In this document: positions 1-64,000 of the stretch, one piece after another
Position numbering within the stretch: position 1 is the stretch's first letter
Layout of the letters: each line of letters opens with the position of its first letter
NCBI GenBank assembly: GCA_035629175.1
Contig: DASPIL010000103.1
Span: 62,001 to 126,000, forward strand
DNA: 64,000 nt
Reading direction: 5' to 3'
Source of the DNA: Verrucomicrobiia bacterium
Lineage (GTDB): Bacteria; Verrucomicrobiota; Verrucomicrobiia; Limisphaerales; DASXHY01
Position numbers and translations under genes: made by a program
Notes under the pieces: generated by a model
Told to the model about the DNA's origin: nothing
Seen by the model: only the letters and a program-made list of their open reading frames with translations
Databases searched by the model: none

Positions 1-1
1 G

Positions 2-202
2 AATGCAGAAGGTGGATTGCATGACCCGGCGAAAGACAGTGCCGCGCCTGCGAGTGTATTGATTCCAAAACCAGAGGCCCGCGCACTGGTCGCTTACCTG
101 ATCAGCCTGCAAGCTTCGGCGCCGCTGTTTGAAGTTCCGCTTTCTGCTGCCGAGGCGCCCGCCGCCCCGGTCGCGACCAACGCTCCTCCTCCCGCGCAAT
201 GA
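2..202 (+). CDS. C-terminal end of a c-type cytochrome (cytochrome oxidase subunit), partial
   Basis: The reading frame is open from the first bases of the window and ends at 202, so only the last 66 residues are visible. The segment PEARALVAYLISL resembles the final helix of a class I cytochrome c domain, and it is followed by an Ala/Pro-rich tail. The stop overlaps the start of the next cytochrome gene (ATGA), so the two are probably co-translated. By context it may be the end of a CcoO-like subunit of a cbb3-type oxidase, but the heme motif lies outside the window and this is an inference. Confidence 0.6.
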   Translation, partial: NAEGGLHDPAKDSAAPASVLIPKPEARALVAYLISLQASAPLFEVPLSAAEAPAAPVATNAPPPAQ

Positions 203-816
203 GTTCCTTCGTGAAGCCAACTGAAACGACAGCGTCATCCGCGAACAAGACGCGCGGAGCTGTCGTGCCCATCTGGCTGTTTGTCCTGCTGTTCATGCTG
301 CTCTATTGGGGAGCACTGTATTTCGATGCGAAGGGTGGATGGTTCAGCGCGAAGGTGTATGCGCCGTTCCACACTGAGGAGGAGGTTGCATCACTGCAGC
401 CGGGCGGGGGAGGCAACGAGTTTTTCGATCTTGGAAAACAGGTTTACAACAGGCCGACATGTTCCGCGTGTCACATGCCTTCAGGCCAGGGATCGCCAGG
501 ACAGTTTCCGCCGCTCACCGGTTCGGAATGGGTGTTGGAGGAACATCCCGGGCGTTTCATTCGCCTGGTTCTCTACGGTCTGCAGGGTCCGATCACCGTC
601 AAAGGACAGCAATTCAACAGCAGCATGGTTCCCTGGAACATGTTGAGTGACGAGGAAGTTGCCGCTGTCATCACCTACGTTCGGCAGAACAAGGAATGGG
701 GCAATAATGCTTCAGCCGTCACGCCCGAGCAGGTGAAGGCTGTTCGAGAAAAAGTCGGCAACCGCGCCCAGCCGTTCACGGCTGCGGAGCTTCTGCAGAT
801 CGATCCCACTGAGTAA
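199..816 (+). CDS. Membrane-anchored mono-heme cytochrome c (CcoP-like)
   Basis: A 205-residue protein with one N-terminal membrane segment (about residues 22-42) followed by a single cytochrome c domain. The heme c attachment motif CSACH lies at residues 88-92, and Met143 in the segment NSSMVPW is the likely sixth ligand. It should face the periplasm and pass electrons to a terminal oxidase. The start ATG overlaps the stop of the preceding cytochrome gene. With one heme it is shorter than classical two-heme CcoP, so 'CcoP-like' rests on context; a general oxidase-associated cytochrome c is equally possible. Confidence 0.75.
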   Translation: MSSFVKPTETTASSANKTRGAVVPIWLFVLLFMLLYWGALYFDAKGGWFSAKVYAPFHTEEEVASLQPGGGGNEFFDLGKQVYNRPTCSACHMPSGQGSPGQFPPLTGSEWVLEEHPGRFIRLVLYGLQGPITVKGQQFNSSMVPWNMLSDEEVAAVITYVRQNKEWGNNASAVTPEQVKAVREKVGNRAQPFTAAELLQIDPTE

Positions 817-902
817 GCTGGGAACGCGGGCATGATCACGGTGATTCCGGGTGCGACGGGGTATCGCGATGGAAATGCGCAATTTCCGAACCCCTTTAAC
901 AT

Positions 903-928
903 TGAGCGGGCTGAAGCCCGGCGCTCCG
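903..928 (-). repeat. REP-like intergenic hairpin, copy A
   Basis: Read on the minus strand, the sequence begins CGGAGCGCCG and continues into a short stem with a TTCA loop (CGGGC-TTCA-GCCCG). It sits in the 115-base gap between the converging cytochrome and queG genes. A second element with the same ten-base lead-in and the same design is at 61674-61700. It may also help end transcription, but there is no T-run. Confidence 0.4.
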
Positions 929-931
929 TTG

Positions 932-1999
932 TCAGGCAGGGAACGTCCCATTCTTCTCGGAAGTTCTCGCTTCAATCTGATCAATCGCCCATTGGGCATG
1001 CTCCACAATCAGGGGCTCTGCATCTCGCGTTGCCTTTTTGAGAGCAGGCAACGCAGACGGATCACCGACGTTTCCAAGTGCGACGCACACGTTTCGCAAC
1101 AATCCCCTCCGCTTTGTTCGTAAGATTGGTGATCCCAAGAACCGTTGCTTGAATCCCGCATTATTCAATGCCAGCAATTCCAGCAGGGCGGGAGTCTCGA
1201 CCTCGGCTCGGCGATGCGGCTGCATCATGCGGCCTTGCTGTGCAAACCGATTCCACGGACACGCCGCCAGGCAATCGTCGCAACCATATATCCTGTTTCC
1301 AATTGCCGGGCGCAGTTCGATCGGGATGGAACCCTTCAGCTCGATCGTCAGATACGAAATGCAACGCCGCGCATCGAGTTTATAAGGCGCAAGGATCGCC
1401 TGCGTCGGACACGCCGTCAGGCATCGCGTACAGCTGCCGCAACGGGGTTGCTCAGGTGCATCGGGATCCAGTTTCAACGTGGTGATGATTTCCGAAAGGA
1501 AGATCCAGTTGCCGAGTTTGCGGCTGATGAGATTCGTGTGCTTGCCGGCAAATCCCAGGCCGGCCCGTTGCGCAAGGTCACGTTCCAGCAGTGGACCCGT
1601 ATCGACATACCAAAGCGAACGCGTGCCGGTGTCCAGTGAGTCGATGAACGCCACCAGACTCTTCAGCGGCTCCACGAGAACGTCGTGGTAATCGGCATAG
1701 CGCGCGTATCGCGCCACTGTTCCAGCTCCACCAATGGTTTCCGCAGCGTCCGCAGGGGAACTCGAATCGGGGGCGTAGCTGATTGCGAGGCACACGACGC
1801 TCAAGGCGCCGGGCAGCACGAGCTGGGGATCAACGCGCTTGTCGGCGTTGCGCTCGATCCATGCCATTTCGCCATGACGCTGCTCATCCAGCCACTGCTG
1901 AAATTCACGCGCGTGGATGGGAGATGCGGCCGTCGTAAACTGGCATGCATCAAATCCAAGTTCCCGCGCGCGATGTCGGATGGCGTCTTCGTGTGTCAC
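932..1999 (-). CDS. queG: Epoxyqueuosine reductase QueG
   Basis: This 355-residue cytosolic enzyme reduces epoxyqueuosine to queuosine in tRNA, the last step of queuosine synthesis, and the family uses cobalamin and two 4Fe-4S clusters. The cluster motifs are visible as CGSCTRCLTACP and CDDCLAACPW. The C-terminus (around DPSALPALKKA) looks like a HEAT-type repeat, as in long QueG proteins. The ATG start overlaps the stop of aroK (ATGA), so the two form a minus-strand pair. Length and motifs match the family. Confidence 0.93.
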   Translation of the reverse strand: MTHEDAIRHRARELGFDACQFTTAASPIHAREFQQWLDEQRHGEMAWIERNADKRVDPQLVLPGALSVVCLAISYAPDSSSPADAAETIGGAGTVARYARYADYHDVLVEPLKSLVAFIDSLDTGTRSLWYVDTGPLLERDLAQRAGLGFAGKHTNLISRKLGNWIFLSEIITTLKLDPDAPEQPRCGSCTRCLTACPTQAILAPYKLDARRCISYLTIELKGSIPIELRPAIGNRIYGCDDCLAACPWNRFAQQGRMMQPHRRAEVETPALLELLALNNAGFKQRFLGSPILRTKRRGLLRNVCVALGNVGDPSALPALKKATRDAEPLIVEHAQWAIDQIEARTSEKNGTFPA

Positions 2000-2550
2000 G
2001 TTTCACGATTCCACGAGTGTTCCGGGTGGGCCATGGAATAGTGATGCATCACCTGTTGCACAACTTCCTTCACGGATCTCAGTTCAGTGTTGATCAATAC
2101 ATCTGCCAGGCGGTATGCAGGCTCGCGGGCACTGAGAAGCGTGCGGATCCTGCCGAGCGGATCGGGATCGTGAAGCAGGGGCCTGTGCGCCTGATGCCGG
2201 ACCCGTTCCCAGATTTTTTCTGGCGAAGCCCAGAGGCAGACGACGAGCGCGTGCGACTTGAGGCTGGCGAGATTGTCAGGGTTTACAGGCAGCCCGCCTC
2301 CCGTGGAAATGACATGGTGTCGCAAGTGTTCGAGATTCCTCGTGATTCCTGCTTCAAGCGCGCGAAACGACGGTTCACCATCCTCTTCGAAAATCCGCGA
2401 AATCGTCCGTCCTTCGGATGTCTCAATGAGTTGATCCGTATCGAGGAATGTGAAACCCAATTGGTGTGCCAGCACCTGGCCGACGGATGATTTTCCCGTG
2501 CCCATGAATCCGATGAGCGCGATGTTCTGGATCTGCCGCGAGTTGCTCAC
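1996..2550 (-). CDS. aroK: Shikimate kinase
   Basis: A 184-residue P-loop kinase that phosphorylates shikimate with ATP in the common aromatic amino-acid pathway. The Walker A motif GFMGTGKSS is close to the N-terminus, followed by the family signatures DTDQLIE (shikimate binding) and STGGGLP. The length is normal. The start is a GTG. It lies directly upstream of queG and overlaps it, so expression is probably coupled, although the two pathways are unrelated. Confidence 0.93.
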   Translation of the reverse strand: MSNSRQIQNIALIGFMGTGKSSVGQVLAHQLGFTFLDTDQLIETSEGRTISRIFEEDGEPSFRALEAGITRNLEHLRHHVISTGGGLPVNPDNLASLKSHALVVCLWASPEKIWERVRHQAHRPLLHDPDPLGRIRTLLSAREPAYRLADVLINTELRSVKEVVQQVMHHYSMAHPEHSWNRET

Positions 2551-2601
2551 GAATTCTGAATAGCGGAATAAGCTTCCAAATGCGAGCAGGAGAACGGCGG
2601 G

Positions 2602-3060
2602 TCAGATCGCGAAGTCCAGAGGTTCCAGCGGCTGCTGCAGGTTGCGCCCGCGTTCGCAAAGATCGGCAATGGTGGTTTTCTCCATGAGGCGCACCACCGC
2701 CTCGCGCACTTCCTTCATCACGCTGCGGATCGGGCAGCGCAATTCGTCAGGACAGGTGCACTTCTCATAGAACCGTTCACTCACGCAACTCACCGGTGCC
2801 AGGGCTCCTTCAATATGCCGGACGATTGACGCCAGCTTGATTTCGTGCGGGGGGCGGGCGAGGCGATATCCGCCAGCGACGCCGCGGCGGCTCTGCACGA
2901 TTCCGGCGCTCTTCAAATCGTTGAGAATCTGTTCGAGAAATCGCTTTGGAATGTTCTGCTCGTCCGAGATCGTCTGAATGCGAACCACTGGATCGGGATA
3001 TCGGGATCCAAGGACCAGGAGCGCACGCAAAGCGTATTCACCTCGAACAGACAGTTTCAT
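2602..3060 (-). CDS. Rrf2-family transcription regulator (IscR/CymR type)
   Basis: A 152-residue winged-helix regulator. The start MKLSVRGEYALRAL is the standard Rrf2 N-terminus, so I use the ATG at 3060 rather than one 39 bases upstream. Cysteines 92, 101, 103 and 109 lie where IscR-like members bind an Fe-S cluster, suggesting a sulfur, iron or redox input. It is divergent from the sulfate-uptake operon, which parallels CymR control of sulfur genes, so it is the obvious candidate regulator of that operon and of itself. No Shine-Dalgarno sequence is seen. Family is firm; the effector is inferred. Confidence 0.88.
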   Translation of the reverse strand: MKLSVRGEYALRALLVLGSRYPDPVVRIQTISDEQNIPKRFLEQILNDLKSAGIVQSRRGVAGGYRLARPPHEIKLASIVRHIEGALAPVSCVSERFYEKCTCPDELRCPIRSVMKEVREAVVRLMEKTTIADLCERGRNLQQPLEPLDFAI

Positions 3061-3087
3061 GAAGCAAAAACATAGAATGTACACGAG

Positions 3088-3097
3088 GTTGATCAAC
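3088..3097. promoter_or_regulatory. Perfect 10-base palindrome upstream of the Rrf2 gene
   Basis: GTTGATCAAC is perfectly self-complementary and lies 28 bases before the regulator start codon. It is short enough to occur by chance and is listed because it sits among two stronger palindromes in the same divergent gap. Confidence 0.25.
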
Positions 3098-3104
3098 ATT
3101 TAGT

Positions 3105-3119
3105 TTGCAATGATTGCAA
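3105..3119. promoter_or_regulatory. Palindrome TTGCAAT-g-ATTGCAA, possible operator
   Basis: Perfect seven-base half-sites separated by one base, in the 230-base gap between the Rrf2 regulator and the sulfate porin. A related half-site (ATTGCAAA) recurs near 3139. A dimeric winged-helix regulator could bind here; autoregulation of the rrf2 gene is the natural guess. Confidence 0.4.
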
Positions 3120-3153
3120 GCCGCTGAAACACAACCAATTGCAAATTCATTGT

Positions 3154-3178
3154 AATCTCTATTGACACAGTAGAGATT
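3154..3178. promoter_or_regulatory. Inverted repeat AATCTCTA-N9-TAGAGATT enclosing a TTGACA box, likely operator/promoter
   Basis: Two perfect eight-base arms flank a nine-base spacer that contains TTGACA at 3162-3167, a consensus -35 box for plus-strand transcription toward the porin. No good -10 follows at the usual distance (CATTGT at 3185-3190). A repressor bound here would cover the -35 box. The most economical reading is a binding site of the adjacent Rrf2 regulator controlling the sulfate operon. Confidence 0.5.
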
Positions 3179-3290
3179 GTTGCGCATTGTCACGGTGCTG
3201 CCACTGATGCGGGATGAACCCATAGCGGCAGTTAAGAATCAGATTACGATAGCCCGAACGAGGGCGTCGGTGAACGACAAGCGAACTGAC

Positions 3291-4661
3291 ATGAAACGAC
3301 AATTGCCTCTTCTGTTAGCGGTCGCGGCAGGTTTTGTGGGACCTGCAGCAATGGCTGATGAAACCAGTGATTCCATCGAAGCGTTGAAACAGCAGATTCA
3401 GGCCCTGGACCAAAAGGTCCGGATTCTTGAGCGCCAGCGCGAACTCGAGGCTGAAACCGCCGCAGCCAAGCCAAAAGACACGCCGCGTCTTGCCATTGGC
3501 AATGGCGGTCTCGTGGGGAGCTCTGCTGACACCAACTTTGTGTTCAAGCTGAACGGCGTGCTCCAGGTGGACAATCGGACCTTCCTCGGTGAAAGCCACA
3601 TCAAGGGAAACGACGGCTTTCTCCTTCGTCGTGCGCGTCCCATTTTTTCCGGAACAGTCTACCGCGACTTCGACTTCATGTTCGTGCCGGACTTTGGCGG
3701 TTCTTCCGTCCAGATCGTGGATGCCTACCTGAACTATCGTTATCAACCCTGGCTGCAGTTGAGGGCTGGCAAGTTCAAGGTTCCCGTCGGGCTGGAACAT
3801 CTGCAGTCAGACCCGGTTACGTTCTTCAACGAGCGATCCATCGTGACGTCGCTCGTTCCGAACCGCGACATGGGATTCCAGCTTTGGGGCGATGTGGCCG
3901 CCGGACGCCTGAGCTATGCGGCTGGTGTATTCAACGGAGTTGGTGATGGACGCAGTTCGAGCAACTCGGATTTTGAGGATCATCGTGAATTTGCCGGCCG
4001 GCTTTTCGCAACCCCCTTCAAGAATTCCGATAATCGCCTCTTGTCCGGTTTGGGATTCGGCGTGGGCGGCAGCTGGGGCAATGTTTCATCGAACGTGACC
4101 GGCTTGGCGAGCGGTTACGCAACCGATGGACAGCAACAATATTTCACTTACACGAACGGCGCTGTAGCCAACGGCACGCATTGGCGCGTCTCACCCCAGG
4201 CGTACTGGTACTACGGACCGTTTGGCTTGCTGGCGGAATATGCGGTCTCTCACCAGGAAGTAAGCCGCGGCCCGCTGTCCGCCAGCCTGGAGCACAGGGC
4301 GTGGCAGATTGCCGCGGGATGGGTGCTGACCGGGGAAGATGCGACGTTCACAGGCATCAACCCGATGAAACCGTTCGACCCCCGCGCCGGCCAGTGGGGA
4401 GCGCTGCAGTTGGTCGCACGGTATGCGGAACTGGATATTGACGACGATACCTTTCCAACATTCGCGAATCCGGCGGCTTCGGCGACAGGCGCCCAATCAT
4501 GGGCGATCGGACTGAATTGGTTCCTGAACAAAAACATCCGCGTGAACACGAGCTACTCGCGAACGGCCTTCGACGGCGGCGGTTCTGGGACCAGCGGCAC
4601 GGGCGCTGTGACATCCCAGCCGGAGGAAGTCATTTTCTCCCGTGTTCAACTGGCATTCTAA
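3291..4661 (+). CDS. Outer-membrane porin of the sulfate operon (OprP/OprO-like)
   Basis: A 456-residue protein starting MKRQLPLLLAVAAGF, with signal peptide cleavage likely after AMA. A short coiled-coil (IEALKQQIQALDQKVRILE) follows the signal and precedes a beta-barrel ending in the terminal aromatic residue of outer-membrane proteins (VQLAF). This layout is that of phosphate-selective porins O and P. It is the first gene of the sulfate-uptake operon, so I infer that it passes sulfate or other oxyanions to the periplasmic binding proteins. The start was chosen because the longer frame would put 38 residues ahead of the signal peptide. Confidence 0.82.
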   Translation: MKRQLPLLLAVAAGFVGPAAMADETSDSIEALKQQIQALDQKVRILERQRELEAETAAAKPKDTPRLAIGNGGLVGSSADTNFVFKLNGVLQVDNRTFLGESHIKGNDGFLLRRARPIFSGTVYRDFDFMFVPDFGGSSVQIVDAYLNYRYQPWLQLRAGKFKVPVGLEHLQSDPVTFFNERSIVTSLVPNRDMGFQLWGDVAAGRLSYAAGVFNGVGDGRSSSNSDFEDHREFAGRLFATPFKNSDNRLLSGLGFGVGGSWGNVSSNVTGLASGYATDGQQQYFTYTNGAVANGTHWRVSPQAYWYYGPFGLLAEYAVSHQEVSRGPLSASLEHRAWQIAAGWVLTGEDATFTGINPMKPFDPRAGQWGALQLVARYAELDIDDDTFPTFANPAASATGAQSWAIGLNWFLNKNIRVNTSYSRTAFDGGGSGTSGTGAVTSQPEEVIFSRVQLAF

Positions 4662-4688
4662 TTGATCCGAACTTCAAGCATCCAAACC

Positions 4689-5684
4689 ATGAAACATGTA
4701 TTCAACGCATTGGTCGCGGGCGCGATCCTCACAACGTCCAGCTTCGCGGCAAATTACACGCTGCTGAACGTTTCCTATGATCCCACGCGGGAATTGTATC
4801 AGGACTACAACAAAGCGTTTGCGCAGTATTGGAAGCAGAAAAGCGGCGACAACGTCACGATCCAGCAATCGCACGGCGGTTCGGGCAAACAGGCGCGCGG
4901 CGTCATCGATGGATTGCAGGCCGACGTGGTCACGCTCGCGCTCGCCTACGACATCGACGCAATTGTTGAAAAGGGAAAGCTCCTGCCCGCGGATTGGCAG
5001 AAGCGTTTGCCTCACAACAGTGCTCCTTACACGTCCACGATCGTGTTCGTGGTGCGGAAGGGGAATCCGAAAGGCATCAAGGACTGGGACGACCTCGTGA
5101 AGCCTGGCGTCGCGTTGATTCCCGCGAATCCCAAGACATCAGGCGCTGCGCGCTGGGCGTATCTGGCTGCATGGGGATTTGCGTTGAAGAAGCATGGCAA
5201 TGATGAAGCCAAGGCGAAGGACTTCATCACGAAGTTCTACCGCAATGTGCCCGTTCTGGATTCAGGCGCGCGCGGTGCAACGACCACGTTCATTCAGCGC
5301 GAAATTGGCGACGTGTTGGTAGGCTGGGAAAACGAGGCTTATCTTGCGTTGAAGGAGTTCGGCGCCGACAAGTTTGAAATCATCACGCCCTCGATCAGCA
5401 TCCTGGCCGAGCCAACGGTTGCCCTCGTTGACCGCGTCACGAAGAAGAAGGGAACGGAGCGCGTGGCGAAGGCATATCTGGACTACCTCTACTCGGAAGA
5501 GGCGCAGGACATCGTGGGCCGGAATTTCTACAGACCCCGCTCGGAAAAGGCCGCGGCCAAATACAAAGAGCAGTTTGCCAAAGTCGAACTCTTCACGATC
5601 GATGAAGTATTCGGGGGATGGCAGGCGGCGCAGAAGAAGCATTTTGCTGACGGCGCATTCTTCGATCAGATCCAGAAACCGTGA
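4689..5684 (+). CDS. sbp: Periplasmic sulfate-binding protein, copy 1
   Basis: A 331-residue solute-binding protein with signal peptide ([20 protein letters not shown]). It captures sulfate (possibly thiosulfate) in the periplasm and delivers it to the CysTW permease. Family signatures are visible: [13 protein letters not shown] near the mature N-terminus, [24 protein letters not shown] and RGATTTF. The start chosen gives the signal peptide directly. A closely similar second copy follows at 5737. Confidence 0.93.
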
Positions 5685-5736
5685 GGTTATTCCCGCCGAG
5701 GCCGGACCCCTCGCCCGGCAACATCATCTAAAATTT

Positions 5737-6735
5737 ATGAAACTTCGATTCCTGACTTTTGCAGCCGCGGCATTCGCGGGATTGCTTTCGGCGAGTGGCG
5801 CAGAAACCAAGTTGCTCAACGCTTCCTTCGACATCGCACGCGAGCTGTTCAACGGCATTAATCCAGCCTTTGCAGCGCATTGGAAACGTCAGACAGGCGA
5901 CACCATTTCCATCAACCAATCGCACGCGGGTTCAACCAAGCAGGCACGAGCCGTCATTGACGGGCTCGAGGCCGACGTCGTGACGTTCAACCAGGTGACC
6001 GATGTGGACGCGGTCGCGGCTCGTGGGTTGGTTGCGTCTGACTGGCGCCAACGCCTGCCGCACAACAGCTCGCCGTTCAGTTCGACCATTGTATTCCTGG
6101 TCCGCAAAGGGAACCCGAAGGGCATTCGCGATTGGGACGACCTCGTGAAGCCTGGGGTCTCCGTCATCGTTCCGAACCCCAAGACATCGGGCAACGGCCG
6201 TTACAGTTATCTGGCCGCATATGCATTCGCGTTGAAAAAATTCAACGGCAACGACGCGCGGGCGCGCGAGTTTGTGGCGGCGCTGTTCAAGAATGTTCCC
6301 ATTCTCGACACAGGCGGGCGCGGAGCCACTACGAGTTTCGTGCAACGCGAAATTGGCGATGTTCTGCTGACGTTTGAGGCGGAAGTTTTTCTCACGATCC
6401 AGGAAGTGGGAAACAGCAAGTTCGATGCGGTCATTCCGTCGTACAGCATCGAAGCCGAAATGCCCGTCGCTGTGGTTGAGCGCGTGACGCAAAAGCGCGG
6501 GACGGCGAAGGCGGCCGCGGCCTATTTGGAATTCCTTTACAGCGAGGAAGCACAGGCAATCGTCGCAAAACATTATTATCGACCCCGGTCTGAGAAAGCT
6601 CTTCAGGCATCCGGCCAGTTCAAGAAGCTCGAGCTGTTTTCCGCCGAGAAGGTGCTGGGGGATTGGGCGGCTATTCAGAAGACGCACTTCTCCGAAGGCG
6701 GCGTGTTCGACAAAATCTACCAGCGCAAGCAGTGA
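5737..6735 (+). CDS. Periplasmic sulfate-binding protein, copy 2
   Basis: A 332-residue paralogue of the preceding gene, with signal peptide MKLRFLTFAAAAFAGLLSASG. It keeps the same signatures (LLNASFDIARELF, LPHNSSPFSSTIVF, NPKTSGNGRY, RGATTSF). The two copies align along their whole length, pointing to tandem duplication. The copies may differ in ligand (sulfate versus thiosulfate, sulfonate or molybdate) or in affinity; the sequence alone does not show which. A 52-base gap separates it from copy 1. Confidence 0.92.
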   Translation: MKLRFLTFAAAAFAGLLSASGAETKLLNASFDIARELFNGINPAFAAHWKRQTGDTISINQSHAGSTKQARAVIDGLEADVVTFNQVTDVDAVAARGLVASDWRQRLPHNSSPFSSTIVFLVRKGNPKGIRDWDDLVKPGVSVIVPNPKTSGNGRYSYLAAYAFALKKFNGNDARAREFVAALFKNVPILDTGGRGATTSFVQREIGDVLLTFEAEVFLTIQEVGNSKFDAVIPSYSIEAEMPVAVVERVTQKRGTAKAAAAYLEFLYSEEAQAIVAKHYYRPRSEKALQASGQFKKLELFSAEKVLGDWAAIQKTHFSEGGVFDKIYQRKQ

Positions 6736-6762
6736 TCCGGCTGCTGGCGGCATCGGACGATC

Positions 6763-6796
6763 CGCCGCGCGGTGCCGGGTCGGACTCCGCGCGGCG
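6763..6796 (+). other. GC-rich hairpin inside the sulfate operon
   Basis: CGCCGCGCGG (6763-6772) pairs perfectly with CCGCGCGGCG (6787-6796) across a 14-base loop, in the 176-base gap between the second binding-protein gene and cysT. It has no T-run. In such operons a strong hairpin here often protects the upstream message, giving more binding protein than permease; that role is inferred. Confidence 0.5.
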
Positions 6797-6911
6797 ATTC
6801 ACAAAAGCGTTTATTCGCCAGATGCATTGATTCCTGAATTTGCCTGAAGTAAAGTCCGCCCCGAATCGGATCGGATCGACCACGAGACTCACGCCCTGAG
6901 ACGACTATTGC

Positions 6912-7736
6912 ATGGCTGCGAAAAAATTTAACGCGTTGCCCGGGTTTGGCCTTACCATGGGCATTACGCTGTTTTTTCTCGGAACCATCGTGCTGATTCC
7001 GTTTGCCGGATTGATCATTCGCACGTGCGGTTTGTCCTGGACTGATTTCTGGCATCTTGCAACCACGGATCGCGCGATGGCGGCATACCGCCTGACCTTT
7101 GGCGCGTCGCTGGTCGCAGCACTGGCAAATGCGGTTTTCGGAACGCTGCTGGCGTGGGTGCTGGTTCGCTACGAGTTTCCCGGAAGGCGGTTCATTGATG
7201 CGATGGTTGATTTTCCATTCGCTCTGCCGACTGCCGTAGCTGGTTTGACCCTCGCGAATCTCTTCGCCGCGAACGGGTGGCTTGGCAAATTTCTCGTGCC
7301 GCTGGGAATCAAGGGGGCGTTCACGCCTTTGGGGGTCGTGATCGCGTTGACGTTTGTGGGCCTGCCATTCGTCGTGAGAACCTTGCAACCTGTGCTTGAA
7401 CAGTTTGAACGTGAAGTCGAGGAGGCGTCGGCAACCCTCGGTGCGGGGCGGCTCCGAACCTTCATCAGCATCATTGCCCCGACACTGTTTCCGGCGGTGC
7501 TGACCGGGTTCACGCTGGCGTTTGCGCGAGCGATTGGTGAATACGGATCGATCGTATTCATTTCCGGCAATCTCCCGTTCAAGACGGAGATCGCGCCCTA
7601 TCTCATTGTGATGCGCCTTGAAGAATACGATTACACGGGAGCAATCGCACTCTCGGTGGTGCTGTTGATATTCTCTTTCGTGCTGCTCGCCGTCATCAAC
7701 CTGGTTGAGCAGTGGGCCAATCGTTTTCAGCATTGA
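6912..7736 (+). CDS. cysT: Sulfate ABC transporter permease CysT (CysU)
   Basis: A 274-residue inner-membrane permease with six predicted membrane segments, the first at about residues 16-38. The EAA loop that contacts the ATPase is visible as EEASATLGAGRLRTFISI, followed by GEYGSIVFISGN, typical of the CysT/ModB group. It should pair with CysW to form the sulfate channel. Its stop lies one base before the cysW start. Confidence 0.93.
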   Translation: MAAKKFNALPGFGLTMGITLFFLGTIVLIPFAGLIIRTCGLSWTDFWHLATTDRAMAAYRLTFGASLVAALANAVFGTLLAWVLVRYEFPGRRFIDAMVDFPFALPTAVAGLTLANLFAANGWLGKFLVPLGIKGAFTPLGVVIALTFVGLPFVVRTLQPVLEQFEREVEEASATLGAGRLRTFISIIAPTLFPAVLTGFTLAFARAIGEYGSIVFISGNLPFKTEIAPYLIVMRLEEYDYTGAIALSVVLLIFSFVLLAVINLVEQWANRFQH

Positions 7737-7737
7737 T

Positions 7738-8676
7738 ATGGCCGGAATCGTCACCCGAAAGATCGCCGCCTCGCGCCAGCAATCACAGCGCGGCACGGAG
7801 GAATCTCCGCTGGTGAAGTGGACGCTCATCAGCCTGGCCCTCGTGTTCTGCCTGATTTTCCTGCTGCTTCCGCTGGCCAACGTCTTCGTCCAGGCGCTTG
7901 CGAAGGGCTGGAGTTACTATTGGGATGCGCTGACGAATCCCGATTCATGGGCTGCGATTCGCCTCACGCTGACGGTTGCGCTGATCAGTGTGCCGATCAA
8001 TGTGGTGTTCGGCCTCGCGGCTTCCTGGGCGATAGCGAAGTTCAAGTTCCGCGGCCGATCGCTCCTGATCACGCTCATTGACCTGCCGTTCTCGGTATCG
8101 CCAGTGGTCGCGGGATTGATGTTCGTGGTTCTGTTCGGCCTGCAGGGTTACTTCGGCCAATGGCTCGATGAAAGGAACATAAAGATCATTTTTGCCGTGC
8201 CGGGAATTGTTCTCGCCACGGTCTTCGTCACTTTTCCATTCGTCGCCCGTGAATTGATTCCCGTAATGCAGGCGACGGGAACGGAACAGGAGCAGGCAGC
8301 GCTGAGTCTTGGCGCCAACGGCTGGCAGACCTTCTGGTTCGTAACCTTGCCTTCCGTGAAGTGGGGTTTGATTTATGGCGTCATTCTTTGCAATGCGCGC
8401 GCCATGGGTGAGTTCGGCGCTGTTTCAGTGGTATCGGGCCATATCACGGGATTGACCGATACGATGCCGCTGAGGGTCGAGAAACTTTATAACGAGTACA
8501 ACGCTCCCGCGGCATTCGCCATTGCCAGCGTACTGGCGCTGCTCGCCTTGATCACGCTTGCCGTCAAGACACTGCTCGAGTGGAGGCAGGCCCGGGAATA
8601 TGAACGCACACAGCAGGCTCCGGTGGATCCGGCCGAAATGGATACCGACTTTATAGCGCGCGAGAATTTGAAATGA
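7738..8676 (+). CDS. cysW: Sulfate ABC transporter permease CysW
   Basis: A 312-residue permease partner of CysT. An N-terminal cytoplasmic stretch precedes the first membrane segment (VKWTLISLALVFCLIFLLLP). The EAA loop reads EQAALSLGANGWQTFWF, and the segment ARAMGEFGAVSVVSGHI is diagnostic for CysW. I use the ATG at 7738, two bases after the cysT stop, rather than an earlier start inside cysT. Its stop overlaps cysA by four bases. Confidence 0.94.
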   Translation: MAGIVTRKIAASRQQSQRGTEESPLVKWTLISLALVFCLIFLLLPLANVFVQALAKGWSYYWDALTNPDSWAAIRLTLTVALISVPINVVFGLAASWAIAKFKFRGRSLLITLIDLPFSVSPVVAGLMFVVLFGLQGYFGQWLDERNIKIIFAVPGIVLATVFVTFPFVARELIPVMQATGTEQEQAALSLGANGWQTFWFVTLPSVKWGLIYGVILCNARAMGEFGAVSVVSGHITGLTDTMPLRVEKLYNEYNAPAAFAIASVLALLALITLAVKTLLEWRQAREYERTQQAPVDPAEMDTDFIARENLK

Positions 8677-9776
8677 GCATCGAACTGAAAAACGTTACCA
8701 AGCAATTCGGCGAAGTGGCGGCCGTCCGAGACGTCAGCTTTTCAGTCACCGAGGGCGAACTCATGGCGCTGCTGGGACCGAGTGGCGGTGGCAAGACGAC
8801 TGTGCTCCGGATGATTGCTGGCTTGGAAATGCCGACGTCTGGCGACGTTTTCATCCGGGGCCAGCGCGTGAACAACCTGTCCGTTCAGGAGCGCAACATC
8901 GGCTTTGTGTTTCAGAATTATGCGTTGTTCAAGAACATGAACGTGTTCAAGAACATCGCTTTCGGGCTGCGCATCAAGAAATGGAAGAAGACCGATATTC
9001 AGGCGCGCGTGGAGGAACTCGTCCAGTTGTTTGGAATCCAGGGACTCGAGAAACGGTATCCACACCAGCTTTCCGGCGGCCAGCGGCAGCGCGTCGCCAT
9101 CGCACGCGCGCTGGCGTCCAAGCCGAGCGTGCTTCTGCTCGACGAGCCGTTTGGCGCTGTCGATGCAAAGATCCGCCAGGAACTGCGCGAGTGGCTGGTC
9201 TCGCTGCATCATGATCTCAACGTCACGACCATCTTTGTCACGCACGACCAGGAAGAGGCGCTCGAGGTTTCAAATCGCATCGTCATCTTCTCCCGCGGCC
9301 GCCTCGAACAGGTGGGAACGCCGCGCGAAGTGTACGAGCAACCTGCGAACGAAACCGTTGCGCGTTTCATTGGCGTCATGAACGTGCTCGACGCGGAGGT
9401 GCAGGGCGGGGTTGCGCGTGTCAGCGAACTGCAGTTCCCCGCTCATGGAAGCCCCGACGGGACGCGGCTGCGCATCGGATTCCGCCCGTATGCAGTTCAA
9501 ATTTCCACCGACCTGTCGCTTTACCCGTATCGCGCCGTGCTGCGGCACACGTTCTTTCTCGGGATCATGTTGCGGCTGGAGTTCGAACTCGAATCGGGCC
9601 TGCTTCTCCGCAGCCGCATGACGAAGGAGGAATACGCGCAGCTCGGACTTGACGAGGGCCGCGAGGTGTCCTTGCAAATCAGGAATTATCGGGTCCTTGC
9701 GGCGGAGAGTTCGCCGCTCACGCCCGAGAACGAAATCACATACCAGCCGCCGCCCTCGATCGCAGAGAACATCTGA
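8673..9776 (+). CDS. cysA: Sulfate ABC transporter ATP-binding protein CysA
   Basis: A 367-residue ATPase that powers sulfate import. The Walker A motif GPSGGGKTT, the signature LSGGQRQRVAIARA, Walker B LLLDEPFGAVD and the switch histidine in VTHDQEEALEV are all present. The C-terminal extension (from about residue 240) is the regulatory TOBE-like region of CysA/PotA ATPases. The start overlaps cysW by ATGA. It is the last gene of the operon and meets the LPS operon tail to tail. Confidence 0.95.
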   Translation: MSIELKNVTKQFGEVAAVRDVSFSVTEGELMALLGPSGGGKTTVLRMIAGLEMPTSGDVFIRGQRVNNLSVQERNIGFVFQNYALFKNMNVFKNIAFGLRIKKWKKTDIQARVEELVQLFGIQGLEKRYPHQLSGGQRQRVAIARALASKPSVLLLDEPFGAVDAKIRQELREWLVSLHHDLNVTTIFVTHDQEEALEVSNRIVIFSRGRLEQVGTPREVYEQPANETVARFIGVMNVLDAEVQGGVARVSELQFPAHGSPDGTRLRIGFRPYAVQISTDLSLYPYRAVLRHTFFLGIMLRLEFELESGLLLRSRMTKEEYAQLGLDEGREVSLQIRNYRVLAAESSPLTPENEITYQPPPSIAENI

Positions 9777-9800
9777 GCTCGGAAACAGAACAATCCTTCA

Positions 9801-10928
9801 TCAGGAGCGCATTGCTCGAACAACCGCTTCGGCAACCTGGCTCACGCTGATGCTGTTCATGCAGCGGAAATCGATCGGGCACTTGCGAAGAAAGCAGGGG
9901 GAGCAGGGCACATTGGAAACGAGGAATTGGTGCTGCGAATCACCGGGTAATCCGGGGCCTGTCAACTCCGCCGAAGTGCTGCCGAAAGGAACCACGACAC
10001 GCGTGCCTACCGCCGCGGCCACATGCATCGGGCCTGTATCGTTGGTCAGTGCCACATCGCAGAGTTTGAGCACGGCACAAAGCTCCCGCAGCGATGTGCG
10101 CCCTGCGAGACAATCAGATGGAATTCGAGCCGCCCTCAGTGACGACTGAATGGATGTCGCTAGGGGAACATCGGCTGGCCCTCCCAAAATCAACCATCGG
10201 CAGCCTGTCTTTGCAGCAATCTCTTTTGCCGCCGCGATGAAGCGTTCGGCCGGCCACCGCTTGGCGGGGCCATATTCAGCACCCGCGTTCAGCGCGCATA
10301 GCGGAACGAGGGAACCATCCAGGCCGAATTTTTCCGCGGTATTTCTCAGTTCTTCGCCGCCGATACAAATCTCGGGCGCGAGTGGTTCCGTATTCGCGCC
10401 CAGCGCGCCGACCAGATGGAGGTAGTCGTGTATTTGATGACGGAACTGCCCCTTTTGAGCCGTTCGAATGATGCGGCCCGGCATGGCGATGAGGCGTCGA
10501 ATTTCGGCTGGAGTTCGTTTCCGCATGCGCATGGTCCCGGGATCGTGCGGCACTGCTATCGTCAACAGCAGCTTTCGCAGCCCTCTCGCATATCCCGCGC
10601 GCGACGGAATGCCCGCGAGCCAGACCTCCAGGGCCGATCGCATCGAGTTGGGCAAAACCACACCAAGGTCGTATGCGCCGGCTCTGAGCTGGCGCGCGGC
10701 CCGTGCGAGGCTTCCCGGCTTGAAGCTCACCACTTCATTGATCGCGTTGTGGTGCAACCAAATGTCCTGGAGCTTTTCCGCGGTAAACAACGTGATGTGT
10801 GCTGCGGGGAATCGTTCCCGCAGCCGCTGCAATGCCGGCGTGGTCATTATCGCGTCGCCAAGCCAGTTGACTCCGCGGACCAGAATCCTCCCTGGCGAAT
10901 GTGGAATCGCGTGAGCCTTCGTGTTCAA
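9801..10928 (-). CDS. Lipopolysaccharide heptosyltransferase (glycosyltransferase family 9)
   Basis: A 375-residue cytosolic glycosyltransferase that adds a heptose-like sugar to the LPS core. Signatures of WaaF/heptosyltransferase II are visible: ILVRGVNWLGDAIMTTPAL near the N-terminus, LNAGAEYGPAKRWP in the middle and LTNDTGPMHVAAAVGT near the C-terminus. I choose a TTG start at 10928 because it overlaps the upstream stop (TTGA) and puts the family N-terminus at the right distance; an ATG at 11000 would lie deep inside the upstream gene. The acceptor sugar is unknown. Confidence 0.85.
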   Translation of the reverse strand: MNTKAHAIPHSPGRILVRGVNWLGDAIMTTPALQRLRERFPAAHITLFTAEKLQDIWLHHNAINEVVSFKPGSLARAARQLRAGAYDLGVVLPNSMRSALEVWLAGIPSRAGYARGLRKLLLTIAVPHDPGTMRMRKRTPAEIRRLIAMPGRIIRTAQKGQFRHQIHDYLHLVGALGANTEPLAPEICIGGEELRNTAEKFGLDGSLVPLCALNAGAEYGPAKRWPAERFIAAAKEIAAKTGCRWLILGGPADVPLATSIQSSLRAARIPSDCLAGRTSLRELCAVLKLCDVALTNDTGPMHVAAAVGTRVVVPFGSTSAELTGPGLPGDSQHQFLVSNVPCSPCFLRKCPIDFRCMNSISVSQVAEAVVRAMRS

Positions 10929-11863
10929 GTTTGGTTTGACTGCGCGGCGACGGCGGCTTTGCGCGCACGCTTCAGCTTTCGCCGCCGAGTTTCCTTCCAT
11001 CGATCATGAACCCAGAACCAGTTTGCCGGATCACGCCGCACGCCAGCTTCCAATGCCCGGTTTACGTCGTTCATGATGGCTTCGACCGTCCGCGGCTTTT
11101 CGCCGTCATGGGTCGCGATCAAATCGCCGACTTCGATTCTCCAGTGCGCGAGGCCAACTCGGTAGCAGATGCTTGTATAAAGTGGGCATCGGTAGCGCAG
11201 CGCGAAGACAGCAGGCGCGACGGACGTGGAACATTCCTGGCCGAGGAAGGGGAGGCGCACGCCAGCGCGTCCTGCGTTCTGATCGCAAAGCAATCCCAAC
11301 AGCAGTCCCTTCCCATTCATTGCCTCGCGCAGTGCGTCGCTGTCGGATCGCCGCTCGAAGAACAGGCAGCCGGACCGCTCGCGCATTGATTTCAACAACT
11401 TGTCCAGGGAAGGCTGCGGAAGGCCGCGATAGGTGGTGGCGCAGGTGACTTCCGGAACGAAATCCTTGAAACGAACGTATAATTCAAAGTTTCCAAAATG
11501 CCCGATGGCCACAACCCGATTCGGGGGCCGCCCCGTTGCGGTTTTGGAACGGATTTTCTCGGCGCCAATCAAATCGAAATGCGGCTTCAGTTCCTCGTGG
11601 GTCATGACCGCAGTCCTCGCTGAACAGGCGAAGTTCTCACCGATGCGCCGGAAATTCTCCCGCGCCACGGCGCGCAACTCGGCCGCGGATTTTTCGCGCC
11701 CGAAGCAAAGGTGCAGGTTGCTCAGCGCGACCTTCCGATGCCGGGCATCAAGCCAATACGCCAGCATCCCAACACTGCGTCCCAATCGTGCCACGATCAT
11801 CAACGGGAGCGATTGGATCAGCGCCAGGAGCATCCGCGCGACCCAGTAGAGAATCGAGTCCAT
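10925..11863 (-). CDS. Lipid A acyltransferase (LpxL/HtrB-like)
   Basis: A 312-residue inner-membrane enzyme of the lysophospholipid acyltransferase superfamily that transfers a secondary acyl chain to Kdo-lipid A. It has an N-terminal membrane segment (MDSILYWVARMLLALIQ) and the catalytic HX4E motif as HFGNFE, with later motifs CDQNAGRAGVRLPFLG and PANWFWVHDRWK. The ATG at 11863 is two bases after the lpxK stop, better than the ATG ten codons upstream. It is encoded between lpxK and a heptosyltransferase. Confidence 0.88.
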   Translation of the reverse strand: MDSILYWVARMLLALIQSLPLMIVARLGRSVGMLAYWLDARHRKVALSNLHLCFGREKSAAELRAVARENFRRIGENFACSARTAVMTHEELKPHFDLIGAEKIRSKTATGRPPNRVVAIGHFGNFELYVRFKDFVPEVTCATTYRGLPQPSLDKLLKSMRERSGCLFFERRSDSDALREAMNGKGLLLGLLCDQNAGRAGVRLPFLGQECSTSVAPAVFALRYRCPLYTSICYRVGLAHWRIEVGDLIATHDGEKPRTVEAIMNDVNRALEAGVRRDPANWFWVHDRWKETRRRKLKRARKAAVAAQSNQT

Positions 11864-11865
11864 GG

Positions 11866-13038
11866 TCAACGGAAGCAGATGCGGCGGACGCAATCGCGAA
11901 AGTCATCGGCGCCGCTGACGATCTTGATTTCAACCCGCATGAAATAGAAGGGCAGGTCGCGACGATCAATTTTGGGAAAGCGAACGGCATCCTTCTGGGT
12001 TGTGATGATGATTTCGGCCTGCCGCTTCTTGCTGCGATTGATCGCGTTCAGGATTTCCTGCTGCGTGAATCGATGATGATCTGCGAAGCGCTTTGAGTAG
12101 ACGAGTTCCGCGCCGAGCTTCACCAGGCTTTGCTCAAAGCTTTCGGGTTGTGCGATCCCGCTCAATGAAGCGACTTTGCGACCCTTGATGAAGTCGATGT
12201 CCACTTGTTTTCCGGTAAACACGTCCTCCAGATAAAGCGGGTGATGGACGCACTCGATCACGCCTGCGTCGGGATTCAGTTCGGCAATGCGCTTCCGCAG
12301 GTCCGCGGTTCGTCCGTCGCTTTTTGTGATGAAGATCGTGCTGGCCCGCGCGAGGTGCGATGGCGGTTCGCGCAAGGTGCCGCGCGGCAGGAGCCGTTCG
12401 TTGCCAAACGGTTGCTGGCAATCGATCAACACGATGTCCTGGCGCCTGCCTGCCAGTTTCCAGTATTGAAAACCGTCGTCGAGCAGCAGTGTGTCGCATC
12501 CAAACTTTTCAATCGCGTACCGGCCTGCCTTCACGCGGTCCTTGTCGACGAGCACGACGACATCCTTCAGGTTGGAAGCCAGCATGTACGGTTCATCGCC
12601 CGCCGACTCGGAATCGAGCAGCAGCGATTTTCCGTCCGAAACGACGCGTGGCGGGGTGGTGTCTTCGCGGAGAAGGATTTTGTTCAGCAACCTTTCATGG
12701 ATGGGTTTGGGGCGTGAGCGGTAACCGCGGGAAAGAATCGCAACGGTGCGGCCCTGATCCTGCAGTTCACGCGCGAATTTCTCGACCACGGGCGTTTTTC
12801 CCGTGCCGCCCACGGTGAGATTGCCAATGGCGATCACCTGCACACCGAGGGTGGAATCGCGCAGGATGCGCATATTGTACAGGAAACGGCGCATTTTGAC
12901 CGCCACCTGGAACACTTTGGAAAGAGTGTACAGCGCGAAACGAACGAGCGAGGCCACCCAGCCCCGCCGTTCTTCAAAAATAACTTCCAGGACGAATGTC
13001 TCCACGGACTCCGTCCATTCCCGCCACGTCTCGCGCAT
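11866..13038 (-). CDS. lpxK: Tetraacyldisaccharide 4'-kinase LpxK
   Basis: A 390-residue membrane-bound kinase that phosphorylates the lipid A disaccharide at the 4' position. The P-loop [24 protein letters not shown] and the lid segment [12 protein letters not shown] are characteristic. It is first in a minus-strand operon with an LpxL-like acyltransferase and a heptosyltransferase, together covering late lipid A and early core assembly. This supports an LPS-bearing outer membrane. The N-terminus has about 50 residues before the family core, containing the membrane-association region. Confidence 0.94.
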
Positions 13039-13139
13039 GTCCGACAGAGTGTGCCTGCGTGGAAGGTGTGGGAAAAGCCGAAACCCTGACGCTGCGTGTC
13101 CACAAAGCGCTTTCCTTTCTTCGAGTCTGATTCATAGGA

Positions 13140-13904
13140 TTGCCTCCGTTGCCGACGACATCGTCCACTTCGAGCCATTCAACGCCTGGGAACCGGCCGT
13201 CCGGCCGATTTGCTCCGACTCGATGGTCTCTTGTGCTGGCTGCTGGCGGATTGGACACGCAGGATGCACGCGCGGCGCTGGAAACGTTGTGCCGCATCTA
13301 CTGGCCTCCGCTGTATGCGTATGTCAGGGGAAGAGGTTTCAGCCCTGAAGACGCGCGGGATTTGACGCAGACCTTCTTTGAGCGATTGCTCGAACGTCGG
13401 GGGATTACTTCGGTTGACCGCGCGAAGGGGCGCTTCCGCTCGTTCCTGCTCGCGTGCATGAATCACTTTCTCTCTGATGAATGGGACAAAGCACGGGCCT
13501 TGAAACGCGGCGGCGAAGACCTGATTGTTGTCGAGCTTGAGGATGCAGAGGCCTGGTTCGATATGTCAGCCAGCGAGTCACTGACGCCCGAGCGCGCCTA
13601 TGAGCGGCGTTGGGCGGTGACGTTGCTGGAGCAGGTGTATCGCAAACTGCAGGCGGAGCACGAACGGCAGGGGAAAATTCAACTGTTCACAGTGCTGCGC
13701 GGCACGTTGGCCGGAAAGACAGACGAGCCCTATGCGGCGCTCGGCGCAAGACTGAACTTGAGCGAGGGGGCTGTCAAAGTCGCGGCACATCGGCTGCGCA
13801 AGCGCTACCGCGAACTGCTGCGTGAAACAATCGCCGAAACTGTTTCGACGCCCGAAGAGGTGGAGGACGAACTGCGATACTTGTTTCAGGTGGTTCAGGG
13901 TTGA
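13140..13904 (+). CDS. ECF-like RNA polymerase sigma factor linked to a Ser/Thr kinase
   Basis: A 254-residue sigma-70 family protein. The segment FAPTRWSLVLAAG and a region 2 containing DARDLTQTFFERLLER, then region 4 with AYAALGARLNLSEGAVKVAAHRLRKRYRELL-type residues, match the ECF-like factors common in Verrucomicrobia and Planctomycetes. No separate anti-sigma gene is seen; the next gene is a membrane Ser/Thr kinase, the usual partner of this group, so phosphorylation may control it. The frame opens just before TTG 13140, so the start is TTG here or slightly downstream and is uncertain. Confidence 0.85.
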   Translation: MPPLPTTSSTSSHSTPGNRPSGRFAPTRWSLVLAAGGLDTQDARAALETLCRIYWPPLYAYVRGRGFSPEDARDLTQTFFERLLERRGITSVDRAKGRFRSFLLACMNHFLSDEWDKARALKRGGEDLIVVELEDAEAWFDMSASESLTPERAYERRWAVTLLEQVYRKLQAEHERQGKIQLFTVLRGTLAGKTDEPYAALGARLNLSEGAVKVAAHRLRKRYRELLRETIAETVSTPEEVEDELRYLFQVVQG

Positions 13905-13977
13905 AGGCGACGCAAAAGATTCCCAACATCCTGTAACCTTCGGCCGCATCTTCCTTTGTAGTGGGTGAAGTCAAATT

Positions 13978-16110
13978 GTGAGCGCAACGTGCAATCAATG
14001 CGGGAAACCACTGGCGTCGGACGCTCTGGGCGGCAATTGCCCGGAATGCCTCTTCAAAGCAGGGTTGGTCGAAACGCGCGATGTTTCCGGTGCAACCGCC
14101 AGCGGTTCAGGCGCGGCACAAGGGCCATTGAAGCCGTCCGAACTCGCACCGCTTTTTCCGCAGCTCGAAATCATCGAATGCATTGGTCATGGCGGAATGG
14201 GCGCGGTTTACAAGGCGCGGCAGCCAAAGCTCGGGCGGTTGGTGGCGCTGAAGATCCTTGGCGCAGACAAGGAGCATGACTCCCGATTCACAGAACGATT
14301 CCTGCGCGAGGCTCAGGCACTCGCGCGGTTGAATCATCCAAACATCGTCACGATTCATGATTTCGGGGAAGTCGCTGGATTGTTCTTTCTGCTGATGGAG
14401 TTCGTCGATGGCATCAGCCTGCGCGCATTAATGGAGAAGGGTCGGATGACGCCGGAACAGGCGCTCGCGATCGTTCCGCGTGTTTGCGAGGCACTTCAGT
14501 TTGCGCACGAGCACGGAATCGTGCATCGCGATATCAAGCCCGAAAACATCCTCCTGGACACGCAGGGCCGCGTGAAGATCGCTGATTTTGGAATAGCCAA
14601 GATCACGGGCGTGGCGGGCGAACGGGCCAATCTCACTGCGGATCAGCAGGTCATCGGCACTCCGCATTACATGGCACCTGAGCAGGTCGAACACCCGCGT
14701 GCGGTGGATCATCGCGCGGACATTTTCTCTCTTGGCGTTGTTTTTTACGAGATGCTGACGGGCGAGTTGCCGCTCGGCAAATTCTCTCCGCCGTCGCGAA
14801 AGGTGCGGATCGATGTGCGGCTCGACGAAGTGGTTTTGCACGCGCTGGAAAAGGAGCCGGAACGCCGCTACCAGCGTGCCAACGAGGTCAAGACGGCGGT
14901 GGAAACGATTGCCAGCACGCCGCAAGAGAAAGCCACCGACGAGGCACTCAGCAGTTCATCAGCATGGTGGCGAAAGCCCTCGGTTGCGATGGCTCTGGCA
15001 GGGGCAGCGCTGGCAGTTGTTCTTTGGATGGCATTGTCCGAGCCCGCGGATCCTCCGGTCAAAGCCCCGCAAGTAAAATACGTCACTGAAGATGCGCACG
15101 GAACCCCGGCAGTGCCGCCGGCGCGATTCGTTCGGCTCGTGATCGATCGACACAGCCTGACACTGGATGGCCGGGCGACGTCCTGGGAATTGCTTGCCGG
15201 AGAATTGGAACAGTTTACAAACCGGGCAAACACGGTCCTTGAATGGGGGATCGCGGGCGACAACGCCACCCTGCGGGAACAAGGCGAGTACCATGCCCGT
15301 GTGCTCGGCGCCGTGGGACGTCTAGGCTTCCTCTACATTAGTTTTGTCGGGGTGCAGCCTGCTGCAAGGGACCGTGCGTCGGTTGCGACAGCGACAAACG
15401 ACCGGCGATTCACCGAGCGCCTCACCCCGGTCACGATTCGAACCAACGGCGCGCCATCGACCAATGCCTTTCAGGCGCGGGATCTTAGACTGGCGCCCGC
15501 GGTCCCATTGATCCGAGGTGCGCTCCTGGAGCGGGCGGAAGCATTGTTGAATGACGATCAACGGGCGGTGATCGCGTGGACCGACCGGCAGTTTCGGGGA
15601 TATTTTGACCGTCGCACCTTCGACGAGATCTCGGACGACGAACGCGAAACGATGGAGGCGCGTTTGCTCCACGCGCTGAAAGGTCCTGAGAATCGTCAAT
15701 ATTACGAAGCCATCAACACGCTGGGTGCGTTGCGTACGCCGAAGGCGACTGCTGCTTTGCGCGAGATCGCATTCAGCCGCCTGGACAAGAACAACCGGGA
15801 TCGTTGGATGGCGATTCGCGCGCTCGGCCTAGCGGGCGACACAACCGCGGTACCCGATATGATTCATCTCGTGTACCACGGAAACGTGAACACCCGATGG
15901 TGGGCGCAGGTCTCCCTCGTCCGATTGACGGGACAGAATTTTGGGACGGACTGGAAGGCCTGGGGCTTTTGGTGGAATCAAACGGGCGGCGAGCCACAAT
16001 TCACTCCGCAAGTGATTCGGTGGTGGGATGGCCAGCCACAGGAGGATTCATTGGCGGCGACTCTCGCGGAAGGCGACCGAAAGTTTCTCGGCAGTCTCCG
16101 AGGCGATTGA
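13978..16110 (+). CDS. Membrane serine/threonine protein kinase with N-terminal zinc ribbon and C-terminal HEAT-like region
   Basis: A 710-residue Hanks-type kinase. An N-terminal zinc ribbon has Cys 5, 8, 21 and 24. The kinase domain (about 62-307) keeps the glycine loop GHGGMGAVYKA, Lys92, the catalytic HRDIKPEN (Asp185) and DFG (203-205). One membrane segment follows at about 334-353, and the periplasmic part ends in repeats such as KATAALREIA and VPDMIHLVYHGN that look like HEAT repeats. The start is GTG. It lies 73 bases after the ECF-like factor, so the two are probably a signalling pair; the periplasmic part may be the sensor. Confidence 0.9.
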   Translation: MSATCNQCGKPLASDALGGNCPECLFKAGLVETRDVSGATASGSGAAQGPLKPSELAPLFPQLEIIECIGHGGMGAVYKARQPKLGRLVALKILGADKEHDSRFTERFLREAQALARLNHPNIVTIHDFGEVAGLFFLLMEFVDGISLRALMEKGRMTPEQALAIVPRVCEALQFAHEHGIVHRDIKPENILLDTQGRVKIADFGIAKITGVAGERANLTADQQVIGTPHYMAPEQVEHPRAVDHRADIFSLGVVFYEMLTGELPLGKFSPPSRKVRIDVRLDEVVLHALEKEPERRYQRANEVKTAVETIASTPQEKATDEALSSSSAWWRKPSVAMALAGAALAVVLWMALSEPADPPVKAPQVKYVTEDAHGTPAVPPARFVRLVIDRHSLTLDGRATSWELLAGELEQFTNRANTVLEWGIAGDNATLREQGEYHARVLGAVGRLGFLYISFVGVQPAARDRASVATATNDRRFTERLTPVTIRTNGAPSTNAFQARDLRLAPAVPLIRGALLERAEALLNDDQRAVIAWTDRQFRGYFDRRTFDEISDDERETMEARLLHALKGPENRQYYEAINTLGALRTPKATAALREIAFSRLDKNNRDRWMAIRALGLAGDTTAVPDMIHLVYHGNVNTRWWAQVSLVRLTGQNFGTDWKAWGFWWNQTGGEPQFTPQVIRWWDGQPQEDSLAATLAEGDRKFLGSLRGD

Positions 16111-16156
16111 CCCGGGGGCAGGTTCTCATTAGCTTCGAGGCTCATTGACCAAGGCC

Positions 16157-16186
16157 ATCGCGCCAGCCCCGTAAGCTGGGCGCGAT
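16157..16186 (+). other. Hairpin between the Ser/Thr kinase and Bax-inhibitor genes
   Basis: ATCGCGCCAGC pairs with GCTGGGCGCGAT across a seven-base loop, with one bulged G. It stands 47 bases after the kinase stop and 21 bases before the next start, and there is no T-run, so it may be an inefficient terminator or a leader structure. Confidence 0.35.
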
Positions 16187-16207
16187 TACATCCCGTGGAC
16201 AAGAGAT

Positions 16208-16906
16208 ATGAACCCTAACGAAACCTACTACGGCGCCACGCCAGTCAGCGAGTTGAACCAGGAATCCCGGGGCGTATTCGTCTCGCGCACCTACTCCCAC
16301 CTGTTCTGTTCTATTACCGCGTTTACGCTGCTCGAGATTGCGTATTTCAAAACGGGGATCGCAGAATCCGTCGCGAGGGTTCTCCTTGGCGGTTCGTGGC
16401 TGATTGTGCTCGGTGCGTTCATGATTGTGTCATGGCTCGCGCGAAGTGTCGCACATCGCGCCGAATCCAAGGCTGCCCAGTACGCCGCTCTCTCAGGCTA
16501 CGTGCTTGCCCAATCGATTATTTTTATCCCGCTCCTGTTCATCGCGAATGCCTATGCGCCAGGTGCGATCGCGAGCGCGGCCGCCGTCACGTTCGTCGCG
16601 TTCACGGGCCTCTCGCTCATCGCATTTTATTCGCGCAAAGACTTTTCCTTCCTGCGCGGCATCCTGATGTGGGGAGGCATTGTTGCTCTGGTATTGATCG
16701 GCGCGGGAGCCATCTTCGGGTTTCAGCTCGGAACGTTCTTTTCCGTCGCAATGGTTGCCCTGGCAGGTGGAGCGATCCTTTATGACACGTCCAGGGTGCT
16801 GCACCACTATCCCGAAGATCGTTATGTGGGCGCCGCGCTGGAACTTTTTGCTTCCGTCGCTTTGATGCTCTGGTACGTGCTGCGGCTGTTCATCGGCCGC
16901 CGTTAA
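16208..16906 (+). CDS. Bax inhibitor-1 / YccA-type membrane protein
   Basis: A 232-residue inner-membrane protein with about seven membrane segments. The N-terminus (RTYSHLFCSITAFTLLEIAYF), the middle FTGLSLIAFYSRKDFSFL and the C-terminal GGAILYDTSRVLHHYPEDRYVGAALELFASVALM, shown here in pieces, match the BI-1/YccA family, whose members have been linked to pH-sensitive calcium leak and to FtsH protease control. The function in this organism is not evident. It is followed by a clear terminator, so it is probably transcribed alone. Confidence 0.88.
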   Translation: MNPNETYYGATPVSELNQESRGVFVSRTYSHLFCSITAFTLLEIAYFKTGIAESVARVLLGGSWLIVLGAFMIVSWLARSVAHRAESKAAQYAALSGYVLAQSIIFIPLLFIANAYAPGAIASAAAVTFVAFTGLSLIAFYSRKDFSFLRGILMWGGIVALVLIGAGAIFGFQLGTFFSVAMVALAGGAILYDTSRVLHHYPEDRYVGAALELFASVALMLWYVLRLFIGRR

Positions 16907-16957
16907 GTAAACGATTCTCCACGCGGTCCGGCGAATGCACGGCCGCACGGATTTCAG

Positions 16958-16992
16958 CCGCCGCAAAGTCGTCCGCGCTTTGCGGCGGTTTT
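16958..16992 (+). terminator. Rho-independent terminator after the BI-1 gene
   Basis: CCGCCGCAAAG (16958-16968) pairs perfectly with CTTTGCGGCGG (16978-16988) across a nine-base loop, followed by four T. It lies 51 bases after the BI-1 stop. Confidence 0.85.
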
Positions 16993-17037
16993 CACTTGGT
17001 GAAGAGAGCTTGAATTTTCAATGGGTGCGTGTGAGCT

Positions 17038-18252
17038 GTGCGGGTGCTGACCACCATACGCAGGGCTGAGTATGTTGAGCTGATCATCCTGTTCTTCATA
17101 CAGGGCGCGGCTTTGGGCATGTGGTTCGTGCCGCTGAGCCCTGTTCTCGAAGCCCACGGCCTTTCCGCGATTCGTCCCTACGCCTTCGCCGCGTCCGCGG
17201 TTGCTGCCTTTGTTTCCCCTCTCATTTTCGGCGCCATGGCAGATCACACAGCGTCGCCTGTTGCCGTGCTGCGGGGACTGGCAATCGCGACTGCGGCGGC
17301 AATGACCCTTGCAAGCACCGCGATCGGGCAGCACTGGAACGCGTGGCTGGTGTTGGGAATCATCCAATTGCACGCCCTTTGTTCTGCACCGACCTGGAGC
17401 ATCGCATCGACGATCGTCCTCGCCCGGCTGGCAGATTCCCAGCGCGAATTCGGTCCCATCAGGGCCATGGGGACGCTGGGATGGATGGCAGGATGCCTGT
17501 TCGTCAGTGTCATTCGTGCGGATACGTCGCCTTGGGCGGGATACAGCGGAGCAATGACATGGTTGCTGGTTGCGCTGTTCACATTCTTTCTGCCGCAGGT
17601 GGAGACGCCACGTGCGGTGCAGCAGTTGAAGTTGCATCAACGGTTTGGGCTGGATGCTCTCACGCTGCTGAAAAATCCAGACCATCGCGTCGTATTCATC
17701 ACCGTTGCACTGTTCGCGATACCGCTGGCGGGGTTTTACCCGTATGCGCCGCCGCATCTTCAGGAGCTGGGATTCGTGCGGGTCAGTGCGTGGATGAGCC
17801 TCGGGCAGGTGTCGGAAGTGATCGCGATGTTTGCGCTGGGAATGCTGATGACGAAGTGGCGCCTGAAATGGATTTTTGGAATCGGGTTGATGTTCGGCGT
17901 GATGCGGTTTGTCGTGAGCGCGTTCGACACTCGATTCGCGCTGCTGACGGGAATCTGCCTTCACGGATTCTCCTTCACACTGGTGTTCATCACCGCCCAG
18001 ATTTATCTGGATCAGCGGGTGGATCCCGCGTGGCGCGCGCGGGCACAGGCCCTCATGGCGCTGATGAATGGCGGGGTGGGGAACCTTCTGGGATATCTCG
18101 GAACAGGATATTGGTTCCATCTCTGCGGCGGCGCGCAATCCGCCTCATGGAGGGTATTCTGGGCCGGGCTTGCTGGCGTCGTCCTTTGCGTGCTCTGTTA
18201 CTTCCTGCTTGCGTATCGCGGCATCGGCGGGGCTCATGCATCGCGCCGCTGA
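17038..18252 (+). CDS. MFS transporter of the nucleoside-H+ symporter-like group
   Basis: A 404-residue carrier with about twelve membrane segments. FFIQGAALGMWFVPLSPVL at the N-terminus and FGPIRAMGTLGWMAGCLF in the middle resemble the Nuc_H_symport/NupG-like branch of the major facilitator superfamily, whose members import nucleosides with protons. The substrate cannot be read from the sequence. The start is a GTG at 17038. It meets the large sensor kinase tail to tail with only eight bases between stops. Confidence 0.8.
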   Translation: MRVLTTIRRAEYVELIILFFIQGAALGMWFVPLSPVLEAHGLSAIRPYAFAASAVAAFVSPLIFGAMADHTASPVAVLRGLAIATAAAMTLASTAIGQHWNAWLVLGIIQLHALCSAPTWSIASTIVLARLADSQREFGPIRAMGTLGWMAGCLFVSVIRADTSPWAGYSGAMTWLLVALFTFFLPQVETPRAVQQLKLHQRFGLDALTLLKNPDHRVVFITVALFAIPLAGFYPYAPPHLQELGFVRVSAWMSLGQVSEVIAMFALGMLMTKWRLKWIFGIGLMFGVMRFVVSAFDTRFALLTGICLHGFSFTLVFITAQIYLDQRVDPAWRARAQALMALMNGGVGNLLGYLGTGYWFHLCGGAQSASWRVFWAGLAGVVLCVLCYFLLAYRGIGGAHASRR

Positions 18253-18260
18253 GGATCGTT

Positions 18261-21200
18261 TTAGTTTGCCGCAGGCAGAGGCACCGCGGTGGCGAGCGGA
18301 AGCTGGAGTGTAAATGTGGCGCCCTGGCCGCGCCCGTCGCTGTGCACCGAAAGCGAACCGCCGAGTTCCTTCGCAGCGTTGGCTCCGCTATGCAAGCCGA
18401 ACCCATGGCCATCTTTGCGTGTGGTAAAGCCTTGCGTGAAAATGCGTCTGAGGTCGTCCGCTGAAATTCCAACCCCATTGTCCCGAACGGCGATTCGCAC
18501 TTGCTTGTGATCCGTTGCGTCGAGGCCGACCACGATGCGGCGGTTGCCGGGCTGGCCGTTGAGCGCCCACTTTGCGTTGCTGATCAGATTGATGAGAATC
18601 TGCAGGACCTTGTGGCGATCCATGAGAAGGGGCGGCACGTGCTGAAACTCGCGAACGAGCTGAATGCCGTGGCGGTCGAGCGCCGCGCTGTTGATGTGAA
18701 TCGCATCCTCGATGAGGTCCTTGACGTCGAGTTCCTCCAGCACTCCACCCGACTTGGCGTGACTTTGTTGCATCGCAACGATGACTTTTATGTGATCGAT
18801 GTTCTTGGCCAGGGAATCGAGTTCACCCTGCATGAACACTTTTTCATGATCGAGGTTGTGGCCGAGTTGCGTGAGGTATTCGGGAAGGGTTTTGCCGCGG
18901 GGATCCTCGGTGAGGAAACGGGTCAGCTCGGTCGCAGGGCGCTTGAGCAGTGTTCCGCATTTCGCAACGTAATCGACGCGGGATTTTCGCAGGCGCTCGG
19001 CCAGGAGAGTCGTGGAGACGTTCACACTGTTGAGCACGTTGCCAACGTTATGGAGCACGCCTGTGGCGACCTCTGCCATGCCTGCCTGGCGGGAGGCCGC
19101 GATAAGCCGGCGCTGGGTGAGCGCGAGTTCAGCGCGAGCGCGCTCCTTCGCCTGCACCTGATCGCGCAGCTGGCGTGTGCGTTGCTCAACCCGCACTTCC
19201 AGTTCGTCGTTTGCGCGCTGAAGTTCTGACTGCGCCTGGTGGAGCAGCTTATTCTTCCTGGAAATCAGCAGCGCCCACACGACAGCCACGCCGAACACCA
19301 CGAGCACCCCAAGCAGCACCGACAGCAGCCGCGTGAAGGTCCACCAGGGAGGCCTTTGCAGCACCACGACATCCTTGGGCGAGCGCAGGTGCAGCATGAA
19401 CGAACGCGGCTTGCCGTGCTCGTCGCGTTGCACCTCGTAAAGGCCTGTCAAGGCAACGCGGCTGCCGAGTTCCAGATCCATTGCAGCGCTTTGTTCGGGA
19501 GTGGAGGCGTCGAATCGCGCTTCATATGCCGAGCCGCCGGACTCGATCAGCAGCACCACATCCGAGCTTTTGCGCACGATATTGAGCAATGTTCCGTCGG
19601 CATTCGCCAGCAGACCTTCGAGGCCGAGATTCACGACCCTGGGCGCTGCGATCATTACCGGACGGGGCTCGGGCTCGCGGCCGACCTGGCGGAAGACTGC
19701 TTCGCGAAGCAGGAACTTCCGGCCTTCGTTTCCGGGAAATCCCACGACCTCGACCTGGTCGCCGATGGCGAACCGATTGGTTTCCTGGCTGAGGACGAAC
19801 AGGCCATCGGCTCCATCCTGCAGGCAGAGGTATCGGCCGGGCGCCTGGAGAACCACGGTTCCCGACGTCCGCGCGCGACGGTTCAGGGCGCGTTCGATGC
19901 TGAATTGACGGAGGCTGGAAATCGATCTGAGGGGCAGTGCGAAGAGATCTGTGGGGCGCGGCTCTTCGACCTTGAAGAATTTGCTCTCTGGCGACCAGAG
20001 CTGGATGCCGGTGAGCTGGTGTCTGCCGTTGGCCGTCGCAGCGCAAACGCCTGTCACGCGGATGACAGAGCCTGACATCGTTCGCACCCAATCGGCCGTG
20101 GGGGTCCAAACCTGGAATTCGCCGACCGAGGTGCTGAGGTCGAGCCGCATCAAACCATTCGTTTCGGTCACGTCCCTCACATAGCCGCGCATCTCAATCC
20201 AGTTTCCATCCTCAACACCGGTCAAAGCCTGTTCCATGCTGACGAGCGCGGCAGACCGCAAATCACCCCAGCCGGAGCGCGTGAGAACAGCATTCGTGAC
20301 GGCAGGCACAAAGCCCCCGGGTACCACTTCTCCCTCAATCGTAACAATCGTTCCCGGTTTCCAACTTTCGTTGCCGACCCACTGCGGGTTGAGAATCCGC
20401 ACTCCGCCGCTGGCATCCCGCACGAATGCGAATGGCGTATTTGCGTGCGACCAGGTGACGACTGCCCGCATGTTGACCTTCGGCCGGAGGGCCGCCTGGG
20501 AAGCGGAAAGTTCGCGCACTTGTTCCGCCAGGATCAGCTGTTCAGGCGCAGAATCGCGCAGCGGGGAAGGCGTGGATTCCTCGAGCGGCCGATACAATCC
20601 ATCGCGCAGGCATTGCTCCACTCCGATTACATGCGCCCGCCCGAATGCGCGCACCCGTTGCCCGACCCGCAAAGGCAATGTCTGATCGCTCCGAATCATC
20701 AGCTGACCGTAATCGTCCCAAATCGTCAGCCAGTTCCCGGGCTCATGGTTGCGCACCACTCCCTCCACGAGGTAAATCTGGTTGGTTGGCGAATCTTCAC
20801 GGATCTCGTTGCTTCGATTGAGAGGCCCGCTAAAACGGGGATCGGTATTCAGATTGCCAACGACTTCAATCGCGTCCGAACTCGGAAAGTAGAGCGATAG
20901 GCTTTTGAGAATATCGTCCCGGTCGAACTGCGGGTTCGCAACACACGTGATCCGGATTTGATCGCCAGGTTGCACGGTGATGGCATTCGTTCCCTTCAGT
21001 CCGTATGCCATCGCTGATCTGCCTCCCACCAGGACGCGCATCGTCAGGTGGGTGGTGTCCTCCAGTGTGGTGTCAACGAGGGCGTTGACCGTGATCAATC
21101 GCGAACGGAGTTTGATGGGATCGTCAAACTCAGGGACGACGAGCGGCTGGAGGGGAACCTGTTCAAGCACTCGGACGGTCGTGCGTGTCCAATCGAACTG

Positions 21201-21542
21201 TTCACGGGATGGGAGGATGAATCCCTCGACGAGCACCCTTTGGCCGGGCTTCAGCGGCACAGCGCAATCGCTGAGCGGAAGAAAATTTGCGACGCCCTGG
21301 CATTCTCCCCAGGAGTTGTTCCATTCGTGATCGAAGACGTAGATCAGCATCTCCGTGCGAATGGGAAACGCCTGGGTACGTTGCTCGAATGGAATCTGCC
21401 AGATTTGTATGACGTTCGTGAGGACAGGCAGGGGCGGGGCATCCTCGGCGCGCACTGAGGGGCCGGGGAACATGAGCAGAAGTGAGCCCGCCGCAAAGAG
21501 TGCGGCGCGGGTGCGGGCTGCTATGTTCGCGGCAATGGACAA
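18261..21542 (-). CDS. Very large membrane sensor kinase with beta-rich periplasmic domain and atypical HNVGN histidine box
   Basis: A 1093-residue protein with a signal peptide (TTG start) and a long periplasmic part of repeated beta-rich segments such as LRVGQRVRAFGRA and IGDQVEVVGFPG, which look like OB-fold units. A membrane segment (about 738-760) and a coiled-coil precede a kinase core. The usual SHELRTP box is replaced by GMAEVATGVLHNVGNVLNS, placing the likely phosphoacceptor at His831. The ATP-binding domain is normal (NLISNAKWAL, DNGVGI, GHGFGLHSGANA). No response regulator is adjacent, so the partner is unknown. The same core recurs at 48531-50306. Confidence 0.85.
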   Translation of the reverse strand: MSIAANIAARTRAALFAAGSLLLMFPGPSVRAEDAPPLPVLTNVIQIWQIPFEQRTQAFPIRTEMLIYVFDHEWNNSWGECQGVANFLPLSDCAVPLKPGQRVLVEGFILPSREQFDWTRTTVRVLEQVPLQPLVVPEFDDPIKLRSRLITVNALVDTTLEDTTHLTMRVLVGGRSAMAYGLKGTNAITVQPGDQIRITCVANPQFDRDDILKSLSLYFPSSDAIEVVGNLNTDPRFSGPLNRSNEIREDSPTNQIYLVEGVVRNHEPGNWLTIWDDYGQLMIRSDQTLPLRVGQRVRAFGRAHVIGVEQCLRDGLYRPLEESTPSPLRDSAPEQLILAEQVRELSASQAALRPKVNMRAVVTWSHANTPFAFVRDASGGVRILNPQWVGNESWKPGTIVTIEGEVVPGGFVPAVTNAVLTRSGWGDLRSAALVSMEQALTGVEDGNWIEMRGYVRDVTETNGLMRLDLSTSVGEFQVWTPTADWVRTMSGSVIRVTGVCAATANGRHQLTGIQLWSPESKFFKVEEPRPTDLFALPLRSISSLRQFSIERALNRRARTSGTVVLQAPGRYLCLQDGADGLFVLSQETNRFAIGDQVEVVGFPGNEGRKFLLREAVFRQVGREPEPRPVMIAAPRVVNLGLEGLLANADGTLLNIVRKSSDVVLLIESGGSAYEARFDASTPEQSAAMDLELGSRVALTGLYEVQRDEHGKPRSFMLHLRSPKDVVVLQRPPWWTFTRLLSVLLGVLVVFGVAVVWALLISRKNKLLHQAQSELQRANDELEVRVEQRTRQLRDQVQAKERARAELALTQRRLIAASRQAGMAEVATGVLHNVGNVLNSVNVSTTLLAERLRKSRVDYVAKCGTLLKRPATELTRFLTEDPRGKTLPEYLTQLGHNLDHEKVFMQGELDSLAKNIDHIKVIVAMQQSHAKSGGVLEELDVKDLIEDAIHINSAALDRHGIQLVREFQHVPPLLMDRHKVLQILINLISNAKWALNGQPGNRRIVVGLDATDHKQVRIAVRDNGVGISADDLRRIFTQGFTTRKDGHGFGLHSGANAAKELGGSLSVHSDGRGQGATFTLQLPLATAVPLPAAN

Positions 21543-21615
21543 GGCGCTGCAGACGCTGGTCCGAATAGTTTGCGGACAGGATCCGGGCCCTTTATCGGAG
21601 GGATTCTCCGCTGGT

Positions 21616-22851
21616 TTAGGAGTCGATCAATGTCTGTGCGATCGCATTTCCCGCGATCCAGCCTGTCGTCCACGCGGCCTGGAAGTTGAACCCGCCCGTA
21701 ATCCCGTCGATGTCCAGCAGCTCTCCCGCGAAGAAAAGGCCGGGACAAACGCGGCTCTCCATGGTTTTGAAGTTCACTTCCGCCACGGGCACCCCGCCGC
21801 AGGTGACGAATTCATCCTTGTTCAGGCTCTTCCCGGTCACGTCAAACGATGTGCGGCATAACTGCTGAACCAGCATGTGCTGGGTTCCCCGTGACAAATG
21901 GGACCACCTCGTGTCCCCTGCGACCCCGGCGCACGCCGTGAGTTGTTCCCAAAGCCGGCGGGGCAATGGAGACATCGGGGTATTGATCACCCGTTGCGCT
22001 GCGTCCGTTTGGCGCCTTCGCTGGAAGTGCTCCTGAAGTTTCTCCGGCTTGCTGCCTGGAATCCAGTTCACTGTCAATGGCGCGCGGTATTGAGCATCGC
22101 TCAAAGCGCGGGCGCCCCATGCCGACAGCCGCAGAATCACAGGCCCGCTGAGACCCCAATGCGTGATCATCAGCGGCCCGCGCTCGCACAAGCCTGCGCA
22201 TCGGACCTCCGCATCCTCGATTGCCACCCCCGCGAGAGCCCGCAGCCACGGCACCTCGATATGAAAAGTGAACAGCGATGGCACGGGCGGCACCAGCGAA
22301 TGGCCCAGCGAGACAGGGATTTCTCCAAGGGCCGCCGTGCGGCAACCCCCGGTGGCGAGCAGGAACCGATCACATTCAAATGGCTCGCCGGTTGTGAGGA
22401 CCAGGTGGAAGCGCCCGTCGCTCTTGCGCGTCGCCGACTGAACTCCGCAGCTGGTGCGCACCACGACCCCGGCTTCAAGGGCTGCCCGTGTCAGGCAATC
22501 GATAATGGTGGCGGAGCGGTCGGTCGCCGGAAACATCCGGCCGTCAGCCTCGGTCTTGAGTGCGACCCCGCGTCGTGCAAACCACTCCACGGTGTCGCTG
22601 GATTGAAACCGCTGAAGCGGCCCGATCAGCGCGCGTTCCCCGCGGGGATAACGTTGTGCGAACGCGCGAGGATCGAAAAGGGCGTGCGTGACGTTGCATC
22701 GGCCGCCGCCTGAGATCCTGACCTTGGCCAGAACGTGGGGCGCTTTTTCGAGGACGACGACGCGCGCTGACCGATCGGCCTCCGCGCATGTGATCGCCGC
22801 GAAGAACCCCGCTGCGCCGCCGCCGGCAATGGCCACGCATTTTGAGTTCAC
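21616..22851 (-). CDS. HI0933/BaiN-type FAD-binding oxidoreductase
   Basis: A 411-residue flavoprotein. The N-terminal dinucleotide fold (AIAGGGAAGFFAAI), the family signature VRISGGGRCNVTH and the C-terminal GLFFAGELLDIDGITGGFNFQ are diagnostic. Family members are often named aminoacetone oxidase or BaiN, but no in vivo reaction is secure, so I give only the family. The start is GTG. It is on the minus strand between the large kinase and a DUF1080 gene, with no evident functional link. Confidence 0.88.
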   Translation of the reverse strand: MNSKCVAIAGGGAAGFFAAITCAEADRSARVVVLEKAPHVLAKVRISGGGRCNVTHALFDPRAFAQRYPRGERALIGPLQRFQSSDTVEWFARRGVALKTEADGRMFPATDRSATIIDCLTRAALEAGVVVRTSCGVQSATRKSDGRFHLVLTTGEPFECDRFLLATGGCRTAALGEIPVSLGHSLVPPVPSLFTFHIEVPWLRALAGVAIEDAEVRCAGLCERGPLMITHWGLSGPVILRLSAWGARALSDAQYRAPLTVNWIPGSKPEKLQEHFQRRRQTDAAQRVINTPMSPLPRRLWEQLTACAGVAGDTRWSHLSRGTQHMLVQQLCRTSFDVTGKSLNKDEFVTCGGVPVAEVNFKTMESRVCPGLFFAGELLDIDGITGGFNFQAAWTTGWIAGNAIAQTLIDS

Positions 22852-22892
22852 GTTCGCGTGCCGCGCGGGGGAATCAGGCTGTTGCCGGAAAA

Positions 22893-23528
22893 TTAATCGA
22901 GGCGCTTGACGCGAATGTTGCGATAGCGCACCACACTGCGTGGGTCATGCGCTTGCAGGCCAAAGGTGCCTTCGTTCAACTTGCGCGTAAACTGCCGTCC
23001 GGCCTGGGCTCCCGCGGGCTCTGAGTATTCCAGCACGACAATCCCATCAATTCGCACCGTGATCTTGTTGCCATTGACTGTGATGTGCTGGGTCCACCAG
23101 GTGTTATCCTTCGCCGGCGTGTGGCCCAGGTTGGCGACATCATACAGGCTGCCGGTTTTCTTCCAGTCGCTGTGGGAGACATTGACCTGGCACTCGAACC
23201 CCGTGGCCGGCCATCCGTTTTCCTGGTATTGCGTGTGAAAGTAAATTCCCCCATTTGAATTCGTGTCGGTCATCACCTCCACCTTGAGTTCGAAATTGCG
23301 GAAAGGCTTCTGGTCGCCGCTGTAGAACAGGTGGCTTCGCGCGCCGCGCGTGACCAATGCACCGTCTTCAATTTTCCAGGTGTTCGTGTTCTCGTTGGAG
23401 ATCCTCCAGCCAGCCAGCGATTTGCCGTCGAAGATGGATGTGAATCCCTCCTCGCCCTGCGCGAGGGCGCATTGCAGCGATCCGGCGAGGATGAGGCCGA
23501 TAATAAAGCGAAGATGAAGATGTTGCAT
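22893..23528 (-). CDS. Secreted DUF1080 (3-keto-disaccharide hydrolase-like) protein
   Basis: A 211-residue protein with a signal peptide (MQHLHLRFIIGLILAGSLQCALA) and one jelly-roll DUF1080 domain, seen in FTSIFDGKSLAGWRISN, WKIEDGALVTRG and NSNGGIYFHTQYQ. Some family members hydrolyse 3-keto-glucosides, and the family is greatly expanded in Verrucomicrobia and Planctomycetes. Here it is a single secreted domain; substrate unknown. It is divergent from yicC. Confidence 0.88.
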   Translation of the reverse strand: MQHLHLRFIIGLILAGSLQCALAQGEEGFTSIFDGKSLAGWRISNENTNTWKIEDGALVTRGARSHLFYSGDQKPFRNFELKVEVMTDTNSNGGIYFHTQYQENGWPATGFECQVNVSHSDWKKTGSLYDVANLGHTPAKDNTWWTQHITVNGNKITVRIDGIVVLEYSEPAGAQAGRQFTRKLNEGTFGLQAHDPRSVVRYRNIRVKRLD

Positions 23529-23644
23529 GGCGCGACGCTAGCAATCCATGGCTCAGGTGGCAAGCGGGCCAATTGGCGGCTGCGGGTGCGGCTTCCGAAA
23601 TTTGATTCGCGTCACGCCGTGGTTTTCCCCCATATTCGCCGCCA

Positions 23645-24526
23645 ATGAAGTCCATGACGGGTTACGGCCGCGGCGAGTGCTCGCAGGACGGTTTCAAGAT
23701 CACTGTTGAACTGAGTTCCGTGAACCGCAAACAGACGGAAATCTCCGTCACGCTGCCTCGCGAGCTGGAGATGCTTGAGGCGCAAATCAGGGACATCATC
23801 AATCATCAGGTCGGGCGCGGCCGGGTCACGGTTCGCGTGACGCTCCACGCCAGCGCTGGAACGATGGCCGCCAGGCTGCACCTGAACGTGGACCTCGCCA
23901 AGGCGTACGCGCGGGAGCTCAACAAACTGGCGCGCCATCTGAAACTGGAGGGCCGGGCCACGCTCGATCACCTCGTGCGCGCGCCAGGCGTGTTCCAGAC
24001 GGACGAGCAGATTGCCGAGGATGAGGATTTCTGGCCCGCCGTGGAAAAGGCGCTGAAAAAGGGACTCGAGGGGATGCTGAAGATGCGGGAGCGGGAAGGG
24101 GCGCACCTTGAGAGCGACCTGACGGAACGCATCGAGGCGATGCGCAAGGCCGCGCGGGAAATCCAGAAACAGGCTCCACAGGTGGCGCAGCGTTATCGCG
24201 ACCAGCTTCTCGAACGGATTCGCAACGCGGGTTTGGATTCCCCGAATCTCGACGATGAACGGTTGCTCAAGGAGGTCGTTTATTTCGCCGACCGCTCCGA
24301 CATCACGGAGGAATTGACACGGCTGCAAAGCCATTTTCAGCAGTTCGATGATTGCGTCAAATCACGGGAACCCATCGGCCGCACGCTTGATTTTTTGGCG
24401 CAGGAAATGAACCGCGAGGTGAACACGATTGGCTCCAAGGCGAACGACAGCCTCATCTCGCGCGGGGTTGTCACGTTGAAGGCGGAACTGGAACGTTTTC
24501 GCGAACAGGCGCAGAACGTTGAATGA
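23645..24526 (+). CDS. yicC: YicC-family endoribonuclease
   Basis: A 293-residue cytosolic protein with the family N-terminus MKSMTGYGRGE and C-terminal signature FLAQEMNREVNTIGSKAND. Members have been shown to cleave RNA and affect stationary-phase physiology. The stop overlaps the gmk start by ATGA, and the yicC-gmk order is conserved in many bacteria. Confidence 0.93.
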   Translation: MKSMTGYGRGECSQDGFKITVELSSVNRKQTEISVTLPRELEMLEAQIRDIINHQVGRGRVTVRVTLHASAGTMAARLHLNVDLAKAYARELNKLARHLKLEGRATLDHLVRAPGVFQTDEQIAEDEDFWPAVEKALKKGLEGMLKMREREGAHLESDLTERIEAMRKAAREIQKQAPQVAQRYRDQLLERIRNAGLDSPNLDDERLLKEVVYFADRSDITEELTRLQSHFQQFDDCVKSREPIGRTLDFLAQEMNREVNTIGSKANDSLISRGVVTLKAELERFREQAQNVE

Positions 24527-25182
24527 ACTCCCGGCGCACCAAGACGGCTGGGGCGGTGGAAGAAGTCCGGCCACAACATCCGCTCCTGATCCTCATTTCC
24601 GCCCCGTCAGGCGGCGGCAAGACCACGCTGTGTGAAGCGCTGTTGAAGGCCCGTCCCGAGATGACCCGCGTGATCACGTGCACGACGCGCGAACCGCGGC
24701 CGGGCGAGGTCGATGGACGGGATTATTTTTTCCTGGATGCGAATTCATTTCTCAAGCGGGTCCAGGCGGGAAACTTCCTGGAGCACGCCACGGTTTATGG
24801 AAACAGCTACGGCACCCTCAAATCCGAGGTGCTGGAAAAACTGCGGCGCGGGCGCGATGTGCTTTTGAACATTGATGTGCAAGGCGCAGCGACGGTGCGG
24901 ACGAGCGCACTGGCCGATCCTGAATTGAAACGCGCGCTGGTCACGATCTTCCTGACACCGCCTTCCATCGCGGTGCTCGAGACTCGATTGAAAAGACGCG
25001 CCACAGATTCCGCTGCCAACATCCAAAAGCGGCTGAGCGTGGCCCGCCAGGAGATCGGCCAATGGAAGAATTTCGATTACCTGGTGATCAGCGACAGCGT
25101 CGACCGCGACCTGCAACGAACCCTTTCGATTATTGAGGCTGAAAAGATGCGCACGGCGCGCGCGGAACTGCCTGACATGTGA
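24523..25182 (+). CDS. gmk: Guanylate kinase
   Basis: A 219-residue P-loop enzyme that converts GMP to GDP with ATP. The P-loop SAPSGGGKTTL, the GMP-binding TCTTREPRPGEVDGRDYFF (with its Arg and Tyr residues) and the downstream DVQGAATVR are visible. About 25 extra residues precede the core. In many genomes rpoZ follows gmk; here the next gene is a coaC-type flavoprotein. Confidence 0.95.
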   Translation: MNSRRTKTAGAVEEVRPQHPLLILISAPSGGGKTTLCEALLKARPEMTRVITCTTREPRPGEVDGRDYFFLDANSFLKRVQAGNFLEHATVYGNSYGTLKSEVLEKLRRGRDVLLNIDVQGAATVRTSALADPELKRALVTIFLTPPSIAVLETRLKRRATDSAANIQKRLSVARQEIGQWKNFDYLVISDSVDRDLQRTLSIIEAEKMRTARAELPDM

Positions 25183-25233
25183 TGCCTGGGCGTGGCGTGT
25201 GTCTGCCGGCGAGCTGAAAAAACTCTGACAGCT

Positions 25234-25776
25234 ATGAATGGAAAGAACATCGTCCTCGGAGTCACTGGTTCGATTGCAGCGCACAAAGCCGCCGACCTGG
25301 CCAGCCTGCTGACGAAACGGGGCTGCGCCGTGAACGTTGTGATGACCAGTGATGCGCAACGGTTCATCACGCCATTGGTTTTCAAAACCCTGACCCGGCA
25401 TCCCGTGATCACCAGTCTCTACGATGAGGAGGAAGGCTGGAAACCCGCGCATATCCGCCTCGCTGATGAAACGCGCCTGCTGCTCATTGCGCCGGCGACG
25501 GCAAACACCATTGCGAAACTCGCGCTCGGACTTGCGGACGACGCATTGACCTGCATTGCGCTCGCGCTGAATCCCGGTGCGAAAATCCTGATCGCGCCCG
25601 CGATGAATGGAAAGATGTGGTTGCATCCCGCGACACAGCAGAACGTGCAGGTGTTGAAATCGCGCGGCGCGGAATTCATCGGTCCCGAGGAAGGGATGCT
25701 GTCCTGCGGCTATGAAGGCATCGGGCGGCTCTGGCCGGTCGACAAGGTGGCTGAACGCGCATTGCAGTTGGTTTGA
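25234..25776 (+). CDS. coaC: Phosphopantothenoylcysteine decarboxylase domain protein (stand-alone CoaC)
   Basis: A 180-residue HFCD-family flavoprotein that would decarboxylate phosphopantothenoylcysteine to phosphopantetheine in coenzyme A synthesis. The flavin-binding VTGSIAAHKAADL, the active-site PAMNGKMW and the substrate clamp MLSCGYEGIGR are present. It ends at the point where the CoaB synthetase domain begins in bifunctional CoaBC, so CoaB must be elsewhere or this is a divergent flavoprotein. The start was chosen at MNGKNIVLG, 14 codons inside the longer frame. Confidence 0.85.
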   Translation: MNGKNIVLGVTGSIAAHKAADLASLLTKRGCAVNVVMTSDAQRFITPLVFKTLTRHPVITSLYDEEEGWKPAHIRLADETRLLLIAPATANTIAKLALGLADDALTCIALALNPGAKILIAPAMNGKMWLHPATQQNVQVLKSRGAEFIGPEEGMLSCGYEGIGRLWPVDKVAERALQLV

Positions 25777-25802
25777 TCAACGCGGGTGTGTCGCTGTTTG
25801 CG

Positions 25803-27284
25803 ATGAACTTGACCCAATGGAAAGCGGTGGCCTGGCTGCGCGGCCTGCTGGCCACACAGCAACCCGAACCCGAGCACCAGGCCGAGCGCATCGCGGCGAT
25901 GCAGCTGCACATTGTGCTGCCAGCAAAGGCCGGAGTCATCCTGGTCGCCATCTACTATCTTTTCTTCTTCGGCTGGTTCCGCGACACCCCTGCGCCTCAC
26001 ACGGTGGCGATGCAGTTCCTCAAGGGTTACTTCGTGGTTTATCTCCTGTGCAACGTCCTCGTGGGAGCGCTGTTTTGGAAGCGCGCGGCGCCTGCCACAT
26101 TCCGGTGGCTCGTCTTTACGCTGGGCATTCTCGATGGCGTCTTCGTATCGGGTCTTGTGTTTCTCACGGGCGGATTTGACAGCACCGCCTTCTGGCTTTT
26201 TCCCGGCCTCATTGTGCTGAATGCGTTCAGCATTCCGATGATGATGCCGCAGCTGGGGTTGAACCTTCTGCTCAGCCTTTTCTATTTCATCTCGGGTGCC
26301 GTCGAAGTCACAACGCCGCCCCCAACCCTGATGGATGTGCCTTCAGGTGTCGTGCGCCCTGTGCATCGCGGAACAAACGAATCCGAGGTCACGATGCGAA
26401 CGAATCTTCCGTCACGCGATTGGATGCGAAACATTCCGTATCAGGAGGAGGAGCCGGAAAATCCTGACGCCGAGCCGCTGTTCCTCAAGCTCACCGTCTT
26501 GTGGCTTCTTGCCGCATGTTGTTATGGCGTGCAGGTGCTGGCAGAGCGGCAGCGGCGCGTGGCCGAGGAAGCGCGGGAATCCGCCGTTCGTCAGGCGCAA
26601 TTGCATTCAGCCGGAAGGCTGGCGGCGGAATTCGCGCATCAAATCAAGAACCCGCTCGCAATCATCAACAACGCGGCCTATTCCATGCGCAAGGCGCTGA
26701 ACGCGGGGCGTTATGATGTGCTGCGGCAGATTGAAATCATCCAGGAGGAAGTGGAACGGTCGGATCAAATCGTCACGCAGATCATGGGTTACGCGCAGCT
26801 GACGGAAGGACGCGTCGAGAAGCTGGACGTCGCCCAAGAGCTGGATGCCGCGATTGAACAGATTTTCCCGCCCGGGGAGGAAACCGGAATTCACGTGGAG
26901 CGGATGTATGTGCGCAACTTTCCGCCCTTGCTGATGCAGCGCCGGCATCTCCGGGACGCCCTCAGCAACCTGATTCAGAACGCCCGCGAGGCGGTGCCCG
27001 AAAAGGGTGAGGTTACAGTGTCGGCAGTGGTGCGGGCGGATCATTCCGTCGAGATTTCCGTCCGTGACAACGGAGGTGGCGTTGCGCCCGACAAGGTGGA
27101 ACGCATCTTCGAAGCCTACTATTCCACGAAGGCGAAGGGATCGGGCCTCGGCCTGGCAATCGTGAAGCACAACGTGGAATTGTACGCAGGCACGGTGCGG
27201 CTCGAAACTGAGCTTGGAAAAGGCGCGCGGTTTATCTTAACGTTTCCAGCGAAAACGGTGATAGGCGCGGTCCGAGAGCGATGA
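25803..27284 (+). CDS. Membrane sensor histidine kinase (NtrB-like partner)
   Basis: A 493-residue kinase. The N-terminal half has about six membrane segments (first near 41-59), with a cytoplasmic-like insert before the last one (about 229-246). The kinase core has the H-box EFAHQIKNPLAII with His279 and an ATPase domain with DNGGGVAPDKVERIFEAYYSTK, closely like NtrB-type kinases. The regulator gene follows after 37 bases, so it is the likely partner. A TTG at 25773 overlapping the coaC stop is an alternative start. Confidence 0.88.
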   Translation: MNLTQWKAVAWLRGLLATQQPEPEHQAERIAAMQLHIVLPAKAGVILVAIYYLFFFGWFRDTPAPHTVAMQFLKGYFVVYLLCNVLVGALFWKRAAPATFRWLVFTLGILDGVFVSGLVFLTGGFDSTAFWLFPGLIVLNAFSIPMMMPQLGLNLLLSLFYFISGAVEVTTPPPTLMDVPSGVVRPVHRGTNESEVTMRTNLPSRDWMRNIPYQEEEPENPDAEPLFLKLTVLWLLAACCYGVQVLAERQRRVAEEARESAVRQAQLHSAGRLAAEFAHQIKNPLAIINNAAYSMRKALNAGRYDVLRQIEIIQEEVERSDQIVTQIMGYAQLTEGRVEKLDVAQELDAAIEQIFPPGEETGIHVERMYVRNFPPLLMQRRHLRDALSNLIQNAREAVPEKGEVTVSAVVRADHSVEISVRDNGGGVAPDKVERIFEAYYSTKAKGSGLGLAIVKHNVELYAGTVRLETELGKGARFILTFPAKTVIGAVRER

Positions 27285-27321
27285 ACAACTCCCAACCACA
27301 ATCCAAAACTGGAGCGGCACA

Positions 27322-28749
27322 GTGACGCAGGCCCTTCCAGTGCTCGTCGTTGATGACGAAAAGAACATGCGGGCATCGCTCGCAACCGTCATTGGCGATG
27401 AAGGCTACGCCGTGCGGACGGTCGAATCGGCCGAGCAAGCACTGGAGCTGCTGGGACACGAGGACTTCTTCATGGTCATCACAGACGCACGGCTGGGCGG
27501 CATGAGTGGTTACGATTTCCTGGGAAGGTTGCGCGCGCAATGGCCTGCGCTTCCCGTCCTGATGATCACCGCGTACGCAACGCCAAAGCTTGCGGTTGAA
27601 GCCATCCAGGCGGGCGCCATTGATTATCTCTCGAAACCGTTTGCGCCCGAGGAACTGCTGCACGCCGTTCAACGCTGTGCCGAGCGGCATCAACTGATCC
27701 AGGAAAACGCCACGTTGCGCGCGCGCGCCGGGGAGGCGCCGCGGGTGGAGGACATTGTCGGGGAATCGCCGCGCCTGCGTGACTTGAAACAGCTGATCCA
27801 TACCGTGGCGCCAACCGACGCGCGCGTGCTGGTTCTTGGTGAAAGCGGAACGGGCAAGGAGCTTGTGGCAGGCGCGCTCCACAGCCTGAGCAAGCGCCGC
27901 AAGTCGCCGTATGTGCGGATCAATTGCGCGGCGATCCCGGAAACGCTGCTGGAAAGCGAACTGTTCGGTCACGAGAAGGGAGCCTTCACGGGGGCGCTGA
28001 AACAAAAGCCGGGCCGGGTGGAGGAGGCGGACGGAGGAACCATTTTTCTCGATGAAATCGCCGACATGAGCCGGCCTTTGCAGGCAAAGCTGCTGCGGTT
28101 TCTTGAGGACGGGAGTTTTACGCGGGTCGGCGGCACACAGGAGTTGCGCGTGAACTTGCGGCTGATTGCGGCGACGAACAGGGACATCGTCGATGCCATC
28201 CGGCAGGATGAATTTCGCGAGGACCTGTTCCACCGCCTGAACGTGGTCCAGTTTCGCCTTCCGCCGCTGCGCGAGCGTGGCGACGACGTGCTCCTTCTTG
28301 CAGAACATTTTCTTCGCCACTTCAACGCGGGAATGAACAAGCGTGTCAAAGGCCTTTCCCGATTCGCGCGGCAGAAATTGCTGTCGCATCATTGGCCCGG
28401 CAACGTGCGGGAGCTGAAGAACGTGATTGAACGCGCGCTGATCCTGGAGAATGAAACCGAGATCCAGGCCTCCAGCATTCCAGACTTCAAGCTCGAGGCG
28501 CAGTTGCACAAAAACGTGGCGCCGCAGATCACCGGCGAGCAGGCGCTTGATGAGCTGGTTGCCAATTTCGAACGCGAATTGATCAATGCCATGCTGGAAC
28601 GAAACAACTTCAGCCTTACCCGGACCGCCGAGCAGCTCAAGCTCAGCCGCCACGCACTGCGCTATCGCATGCAGCGGCTGAACATCGGAACCGACGAAGA
28701 CGAGGACGAGGACAAGGGCGCGCCCGCAGGCAAGGAGGGAGGAGCCTGA
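27322..28749 (+). CDS. Sigma-54-dependent response regulator (NtrC family)
   Basis: A 475-residue activator of sigma-54 promoters. The receiver has Asp55 in VITDARLGGMSG and Lys105. The AAA+ domain has Walker A GESGTGKE (173-180), GAFTGA (220-225), which contacts sigma-54, and Walker B IFLDEIADMS. A Fis-type helix-turn-helix is at the C-terminus (LTRTAEQLKLSRHALRYRMQ). The GTG start follows a GGAG motif. It pairs with the kinase upstream; targets are unknown. Confidence 0.94.
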   Translation: MTQALPVLVVDDEKNMRASLATVIGDEGYAVRTVESAEQALELLGHEDFFMVITDARLGGMSGYDFLGRLRAQWPALPVLMITAYATPKLAVEAIQAGAIDYLSKPFAPEELLHAVQRCAERHQLIQENATLRARAGEAPRVEDIVGESPRLRDLKQLIHTVAPTDARVLVLGESGTGKELVAGALHSLSKRRKSPYVRINCAAIPETLLESELFGHEKGAFTGALKQKPGRVEEADGGTIFLDEIADMSRPLQAKLLRFLEDGSFTRVGGTQELRVNLRLIAATNRDIVDAIRQDEFREDLFHRLNVVQFRLPPLRERGDDVLLLAEHFLRHFNAGMNKRVKGLSRFARQKLLSHHWPGNVRELKNVIERALILENETEIQASSIPDFKLEAQLHKNVAPQITGEQALDELVANFERELINAMLERNNFSLTRTAEQLKLSRHALRYRMQRLNIGTDEDEDEDKGAPAGKEGGA

Positions 28750-29069
28750 TGATTCTGTTATCCCTTACAGCCGGAGTTCCGGGCGCGGGCGCCAGTCTTG
28801 TGATCGGCGCCATTGTGCTTGTGGTCGTGGCCGTCCTGGTCTGGGCGGTTGCCTTTCGCAAACCCGAAGATGAAACGCGCCACCGCAAACATCATTGGCG
28901 CCGAACGCGATCGGGAAAGGCTCGCGACGGGGAATCATCCTCCAAAGGCTGGTTCAGCTCGAAACGCCGCAAACGGCGGCGCAAGGATCGCCCGTTGAAT
29001 CCCACGCTGGCTGAAACCGGCGGGTTGCCGCCGAAACGCGCGGATGACGCAGAGGCACCTCCTCCCTGA
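28749..29069 (+). CDS. Small single-pass membrane protein with a very basic tail
   Basis: A 106-residue protein I do not recognise. It has one membrane segment (about 17-36) and then a strongly basic tail rich in Arg, Lys and His (for example SSKRRKRRRKDRP), ending in an acidic/proline-rich stretch. Start and stop overlap both neighbours as TGATG, so it is translationally coupled between the NtrC-type regulator and the squalene-synthase gene. The overlaps support a real gene. The tail could bind nucleic acid or acidic lipid head groups. Confidence 0.65.
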   Translation: MILLSLTAGVPGAGASLVIGAIVLVVVAVLVWAVAFRKPEDETRHRKHHWRRTRSGKARDGESSSKGWFSSKRRKRRRKDRPLNPTLAETGGLPPKRADDAEAPPP

Positions 29070-29938
29070 TGCAGCAGAGCCGGAACATCACGCAGAAGAG
29101 CGCGTCCAATCTTGCACTCGCGTTCATTCTCTTGCCGCGTCCCAAGCGCGACGCGATGTCGGCGCTCTATGCGTTCTGCCGCGAAGTCGATGACGTGGCG
29201 GATGAGGAAAGCGTTCCAACCGAAACACGGCGTGAACGGCTGGCAGCCTGGCGCCGCGACATTCACCTCGCATGCACGGGACGCCGGCCGGAGTTTTTGG
29301 TGAACCAGGAGTTCCAGCCGGTGATCCGCCAGTTCGGGCTTCCGTTCGAATTGTTCGACGAATTGATCAAAGGTTGCGAGATGGATCTCGATACCAAGCG
29401 GTATGGCACATGGGAACAGCTGGAGCTTTATTGCTACCGCGTGGCATCGGCCGTCGGATTGCTCAGCATTGAAATCTTTGGTTATCGCCATCCAGCCTGC
29501 CGCGATTACGCGATTCATTTGGGCAAGGCACTGCAGCTGACGAATATTCTGCGCGATGTGCGGACCGACGCTGAGCGCGGGCGGATTTACATTCCTGAAT
29601 GCGAGCTTAACCGGTTCAACGTGCGGGAAGAGGAGATCCTTCAATTTCAATATTCACCACGCTTTGCGGCGCTCGCGCGGAGTGTCGCCGGCCGTGCTCG
29701 GCATTTCTACACCCTCGCGCGCGAAACACTTCCGGAGGAGGATCGCAAGGCAATGGTGGCGGCGGAGTTGATGGGCGATGTTTACTGGCGCCTGCTGCAG
29801 AAACTGGAACGGCAGGATTTCCAGGTGCTCGGCCCTCGGTTAACGCGCCTGACCCGCGCACAGAAGCTTCTCCTCATATTTCGCTCCTGGATCCGTTTCT
29901 TTGCGGGAAGCATGTCGCCAAGCTATGGCGCGCACTGA
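29069..29938 (+). CDS. hpnD: Squalene/phytoene synthase family protein (presqualene diphosphate synthase, HpnD-like)
   Basis: A 289-residue prenyl transferase that would condense two farnesyl diphosphates to presqualene diphosphate on the way to squalene and hopanoids. The two Asp-rich motifs are seen in YAFCREVDDVADE and LTNILRDVRTDAERGRIYIP, and YCYRVASAVGLLSIEIFG matches HpnD. The neighbouring HpnK-like gene supports a hopanoid role, but HpnC and HpnE are not here. Phytoene synthase is the alternative. Confidence 0.83.
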   Translation: MQQSRNITQKSASNLALAFILLPRPKRDAMSALYAFCREVDDVADEESVPTETRRERLAAWRRDIHLACTGRRPEFLVNQEFQPVIRQFGLPFELFDELIKGCEMDLDTKRYGTWEQLELYCYRVASAVGLLSIEIFGYRHPACRDYAIHLGKALQLTNILRDVRTDAERGRIYIPECELNRFNVREEEILQFQYSPRFAALARSVAGRARHFYTLARETLPEEDRKAMVAAELMGDVYWRLLQKLERQDFQVLGPRLTRLTRAQKLLLIFRSWIRFFAGSMSPSYGAH

Positions 29939-29986
29939 GGAAATTCCCGATTTGAGGTTTGGGATTTTCGAACCGAGGTTTGGGCC

Positions 29987-30805
29987 ATGACGCGACGGCT
30001 CATAGTGAATGCCGATGATTTTGGCCGGTCACGCTCGATCAATGAGGCCGTGATCCGGGCGCATCGCGAAGGCATTCTCACCTCTGCCAGCCTCATGATG
30101 AACGAGGAGGCGTGCGAGGAGGCGGTAGAACTCGCGCGGCAGAACCCGCGCCTGGGAGTTGGCCTGCACCTGACGCTGCTCTGCGGCCATTCCGCGATCT
30201 CGCCAGCGCGCATTTCAGGCCTTGTGAACGCGCGAGGGGAATTCAGCGAAAAACCCGCAACCTCGGGAATGCGGTACTATCTGAACCGGGGCTTGCGCAG
30301 CCAGTTGCGCGATGAGGTGCATGAACAGTTCGAACGCTTTCGCAGGACCGGCCTGGAACTGGATCACGTGAACGGGCACCTCCACATGCACATGCATCCC
30401 GTGGTGTTCCGCATCCTGATGGATGATTGGGAAACGCTTGGATTTAAACGCGCCCGCCTGACACGCGACCGTTTCTGGCTCAATTGCAGGCTGGACGGCG
30501 GGCGCTGGTTTTATCGGACATCGCACGCGTTCATTTACCAGATGCTTTCGTACGGGTGTGGTGCCGCCTATCGACGCCGCGGGGTCCGCCACACGCAGCA
30601 CGTGTTTGGCCTCATGCAGGATTCTCATGTGGATGAAGCGTATGTCTCGAAGCTTCTGCCACGATTGCCCGGCGGGGATTCAGAACTTTACTCTCATCCA
30701 TCGCTCGACAAGTTTAAGCACGAGTTCGATGCCCTGGTCAGTCCGCGGGTGATCGACCTGGTGAAACGGCTGGGCATCCGCCTGATCCGCTACCAGGATC
30801 TTTAA
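29987..30805 (+). CDS. hpnK: HpnK-like carbohydrate deacetylase (YdjC/ChbG family)
   Basis: A 272-residue protein of the ChbG/YdjC polysaccharide-deacetylase-like family, with metal-binding motifs NADDFG near the N-terminus, GLHLTLL and HVNGHLHMHMHP. In hopanoid clusters such a protein is annotated HpnK, perhaps acting on the sugar part of glycosylated hopanoids; the exact reaction is not established. It follows hpnD by 48 bases on the same strand, which is the reason for the symbol. Confidence 0.82.
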   Translation: MTRRLIVNADDFGRSRSINEAVIRAHREGILTSASLMMNEEACEEAVELARQNPRLGVGLHLTLLCGHSAISPARISGLVNARGEFSEKPATSGMRYYLNRGLRSQLRDEVHEQFERFRRTGLELDHVNGHLHMHMHPVVFRILMDDWETLGFKRARLTRDRFWLNCRLDGGRWFYRTSHAFIYQMLSYGCGAAYRRRGVRHTQHVFGLMQDSHVDEAYVSKLLPRLPGGDSELYSHPSLDKFKHEFDALVSPRVIDLVKRLGIRLIRYQDL

Positions 30806-30817
30806 TCGTGCGATTTT

Positions 30818-31258
30818 ATGCTGAAGCTACTGACAATTCTGCTGATTGGGCTGGCCTTTGAATCCGCGGGCGTGGTGTTGCTGAAGAAGGGAATGCTGCA
30901 GATCGGCGAAGTCGACAAGGTCACGGTCTCCGAAGTGGTGCGGATTCTCAAGGCCGGCGCAACGAGTCCGCAGATCCTGTTGGGAATCCTCTGTGAAGCC
31001 ATCTTCTTTGCGTGCCTGCTCGTGCTGATGTCGAAGAGCGATATCAGCTTCCTGTGGCCGTTGACGGGCTTGAGCTTTGTGTTCGCGACTTTCGCCGCGT
31101 GGCTGTTTCTTGGGGAACACGTTTCGTCCATGCGTTGGATGGGTGTGGTCCTGATCGTGATTGGCGCGGGCTTCATCAGCTACAGCGAAAAGGCCGTGGA
31201 AAAAAAAGCGAAGGCGCTTGTGGGCGCGCCGGCGTCAGACTCCCGCGCTTCTCAATGA
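30818..31258 (+). CDS. EamA-like small membrane transporter
   Basis: A 146-residue protein with four membrane segments resembling half of a drug/metabolite (EamA) carrier: ESAGVVLLKKGML at the N-terminus and PLTGLSFVFATFAAWLFLGE in the middle. Half-size members work as dimers and can move lipids or small metabolites; lipid-linked substrates are plausible beside hopanoid genes but unproven. It follows hpnK by 12 bases, and its 3' end overlaps the converging phosphorylase gene by 24 bases. Confidence 0.75.
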   Translation: MLKLLTILLIGLAFESAGVVLLKKGMLQIGEVDKVTVSEVVRILKAGATSPQILLGILCEAIFFACLLVLMSKSDISFLWPLTGLSFVFATFAAWLFLGEHVSSMRWMGVVLIVIGAGFISYSEKAVEKKAKALVGAPASDSRASQ

Positions 31259-31909
31259 GCCGAGAACGCCATTGAGGGCGTCAGCGAGGCGCCGGGCCGC
31301 GAGGCGGGTGTTGCGTTGAAGTTCCATCAGGCGAGGCACGGACCGCGGAGACTTCATCAAGGCCAGGGCGAGGCGCGGGATGGAAATCTTCTGGTCGGCT
31401 GTCAGGAGCGCGTTGAAGTCGAGCGGCATATCTTCCGCTGCCGTGTCCGACACTGCGCGCAAAGTGGCGCTCGGAATGGCCGCGTCACGACAGACGGTGC
31501 GAATGACTGCTGATTCCATTTCGACGGCGTCGCAGCCTGTGGTGCGGCGAAGTTCTTTCTTTTCCTCGACGGACACGGCGACACGCGTTGAACAATGAAA
31601 CGTGGCGGTTCGGGCGCCGTGTCGTGTGAAGAGATCAGCCAGCCCCGAATCGAAATCGGCATCGAACAGCAGATCGCCCACTTTCAGCTGCGGGTCGAGC
31701 GCACCTGCGAAGCCGCACGTGATCACGCGTTCAGGCCGCAGCGTGCGGAGCGTTTGCTGCAGTCGCGTGCTGGTGTTCCTGCGTCCCATTCCGGTGATCA
31801 GCACGCGGCTTCCTCCCGCGATCCGCTGCGGCGTGAAGAAGGCGGCCTCCTCCTTAACCGCGAAACAGATCAGGAGCGCCACCGCGTCAGGGGGGGACCC
31901 GCAGTTCAT
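31235..31909 (-). CDS. hpnG: Nucleoside phosphorylase/nucleosidase-like protein (HpnG-like)
   Basis: A 224-residue protein of the nucleoside phosphorylase superfamily. TGMGRRNTSTRLQ, CGFAGALDPQLKVGDLL and DAVEMESAVIRTVC (the MESA-type substrate site) are visible. Proteins of this type in hopanoid clusters (HpnG) release adenine from adenosylhopane, which fits the adjacent hpnD-hpnK genes; a methylthioadenosine/SAH nucleosidase role is the alternative. I start at ATG 31909, which overlaps the exonuclease stop as ATGA. Confidence 0.72.
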   Translation of the reverse strand: MNCGSPPDAVALLICFAVKEEAAFFTPQRIAGGSRVLITGMGRRNTSTRLQQTLRTLRPERVITCGFAGALDPQLKVGDLLFDADFDSGLADLFTRHGARTATFHCSTRVAVSVEEKKELRRTTGCDAVEMESAVIRTVCRDAAIPSATLRAVSDTAAEDMPLDFNALLTADQKISIPRLALALMKSPRSVPRLMELQRNTRLAARRLADALNGVLGSLRSAGV

Positions 31910-32628
31910 TTGATTCCGGCGAGCCGATCGCGCCAAATCTGGAACAATTGCACCGTTGCTTTCACATCACGCAGGCAATACTCGGCGATGTCGCGATAAC
32001 GCCCTTCAGCAAGCAGCGTGTTCACATCCATGCCGGTGACTCCATGGCTTTTCGGCGATTCAATGCCGAACGCCTTGCAGTAGAAATCGAGATTGAAGCG
32101 GCGGCCCGTGCCTTCGCGCCCGCTGACGCCATAAAATGTCAATTGTTCGGCAAGATCGCAGTGCGGATCGGTTTGATAGCGGTATCCCAGCCAGTCTTTT
32201 CGCGAGATGGGAACATTGAGCAGCGCAGAGCGAAGATACAGGAAGGGAACATCAAAGCCGCGTCCGTTGAACGTGACGATCGATTCATAATGGCGCGCGA
32301 CGTCCCAGAAAGCCGTCAGCAATTCCAGTTCGTCAACGCAGGGAACGAACTCCACAGAACCCGTTTCAGCGGAGGGTTCCTCCTCAAAATCTTCCGCCGT
32401 GAACAAGACCTGGCCGCGCTGTGTGTCGGCGTTGAGCATGGCGATGCAAACAACCTGCGCGGTGAAGGGCCAGAGATTGAACTGCTGCAGAAGTTCGGCG
32501 CGACGGACGCCGCGCGCGGTTTCATCGGGAATCTTCCCCGCGTCACGAAACAGGTATTCCTGTTGGGTTTCGTCGAATTGCTCGAGGGGAAGGGCGGACG
32601 TTTCGATGTCGAATACCAGTTTTGCCAT
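31906..32628 (-). CDS. 3'-5' exonuclease of the DEDDy (PolB-like/RNase H-fold) type
   Basis: A 240-residue protein with the three exonuclease motifs: FDIETSA at the N-terminus (Exo I), TFNGRGFDVPFL in the middle (Exo II) and EYCLRDVKATVQL near the end (Exo III, Tyr type). This set matches the predicted 3'-5' exonucleases related to the PolB proofreading domain. It likely acts on nucleic acid ends in the cytosol. Its stop overlaps the phosphorylase start. Confidence 0.87.
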   Translation of the reverse strand: MAKLVFDIETSALPLEQFDETQQEYLFRDAGKIPDETARGVRRAELLQQFNLWPFTAQVVCIAMLNADTQRGQVLFTAEDFEEEPSAETGSVEFVPCVDELELLTAFWDVARHYESIVTFNGRGFDVPFLYLRSALLNVPISRKDWLGYRYQTDPHCDLAEQLTFYGVSGREGTGRRFNLDFYCKAFGIESPKSHGVTGMDVNTLLAEGRYRDIAEYCLRDVKATVQLFQIWRDRLAGIK

Positions 32629-32653
32629 GGAAATGGGAACCGGGATGTGAGAG

Positions 32654-32697
32654 CCAGGATGGGAAACCTGTCATGCGGCCCAGGTTTTCCATCCTGG
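32654..32697 (-). terminator. 17-base-pair hairpin after the lysine-rich mini-gene
   Basis: CCAGGATGGGAAACCTG (32654-32670) pairs with CAGGTTTTCCATCCTGG (32681-32697) with one mismatch, across a ten-base loop. On the minus strand it begins 15 bases after the mini-gene stop and ends before the exonuclease gene. There is no T-run, so it may stabilise the mRNA 3' end rather than terminate. Confidence 0.5.
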
Positions 32698-32712
32698 TGT
32701 ATGCGGAGGTTG

Positions 32713-32763
32713 TTACTTCTTCTTCTTAACTGCTTTCTTTTTCGCTTTCTTCTTAGCGGCCAC
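32713..32763 (-). CDS. 16-residue lysine-rich basic peptide (histone-tail-like)
   Basis: A very short minus-strand gene starting with GTG and ending with TAA, encoding MAAKKKAKKKAVKKKK: ten of sixteen residues are lysine. It has a perfect Shine-Dalgarno sequence (GGAGGT, at 32771-32776) seven bases before the start, stronger than that of most genes here, and a 17-base-pair hairpin just after the stop. These signals suggest it is translated. The sequence resembles Lys/Ala repeats of bacterial histone H1-like tails; binding to DNA or RNA is a guess. Confidence 0.6.
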   Translation of the reverse strand: MAAKKKAKKKAVKKKK

Positions 32764-33033
32764 TGTACTCACCTCCGATCCGGTGTTTGGGGTTGCGCGG
32801 ATTGATCATGAAAGCGCTTTGCAAATTTGATTCTCGCTGTTTGTAGGAGAAACATGCGCCCACTGGCAAACTTTTTCTTCGCAGAGTTTATAATGCTCAC
32901 ACATGTTGCGCGCGAATAATCATCGCGACATTTGCTCGCGCGTGATCGTCGCAATGCTTTCGCACATCGAGCTCAATGCCGATTCCATTGAGCGCAATTG
33001 ATGTCGCAGATTTTTTGCAGAATCGTTGAGCGC
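32764..33033. other. 270-base gap with inverted and direct repeats, no recognised gene
   Basis: The gap lies between the lysine-rich mini-gene and the apgM terminator. It holds a perfect inverted repeat GCTCAATG (32971-32978) with CATTGAGC (32986-32993), and TTGAGCGCAA occurring twice (32988-32997 and 33026-33035). A TATAAT box is at 32889-32894 on the plus strand and TATAAA overlaps it on the minus strand, neither with a good -35 box. The mini-gene promoter must lie here, and a small RNA is possible. Confidence 0.35.
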
Positions 33034-33065
33034 AAAAAAAAACCGCTGCCGATTGCGGCAGCGGT
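33034..33065 (-). terminator. Rho-independent terminator of apgM
   Basis: On the minus strand ACCGCTGCC pairs perfectly with GGCAGCGGT across a six-base loop and is followed by eight T (nine A on the plus strand at 33034-33042, the last within the stem). It begins 18 bases after the apgM stop. Confidence 0.92.
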
Positions 33066-33082
33066 CATGCAAAATAAAATGT

Positions 33083-34306
33083 TCACGCACCGAACTTGTC
33101 GAACATCTTCGCGTTCGCCTGCATGTGACGAATCAGAAATTTCGCTTCGAAGACTCCAAGTGATCCGATATTCGCTCCGGTTTCAGTGAAGCGTTCGAGC
33201 TTGTCGGAGCCGCTGATCGCGGAACGCAGCAACACGGGTTGCGGATGCCACGAATGACCCTTGAGCGCGCACGGCGTGGAGTGATCGCCTGTGATCGCGA
33301 GTACGGTGGGCATCTTCTGCAGCAACACCGGCAACGCTGCGTCGAGTTCCTCGATCGCCTTTTTCTTCGCTTCGAAATTTCCGTCCTCACCCGCTTTGTC
33401 CGTGTATTTGAAGTGGATGAAGAAGAAGTCGTAGTTGTCGTATTCAGCAACGTAACGTTCAAACTGTTCGCGGATCGTTTGCGGGCCTTCAATCTTTGTC
33501 ATCCCCACCAGCTGTGAAAGGCCCTTGTACATCGGGTAAACCGCAAGGGCTGCCGGCTTCAACAGGTAGCGATCTTCAAAGAGCGGGATTTCCGGCTGAT
33601 GCGCGATGCCGCGCATGAGAAACCCGTTTGCGGGCTTTTCCTTCGCGATGACAGGCAGCGCCGCCTTGTAGAAGTCTGCGATCAACTTCGCCATCTTCTT
33701 TTGCCCCGCGTTCCTGGCATCGCGCGGCTTCACTGCAGGAATCGCGAATCCTTCGCGGTTTGGATCCGCGTCGGTGAGTGGCCCTTCCAGGCCCTTGCCA
33801 CGGAACACGACGACGAATCGATGCTCCTTGCCCGGTTTGATGATCACTTGTGTGTCACCAATCTTTTTGATTTTCGCGGAAAGCATCGCGCAGAGCTTCT
33901 CGCACGTTTCGGTGGGAATGCGGCCGGCACGCCGGTCCGTCACGATTCCTTTCGGATCCAGCGTCGCAAAATTGGCGCGTGCGCAGACGTCGCCTGGCTT
34001 CAACTCGACGCCGAGGCCCAATGCTTCGATGACTCCGCGTCCAACCTGGAACTCGAGGGGATCGTAACCAAACAATCCAAGGTGGCCAGGTCCGCTGCCG
34101 GGCGTAATCCCCGGGGCAACTGGAATCATGCGGCCCTGTGCTGCGTCCTTGGCGAGCTGGTCGAGGTTTGGCGTCAAGGCAGCCTCAAGAGGCGTGAGAA
34201 AACTCTGCTCGCGCGTTGCGATGTCGCCGAGCCCATCCAGCACGAGGAGCACCAGCTTGGCGCCAGTTTTCAGTGTCAGTTCCGAGTAAAGAGAATCCAA
34301 TTTCAT
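33083..34306 (-). CDS. apgM: Cofactor-independent phosphoglycerate mutase, archaeal type (ApgM)
   Basis: A 407-residue alkaline-phosphatase-superfamily enzyme that interconverts 3- and 2-phosphoglycerate without 2,3-bisphosphoglycerate. LVLLVLDGLGD gives the first metal ligand, ITPGSGPGHLGLFGYDP contains the catalytic serine, and ITGDHSTPCALKGHSWHP gives late metal ligands. I start at MKLDSLYSEL because the 83 extra codons of the longer frame are not family-like. It has its own terminator. Confidence 0.92.
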   Translation of the reverse strand: MKLDSLYSELTLKTGAKLVLLVLDGLGDIATREQSFLTPLEAALTPNLDQLAKDAAQGRMIPVAPGITPGSGPGHLGLFGYDPLEFQVGRGVIEALGLGVELKPGDVCARANFATLDPKGIVTDRRAGRIPTETCEKLCAMLSAKIKKIGDTQVIIKPGKEHRFVVVFRGKGLEGPLTDADPNREGFAIPAVKPRDARNAGQKKMAKLIADFYKAALPVIAKEKPANGFLMRGIAHQPEIPLFEDRYLLKPAALAVYPMYKGLSQLVGMTKIEGPQTIREQFERYVAEYDNYDFFFIHFKYTDKAGEDGNFEAKKKAIEELDAALPVLLQKMPTVLAITGDHSTPCALKGHSWHPQPVLLRSAISGSDKLERFTETGANIGSLGVFEAKFLIRHMQANAKMFDKFGA

Positions 34307-34647
34307 GTTCAGTATTTGTTCAAAGCCGGGTGTGCGTGTGCGAAAGCCGCTGTACGCGCGGGGCAGAGTCTCGAATAACAAGCCGGGACCGTCAACGGCA
34401 TTTCCGACGCATTCATTGCGGTGGGCGCGATATAAATCGGTGAGCTTCCACGCGTACCGATAGGGAGCAAATCCTGCCGAGTGGATTCGGCTCGTCGCTT
34501 CACTTTCGGTGCCGCGATGGCTTCCGCTATCCGAGGTTGTGCGGCGGTGTGACAAAAATGTCCGAAAACTGGACGCAACGTTGCTGTCGTGACGTTATCC
34601 ACTATCATTCAAGGAGTTGGCATTGCGGGCGCTTCGCCGATGCAACA
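34307..34647. other. 341-base divergent gap; no gene recognised
   Basis: This gap lies between the divergent apgM and alpha/beta hydrolase genes. Apart from a possible plus-strand promoter (34581-34608) and an AAGGAG at 34611-34616 that does not line up with the start used, I see nothing definite. Confidence 0.4.
34581..34608 (+). promoter_or_regulatory. Possible sigma-70-type promoter for the hydrolase-to-phc-like block
   Basis: TTGCTG (34581-34586) and TATCAT (34603-34608) are separated by 16 bases, 39 bases before the hydrolase ATG. Both boxes match consensus moderately. It is the best plus-strand promoter candidate ahead of the six-gene block. Confidence 0.35.
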
Positions 34648-35517
34648 ATGAAGCCGTTTCGGGAACCAGTACGCTTTATCTCTTTGCAAGAGGAGGTCGC
34701 AGGCGTTCTGTTTCTGCCTCCAGAGCCCGCGCCGGCACCCGTGCTGGTAGTCTGCCATGGGGCGGGCGAGTTCAAGGAGAACCATTTCGAAATGTGTGAA
34801 CTTCTCGCAGGCCGCGGGGTGGCGTGCCTCGCAATCGACATGCACGGTCATGGCGAAAGCGGCGGCAAACGGTTTCACGTCAGCATGACTGAGTGGGTCG
34901 CAGACATCCGCGCAGCAATCGATTTCCTCGCTCGCCATCCCAGGGTGGACCCAAATCGAATTGCTGCCTTCGGCCTCTCATCGGGGGGAACTGCCGTTCT
35001 CGAAGCGGCTGTCGTCGACCGCCGCTTGCGGGTTCTGGTGACACTGGATCCCACGGTGTACGATTCTTTGCCGCTCTTCACCGGCATGTTCTTGCGATCG
35101 CTCGATTTTCTCGGACGCGTGAAGAAGCGCTTTACTAATGACGACTTGCGCGTGTCGCTCCTGCGGTTCGGCGGAAAATCGCGGATGGTTTCGGATCCCG
35201 AGATTGAACGGCGATTGCGTGCGGATGCGCGTGCCCGGGAGGCGTTCGAGGCGTTTCCTTTTCCCGGAGGATCGGAGGCGTTTTTTGTGGATACGATCGA
35301 GCGAGTGGACTCGATAACCGCGCCAACCTTGATCCTGTGGGGCGCGGAGGACAAGTTGGATCCTCCGTCAACGGGGCAGCGTCTTTTCGAGGCGTTGCGC
35401 AGCAGGAAGTCGCTGAACATCATTCCGGGAAATGGGCACGCTGGCCATTTGGATCGGAACCGAAGCCGGATTTTTGCGCTTACATTTGAGTGGTTGTCGG
35501 ACAACCTTTGCGGGTGA
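34648..35517 (+). CDS. Alpha/beta hydrolase (serine esterase type)
   Basis: A 289-residue cytosolic hydrolase. The nucleophile elbow GLSSGG (Ser111), the acid residue in LILWGAEDKLDPP and the histidine in GNGHAGHLD make a complete triad; VVCHGAGEFKENH forms the oxyanion region. The substrate is not readable; esters or thioesters are typical. It opens a plus-strand block that runs into a PhcB-like methyltransferase, so a role in turnover of a fatty-acid methyl ester can be imagined but is not shown. ATG 34648 is chosen because upstream residues do not resemble the family. Confidence 0.83.
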   Translation: MKPFREPVRFISLQEEVAGVLFLPPEPAPAPVLVVCHGAGEFKENHFEMCELLAGRGVACLAIDMHGHGESGGKRFHVSMTEWVADIRAAIDFLARHPRVDPNRIAAFGLSSGGTAVLEAAVVDRRLRVLVTLDPTVYDSLPLFTGMFLRSLDFLGRVKKRFTNDDLRVSLLRFGGKSRMVSDPEIERRLRADARAREAFEAFPFPGGSEAFFVDTIERVDSITAPTLILWGAEDKLDPPSTGQRLFEALRSRKSLNIIPGNGHAGHLDRNRSRIFALTFEWLSDNLCG

Positions 35518-35522
35518 GGTGA

Positions 35523-36665
35523 ATGTTCCAGATGAATGCACGAACGATTGAAGGCGGTGAAGCAAAGGCGCTCGGCCAAAAGGAAAAGTGGGATCTGCTC
35601 TCGCCGCACCTGAAGCAGCATGGCCGGGAGGCCCTGGCCTACGCCACTCTGCAGTCGGGCCTGGAATACTTTATCGACGAATGCGGGTACATTGCGTTCA
35701 CGACTGTCAAGCACCCGGTGTTCGCGCGGAAACCGCGGAAGATCTGCTTTTCAGATCCGGTTTGCGCGTTGGAGGATTATCCACGAATCATCAGGCGCTT
35801 CCTTCAAGCTCATCCGCGCGCGGCGTTCGGTTGTGTTTCCGAGGCGTGCGCGGTTGTGTTGAATGATCTCAAATTCAAGGTCAACTGCATTGGCTACGAA
35901 TCCGAACTGCCGATACAGACCTACAACACGAAAGGCGACTGGAAGGAATTTGACCTGATCAAGCGCGCACGAAACGAGGCGAAGCGGGAGAAAGTCACGG
36001 TCCGTGAAGTCAGGATCGAAGATGTTGATCGCGAGCAATTGCTGGCCGTTTCGCATCGCTGGATCGGAACCAAGAAGGTAAACGATCGGGAGATCTGGAT
36101 TTATGCGCGGCGTCCCATATTCGAGTTTGAGGAAGGCGTCAGGAAGTTCGTGGCGTTTGACCAGGAAGGCCGGGTTGCCGGTTTTGCGTTTTACGATCCG
36201 ATGTATCGCGGCGGCGAGATTTTTGGTTATTCGGCGAACATCCTGCGTTGCGATGAAGGCCGGTTCGGGAGGCTTGGAACCGCCATGCACATGGAGGCGA
36301 TGGAGAAGTTTCGACCCGAAGGCAGGGAGGTTTTGAACCTGAACCTGTCGCCATTCGTGAAGCTGGAGCAGGGGACGTTCAATCAGGATTTCGGCGCGCG
36401 AATGTTTTTCAAGCTGAGCGTGCTTTACGGAAACGACATTTATAATTTCAACGGGCTCTCCTTTCACAAATCGAAATATCGCGGCGCCGAAAAGCCGCTT
36501 TACTTCGCTTCCAACAACATCTGGCCAGCCAACGACATTTACCTGGCCTTCCTTTCCGCCGACATCACCCGCAGTTACTTTGATACGCTCGGGCGGCTGA
36601 TCAAGGGAATGATCAACGCGAGATCGCGCAACAACGCGCCGCGTTCCAGAAGAACTCCAAAATAA
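35523..36665 (+). CDS. DUF2156 (phosphatidylglycerol lysyltransferase C-terminal-like) protein
   Basis: A 380-residue protein resembling the cytosolic domain of MprF-type lysylphosphatidylglycerol synthases, a double GNAT fold. ECGYIAFTTVKHPVF, KICFSDPVCALEDY and KYRGAEKPLYFASNN fit the DUF2156 pattern. It lacks the flippase part and any membrane segment. Stand-alone members are poorly understood and may transfer aminoacyl or acyl groups. The gap to the hydrolase is five bases, indicating an operon. The second Met (35532) is an alternative start. Confidence 0.7.
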   Translation: MFQMNARTIEGGEAKALGQKEKWDLLSPHLKQHGREALAYATLQSGLEYFIDECGYIAFTTVKHPVFARKPRKICFSDPVCALEDYPRIIRRFLQAHPRAAFGCVSEACAVVLNDLKFKVNCIGYESELPIQTYNTKGDWKEFDLIKRARNEAKREKVTVREVRIEDVDREQLLAVSHRWIGTKKVNDREIWIYARRPIFEFEEGVRKFVAFDQEGRVAGFAFYDPMYRGGEIFGYSANILRCDEGRFGRLGTAMHMEAMEKFRPEGREVLNLNLSPFVKLEQGTFNQDFGARMFFKLSVLYGNDIYNFNGLSFHKSKYRGAEKPLYFASNNIWPANDIYLAFLSADITRSYFDTLGRLIKGMINARSRNNAPRSRRTPK

Positions 36666-36754
36666 TTATGAACAGAATGAATCCAGGACGGCAAAGCCAG
36701 GAAGATCGGCGTTCGTGCAGCATCGACGTCACACGCGCTGCTGCCTGCGCCACC

Positions 36755-38200
36755 ATGAAGCGCATTGAAACACGCGTTCCTGTATGGGGCGCACTCGCTG
36801 CTGCCGCATTGTTGTCGGCGCCGCTGCTGCCCGCTGCGGAACCATCGAACAGCGGCGGATTTCGGAAATTTCTCGAGCAGGATTATCTTTTGGGTGACTG
36901 GGGCGGACTGCGGACAGACCTGTCGAACCGGGGCATCGATTTCGAATTCTTTTATGCGGGTGCCGTTCCGAACAATCTCGATGGCGGGCTGAAGCGGGGA
37001 GGTGTCTACCAGGGCGCGCTTCTGATGACACTGGACCTGCATTCGGAGAAGCTGCTTGGCTACGAAGGCGGGACGTTTCACGCAGGCTCGCTCTGGCTGC
37101 ACGGCGAAAAGCCTTTTTCAGAGAAATACATTGGCGACCTGAACAAGGTGAACCTGATCGATTTTGAAAACAGTTTCCGTTTGTGGGAGTTGTGGTACGA
37201 ACAGCAATTCCTCGACGGCAGGCTGTCGTTGAAGTTCGGGCAGATGTCGATCGACCAGGATTTTATCGTCCCGCAATATTACAATTCCCTGGCAACGCTC
37301 ACGCTGCTGAACCAGACGTTCTTTTATCCCACGATGGCGTTCAATGTTTACGATCAGCCGTTCTTCCCCATCGGGCACCACGCCCTGGCGTCAACGCCCT
37401 ACGGGACACCGGGCGTGCGGTTGCGCGCCGATCCCTCCGAATACTTCTATGTGCAGGCCGGCGCTTATGATGGCAATCCCGACCGGGGCGACAGCGGAAC
37501 GCGCGTGGCCCTGAGCCATGACGAGGGAGCGCTGCTCTATTTTGAACTGGGCCTGAAAATCAACCAGGGCCGCGATGCCTCCGGCCCTCCGGGAAACCTG
37601 AAGCTGGGCGGCTACTACCATACTGACGACTTCGTCGACATGTATCAGGGATCGTTTGTTGCCTTTGATAATTTCGTCGCAGCCAGCGGCATTCCGCTGC
37701 CTCCGCTGTCCAGCGGGTCAGCGCGCGCGCATGAGGGCAACTACGGGCTGTATGTCCTGGCAGATCAAACCTTGTGGCGCGAAACGGACAAGGACGATCC
37801 GGCTGCGCAGGGTTTGGTCGGATTCGTTCGCGCTTCGATCGCGCCCGAGGATCGGAATCTCGCGAGCCTCGGTCTCGACGGCGGGCTTGTCTACAAGGGC
37901 CTGATTCCAACCCGTGACTGGGATACCCTCGCCCTGGCGGGTTCTTATATGGAGATTAGCGATGACGTCACCAGCGCGCAGCGGGATATCAACGCGATTC
38001 TCGCCGGTGCGGGCGCGCCGAGTGCGTTTGAGAAACTTGCGGATTACGAGGCCGTGATTGAATTGAGCTACAAGGCGCAAATGACCGCATGGTGGACCGT
38101 GCAACCGAGCGTTCAACGCGTGATCCATCCCGGAGGGCGAGTGCTGGCGAACATTCCCGATGCGTGGGTATTCATCGTGCAGACGACGTTCCGTTTTTGA
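36755..38200 (+). CDS. Carbohydrate-selective porin, OprB family
   Basis: A 481-residue outer-membrane protein with signal peptide (MKRIETRVPVWGALAAAALL) and a barrel ending in TTFRF. Family motifs include YLLGDWGGLRTDLSNRGI at the mature N-terminus and LSLKFGQMSIDQDF. OprB porins pass sugars, but relatives may move other small molecules. I start at 36755 because the ATG at 36668 would add 29 residues ahead of the signal peptide. It stands between the DUF2156 gene and the PhcB-like gene on the same strand. Confidence 0.82.
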   Translation: MKRIETRVPVWGALAAAALLSAPLLPAAEPSNSGGFRKFLEQDYLLGDWGGLRTDLSNRGIDFEFFYAGAVPNNLDGGLKRGGVYQGALLMTLDLHSEKLLGYEGGTFHAGSLWLHGEKPFSEKYIGDLNKVNLIDFENSFRLWELWYEQQFLDGRLSLKFGQMSIDQDFIVPQYYNSLATLTLLNQTFFYPTMAFNVYDQPFFPIGHHALASTPYGTPGVRLRADPSEYFYVQAGAYDGNPDRGDSGTRVALSHDEGALLYFELGLKINQGRDASGPPGNLKLGGYYHTDDFVDMYQGSFVAFDNFVAASGIPLPPLSSGSARAHEGNYGLYVLADQTLWRETDKDDPAAQGLVGFVRASIAPEDRNLASLGLDGGLVYKGLIPTRDWDTLALAGSYMEISDDVTSAQRDINAILAGAGAPSAFEKLADYEAVIELSYKAQMTAWWTVQPSVQRVIHPGGRVLANIPDAWVFIVQTTFRF

Positions 38201-38255
38201 GTCATTTTTGACACACGCCTGAGCATGGGCAAACCAGAGTCCTGAAAATTCCGTT

Positions 38256-39716
38256 ATGGCTGAGAATCAAAGTAATGGCGCAGTGCTGACAGATCCCGAA
38301 AAGACAGTGGTGGCCGGGCATACCACCCAAGGTTCAGGGATCAATGCGCGCTTGCTGCGGGTCACCCGGCAAACGGCCGCTCTGGAGTTCGAAAACCCGG
38401 CGACGCTCCCGCGCGTTTCCGAGGTGCTCCAGGACTTTCGCATTGTCGTCAGCGACCGCACTGTCTACTCCGGCCGGGCTGTCGTTCGAAACATCGTCAA
38501 CACCGGCGTCACTGCCGTCTCTGAAGTGGCGTTGGATGAAAAGGGCTGGGTTGATGTGACGTTCTCGCCGTCCATGCTGCAGACGGGGGAATTAAAGGCG
38601 AAATTCCAGCAGTTCGTCATGGAATGGCAAAACACGTTCCGTGTTGCGCCGGAATTCAAGGTGATGGTCGCCGATGCGGAAAGCTATCTTTCGGAACTGA
38701 GGCTCTGGCTGGAACAGGTGGAACTCGAAATTCGCTCCTCACCGTCCGCAGATCGCACGCTGCTCGAACGACAGGTGGTCGATGAGATTGCTCCCGCCGT
38801 CATCAAATCCATCGATGTTTTCGTCGATCGTTTTGAATCGCTGGTGACCGAGATGAAGCCCGAGGACCATCCTGTGCATCGAGAGTATCTTCGGCGCCAG
38901 CTTCATTCATTGCTGCTGAGTTCACCCTTTGCATACCGAGCCTACCACAAGCCTCTCGGGTATGCCGGGGATTACGAAATGGTGAGCATGATGCTGCGGG
39001 AGCCGTATGAAGGAAGCACGCTGTTTGCGAAGACACTGAATGTCTGGCTGCTGGGCCAGTCGCCCGCGCTTGCGCATCGAAATCGCGTTGTTTACCTGCA
39101 TCGAAAGTTGATTGAAGAGAAGCTTCGGCTGGAACGATCTGGCCGGCCGGCACGGGTGTTCAATCTCGGCTGCGGCCCGGCTGAGGAGGTTCAACAAATC
39201 CTCAGGAACGATCGGATGAACACGGGATGGCAATTCAATCTGCTCGATTTCAACGAGGAAACGCTTCAGTCCTTCAGCCAGGCGCTCGCCGCATTGAAGG
39301 GAAAATATCCGAATGGTTTCCCGGTCCACCTCGTCAAGAAATCCGTGCAGCAGCTCCTGAAGGAATCTGTGAAGGCTGTCACGCGGCGGCCTGAGGACCG
39401 CTACGATGTTGTCTATTGCGCAGGATTGTTCGATTACCTGCCAGACCCCACATGCAAGCGGCTGATGAATATCATGTATGACATGCTTGCTCCCGGCGGG
39501 TTGCTGATGGCAACAAACGTCACGGACGTGATGAATTCGACGCGGCCATTCCGATATTCAATGGAGTACATGCTGGACTGGTATCTGATCTATCGCGATC
39601 GCGATGCTTTCGCCCGCGTCGCGCCTGATGAAGCTCCGGCGGATTCGGTGTCGATCATCGCGGAAAGCACCGGAGTGAACGTCTTTATGGAAGTGCGCAA
39701 GCCTGAGAATGTCTGA
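38256..39716 (+). CDS. PhcB-like SAM-dependent methyltransferase with N-terminal PilZ-like domain
   Basis: A 486-residue protein. Residues about 30-105 (INARLLRVTRQTAALEF, YSGRAVVRNI) look like a PilZ domain. The middle has HREYLRRQLHSLLLSSPF and PLGYAGDYEMV (233-243), and the class I methyltransferase core begins at VFNLGCGPAEEV (about 301), with the acidic loop LLDFNEET. This pattern matches proteins annotated as 3-hydroxypalmitic acid methyl ester biosynthesis (PhcB), which make the Ralstonia quorum signal. The stop overlaps the hybrid kinase start by eight bases. TTGACA at 38208-38213 lacks a clear -10 partner. Confidence 0.78.
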   Translation: MAENQSNGAVLTDPEKTVVAGHTTQGSGINARLLRVTRQTAALEFENPATLPRVSEVLQDFRIVVSDRTVYSGRAVVRNIVNTGVTAVSEVALDEKGWVDVTFSPSMLQTGELKAKFQQFVMEWQNTFRVAPEFKVMVADAESYLSELRLWLEQVELEIRSSPSADRTLLERQVVDEIAPAVIKSIDVFVDRFESLVTEMKPEDHPVHREYLRRQLHSLLLSSPFAYRAYHKPLGYAGDYEMVSMMLREPYEGSTLFAKTLNVWLLGQSPALAHRNRVVYLHRKLIEEKLRLERSGRPARVFNLGCGPAEEVQQILRNDRMNTGWQFNLLDFNEETLQSFSQALAALKGKYPNGFPVHLVKKSVQQLLKESVKAVTRRPEDRYDVVYCAGLFDYLPDPTCKRLMNIMYDMLAPGGLLMATNVTDVMNSTRPFRYSMEYMLDWYLIYRDRDAFARVAPDEAPADSVSIIAESTGVNVFMEVRKPENV

Positions 39717-42348
39717 GCCCTCCGCCAATTCAGCCGAGATTCGCCGCGCCTTTGCCGAGTACGACCGGCAGGTGATCATTCAGAATGTGAAGGTGGGCTG
39801 CGCGCTGGGGTTCATCCTCATGCCCGCGGGGACCCTGCTGGATTTCTTCGTATATCGAACAGAGCTTCCGCAGTTTCTTGTTCTGCGGCTGGCGTGTTCG
39901 CTGTTGATCGCCGTGTTCTGGATGGTCGTTCTCTCCCCCTTCGGCCACAGGCATCCGCGAATGCTGGGCGTTCTGCTCGCGATGTTTCCTTCCGCCTTCA
40001 TCTCGTGGATGATCTATGTGAAGGATGGTTCGGAATCGCTGTACTACGCGGGCCTCAACCTGGTGCTTCTCGTCATTGGATTCGTCCTGTATTGGACGCT
40101 TTTTGAAAGTCTCATCGCGGTTTCGCTGGTGCTGCTCATGTACGTCGCGGCCTGCGTGCTCCATGGCGACATCAATCCCATCGATTTCGCCAACAACCTG
40201 TATTTCCTGGCTTTGACGGGCGTCATCGTCGTCACCGGCAGCTACGTCCACAGCCGCTGGCGTTTCCGGGAATTCGCGTTGCGTTTTGAACTGGATCGCA
40301 ACCGGCAGGCATTGGAGGAGAGCAATCGCAAGCTCGTGGAACTTGACCAGATCAAGAGCCGGTTTTTCGCGAACATCAGCCATGAACTGCGCACTCCCCT
40401 CACGCTGCTCATAGCGCCCCTCGAAACCCTGCTGCGGAAGTTCAACCGCTCCGTCGATCGCGAGACGAACGAAGTGCTCACCACGATGCATTCCAACGGC
40501 ATGCGCCTGTTGAAGCTGATCAATGACCTGCTGGATCTTGTCCGCATGGAATCCGGCCGCATGGAGGTGAGGTCCGAGCCGCTGGAAATTTCCGACTTTG
40601 TGAAAGGCCTTGCCAGCGCTGCGCGGCAGGTCGCAGACGACAAGCGACTCAAGCTGCAAACGCAGGTCGAACCCGGCCTCGGCTCAGTGCTCGCAGACCG
40701 CGACAAGCTGGAGAAGATCGTTCTGAACCTGGTGTTTAACGCACTCAAGTTCACCCCTTCAGGCGGAAGCGTTTCGATCCATGCCAAACGGCAGGACGAT
40801 CAATGGCTGCTGGTCGTGGCCGATACCGGCATGGGCATTTCCGCAAAGAACCTGCCCTTCATCTTTGATCGCTTCTGGCAGGTCGACGGGTCCTCCAAGC
40901 GCAAATACCAGGGTGTGGGGATCGGGCTCTCGCTGGTCAAGGAACTGGCGGAAGTGCAGGGAGGCTCGGTTTCCGTGGAAAGCGTTGAAGGGGAGGGCAC
41001 AACGTTCACTGTGCGTTTGCCCTATCGCGAGGCAGTTGCGCTCGCGCCGGAAGTTGCGCAGGAATCTGCCGCCGAGCCCGACACATCCACAGTTTCCTCC
41101 GAGGAATGGGTTTCGAATCTCTATCGCCGCGCCGAGTTGTTCCCTGCTCTCACTCCGTTGCAGGAAACGCGAAAACCGGTGGAGATCTTCCGCAATGGCA
41201 ATCGCCCCAAGGCCCTCGTTGCCGACGACGAGCCCGACATGCTGCGCTTCCTCAAGTCGCAGTTGGTTGACCGCTTCGAGGTGCTCGAAGCCGTTGATGG
41301 TCAGCAGGCCATTGAGAAGGCGAGCCAGTTCCTGCCAGAGATCATCCTGGTTGACATGATGATGCCGGAGAAGGACGGGCTTCAGGTCTGCCGCGAGTTG
41401 CGCGAGCGCACCACCACGCAGCACATTCCGATTGTGATGCTTACCGCGCGGGCTGATGAGGAAACGAAAATGGCGGCGTTGGAAGCAGGGGCGAGTGATT
41501 TCCTGCCAAAACCGTTTTCCACGACCGAACTGCACGTTCGCATTCACAACCTCGTCGAGTCCCATCAAAACCAGATGAAGCTCTCGAAGCAGAAGCAGGT
41601 TCTGGAGAACACGATTGACCAGTTGAAGGAAACCGAGATGCAACTTGTGCAGACGGAAAAGCTGGCGTCGCTCGGCCGCATGAGCGCTGGCATCATTCAC
41701 GAGATCAACAACCCCTTGAACTTTGCGACCACAGGCCTGTTCACGTTGCGTAACAAGGGCAAACACCTGCCGCCCGAACAGCGTGACGAATACACCGAGG
41801 TGCTGCAGGACGTCGAGGAAGGCCTGAAACGCGTCAAGACGATTGTCTCGGACCTTCGCATGTTCTCGCATCCCAACACCGAGCAGCTGGATGACGTGGA
41901 AGTCGCGCAGGTGGTCGGGTCGGCGCTTCGCTTCCTTAGCAGTGAATGCAAGGATCGCGTGGTCGTTGAGCAGAACATTCCCGCGGGCCAAACGATTTGG
42001 GCGAACAAGAACAAGCTGATCCATGTGATCACGAACCTGCTGCAGAATGCCATCGATGCGATGAAGGGAAAAACGTGGGAGAATGAGCAGCCAACGATTG
42101 TGATCTCGGGGCGCGTGGAAAACGGCCGCAGCATTCTGTGCATTCGCGACAACGGCCCTGGAATCGAACGAGAGCATCTTGACAAGATTTTCGACCCGTT
42201 CTTCACGACCAAGGACGTGGGCGAAGGCATGGGCCTCGGCCTGAGCATTTGCTATCGCATCGTGCAGGAATACGGCGGACGAATTGCGGTAAAGACGGAA
42301 CCTGGCAGGTTTTGCGAGTTTGCGCTGGAGTTTCCGGTCAAAGGTTGA
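39709..42348 (+). CDS. PhcS-like hybrid sensor with six membrane segments, kinase, receiver and second kinase
   Basis: An 879-residue inner-membrane sensor. Six membrane segments span about 28-180 with short loops, suiting a membrane-soluble ligand. Kinase core 1 has His225 in SHELRTP and an ATPase domain to about 440. A receiver follows (about 500-615, Asp549 in [11 protein letters not shown], Lys601). Kinase core 2 has His664 in [10 protein letters not shown] and a complete ATPase domain ([26 protein letters not shown]). It overlaps the PhcB-like gene and is followed after 19 bases by a receiver-kinase gene, so all three are probably one unit. Confidence 0.85.
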
Positions 42349-42367
42349 GATTAGAAAGAGCCACCCT

Positions 42368-43627
42368 ATGGACAGTCTGTACGATTATAAAAAGTACGCG
42401 ATCCTCTACGTCGACGACGAGGAGAAGTCGCTCAAGTACTTTGCCCGCGCGTTCGAAGAGCAGTTCCGCATCTATACGGCCACCAACGCGCAGGACGGAC
42501 TCAAGCTGGTGGAGGAACACGCGGAGGAGATCGGCGTGCTCATGACCGACCAGAGGATGCCCGGCGAAAAGGGGGTGTGGCTTCTGGAGAAGGTCCGGGT
42601 CAATCATCCGCGGATCATTCGTATTCTGGCGACGGCGTATGCGGACATGGACGCAGCCATTGCGGCGGTGAACACAGGTTCGATTTACAAGTACGTCACC
42701 AAGCCATGGGATCCCGTGCAACTGGAGCAGACGCTCAAGCGAAGCCTGGAGTTCTTCCTGGTCCAGACCGAGCGCGACCAGTTGTTGCACGAAAAGATGT
42801 CCGTGCTGCACAACATGATGATCGCCGACAGGATGGTGAGCCTTGGCCTGCTCGCAGCCGGCCTGAGTCATCACATTCGCAACTCGCTCGTCGCGGTTAA
42901 GACTTTTCTCGATCTCGCCCCTGCGAAGCTGGCGGAGGAGAAGATGGAGATCAGCGGCTTGCGCAACCCGGATTTCTGGAAGGAATATTACCAGAACGTC
43001 CAGGGCCAGATTGAAAAGATCAACAACTTGCTGAAGGACCTGTGGAGCGCTTCCGAAAAGCCGGCGTTCGAGTTCGCCGACCAGGTGAATATCCGCGAGG
43101 TCGTCGAGGCGGCCATCGCCAACCTTCAATCCAGTTTCGCGGCAAAGAACATTCGCATCATCAACAACATTCCCGCGGACCTTCCGTTGATCAAAGTCGA
43201 CAAGCCCAAGTTCCACCGTTTGTTCGACCTGTTGCTGAAGGATGAACTCGCAAGCCTTCCGCAGGGCAGCGAGATCAAAATCACGGCGCAGGAAACGAAC
43301 GGCTCAAGCAAGAAAGGGATCCAGGTTCAGCTTTCGGACGACGGTCCGGGCCTGCCAAAGGAAGCGTTGCGTCTCGTGTTCGACCCATTTGTGGTTCGCA
43401 GCGACAGCCCGATGGAGTACGGCATCCACCTGATGGCATGCTATTTCATCGTGCATCATCACGGCGGCAAGATTGAAGCGCGGAACGAAAATATCCGGGG
43501 CACGACGTTCACGATCCGCCTGCCCCTCGATCCCAATCTCCACCAACCCGCCGCCGCGGACACGGACTTCCTGCGCAAGGTCGTTCTGAACGACAGCCTT
43601 TGGGAGAAGCTTCTAAAGGCCGAATAG
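42368..43627 (+). CDS. PhcR-like response regulator with degenerate histidine-kinase output domain
   Basis: A 419-residue soluble protein. The receiver has Asp61 in VLMTDQRMPGEKG and Lys112 in YKYVTKPWDP. Instead of DNA-binding output it continues into a kinase-like domain with LSHHIRNSL (His168/169). The ATP-binding part is worn: the N-box asparagine is missing (FDLLLKDELASL) and the last glycine box reads EYGIHLMACYF in place of GxGLGL, while SDDGPGLPKEAL remains. Ralstonia PhcR has this receiver-plus-kinase plan. It likely passes signals by binding or phosphotransfer rather than transcription. Start ATG 42368 is 19 bases after the hybrid kinase. Confidence 0.82.
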   Translation: MDSLYDYKKYAILYVDDEEKSLKYFARAFEEQFRIYTATNAQDGLKLVEEHAEEIGVLMTDQRMPGEKGVWLLEKVRVNHPRIIRILATAYADMDAAIAAVNTGSIYKYVTKPWDPVQLEQTLKRSLEFFLVQTERDQLLHEKMSVLHNMMIADRMVSLGLLAAGLSHHIRNSLVAVKTFLDLAPAKLAEEKMEISGLRNPDFWKEYYQNVQGQIEKINNLLKDLWSASEKPAFEFADQVNIREVVEAAIANLQSSFAAKNIRIINNIPADLPLIKVDKPKFHRLFDLLLKDELASLPQGSEIKITAQETNGSSKKGIQVQLSDDGPGLPKEALRLVFDPFVVRSDSPMEYGIHLMACYFIVHHHGGKIEARNENIRGTTFTIRLPLDPNLHQPAAADTDFLRKVVLNDSLWEKLLKAE

Positions 43628-43631
43628 CCGG

Positions 43632-44726
43632 TCAGTGCGCAAATGCCCGCCACAATGTCGGGCTCGCGAGAGGATACGGAACCAGAACCTCCTGGGGATC
43701 GGTGCTCAATGTAAAGACAGGCCCGTCAATCCATCCAGTCGCACTTCCCTTGCTTTGGATTCGATGCTCCCGGCCCACATCCCCTGAAACCGTCATGACC
43801 AGGTTTGTTCCGCTGTTTCGAATGCGCAACTGCGGCGCTTTCGGAGCAACAACGGCCGCGCTGTCGCTCAAGTTGGGAATGCCGTCTCCGTCTGAATCGT
43901 TTGAATCATGGATCACGAGTGCCCACAAAAAGTAATCCGCCTGCTCTGTACCCAGGTTGCCGTCCAGGAATTCGATGAAGCCTGAATAGGCGGAAGGACG
44001 CGCCGGATGATGGCGCACAAAAGGTTGCTCCCAAACTTCATACGATTGATCCCAGGAATTCGTCCATGTCGAAAACTGATTGGTCAGCTGGTTTGCAGGA
44101 TTCACGGTGGACTTCACGAAGTCCAGAACCCCGCCGAACGTCCATTCCGGTGATTCCGTGCGCTCCATGGAAACAATACCCGTGACGGTGGTGGCGCCGG
44201 GCGTGTAAGTCAGCGATCCCGTGTACTCGAGGATCTGGAAAGTGTGCGTAAAGCTGCCGAAGTTGTTCAGGTTCAGCGTGCAGGTGCCGTAACTGGTGCC
44301 CGCTTCCCGATTCCAGGTGGCGGTTGCCGTCTCAACCGCGCCGCCGAAGAACTGGTAAACGCCCGATGACGTCCGCCCTGACACGGCCTGTGACACCTCG
44401 TAGAAGTCATCGAACCCGTTTCCATTGAGGTCCTGCGAGGAGGGCTTGTTGAGATTCAAGGCTCCGCCAACGGTTTCTTCGAAGATCCAATCCTCCATTT
44501 CGAACCAGGTGGAGTACGTGTAGGTGCTGCCCCAATAACGAAGCTCACCATTCACGCCCGCGTCGAGGCTGGTGAGATCCATGTAATAGAAATTATTAGG
44601 TCCACCGTTCGCGCGATGGAATTGCGGTGAAAGGCAATACATCCGGGCGGTCGCTGTGGAAGCGGCCCAGGCGTTCGGCGAATTTAGGCTGAGGACTGCG
44701 GTTAAGAGGACGAGGATTGATTTCAT
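43632..44726 (-). CDS. Secreted hypothetical protein with calcium-loop (TSP3-like) motifs
   Basis: A 364-residue protein with a signal peptide (MKSILVLLTAVLSLNSPNAWA). Two acidic loops, DLNGNGFDDFYEV and DSNDSDGDGIPNLSDS, resemble thrombospondin type 3/dockerin calcium loops. The C-terminal part (LRIRNSGTNLVMTVSGDVG and SPTLWRAFA) looks like the beta-sandwich often found at the end of secreted verrucomicrobial proteins. The rest is not recognised. It meets the PhcR-like gene tail to tail. Confidence 0.7.
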   Translation of the reverse strand: MKSILVLLTAVLSLNSPNAWAASTATARMYCLSPQFHRANGGPNNFYYMDLTSLDAGVNGELRYWGSTYTYSTWFEMEDWIFEETVGGALNLNKPSSQDLNGNGFDDFYEVSQAVSGRTSSGVYQFFGGAVETATATWNREAGTSYGTCTLNLNNFGSFTHTFQILEYTGSLTYTPGATTVTGIVSMERTESPEWTFGGVLDFVKSTVNPANQLTNQFSTWTNSWDQSYEVWEQPFVRHHPARPSAYSGFIEFLDGNLGTEQADYFLWALVIHDSNDSDGDGIPNLSDSAAVVAPKAPQLRIRNSGTNLVMTVSGDVGREHRIQSKGSATGWIDGPVFTLSTDPQEVLVPYPLASPTLWRAFAH

Positions 44727-44843
44727 AAGTGGCTCCTTAAGACGCGGAGTATGCGATCACCATTGCGCTTCGCTGTCAATCGAAACGAACAACCAACAAC
44801 TGGCAACTGACAACCGTGCGCACCACATCTATATTGTCGCCCA

Positions 44844-45929
44844 GTGATCCAGACCAAAACACGTGTTGTCGTCGGAATGAGCGGTGGAGTTGATTCCTCC
44901 GCGACCGCTGCCCTGTTGCTCGATCAGGGCTATGATGTCGTCGGCATCACCTTGAAGCTGTGGCCGCAGGACTGCGTCAACCGTGCCGAGGACAAATGCT
45001 GCGGACCGCAGGCGGTCACCGACGCGCGGGCGGTCTGCCACAAGCTGGGAATTCCGTATTATCTCATCGACGAAGCCGCGGAGTTCCAGAATCGCGTGAT
45101 CAAGTATTTTGCCGACGAATACAAGGCCGGGCGCACGCCGAATCCTTGTGTGATGTGCAACCAGAATCTCAAGTTCGGGAGGCTGATCGAGCGGGCGGAC
45201 CAATTGGGCGCGCAGTATATTGCGACCGGCCATTTTGCGCGGCTCGATCGGCGGGACGACGGGCGGGTGCTGCTGCGGCGCGGACGCGACCTGCGCAAGG
45301 ACCAGAGCTACTTCCTGTTTTCGCTTCGGCAGGAACAGCTGGCGCGGGCCATCTTCCCGTTGGGCGAAAAGACGAAGAGCGATACCCGCGATGTTGCGCG
45401 TCATTGCCAGCTCAAGACAGCTGACAAGGAGGAGAGCATGGAGATTTGTTTCGTGCCCGATAAGGATTACGGCAAGTTTCTCCGCGATTCCAAGCTCGTG
45501 GCCAATCATCGTGGCGACATCGTGAACCTTCAGGGTCAGGTGCTCGGGCAGCACGAAGGCATTGAGTTTTACACGATCGGCCAGCGCAAGGGACTTGGCC
45601 TCACGTCACCCAGGCCCCTTTACGTGGTCGAGTTGGACGCAGAGAGCAATCGCGTGGTGGTCGGCGACGAGACAGCATTGGACCAGGACGCGTTTGTTGT
45701 GGAGCGCTGCAACTGGATCCCGTTTGAAAGACTGCAAGGGCCAATCGAGGCCACCGCAAAGATTCGCTACAATCATCCTGGTGCTGCTGCGACGGTCGTG
45801 CCTCTTGATGGCGATCGTGCCGAGGTGAAGCTTCACTCGCCGCAGCGCGCCATCACACCCGGGCAGGCTGCGGTGTTTTATCAGGAAGACCTTGTTGTGG
45901 GCGGCGGCTGGATCAGACGGGGGGCGTAG
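44844..45929 (+). CDS. mnmA: tRNA 2-thiouridine(34) synthase MnmA
   Basis: A 361-residue cytosolic enzyme that thiolates the wobble uridine of Lys, Glu and Gln tRNAs. The PP-loop GMSGGVDSSA, the catalytic cysteines in NPCVMCNQNLKF and SMEICFVPDKDYG, and the RKGLGL segment are present; length is normal. The start is GTG. Its last 17 bases overlap the converging L7Ae-like gene. Confidence 0.95.
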   Translation: MIQTKTRVVVGMSGGVDSSATAALLLDQGYDVVGITLKLWPQDCVNRAEDKCCGPQAVTDARAVCHKLGIPYYLIDEAAEFQNRVIKYFADEYKAGRTPNPCVMCNQNLKFGRLIERADQLGAQYIATGHFARLDRRDDGRVLLRRGRDLRKDQSYFLFSLRQEQLARAIFPLGEKTKSDTRDVARHCQLKTADKEESMEICFVPDKDYGKFLRDSKLVANHRGDIVNLQGQVLGQHEGIEFYTIGQRKGLGLTSPRPLYVVELDAESNRVVVGDETALDQDAFVVERCNWIPFERLQGPIEATAKIRYNHPGAAATVVPLDGDRAEVKLHSPQRAITPGQAAVFYQEDLVVGGGWIRRGA

Positions 45930-46275
45930 AGTTGCCTGGATCACTATCGCGCTGCGCGGGCTTGTTGATGCGATGTTCCTTCAACTCCGCGTATAGGGAC
46001 TGCGCGAGCCCTGACTTTTGAAATCCCACCACCTTCGTGTTGCGAAGGCCGAAGTGCTTTTCCAATTCCTCGGAGGTGAAGTGTTGAACCACAGGGTAAT
46101 GCGAAAACTCTTTCAACATTTCCGCCCGGCTGTTTTCGGAAATGTCGCGGGTGATCAGGATGAAGTGGAGCCGCCCCTTGCTACGGGCAAGTGTTTCGCG
46201 GCCGATGATCAGGATCCGCGCCCGCAATACGAACGGGAACAAGCGCTCGATGGACGGCGGCTTGGCCTCGCTCAT
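45913..46275 (-). CDS. Ribosomal protein L7Ae/L30e-like RNA-binding protein
   Basis: A 120-residue protein whose core (ARILIIGRETLARSKGRLH, LILITRDISENSRAEM-type residues, NTKVVGFQKSGLAQSLY) resembles the L7Ae/L30e fold of small RNA-binding proteins such as YlxQ. A polar tail follows. The gene starts inside the end of the DEAD-box helicase gene (ATGA), so the two are co-translated and may work together on structured RNA. The family call is by pattern and may be distant. Confidence 0.65.
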   Translation of the reverse strand: MSEAKPPSIERLFPFVLRARILIIGRETLARSKGRLHFILITRDISENSRAEMLKEFSHYPVVQHFTSEELEKHFGLRNTKVVGFQKSGLAQSLYAELKEHRINKPAQRDSDPGNSTPPV

Positions 46276-48317
46276 GCCACCTTCGCCTTGACCTTGTGAC
46301 CCTTGATTGAAGCGCGATTCAACTTTGCGATGATGCTGTTTGTGTGTTCGGAATCGACATCCACAAACAGATGGCGCTCCCGCACATCAACGGTGCCAAC
46401 CACCTTCCCGGGCAAACCTGTTTCGCCTGAAACGGCGTTGACGATGTCCAGCGGCTTGATTTCCTGCGCTTCTCCGAGGTTGATCCAGAGCCGCGTTTGA
46501 TGCGCGGGTGTAGCGCGGCTTGCCTTCTTTTCCGGCTTTCCGGAGGCCTGAGGCTGCGGGGAGCGTTCCTTGCGCACCTCGGGTTCCCGGACCGATTCAA
46601 GGATTTCCCTGTCTGAGTAGGTCTTCTCCACAGGCGTCGCGGGTGCTGCGGCCTTTAGCGGTGCTGGGCTCGCAGCGGGCGCAACCGGTTGATGTTTCGG
46701 GTCGCGCGGAGGCTGCGCGGCTTTGACGGGGCGCGACATAGGCTCGGCCTTGCGGGCCATTTGGTCCCGTTGAAGATGTGCGTGCCTCATGGGCCCGCCA
46801 CTCCGATCCAGAGGTATTTCGCCTCGCAAATGGACCGGCGCGGCATCGGCTGAACGCTCGTCCCGCCGATCAAACCGTCCCCGCCGGTCATCGCGAATCC
46901 CCCGGTCGCCGCGATCCCCCCGCTCCCCGCGTTCGTTTCGGCCGCCACGATCGTTGCCTCGATCCCTCGGCCCTGCGCGTTGATCATCCTGTGGCCGTTG
47001 ATATTCCTCCTGAACCGCCTTCGCGGGAGCCGCTTCACCGCTTTGCAAGAGATGCATGAGGGCGGACGCAATGTCTGTGGAGACAAAACCTTCCTCGAGC
47101 AGCACTTCAACAAGCCTTTCGTGCCGCTTGTAATCCTCGCCGCGCAATGTGGCGCGCACTTTCTCAAGGAAAACATTCGCGCGCGCTTCCTCGACTTCAG
47201 TCACCGTCGGAATGCGCCCGCGCTGTATCTTCATGTTCGTGAAGCGCTCGATATTTCGAATCTGGAAAACCTCGCGCCCCGATGCGAACGACACGGCACG
47301 GCCACTGCGGCCAGCGCGTCCCGTTCTGCCAATCCGATGCACATAATCTTCCGCGTCGTACGGCAGGTCGTAGTTGAACACCACTTCCACGTCGTCTACA
47401 TCAATGCCGCGCGCCGCGACGTCCGTGGCCACCAGGAATTCCAATCCCGACTTGCGGAACTTGTTCATGACGCGATCCCGCATTGCCTGCGTCATGTCGC
47501 CGTGCAGCCGATCCGCCGAATACCCCTGCGCGTTCAAGTGGTCGACCAGGTCGTCCACCATCCGTTTGGTGTTGCAGAAAACGATCCCGAGCTTGAGGTC
47601 ATGGATGTCAATCAACCGCGTCAGCAACTCGAGTTTGTAGCGGCGGTCCACCTCGTAGAAAACCTGCTCCACGGTCGGAACAGTCATCGCCTTCTGTTCC
47701 ATGCGGATGCTCTGCGGGTCGCGCGAATACTTTTCAATCAGCTGCTGGATCGGCTTGGGAATCGTCGCCGAGAAGAAAACCGTCTGCCGCTCCTTGGGCG
47801 TGGATTGCAGGATCAATTCGATGTCATCGCGGAAACCCATGTTCAGCATGACATCGACTTCATCGAGGATGACCATCTTCAAACTGTCAAAGCGGAGCGT
47901 GCCGCGGCGCATGTGATCCATGATGCGGCCGGGAGTGCCGATCACAATCTGGGCGCCCTGCCTCAGGCCGTAGAACTGGCGGTCATACGACTGGCCACCG
48001 TAGATGGGCAGCGCGTGGATGCCGCGTTTGAAGGCGGCGAGTTTGTGAATCTCCTCGGACACCTGCACAGCCAGTTCGCGGGTGGGACAAAGAATCAGGG
48101 CTTGCACGGCTTTATCGCCGGGCTGGACCTTCTCGACGGCTGGAATGCCAAACGCGGCCGTTTTCCCGGATCCCGTCTGGGATTGCCCGACGACGTCGCG
48201 CCCCTGCATGAGCACGGGAATCGCTTCCGCCTGGATGGGTGAAGCCTGTTCAAAGCCGAGTTTATCGACTGCCTTCAAGATCTCGGCTGAGAGCCCGAGT
48301 TCGGAAAAAAGTTTCAT
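46272..48317 (-). CDS. deaD: DEAD-box RNA helicase (DeaD/CsdA type) with DbpA-like RNA-binding domain
   Basis: A 681-residue ATP-dependent RNA helicase for ribosome assembly or cold adaptation. The Q motif, SQTGSGKTAAFG, SATIP and HRIGRTGRAGRSG are visible; motif II reads DEVD rather than DEAD. A low-complexity Arg/Gly/Asp linker (about residues 440-500, for example GNDRGGRNERGERGDRGDRG) precedes a C-terminal DbpA-type RNA-binding domain (about 605-681). The ATG is preceded by AAGGGA at a good distance. The L7Ae-like gene overlaps its stop. Confidence 0.92.
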   Translation of the reverse strand: MKLFSELGLSAEILKAVDKLGFEQASPIQAEAIPVLMQGRDVVGQSQTGSGKTAAFGIPAVEKVQPGDKAVQALILCPTRELAVQVSEEIHKLAAFKRGIHALPIYGGQSYDRQFYGLRQGAQIVIGTPGRIMDHMRRGTLRFDSLKMVILDEVDVMLNMGFRDDIELILQSTPKERQTVFFSATIPKPIQQLIEKYSRDPQSIRMEQKAMTVPTVEQVFYEVDRRYKLELLTRLIDIHDLKLGIVFCNTKRMVDDLVDHLNAQGYSADRLHGDMTQAMRDRVMNKFRKSGLEFLVATDVAARGIDVDDVEVVFNYDLPYDAEDYVHRIGRTGRAGRSGRAVSFASGREVFQIRNIERFTNMKIQRGRIPTVTEVEEARANVFLEKVRATLRGEDYKRHERLVEVLLEEGFVSTDIASALMHLLQSGEAAPAKAVQEEYQRPQDDQRAGPRDRGNDRGGRNERGERGDRGDRGIRDDRRGRFDRRDERSADAAPVHLRGEIPLDRSGGPMRHAHLQRDQMARKAEPMSRPVKAAQPPRDPKHQPVAPAASPAPLKAAAPATPVEKTYSDREILESVREPEVRKERSPQPQASGKPEKKASRATPAHQTRLWINLGEAQEIKPLDIVNAVSGETGLPGKVVGTVDVRERHLFVDVDSEHTNSIIAKLNRASIKGHKVKAKVA

Positions 48318-48530
48318 ATGAATCCCTTAAATGAGTGCGGAAACATAGCTCGGGAGCGCGGCGAAAGAGAGGAATTTCTTAAAACTCTGTTCTGCGAAAC
48401 ACAGCGCGCTGTATTCGTGGCGCTTGAGCCTGCGCGTGGAATAAGGTGGTGGAGAATGATGATGACGCGCGCTGAGGCATTCACCGAAGCGGGATGAAGC
48501 CGCGCGCTGCAGGTCCCGCCGTTCGGGTGT

Positions 48531-50306
48531 TCACGCCGCTTCCGCGCTCGCGACGGGATGCGCTTGGGCGACAGGAAGTTCAAGGGTGAACGTGGCTCCC
48601 TTGCCGGGCCCATCGCTTACAACCCGAAGCTCGCCGCCCATTTCCTTTGCCGCATGCACGGCGCTGTGGAGGCCGAAACCGTGGCCATTCTTCTTGGTGG
48701 TGAAGCCGCGGCTGAAAATTCGGTCCATGTGTTCGGGCGGTATGCCGACGCCGTTGTCGATGACCGAAATCCTGACGCGACTTCCTGCGACGGTGGTGCG
48801 GATGATCACCCGGCGATCGCCCCGCATTGTCGCTTCGCAGGCATGTTTGGCGTTGCGGATGAGATTGACAAGAATCTGCAGGACCTGGTGCTTCTGCGTA
48901 GTCACCGCGGGCGCCTCCTGAAACTCGCGGACGACCTCGATGTGCTGGCCCGCAAGCCCGCTCCAGTTCATTCGCAATGCGTCCTCGACCAGTTCAATGG
49001 GACTGAGAACCTCCGTAACACAGGAAGTCCTGGCAAGATCCTGCTGCATCCGGACGATCTCCTTGATGTGCTCAATGTTTTTCTGCAACAACGCCAGTTC
49101 CTTCATCGCGGAGGCCTGCTCGCCAGCAAGATGCTTCGCGAGTTGTGCCAGATAACCCGGAATGAGGCGGGCCTTGCGATCCGTTGCAAAGAAGGCGGGG
49201 AGATCTGCCTCGTGGTGGGAGAGCAGATCGGCCACCTTGGCCAGATCGACCGACTTCGATTTTCCAAGGCTTTCGGCAAGGCACGCGGAGGCAATGTTGA
49301 CGCTGTTGAGAACGTTGCCGACGTTGTGCAGGACGCTGGTCGCCACCTCTGCCATTCCGGCCTGCCGGGACGAACTGAGGAGTTCCTTGTTCAGTATTTC
49401 GAGGTTCGCTTCAGCCTGTTTTCGCGCGGTGATATCCCGATGCATGCCCAAAAAATGGGTCACCATTCCAGTGGAGTCGCGCAGCGGAACGATCTGCCAT
49501 TCCGCAACGAATTCCGTCCCGTCCTTGCGGTAGTTGGTCAACTCTCCGTGGAATGACACGCCGCGGGCCAGGGTATCCTTGATGCGTTGAAGCGTGACTG
49601 GATCCGACTTCGGTCCTTCGAGGATGTGCGGCGTCTTGCCGAGCACTTCCGAGGCGTCGTAGCCGCTCATTCGAAGGAACGCCTGATTTGCAAAGAGGAC
49701 GCGCGGCCCGTGCGGATGCAATTCTGAATCGGTGATGACAATGGCCTCGGACGCCTGTTCGACCGCGGCGCCCAGAAGCCGGAGGGACTGCTTGCGTTCG
49801 GTGATGTTCCTGATGAGAACCAGGATCTGCTTTTCGAGAAGGGGAACCAGGCGCGCCTCGTAGTGCGATTCATGCCCCTTCGCAACAGCGGAATATTCAA
49901 TGCAGACCGGTTCATTGGTGGCGGCAACGTTCTGGATTGCTTCCGCGAACTTCGGCGCAACGTGCCTGAGCGGGGTGTCCTCGATCCTGCGGCTGATCCA
50001 TTCCTGGCGGTCGAAATTCAGTTCGCCGTTGATGCCTGCCTTCGCGTCGAGGATTGTCCCGCCATGGTTGAGGCGAAAAACAGGATCGGGCAGCGCATCA
50101 AACACGGCCCTCATCTGCGAATTTGCATCAAGCAGCTCCTGCGAACTCAATTCCAGCGAGTGTTCCAACAGCGCCCGATCCGCATCAAAATCCCCATAGG
50201 CTCCGTTGACGCAACTGATGAACGCGTTCCATTCGGGCGGAATTTCGAAGGCGGGTCCGAAGTGTTGCCTGAGCTGCCTCGCAAGCAGTGTGTGCAAGGT
50301 CTTCAT
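48531..50306 (-). CDS. PAS-domain histidine kinase with atypical HNVGN box
   Basis: A 591-residue soluble kinase. Two PAS-like domains are visible (AVFDALPDPVFRLNHGG, then VLFANQAFLRMSGYDASEVLG with its C-terminal HFLGMHRDITARKQAE). The kinase core has GMAEVATSVLHNVGNVLNS with likely phosphoacceptor His327 and a full ATPase domain (NLIRNAKHAC, DNGVGI, GHGFGLHSAVHA). The core closely matches that of the giant kinase at 18261-21542. The start overlaps the FIST gene stop (ATGA), so FIST and PAS are likely two sensory parts of one system. No response regulator is adjacent. Confidence 0.88.
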   Translation of the reverse strand: MKTLHTLLARQLRQHFGPAFEIPPEWNAFISCVNGAYGDFDADRALLEHSLELSSQELLDANSQMRAVFDALPDPVFRLNHGGTILDAKAGINGELNFDRQEWISRRIEDTPLRHVAPKFAEAIQNVAATNEPVCIEYSAVAKGHESHYEARLVPLLEKQILVLIRNITERKQSLRLLGAAVEQASEAIVITDSELHPHGPRVLFANQAFLRMSGYDASEVLGKTPHILEGPKSDPVTLQRIKDTLARGVSFHGELTNYRKDGTEFVAEWQIVPLRDSTGMVTHFLGMHRDITARKQAEANLEILNKELLSSSRQAGMAEVATSVLHNVGNVLNSVNIASACLAESLGKSKSVDLAKVADLLSHHEADLPAFFATDRKARLIPGYLAQLAKHLAGEQASAMKELALLQKNIEHIKEIVRMQQDLARTSCVTEVLSPIELVEDALRMNWSGLAGQHIEVVREFQEAPAVTTQKHQVLQILVNLIRNAKHACEATMRGDRRVIIRTTVAGSRVRISVIDNGVGIPPEHMDRIFSRGFTTKKNGHGFGLHSAVHAAKEMGGELRVVSDGPGKGATFTLELPVAQAHPVASAEAA

Positions 50307-51457
50307 CTTTCGGTGAGAGTCGTGATGCTCATCGTCTGGTTGTGCAGTTCGCACTTCTGTCCCGGCGCAAACGGTGAGATTTCCCCATGCGAATAAAAGC
50401 CTGTCATCACGGCTCGTGGACCGAGCACTTCGCGCACGGCGTCCACTTCCTCCTCAACCCTTTGCTTCAACACCAGCTTCCGGCCGATGCAACTGAACAG
50501 AATTGCAAGGTCGGGTTCCGTCCCGGGCGCGTCACGCGATGTTTGCGCCGCATGGGCGGCACCGTCGATCAGGCGGTCGATATTGGCTTTCATGAGGCGC
50601 GCGTAGGCGCCTCCAGGAATATCCGCCGTGAACGTCAGGCTTTGTGTCGCTTCATCCACCGCCAGGAAGGATCGAACCACAGCGTTGCCGTTGGGTGTCG
50701 AGCGAATGCTCAATGGAAAATAAAGTCCCGTTCCCGGCAATCCCCTGGCCTGGTCGCCGAGGTATCGCTTGTAAAGCGCGAGGGCGGGTTGCCCGTCCAG
50801 CTCATAAAGGACGTTTCCGCTCGACCGCGTAATGAGTCGTTCAGGGCCGAAGGAATCCCATCCCCCCAAAGACCCGAATCCCACCGTGAGCCGCCTTCCA
50901 TACAATCCGACCGCTGCAATCGTGTCTCTCGCAGGCACGCCGTCCCGGAACACCAGCGTCTCGCCCACGTGAGAACCTCCTCCAGCGAGCCCGCCCGTCA
51001 GCGTGACGCCGGGCGGAAGGTGCCGCATTGCTCCCGAAACAAACCGGCTGCCGTTGACGTTCAAACCGTCCGACAGCACAAGGACATGCGCGAGTGGATC
51101 TTCTGAGCCGTCGGGGTTGGGGATCGCGGGTGGAAGGCTTTGTGCAATTCGTTCGCCCGCGGCAAAACCTTCCCTGGCTTCGTCCAGAACGACTTGCGCG
51201 GTGCGGAATTGGGTGTGTTCAAAGCGAATGGCCGTGATGGTCACCCCTTCTTCAATCACCTGCGTTCCGCAAATTTCCGCGGCCGTCGAACAACCGAAAA
51301 TGTAAGCCTTGGGATAAAACTCATGGATCGACTGGATTAATCGAGGATCGTCCATGCGCTCGGTGGACCCGAATACAATGGCCAACTGCATGCCCGGGTC
51401 CGTTGTCTCATGAGTCCAGCCTTGGGAGGCGTTCCAGTTTCTCTGTTCGATTTTCAA
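50303..51457 (-). CDS. FIST-domain sensory protein
   Basis: A 384-residue protein with FIST N and FIST C domains (LAIVFGSTERMDDPRLI, YIFGCSTAAEICG, TLTGGLAGGGSHVGETLVF, LFSCIGRKLVLKQRVEEEV). FIST domains are thought to bind small ligands, perhaps amino acids, and usually partner with kinases or diguanylate enzymes. Here the gene overlaps a PAS kinase gene and probably feeds it a signal. There is no signal peptide or membrane segment. The start is TTG. Confidence 0.9.
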   Translation of the reverse strand: MKIEQRNWNASQGWTHETTDPGMQLAIVFGSTERMDDPRLIQSIHEFYPKAYIFGCSTAAEICGTQVIEEGVTITAIRFEHTQFRTAQVVLDEAREGFAAGERIAQSLPPAIPNPDGSEDPLAHVLVLSDGLNVNGSRFVSGAMRHLPPGVTLTGGLAGGGSHVGETLVFRDGVPARDTIAAVGLYGRRLTVGFGSLGGWDSFGPERLITRSSGNVLYELDGQPALALYKRYLGDQARGLPGTGLYFPLSIRSTPNGNAVVRSFLAVDEATQSLTFTADIPGGAYARLMKANIDRLIDGAAHAAQTSRDAPGTEPDLAILFSCIGRKLVLKQRVEEEVDAVREVLGPRAVMTGFYSHGEISPFAPGQKCELHNQTMSITTLTER

Positions 51458-51706
51458 GTGTTCACCCTGATTTCATGGCGTCGTCACGGCAGATTCGACA
51501 TTGCGCCCGACGACGCTTTGTTGCGTCGGTGATTCGATGGCAGTGCCTGATTTGCCGCCTGTGTGTGGCGACAATGCCGCTATATCGGGGGGACTGGTGT
51601 TCGCCAGCACACAGAAATTGCCAAAAGCCGACCCTAATTTAGCGGCTTCGAAGCGAGGTCCTTCAGGCCGCGATCGTTGCTGCGAAACCTCGCTGATCCG
51701 AGCGAT

Positions 51707-53443
51707 CTATTCGGCTGTTGGGCTGCGGGGAGCGGCTGTGGCGCGAAGGTGCGCTATTAAGTCGGCGTTGCCAGCGCGAACAGCGTGCTGCAGCAACAGG
51801 CCGCGAGTCTCTGCAGATCCGTCGAAGGCCAGCACCTTGTCCGCGAGCGAAATGGCCCGGGCCACATCGCCCGCGCCCGCCAATGCCTCGACCCCTCCAA
51901 TGCCCGAGTTGATCGCGAGCCTGCGCAAAGACGATTGAACGAAGTCGTTTGGCGCGCGTTCCTTCGAGTCCGTGGTGATGTGTGCATAGCGGTCAAAAAC
52001 CGCTTCGGGTCGGCCTGACGCCACGTCCTTGTAGCGCCGCGCCGCGATGAACTGCTCCCCTGCAGCGTCAATAATCATTGCGCGGGCGGGATGTCCTTCT
52101 GGAAGTTCATCAAACAACGTCAACATTCTGGAAGGCGGTCCGGTTTTTTCGTTCAGCTGGAGCAGGGTATGTACATCGTAAGGATCCGGGTTGCCGCTGA
52201 TGATCTTCTGTTCCGCTGCGTCACGGCGGGCTATCAGAGCGTCCCGGGCTGGCGCGTAATGCTTCGCCAATTCGCTCAATTGCATCAGGAGAAAACTGCT
52301 GCGCACGCCCGCGAACGCGCGGGATTGTCCAACACCTTCGTCGTAACACCATAGAAAGTGCTGCAGGGCTTCCGCGTGTTTTCCTTGTGCAGCAAGCTCT
52401 CGTCCGAGGGTGAAGCGCGCCATTGGATCGGTGCCTTTCTCCCGCTCATCGGGCTTGATTATTTGGGACGCGGCGGCGCGGGCGAGTTCCTGGTTTTCGC
52501 GCGTGAGCAGCCCGATCTCGCCCCGCAGCCGCAGCACCTCGGCGGCATCGCGACGCAGCTTTGCGAGTTCATCACTGTCTGCCTCCACGGCGGGCATTTC
52601 AGCAGACGCCGTCACAGGCGCCTCCTTTCTCACGAGTTCGTTTTCGTTGCGCAGCTCGGTGAGTTGCCTTTGTTGAACAACGACCGGCACGGCAGTGACA
52701 GCGACCAGCAGCAGCGCTGTCCCGGCAATTTTCAATTTGGTGAATGCCATAAGTTTCAAGGCGGTCTGGGTGAATAGAGGGGACGTTAATGCGAGACCCG
52801 AGCCAATTCCGGCTGCGCTGACGATCGAAGCTGCCAGTCCAGCTGGCGCGGCCTGCGGGCCGCTGGTTGAAAGCAGCGTCATGAGCGTTGCGCTTGAAAC
52901 CGTGATGCCTTCGCTTGTGAATGTGTTCCTCAGCCGGTCCAGCGCGCGGGCGACGCGTTTTTGGGCCGCGTCTTCAGAAATGCCCAGCGCGCTGCCCACC
53001 TCTCTCAGCGTTTTGTTTTCGAAGAATCGCAGCAGCAACGGCAGTCGTTCGCGCTCGGGCAGTTCCGCCAGGGCCTGGTCGAGTGCAGGGGCGATGTCCT
53101 CCCAGTGATGATCCCCTGGTGGTTCATACAAAGTTTCCATGGCAGCTTTATCCCGTGCTTGGCGTCGTCGCTCTGAGCGCAAGGCTTCACGGGCAACAAA
53201 GCGGGTGGTGCGATATAGCCAGCCTGCAAGGATCGTTCCCGAGGATAATGAGGCGGCTTTTCGGGCAAGGAGCAGAAAGGTGGTTTGAGTCACCTCCTCT
53301 GCCAGCGAGGTATCCCTGACCTGACGCAACGCGGCGCCATAAACGAGATTCACATGCCGCGTGACGAGAATCTCGAAGACCGCGTCAGACGGTACGGCAG
53401 CGTACCGTTTCAGTAGTTCGTCGTCATTGAGGCTGTTCACCAT
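51707..53443 (-). CDS. ECF sigma factor fused to a membrane-anchored, repeat-containing C-terminal region
   Basis: A 578-residue protein. Residues 1-175 are an ECF sigma factor (region 2 SLAEEVTQTTFLLLARKA; region 4 ENKTLREVGSALGISEDAAQKRVARALDRLR). Then comes a linker, a membrane segment (about 236-256), a coiled-coil (about 259-330) and a helical domain that looks TPR-like (RFTLGRELAAQGKHAEALQHF). No anti-sigma gene lies beside it, so the extension may hold the factor at the membrane and act as a built-in anti-sigma. It precedes the FIST and PAS-kinase genes, 250 bases away on the same strand. Confidence 0.85.
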   Translation of the reverse strand: MVNSLNDDELLKRYAAVPSDAVFEILVTRHVNLVYGAALRQVRDTSLAEEVTQTTFLLLARKAASLSSGTILAGWLYRTTRFVAREALRSERRRQARDKAAMETLYEPPGDHHWEDIAPALDQALAELPERERLPLLLRFFENKTLREVGSALGISEDAAQKRVARALDRLRNTFTSEGITVSSATLMTLLSTSGPQAAPAGLAASIVSAAGIGSGLALTSPLFTQTALKLMAFTKLKIAGTALLLVAVTAVPVVVQQRQLTELRNENELVRKEAPVTASAEMPAVEADSDELAKLRRDAAEVLRLRGEIGLLTRENQELARAAASQIIKPDEREKGTDPMARFTLGRELAAQGKHAEALQHFLWCYDEGVGQSRAFAGVRSSFLLMQLSELAKHYAPARDALIARRDAAEQKIISGNPDPYDVHTLLQLNEKTGPPSRMLTLFDELPEGHPARAMIIDAAGEQFIAARRYKDVASGRPEAVFDRYAHITTDSKERAPNDFVQSSLRRLAINSGIGGVEALAGAGDVARAISLADKVLAFDGSAETRGLLLQHAVRAGNADLIAHLRATAAPRSPTAE

Positions 53444-53559
53444 TCATCCAAGTCATGGCCGCATCCCGCTGAAATCCGCCACGATTTCTTGAACAGTTTT
53501 GCAACGGCCTGGCCTTCCTGCCGGTTCCGTGTTCGTGCGTCGGGCTCTGGATGGCCGGA

Positions 53560-54645
53560 TCATTCCAACAATTTCAGACGGAAGAACCTGTTGCTCGCCG
53601 ATGGAGAAACGGGGACGGACTTTGCTGTCGAATTGATCGAAATGGCTCCTGGAGCCCGCGTCCAATCGGAGAATGCCGGATCGTCAGTCTGTTCCAGGAT
53701 CGAAGGAATGGTCATCCGCGGCCACATGACATCCAGTTCCTCGCCTGATGTTGTGATGATCAATTCCGGCGCTGGAAGTGTCGCCGGGCTGAAAGCCATG
53801 AAGTTGGGCCCGGACAAGCCCCCGCTGCCCGGCACAACGAAATCGCCCAGATACGTACCGTCCACTCCGTCGAACCGGGCGATTTTGTGAGTGCTGTAGC
53901 TCGCCACGTACACGTTGCCGTCAGGCCCATGCACCAGGCCGACAGGCAGGCCAAGGTTCCCCTCGGTTGTGAATTCGCCCAGCCAGGCGCCATCGTGACC
54001 GTCAAATCGCTGCACACGATTGTCGTTGCCGCTCACCACCAGAAGCTCGTTGGTGGCTCCGAAGCGCAGTCCGAACGGCTGCGAGAGGTGATTGGAAACG
54101 ATCACGCGCATGAGTGCGCCATTCGTCCCGTTGAATTGCATAACTCTGTTGCTGAAACGGCCAACGACGTACAGGTGTCCGTCTGGTCCAAATGTCATGT
54201 CAGAAAAACCGTTTGTGGCAGCGGAGTTTGTGACGAACGCATCCACAAATGATCCGTTTGTTGCGTTGAAACGAAGCACGCGATCGTTGAGCTGGCTGCT
54301 GATCCAAAGCATGCCGTCGGGCCGGAAAAGTAGCCGCACGGGATAATCGAGGCCCGCATCCGCACCGATGAACACATCCATGAACCCGCCGTTGGTTCCA
54401 TTGTAACGCAGGACTGAATCGTTGCCCGCGCTCGCCACATAGAGGTTCCCGTCGGGACCAAATGCCAGGCCGTGGGGAAGGCTGAGCAGGTTGTTCGTAT
54501 TGGGGACGATGACATCAATGAAGCTCCCATTCGTCGCGTTGTAGCGGTGCACCCGGTTGTTATCGAAATCGCTGACGAACAATTCTCCGTAAACACCAAA
54601 CGGCAGCAGGAGCAATATAAACCCAACTAGCATCGGGGATTGCAT
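53560..54645 (-). CDS. Secreted six-bladed NHL/SMP-30-like beta-propeller protein
   Basis: A 361-residue protein with a signal peptide (MQSPMLVGFILLLLPFGVYG). Six repeats follow a pattern like GLAFGPDGNLYVAS...NRVxRFNxTNG, typical of NHL or SMP-30 propellers. The C-terminal 65 residues (MWPRMTIPSILEQTDDPAF ... NRFFRLKLLE) match a small beta-sandwich common at the end of secreted verrucomicrobial proteins, possibly linked to export or anchoring. Function unknown; binding of a ligand or surface polymer is likely. Confidence 0.8.
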   Translation of the reverse strand: MQSPMLVGFILLLLPFGVYGELFVSDFDNNRVHRYNATNGSFIDVIVPNTNNLLSLPHGLAFGPDGNLYVASAGNDSVLRYNGTNGGFMDVFIGADAGLDYPVRLLFRPDGMLWISSQLNDRVLRFNATNGSFVDAFVTNSAATNGFSDMTFGPDGHLYVVGRFSNRVMQFNGTNGALMRVIVSNHLSQPFGLRFGATNELLVVSGNDNRVQRFDGHDGAWLGEFTTEGNLGLPVGLVHGPDGNVYVASYSTHKIARFDGVDGTYLGDFVVPGSGGLSGPNFMAFSPATLPAPELIITTSGEELDVMWPRMTIPSILEQTDDPAFSDWTRAPGAISINSTAKSVPVSPSASNRFFRLKLLE

Positions 54646-54941
54646 GCGGTCAGCAGCTTAGCAGGCGGCCCAAATCTGCCAATTCAAGACTCCTCGCTGG
54701 TTCCCTCGATGCTCCCCGGACCATCACGCTCAACAGAGTTCATGGGTTCCTGTAATGCCGAAACACACTCCCCAGTGCCCCGGGCTTTTGATCCCAATTT
54801 TTAGAAAAGGTTTCTGTTCGTATGAGAACCATTGCTCTGAAGGGCCGCTGTTGTTGTAGCGGAATCCCTGGATCCACTGCCGATTTTGCGAATGGGCGTA
54901 ACTTGACACGTCGGAGCTCCTGTCTAGCTTCAGTGCTCTGA

Positions 54942-56108
54942 ATGACTGATTTAAACAAGGCATGCGCTCGGCTGCCGATCCCGTTCGTGGTGCTTTTCCT
55001 GTGCCTCGCCGCAGTCTCCTGCTCGCAACGTAAAGACGCCGCGGCTCCCGGCCGCAACCGTGCGCCTGTTCCAGTGGGCACAGCGCAGGCCGTCAGCGGT
55101 GACCTTCCTGTTGAAATTTCGAGCGTGGGCACTGTCGAGCCTCTCTTCCTCGTGACTGTGCGGCCGCAGGTGACCGGAAAAATCCAGGCCGTCCATTTCA
55201 CCGAAGGCCAGGAGGTCAAAGCGGGCGATCCTCTCGTCACGCTCGACGCAAGCGCGTGGAACGCCGCACTGAACCAGGCGGTTGCAAATTTGCGACGCGC
55301 CGAGGCGCAGTTGCTCAACGCGCGGCTGGAGTTTCTCAGGACGAGCAATCTCTTCAAAAGCAACATCGCCTCGGAACAGGATTTTCAGACCGCCGAGGCG
55401 ACGTTCCTTGCAGCCCAAAGCATTGTGAACGCCGATGCAGCCGCCGTGACCAACGCGATGGTGAGTCTCAGCTACACGGAAATTCGGGCGCCGATTGACG
55501 GCAGGACGGGAGCGTTGCAGGTAAAGGCTGGCAATGTGATCAAAGCGCCCGATGATGCCATTGTTACCATCGCATCGCTCAAACCCGCGCAAGTGGTCTT
55601 TGGCGTCCCGGAGCACCACCTGAACGCGATCCGCAGTCGGGCCGCGAATGCCTCGCTTGAGGTGCGCGCGTTTGCACCTGGAGAGACCGAGAGGCAGTCA
55701 ATCGGCGAGCTGACCTTCATCAACAATCGTGTGAGCCCCGGCACAGGCACCATTCAGCTGAAGGCGAGGTTCGACAACGAAGACCTTACGCTCTGGCCCG
55801 GGCAGTTCGTGAATACCGTTCTCACGTTGAGCAACCTCGTGAATGTCACGTCGATTCCCAGCCATGCCGTGCAATCGGGGCAGAACGGCGAGTATGTCTT
55901 TGTCGTGACCGCTGATGGAGCCGCGGAGATGCGTCCTGTGAAGCCGGGAATTACTCACGCCGGGAAGACGGCGATTCTGCAGGGCGTTGCAGCCGGCGAA
56001 ACGGTGATCTCTGAAGGCCACCTGCGCGTCACACCCGGCGCAAAGGTGGTGATCAAGAATAACCCAATGTCCGCCGCCTCCGTCACCCCAGCCGTAGCCG
56101 CGCCGTGA
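54942..56108 (+). CDS. RND efflux periplasmic adaptor lipoprotein (MdtA-like)
   Basis: A 388-residue membrane-fusion protein. The N-terminus has a lipobox (LAAVSC, lipid on Cys27). The core has the lipoyl-like barrel ([23 protein letters not shown]), an alpha-hairpin and [21 protein letters not shown]. It connects the inner-membrane pump encoded next to an outer-membrane channel, which is not in this operon. TTGACA at 54903-54908 with TAGCTT 16 bases later may be its promoter, which would leave a very short leader. Confidence 0.9.
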
Positions 56109-59100
56109 ATATCTCGGAAATATTCATTCGCCGCCCCGTCATGACGTCGCTGGTCATGATGGCGATCCTCCTTTTCGGGATCGTCAGCTATCGGTACTTG
56201 CCTGTCAGCGACCTGCCGAACGTCGATTTTCCCACGATCCAGGTGACCGCCAGCCTTCCGGGCGCGAGTCCGGAAACGATGGCTGCGTCGGTCGCGACAC
56301 CGCTGGAAAAGCAGTTCTCGACGATTGCGGGAATCGATTCGATGACGTCGGTGAGTTCACTCGGCAACACGCGGATCACGATTCAGTTCAACCTGGAACG
56401 GGACATCGACGCTGCCGCGCAGGACATCCAATCTGCGATTTCGAAAACGGGCCGGCAGTTGCCGCCGAACATGCCGGCGCCGCCCACGTACAACAAGGTG
56501 AACCCCGCGGACTCACCCATTCTGTTCCTTGCGTTGTCTTCTGAAACACTGCCGCTGTCGAAAGTGGATGAATTCGCGCAGACGTTCATGGCGCAACGCA
56601 TCTCCATGGTTGCAGGCGTTGCGCAGGTGTCCGTTTTCGGATCGCAACAATATGCGGTGCGGATTCGCGTCGATCCCACGAAGCTCGCTGCGTACGGGAT
56701 TGGCATCGATGAGGTGGCTCAGGCCGTGGAGCAGTCGAACGTCAATTTGCCCACGGGAACGCTCGATGGCGCGCGGCAGGCATACACGATCCTTGCCAAT
56801 GGGCAATTGCGGGAGGCAAAGGAATATCGGCCCATCATCGTGGCCTATCGCAACGGCCAGCCGGTGCGCCTCGAACAATTGGGAAGCGTCCTGGACAGCG
56901 TGCAAAACGACAAGGTCGCAAGCTGGTTCAACAACACGCGCGCCATCGTCCTGGCGGTGCAGCGTCAACCCGGCGCGAACACGGTCGAAGTGGTCGATTC
57001 CATCCGCGCGTTGCTTCCCAGCATTCGTGTGCAGCTGCCCGCGTCTGTGAGCGTGGAGGTTCTGAGCGACCGCTCGCAATCCATCCGCGAATCCGTCCGC
57101 GAAGTGCAGTTCACCCTCATGCTGACGGTTTGCCTCGTGGTTCTGGTCATCTTCCTTTTTCTGCGGAACCTTTCTGCCACCGTGATTCCGAGCCTCGCGC
57201 TTCCGATGTCCATCGTCGGCACCTTCGCCGCGATGTACCTGATGGGCTACAGCGTCGATAATCTCTCCTTGATGGCGTTGACGTTGTCCGTGGGATTCGT
57301 CGTCGATGACGCCATTGTGATGCTCGAGAACATCATGCGTCACATTGAAGACGGCATGCCCCCGTTCCAGGCTGCGTTAAAGGGATCACGCGAAATCGGG
57401 TTCACGATCATCTCGATGACACTGTCGCTTGCGGCTGTTTTCATCCCCGTGCTGTTCATGGGAGGGATCATCGGACGGCTGTTGCACGAGTTCGCGGTGA
57501 CGATTGCAGTGGCTGTGTTGTTGTCGGGCTTTGTATCGCTGACCCTCACCCCGATGCTGTGCAGCCGGTTCATTCGCCCGGCGCACGAACGCAAGCATGG
57601 ACGCATTTACGCCGCGTCAGAGCGGTTCTTCGAAGGCTTTCGCGGCCTCTACGATCGAACGTTGGTCATCGTGCTGAGGCATCGCCTGGCGACGTTGATT
57701 CTGTCGCTGTTGGTGGTGGTTGCGACAGCTTGCCTTTTTGTCGTCACGCCCAAGGGCTTTTTTCCAGTGGAAGACACGGGCCAGATTTTTGGCTCAACGG
57801 AAGCCGCGCAGGACATTTCGTTTGAAGCAATGCGCGAACGGCAGCTGGCCGTGGCGGCGATCATCAGCGAGAACACCAACATCCTCAATTTCATGTCGTC
57901 GATAGGCGCGGGCGGGCCGAATGCGACAGCGAACAGCGGACGCATTTTCATGCGCTTGAAGCCGCTTTCGGAAAGGGACAGGAGCGCCGAGGAGATCATC
58001 CAGGACTTGCGTCCGAAACTCGCAACGGTGCAGGGCATCCAGGTCTACCTGCAGGTTCCGCCCCTGATCCGCCTGGGCGGCCAGTTAAGCAAGGGATTGT
58101 ATCAATTCAGCCTGCAAAGCACGGATATGGCGGAGTTGCGCCAGTGGGCGCCGTTGCTGGTCGAACGCATGTCGGAACTCCCGGGGTTCCAGGATGTGAC
58201 GAGTGATTTGCAGGTGGCGAATCCACAGCTCAATGTTCAAATCGATCGTGACAAGGCCGCGGCCGCGGGATTGACCGTTGAGCAGATAGAAAACGCGTTG
58301 TTCAACGCCTACGGCCAGCGCCAGATCTCCACGATCTATTCGGACGTCAATACCTACTGGGTCATCCTGGAGGTGGAACCGGGGTATCAACAGAATCCCG
58401 ACGCGCTGTCGCAATTGTATGTGCGCTCGCAGAACGACCAGCTGGTGCCGCTCGGCGCCGTTGCCCGGCTGTCGCGGGGGGTGGGGCCCATGACGATCGC
58501 GCACGTTGGCCAGTTGCCTGCAGTTACTGTTTCATTCAACCTCGCGCCAGGTGTTCCGCTGGGATCGGCTGTCGATGAAGTGCGCCGTTTGCAGGAGGAG
58601 TTGCGTCTGCCAGCAACAATCACAGCCAGCTTTCAGGGATCGGCGCAGGTTTTCCAATCTTCAGTCCAGGGCCTTGGCGTGTTGCTGATCATGTCGATCC
58701 TCGTTATCTACATCATCCTGGGAATTCTCTACGAAAGCTTCATTCATCCGCTGACGATTCTTTCCGGACTGCCATCGGCGGGATTCGGGGCGTTGCTCAC
58801 GCTGATGCTGTTTGGAATGGATCTCAACATTTACGCGTTCGTGGGCTTAATCATGCTGGTCGGCATCGTGAAGAAGAACGCGATCATGATGATCGACTTC
58901 GCGTTGGACGCACAACGTGAAGGCAAAACGCCCGCAGAGGCGATTTACGAGGGCTGCTTGCTGCGGTTCCGGCCGATCATGATGACGACGATGGCGGCGT
59001 TGATGGGAACATTGCCGATTGCGCTCGGGCACGGCGCGGGAGGCGAAGCGCGGCGTCCGCTCGGCCTGGCGGTTGTGGGAGGATTGGTGGTGTCGCAGTT

Positions 59101-59218
59101 GCTGACGCTCTACATCACGCCTGTGATTTATCTCTACCTGGAAAGCTTCCAGCAATGGATGCGCAAGCGCTTCGCGCGCAAGGAGCGGGCGGTTGTGGCC
59201 GAGCCCGCAGCCGTTTGA
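56105..59218 (+). CDS. RND multidrug efflux pump, inner-membrane subunit (MdtB/MdtC-like)
   Basis: A 1037-residue proton-driven exporter with twelve membrane segments and two large periplasmic loops. The N-terminus [18 protein letters not shown], the TM4 aspartate pair in [14 protein letters not shown] and the late [16 protein letters not shown] are typical, and the [13 protein letters not shown] start favours the MdtB/MdtC branch. It begins with GTG overlapping the adaptor stop (GTGA). Length is normal. Substrates are not predictable. Confidence 0.94.
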
Positions 59219-59358
59219 GCGTGCGCGAACCCCGATTGGCAGTCATTTCACACGACTGATTTGCGGTTGGCTCAATGATTATTTTTCAGGCTAAGGACCA
59301 AAGAATCCCTTGAAGCACAGCCAATCGCGGCTATAACGAAGCCGTCCCACTCGCAGAA

Positions 59359-59378
59359 CCGGCGCGATGCTGCGCCGG
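59359..59378 (+). other. Short GC hairpin before the repeat-protein gene
   Basis: CCGGCGC pairs with GCGCCGG across a six-base loop, 36 bases before the start codon at 59414. It may be a leader structure; there is no T-run. Confidence 0.3.
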
Positions 59379-59413
59379 GTTATTGCCGCGATTCCGTAAT
59401 CAAGAAACTGCTT

Positions 59414-61657
59414 ATGCAAAGGAACTCACCCAACCGGCTGCTCGCGCTTCTCTCGCTCGTTGTTTCCGCGGCGCAACTGTTCGCCCAAGGCACAGCGTTC
59501 ACGTATCAGGGCCAGTTGAACGACGGCACAAGTCCCGCGAGCGGAATTTATGATTTACGATTTACGATCCATGATCTGGCCAGCGGCGGCGGCGCGCTGG
59601 GAGGCGCGGTTACCAACTCCGCGACGAGCGTTAACAACGGGCTGTTCACGGTCACGCTGAACTTCGGCGCGGCCCCGTTCAATGGCGCGGATCGCTGGCT
59701 GGAAATCGGCGTGCGCACCAACGGCGGCGGCGCATTTACCACCCTCAGCCCACGGCAGGCAATCACCGCAACGCCATACTCCATTCAGAGCGCCAACGCG
59801 TCCACAGCCGCGACGGTCAGCGGTTCTGTTTCGGTGACGCAGCTTGCGGGCACCATTTTGTCGAACAACATCGGCGCGGAGAGCATCACCACCTCCATGC
59901 TCGCGCCGGGCGCTGTGACCACGGGGGCGATTGCCGATGGCGCGGTCACGGCCGCCAAGATGGTCATCGATTCCAACTGGTTCGCCGCGTTGACGATTGC
60001 CAATCCCACGCCAGCGATCCAGGACCAATTCGGCAGTTCTCTGGCAGTCGTCGGGAACGATCGAGTGCTCATCGGCGCGTATCAGGACGACACGGGTGGA
60101 TTCGATGCCGGCGCGGCGTATCTGTTCAACCTGAACGGCACGCTGTCGACGACGTTCACCAATCCCACCCCCGCGGAAGGCGACTATTTCGGCTACGCGG
60201 TGGCGCCCGTGGGAAATGACCGCGTCCTCATTGGAGCGTATCAGGACGACACGAGCGGAATGGACGCCGGGATTGCATACCTGTTCAGCACCAACGGTTC
60301 ATTGTTGATGAACGTTACCAATCCCACCCCGGCAGCCGGCGACTTCTTCGGCTACTCGGCGGCGGCCGTGGGAAACGGCCAGGTGCTTGTTGGCGCGTAT
60401 CAGGACGACACGGGCGCGGCGGATGCCGGGTCGGCGTATCTGTTCAGCACCAACGGCACCCTGCTGACAACCTTCACGAATCCCGCTCCGGCAATTGGCG
60501 ATTCGTTCGGTAGCTCGGTGGCTGCGGTCGGGAATGACCGCGTGATGATTGGTGCGTTTCTGGACGACACCGGCGCGAATGGAGCGGGTTCGGCGTACCT
60601 GTTCAGCACCAATGGAGCGTTGCTGATGACCTTCACGAACCCCACTCCCGCGGCAGGCGACCGGTTCGGCGTCCGGGTGGCGTCGATGGGAAACGACCGC
60701 GTGCTCATTGGGGCATCCGACGACGACACGGGTGCAGGGAACGCCGGGGCCGCGTATCTGTTCAGCGTCAACGGCACTTTGCTGACCACCTTCACCAATC
60801 CCGCTCCCGCGGTGAACGATTATTTCGGCAGCGCGATAGCGCCAGTCGGGAGCGACCGTGTGCTCATCGGCGCATACTCAGACTCAGCGGGCGCGCCGGA
60901 TGCCGGAGCGGCATATCTGTTCAGCACCAACGGCACGTTGTTGACCACCTTCACCAATCCCACGCCTGCCAACGGCGACTTTTTCGGGCTCCCTGTGGCC
61001 TCGCTGGGAAGCGACCGCGTGCTCATTGGCGCGTTTTCGGACAGCATGGGCGCATCGGATTCCGGAGTGATGCATCTGTTCAGCACCGAAACCTACGCGC
61101 CGGGACTGGTGGCGGACGCGGTGCGCAGCGGTTCCATTGGCGCGACCAGCTTCGACGCAACCATCGGCGTCTGGACGCGTTCCGGCGACAATGTTTTCCG
61201 TCCGTTTGGCAACGTCGGTATTGGCACCGCAACGCCGCAGCAAAAGCTGCATGTCATTGGCAACATCTTCGCCACCGGCTCTGTCACCGGTTTGAGCGAC
61301 CGCAACGCGAAGCGCGACTTCGCGCCTGTGAACAGCCGCGAAGTTCTCGAGAAAGTTTCCGCGCTGCCCCTCAGCACATGGAGTTACATCGCCGATGACG
61401 GCGTGCGGCATCTCGGCCCGATGGCGCAGGATTTCCATTCCGCGTTTGGTGTAGGCATGGACGACAAAACCATTTCCATGCTGGACGCGGACGGCGTGGC
61501 GCTGGCCGCAATTCAGGGGTTGAACCAGAAGCTGGAGGAAAAACTTCAACAGAAGGAAATGGAGATAGGTGAATTGAGCCGGCGGCTTGAAGCGTTGGAG
61601 ACAATCATTCGCCGCCAAACTCTCCACCCGATCCACTCGAACGAAACCGAACCATAA
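59414..61657 (+). CDS. Secreted seven-repeat beta-propeller protein with self-cleaving S74 chaperone domain
   Basis: A 747-residue protein with a signal peptide (MQRNSPNRLLALLSLVVSAAQLFA). An N-terminal beta domain (FTYQGQLNDGTSPASGIYDL) precedes seven FG-GAP-like repeats of exactly 53 residues (197-567), each with NDRVLIGA and AGAAYLFSTNG segments. The C-terminus is an S74 intramolecular chaperone domain like that of phage tailspikes: SDRNAKRDF carries Ser628 and Lys633, the spacing of the known catalytic Ser-Lys pair, and the protein ends in a coiled-coil. Self-cleavage before Ser628 would free a 120-residue chaperone after trimer folding. It probably forms a surface fibre. Confidence 0.85.
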   Translation: MQRNSPNRLLALLSLVVSAAQLFAQGTAFTYQGQLNDGTSPASGIYDLRFTIHDLASGGGALGGAVTNSATSVNNGLFTVTLNFGAAPFNGADRWLEIGVRTNGGGAFTTLSPRQAITATPYSIQSANASTAATVSGSVSVTQLAGTILSNNIGAESITTSMLAPGAVTTGAIADGAVTAAKMVIDSNWFAALTIANPTPAIQDQFGSSLAVVGNDRVLIGAYQDDTGGFDAGAAYLFNLNGTLSTTFTNPTPAEGDYFGYAVAPVGNDRVLIGAYQDDTSGMDAGIAYLFSTNGSLLMNVTNPTPAAGDFFGYSAAAVGNGQVLVGAYQDDTGAADAGSAYLFSTNGTLLTTFTNPAPAIGDSFGSSVAAVGNDRVMIGAFLDDTGANGAGSAYLFSTNGALLMTFTNPTPAAGDRFGVRVASMGNDRVLIGASDDDTGAGNAGAAYLFSVNGTLLTTFTNPAPAVNDYFGSAIAPVGSDRVLIGAYSDSAGAPDAGAAYLFSTNGTLLTTFTNPTPANGDFFGLPVASLGSDRVLIGAFSDSMGASDSGVMHLFSTETYAPGLVADAVRSGSIGATSFDATIGVWTRSGDNVFRPFGNVGIGTATPQQKLHVIGNIFATGSVTGLSDRNAKRDFAPVNSREVLEKVSALPLSTWSYIADDGVRHLGPMAQDFHSAFGVGMDDKTISMLDADGVALAAIQGLNQKLEEKLQQKEMEIGELSRRLEALETIIRRQTLHPIHSNETEP
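60002..61114 (+). repeat. Seven tandem 159-base coding repeats
   Basis: The AATCCC-like unit start recurs at 60002, 60161, 60320, 60479, 60638, 60797 and 60956, always 159 bases apart (53 codons). The units are also similar at the DNA level, which suggests recent duplication or gene conversion. Each encodes one FG-GAP-like blade of the surface protein. Confidence 0.92.
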
Positions 61658-61673
61658 AAGGCCGCACGATTTC

Positions 61674-61700
61674 CGGAGCGCCGACTTTCAGTCGGCTTAA
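61674..61700 (+). repeat. REP-like intergenic hairpin, copy B
   Basis: CGGAGCGCCG leads into GCCGACT-TTC-AGTCGGC, a perfect seven-base stem, 17 bases after the repeat-protein stop. It shares the ten-base lead-in and hairpin plan with the element at 903-928. It could also act as a weak terminator. Confidence 0.45.
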
Positions 61701-62141
61701 GGCTCAAATTCTGGCTGACGCGGATGTGGCGTGCGGCGCTGGTAGTCCTGTGCGGTATGGCTTTCAGTCTTCAGCGTTCCAGCGCTTAGTTTGAGAATCA
61801 TCCGGGTTCATTCTTGGTTAAGAGATTTGCCCATTCGTCTACCTCCGCGATCTCTGCGTCCTCCTGTTCAAGGTCCTGTTTGCCCACGGATCAGTAGAAG
61901 AATCGGTAGCCACGAATCACACCAATCACGAAATCCAGAGGTACAGTCCCGACAATTTTGGGAAAACGGGACGGTGCTCCAAATCAGACAACCGCAGTTT
62001 CGCAATGGTGATCTTGGTGGTCTTGAGTGACTTTCGGATGAGCTTGCCGCGAATGCGAATTCGGGCATAGTAATTTTCCGATGGCCACAAGGCCGGATTC
62101 AATCGCGTTTCGCACTGGATCCAAATGCGGATTCATCGGTT
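61701..62141. other. Gene-free stretch before tRNA-Arg with decayed dispersed-repeat sequence
   Basis: No convincing coding frame. Part of it (about 61799-61935) contains phrases such as CCTCCGCGATCTCTGCGTCC and CCACGAATCACACCAATCAC, which resemble degenerate intergenic repeats I recall from verrucomicrobial and other environmental genomes. No terminal inverted repeats or transposase remnants are seen. Confidence 0.4.
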
Positions 62142-62218
62142 GCGCCCGTAGCTCAGTTGGATAGAGCATCTGCCTTCTAAGCAGAATGTCGTGGGTTCGA
62201 ATCCCGCCGGGCGCACCA
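62142..62218 (+). tRNA. tRNA-Arg (anticodon UCU), CCA encoded
   Basis: A complete cloverleaf. The acceptor stem GCGCCCG pairs with CGGGCGC, and the anticodon stem TCTGC/GCAGA encloses loop CTTCTAA with anticodon TCT at 62176-62178. The T-arm GTGGG-TTCGAAT-CCCGC is standard. The terminal CCA is encoded at 62216-62218. It should read AGA and, by wobble, AGG. Confidence 0.96.
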
Positions 62219-62231
62219 CTTTCAAAGGCCA

Positions 62232-62738
62232 TCAGTAATTCAAGGTGAGAATTGTTAGCTCCTGGCCGCCTCCCGGGGATTTGAAACGCACTGTATCGCC
62301 CGCTTTGCTATTCATCAGGGCTTGCGCCAAGGGTGAAATTGAACTGATTCGCCCTTGGTCAGGTTCAGCCTCGTCAGGACCGACTATCTGGTAGGTTTCT
62401 TCCTCGCCGTCCCGATGCCGGACCCGCACTGATGCGCCGAATCCCACCTTGCCAGAATCGGTGGGAGGTTCTGCAACGATCACCGAATCCAAAACCTGCT
62501 GTAAACGCTGAACGGCTGTTTCGATCCGGCGCACCCTGGCGATGCTGTCGTTGCTTCCGATGTTTTCCCCAGTCCCCAGAGCTCGTTTTTCTTCTAGCAG
62601 AGCGTTTGCCTGTTGTCGTAAGCGGTCGGCTCCATCCTTTGTGATGTAACGCTTTATCCCGGGCTGAACCTGCAGTCGCAGCGGTGTGATTTCGTCACCA
62701 CTCGCTCCATCGGATTCACGCGTAAACGCTTTGCTCAC
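62232..62738 (-). CDS. GreA/GreB-family transcript cleavage factor
   Basis: A 168-residue factor that would rescue backtracked RNA polymerase by stimulating RNA cleavage. The N-terminal MSKAFTRESDG is a frequent start of GreA/GreB-like proteins, so I use GTG 62738 and not TTG 62744. The helical hairpin (IKRYITKDGADRLRQQANALL) and the C-terminal FKBP-like domain (ETYQIVGPDEAEPDQGRISSISPLAQALM in parts, with GRISSISPLAQAL) follow. It could be GreB-like or a Rnk-type relative. Confidence 0.85.
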   Translation of the reverse strand: MSKAFTRESDGASGDEITPLRLQVQPGIKRYITKDGADRLRQQANALLEEKRALGTGENIGSNDSIARVRRIETAVQRLQQVLDSVIVAEPPTDSGKVGFGASVRVRHRDGEEETYQIVGPDEAEPDQGRISSISPLAQALMNSKAGDTVRFKSPGGGQELTILTLNY

Positions 62739-62976
62739 GCCCAATCATAACCCCTGTCTTTTCCCACATCAACAAGTCCGCCGGAGGGAATGTCCGAGCG
62801 CGGATCTCATTCACAACGCGCACCGTAACCGAAGACGTTTCTTTTCGGGCAACGATCAGGTACACGCAGCGTCTCGGTTGAGTTTGAACCCCGAGTTTAC
62901 AGCAACTTTCGTCAATCATATCCGCGGCCTGGATTCCGGATTGCATTCGCAACGCAATTTTTTTAGCCATTGCGCC

Positions 62977-64000
62977 ATGAAATCCACCCGTGGCTTGTTT
63001 CTTTGGACTTGTGTTTTTTCGCTGACGGCAGGTTTCCATGCTTCTGCCCACGAACCATTGCCGCCTCCCGATGTTCCCGCTGATCCTCCGCCCGTGTTTT
63101 CGCTCGAAACTTTGGGCGATATCGTCGTCGGTTCTTGCAATGGCAATCCCGTTGCCGTCCATTTTCCAGTCCCGCGAGTCACATCCGCGTGTGCCGACAT
63201 CAACACAGTTGTCTGCGAGCCCGAATCGGGAAGTTTGTTCCCGCTCGGAGTTACGGTGGTGACGTGCTGGATGACTAACGCGTGCGGCGAGAGCGCGACC
63301 AACTCCTTCACCGTCACAGTGCAGCGCGACGGCGCTTCGCCCACCATCGAATGCCCAGCCACAATCGTCGCGTACGCAACGTCGGATGCGGGCGCGGTGG
63401 TGGACTATCCGCTGCCAGCCGTAACGGACGATGGCGATCCAGCCCCCGCGCTTTCGTGCACGCCTCCTCCCGGCAGCATGTTTGACCCTGGTAATACGAC
63501 CGTGACGTGCACGGCGGTCGATGCGTGCGGCAACGTGGCAACCTGTTCGTTCGTGGTTGAAGTGCGCCCGCCCGAGTTGCGCATCCGCGCCGAGGTGGAT
63601 GCAACGGGCGGCGCCGGGCCTGTGGTTGTCGAAGCAAAAGGCTTTGACGCATTGGACACCACAACGGATCTGCTGGGCGAATGGCTTCCACTTGCAGGCA
63701 GTACCGTGGTTGAGCCGCCGTCGCGAACGAATGTGTTTTATCGTCCACCGTTGCTGGAGGGCGCTGTCCGGGCGCCCGGCCCGCTGGGGGAATTGGCTTA
63801 CGTCTCCGTCGGGCCGCTCGCTGCTTATTCGACGCCCGGCTTCAACCCGGCACGCGGGCTCACGGATTCCCAGACGCTCTTCGGGGTGAAGATTCTTTCC
63901 GGCGATTCGGGTGGAACCGCCAATCGCTGGTCGGGTCCCCAGAACATGCCCTTCACGTTTTACTTCTTTGGCCGCCCGTACAAACAGTTCCGCGTCAGCA
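62977..64000 (+). CDS. Secreted HYR-domain protein, cut by the window edge
   Basis: An open frame from ATG 62977 to the end of the window (341 residues visible, no stop). It starts with a signal peptide (MKSTRGLFLWTCVFSLTAGF). Two HYR (hyalin-repeat) domains follow, recognisable by GVTVVTCWMTNACGESATNSF and NTTVTCTAVDACGNVATCSF in part, with paired cysteines. The visible end (GLTDSQTLFGVKILSGDSGG) is not recognised. HYR domains are extracellular beta-sandwiches for adhesion or binding. It is divergent from the GreA/GreB gene. Confidence 0.8.
   Translation, partial: MKSTRGLFLWTCVFSLTAGFHASAHEPLPPPDVPADPPPVFSLETLGDIVVGSCNGNPVAVHFPVPRVTSACADINTVVCEPESGSLFPLGVTVVTCWMTNACGESATNSFTVTVQRDGASPTIECPATIVAYATSDAGAVVDYPLPAVTDDGDPAPALSCTPPPGSMFDPGNTTVTCTAVDACGNVATCSFVVEVRPPELRIRAEVDATGGAGPVVVEAKGFDALDTTTDLLGEWLPLAGSTVVEPPSRTNVFYRPPLLEGAVRAPGPLGELAYVSVGPLAAYSTPGFNPARGLTDSQTLFGVKILSGDSGGTANRWSGPQNMPFTFYFFGRPYKQFRVS

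Follow-up and report, generated by a model that had tools for sequence, protein, structure and literature searches.

Can sixteen codons, most of them for lysine, be a gene in their own right, and if so, what would such a product do in the cell? The question is raised by a micro-ORF on the minus strand (32763–32713) of a 64,000-nucleotide stretch of Verrucomicrobiia DNA, hereafter the window, which reads V/M-AAKKKAKKKAVKKKK and follows a perfect Shine-Dalgarno (SD) sequence. The initial annotation had proposed a genuine gene below the usual annotation limits, whose product resembles a free histone H1-type tail and might compact DNA, bind RNA or be secreted as a cationic peptide. The locus comprises the following features.

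31906–32628, minus strand: downstream neighbour, a predicted PolB-type 3'-5' exonuclease (PF10108), assigned by profile and synteny
32654–32697, minus strand: stem-loop 3' of the micro-ORF with a 17-position stem (16 pairs and one A·C mismatch)
32704–32710, minus strand: ACCTCCG past the stop codon, able to pair with CGGAGGT of the SD (32777–32771), a possible closing stem seen in a subset of relatives only
32713–32763, minus strand: micro-ORF, GTG to TAA, 16 aa (VAAKKKAKKKAVKKKK), from ORF reading, retention in relatives and codon-position bias
32769–32776, minus strand: Shine-Dalgarno sequence GGAGGTGA, with GGAGGT at 32776–32771, exactly 7 nt 5' of GTG
32840–32869, minus strand: candidate promoter, TTGCCA (32869–32864), 18 nt and TACAAA (32845–32840), by consensus match only
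33041–33066, minus strand: intrinsic terminator of apgM, separating apgM from the micro-gene
33083–34555, minus strand: upstream neighbour, the phosphoglycerate mutase gene apgM (PF10143)

The signals around the ORF largely agree with what had been claimed. The start GTG lies at 32763 and the clean stop TAA at 32715–32713, 10 of the 16 residues are lysine, and the perfect GGAGGT seven bases before GTG is found on the minus strand, which the initial annotation had not named. This motif extends to GGAGGTGA, which is complementary to the 3' end of 16S, and the spacing between SD and start is 7–10 nt in 78 of 78 family members. A 17-base-pair hairpin right after the ORF had also been described; its stem does span 17 positions, but one of them is a mismatch and the structure begins 15 nt past the stop codon. 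The candidate promoter pair sits between the apgM terminator and the SD of the micro-gene. Within the source genome (5.4 Mb), the Lys-repeat pattern has a single match, the micro-gene itself.

When 58 genomes of the order, one per family, were searched at the DNA level, several matched exactly at the mini-ORF, and the loci retrieved encode Lys/Ala mini-ORFs of 13–27 aa. In the cassette shared by genomes of this order (Pedosphaerales/Limisphaerales, Verrucomicrobia), the SD GGAGGTGA precedes a Lys/Ala mini-ORF whose last residues are KKK, and a strong hairpin comes next. The search for mini-genes with the same upstream site, which had been suggested as a check, gave a whole-genome match to SD, start and Lys codons in 101 of 320 genomes of the order, including a few chance matches recognized by inspection (e.g., G018 and G254), while the reversed pattern matched none of the 320. 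Across the phylum, 31 of 388 genomes match; outside the order about a dozen matches are real by translation and mostly encode longer products (22–81 aa). Altogether, we collected 89 distinct members of 12–97 aa (median 21), 41 of which have at most 20 aa. Loss of the frame or of the SD in relatives had been named beforehand as evidence against a gene; relatives retain both. A chance ORF is rejected by the retention of ORF, SD and hairpin in relatives together with the negative pattern control. Two thirds of the genomes of the order have no pattern match, hence the micro-gene is not essential for the group.

Some individual loci deserve comment. L223, a member from outside the order that contains cysteines (MATKKKAVKKCTKGKCGSKKKK) and has no strong hairpin after its ORF, is possibly a different or metal-binding variant. 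The record titles of L065, L075, L098, L101, L114 and L128 name Acidobacteria, Akkermansia muciniphila, Omnitrophota or Proteobacteria, yet their exonucleases are highly identical to those of the order, and these records are probably misnamed MAGs. L243 (contig C115) was discarded as a second copy in genome G002: its mutS shares 93% identity with the mutS of family f27 and the peptides are the same, such that it probably represents contamination from this family.

Among 38 pairs of like-length members that differ by no more than four amino acids, nucleotide changes at codon positions 1, 2 and 3 number 49, 69 and 242, a count that shows direction and is not a test, as overlapping pairs like these are not independent. 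Members make free use of all four Ala codons and of both Lys codons, and start with ATG as often as with GTG. The excess at third positions indicates that purifying selection acts on the peptide itself. With its own start signals, a terminator-like hairpin and relatives across Verrucomicrobia that mostly adjoin DNA-repair genes, the comparison identifies a genuine gene for a 16-aa, mostly-lysine protein that normal annotation misses, so that this part of the initial annotation holds. The conserved ORF, the SD and selection at the protein level are what an autonomous protein-coding gene displays. Very small autonomous genes are familiar from mccA (7 aa), PatS (17 aa) and bTHX (about 26 aa), which are likewise independent and equipped with their own signals but bear no sequence relation to the micro-gene.

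The flanking elements also recur in relatives. The energy of post-stop folding has a mean z of −3.7 in members compared to −0.15 in random windows of the same loci, and stems of at least 14 bp follow the ORF in 45 of 78 members versus 1 of 200 random windows. The latter figures refer to a strict stem criterion, as a control that tolerated bulges was not selective enough and scored 143 of 300 random windows positive. Of the 17 pairs compared across 23 alignable hairpins, 9 have changed on both sides, a level reached in 0 of 500 shuffles, with slid registers also far lower. The stems of other members, GACGACAGG, GAGGCTGGC and GGAAGTCCTG among them, are unrelated in sequence, as is expected of terminators, and 42 of the 57 long stems among members carry a T-rich tail. 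Given the covariation and the T-rich tail in most relatives, the hairpin is best read as an intrinsic terminator; no T run was found after the hairpin of the window, so termination may be weak there. A promoter-like pair, T(T/A/G)G(C/T)CA-16..18-TA.A.., lies upstream in 18 of 78 members where shuffles lead one to expect 0.4, an enrichment that is somewhat optimistic since the pattern was built from the same sequences in which it was counted. The complementarity between SD and post-stop sequence measures 7 bp in the window and 10–12 bp in some relatives (L243, L244, L245, L248, L006, L100), and this pairing could possibly form a stem that closes the micro-ORF and hides the SD. As a universal trait it is unsupported, with 12 of 89 members at p ≤ 0.05 and about 4.5 expected.

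The composition of the members is strongly skewed, with 50–63% Lys and 27–32% Ala (63% and 27% in the shortest class of 10–17 aa) and a conserved C-terminal KKK(K); the 2075 residues of 78 members include 7 acidic residues and 2 Phe, Trp, Tyr or Cys. Longer orthologues occur at the same locus, between mutS and the exonuclease gene, with 40 aa (G141), 58 aa (L084), 69 aa (G124) and 97 aa (G171), and are built from AAKKPAAKK-type repeats like those of H1 and Hc2. Lys-rich Ala/Pro repeats that vary in length in frame, here from 12 to 97 aa, are a mark of H1-like proteins, and the likeness to a free H1-type tail drawn by the initial annotation is thereby strengthened. In view of these same-locus orthologues, the 16-mer is to be placed at the short end of a length continuum and is not a fragment. 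A truncated remnant of a longer gene was rejected, as short members retain the N- and C-terminal signatures as well as codon selection.

In composition, the long orthologues resemble H1 tails, although their scores lie below the profile cut-offs and they are thus not assigned to the HC2 or H1-like families. None of the members searched reaches the cut-offs of HC2 (PF07382) or of the histone H1-like profiles NF038053 and NF038052: the 97-aa member matches HC2 weakly (21.3 bits, cut-off 40), the 58-aa member scores 20.3 bits (cut-off 80) in the HC2/H1-like search, the 21-aa member has no match and the 16-mer is below search length. Chlamydial Hc2 (HctB, PF07382), a DNA-binding protein whose size varies with its Lys-rich repeats (PMC2848022), and Bordetella BpH1 share with the family a basic character and, for the latter putatively, nucleic-acid binding, as well as Lys/Ala/Pro/Val/Thr repeats, a mostly missing folded domain and a size set by in-frame gain and loss of repeats (PMC2848022). 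The Chlamydiae also belong to the same superphylum as the hosts of the micro-gene. In contrast, Hc2 and BpH1 have 165–237 aa and occupy different loci, and the family has no known developmental link. The C-terminal KPAA domain of AlgP and PhaF has the same H1-tail-like composition, and KPAA-repeat peptides of AlgP bind DNA (PMC9239181), yet in these proteins the tail belongs to a larger polypeptide whereas in the micro-gene the tail alone is the gene. Similarly, the C-terminal tail of eukaryotic linker histone H1 and the Lys-rich tail of the mycobacterial HU-like MDP1 are K/A/P-rich disordered polycations, but the micro-protein is without a globular domain, far shorter and, at 63% in the 10–17 aa class, richer in Lys. 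The source genome encodes three HU-like proteins alongside the micro-gene, in none of which a long Lys tail was found.

The gene order varies. The arrangement apgM, micro-gene, exonuclease occurs in the window and in others, and many families have a divergent mutS followed by micro-gene and exonuclease; mutS adjoins the micro-gene without the exonuclease in f14 and f27, neither mutS, apgM nor exonuclease is found beside it in f12, part of f7 and the loci outside the order, and in G124 exonuclease and mutS both adjoin it. Loci with the divergent mutS neighbourhood include L133–L139, L146–L148, L165, L166, L170, L199, L208 and L258–L260. Of 196 genomes sampled from the order, 182 encode a stand-alone PolB-exonuclease-like protein (PF10108). 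Among GTDB genomes found via the exonuclease, 31 of 72 carry the micro-gene within 700 nt upstream of it; this set comprises named genomes with enough upstream sequence, titled mostly Verrucomicrobia, Limisphaerales or Pedosphaera. Broken down by upstream neighbour, the micro-gene is present with a divergent mutS in 12 of 12, with apgM in 12 of 20 and with others in 7 of 40; the comparison of mutS-linked loci with the rest (12/12 versus 19/60) gives a Fisher p of about 1e-5, uncorrected for phylogeny. The linkage to mutS and exonuclease hints at a DNA-maintenance setting, but the neighbours may reflect synteny only.

With this in mind, we consider it fairly probable that the product is a free-standing, nucleic-acid-binding microprotein of the H1-tail type that helps to condense or shield the chromosome or RNA. 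The micro-gene would represent the minimal form (12–20 aa) of a Verrucomicrobial H1-tail-like Lys/Ala(/Pro/Val) family. It would be transcribed from its own promoter up to the hairpin and, through its perfect SD, strongly translated, and the disordered peptide, with a charge of about +10, would bind nucleic acid phosphate electrostatically, like the H1 C-terminal tail or chlamydial Hc2. Once bound, it would help to condense or shield the chromosome (or RNA), and the standing linkage to mutS and the 3'-5' exonuclease would place it in DNA maintenance. Expression, nucleic-acid binding, its target and a role in nucleoid or DNA repair are here inferred, and at cellular salt the binding of DNA by a 16-mer of about +10 may be no more than weak.

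The main rival is a real microprotein that binds RNA or the ribosome instead of DNA, like the tiny basic ribosomal proteins bTHX and eL41. Strong SDs and very short, basic products are indeed typical of ribosome components, and the conserved C-terminal KKK(K) would suit such a role, as would the high RNA affinity of Hc2 (PMC2848022). However, a fixed rRNA-binding component would not be expected to range over 12–97 aa at one locus, most of the order's genomes do without the micro-gene, and mutS and an exonuclease adjoin it rather than ribosomal genes, which leaves this reading unlikely. Less probable again is a peptide that serves as counter-ion to polyphosphate or some other polyanion, modelled on AlgP, a protein with a KPAA-repeat region of 154 aa that is found at polyP granules (PMC9239181), as that link was shown for the entire protein, folded N-terminal domain included, and no polyP gene was seen adjoining the micro-gene. 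We regard as very improbable a leader peptide with attenuator that controls the downstream exonuclease gene. The window does present a K-rich ORF, a hairpin and, 25 nt past it, the exonuclease, with the SD complementary to the post-stop sequence. Yet cassettes of other families adjoin mutS without the exonuclease, or neither gene, and some lie 2 kb upstream of the exonuclease; a leader dedicated to it is excluded by these other contexts. Moreover, a leader function is not sensible for versions of 40–97 aa, the exonuclease gene does not belong to a lysine pathway, and the constant linkage to a regulated biosynthetic gene typical of attenuators was not found. Slightly weaker still is the view that conservation concerns the nucleic acid, RNA or DNA, in the form of a purine-rich tract and a hairpin, with an incidental peptide; the strongly conserved, covarying hairpin would fit, but the third-position excess, the free choice of Ala and Lys codons, in-frame length changes and the unfailing retention of start, SD and stop speak against it. 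A secreted cationic or antimicrobial peptide, compatible with the high positive charge, is the least credible, as signal peptides are absent from the 78 members and hydrophobic or aromatic residues nearly so, which leaves no amphipathic membrane-active face.

In summary, the initial annotation stands as regards the gene and the likeness to an H1 tail, whereas secretion is disfavoured; it did not mention the candidate promoter, the terminator-like character of relatives' hairpins, the continuum of lengths across the family or the synteny with mutS and the exonuclease. We found no prior description of the micro-gene in the open-access papers searched. Tentatively, we propose that a naked H1 tail forms an autonomous gene of 12–20 residues, linked to mutS and exonuclease at a locus that swings between 12 and 97 residues, which might be the smallest known histone-like protein and serve chromosome maintenance. 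Our study adds a conserved gene class far below the usual annotation length and shows that selection can maintain an H1-type polycationic tail as a whole protein of 12–20 residues. The linkage to mutS and exonuclease provides a concrete functional lead, and the natural series from 12 to 97 aa makes the polycation length needed for nucleoid organisation directly testable.
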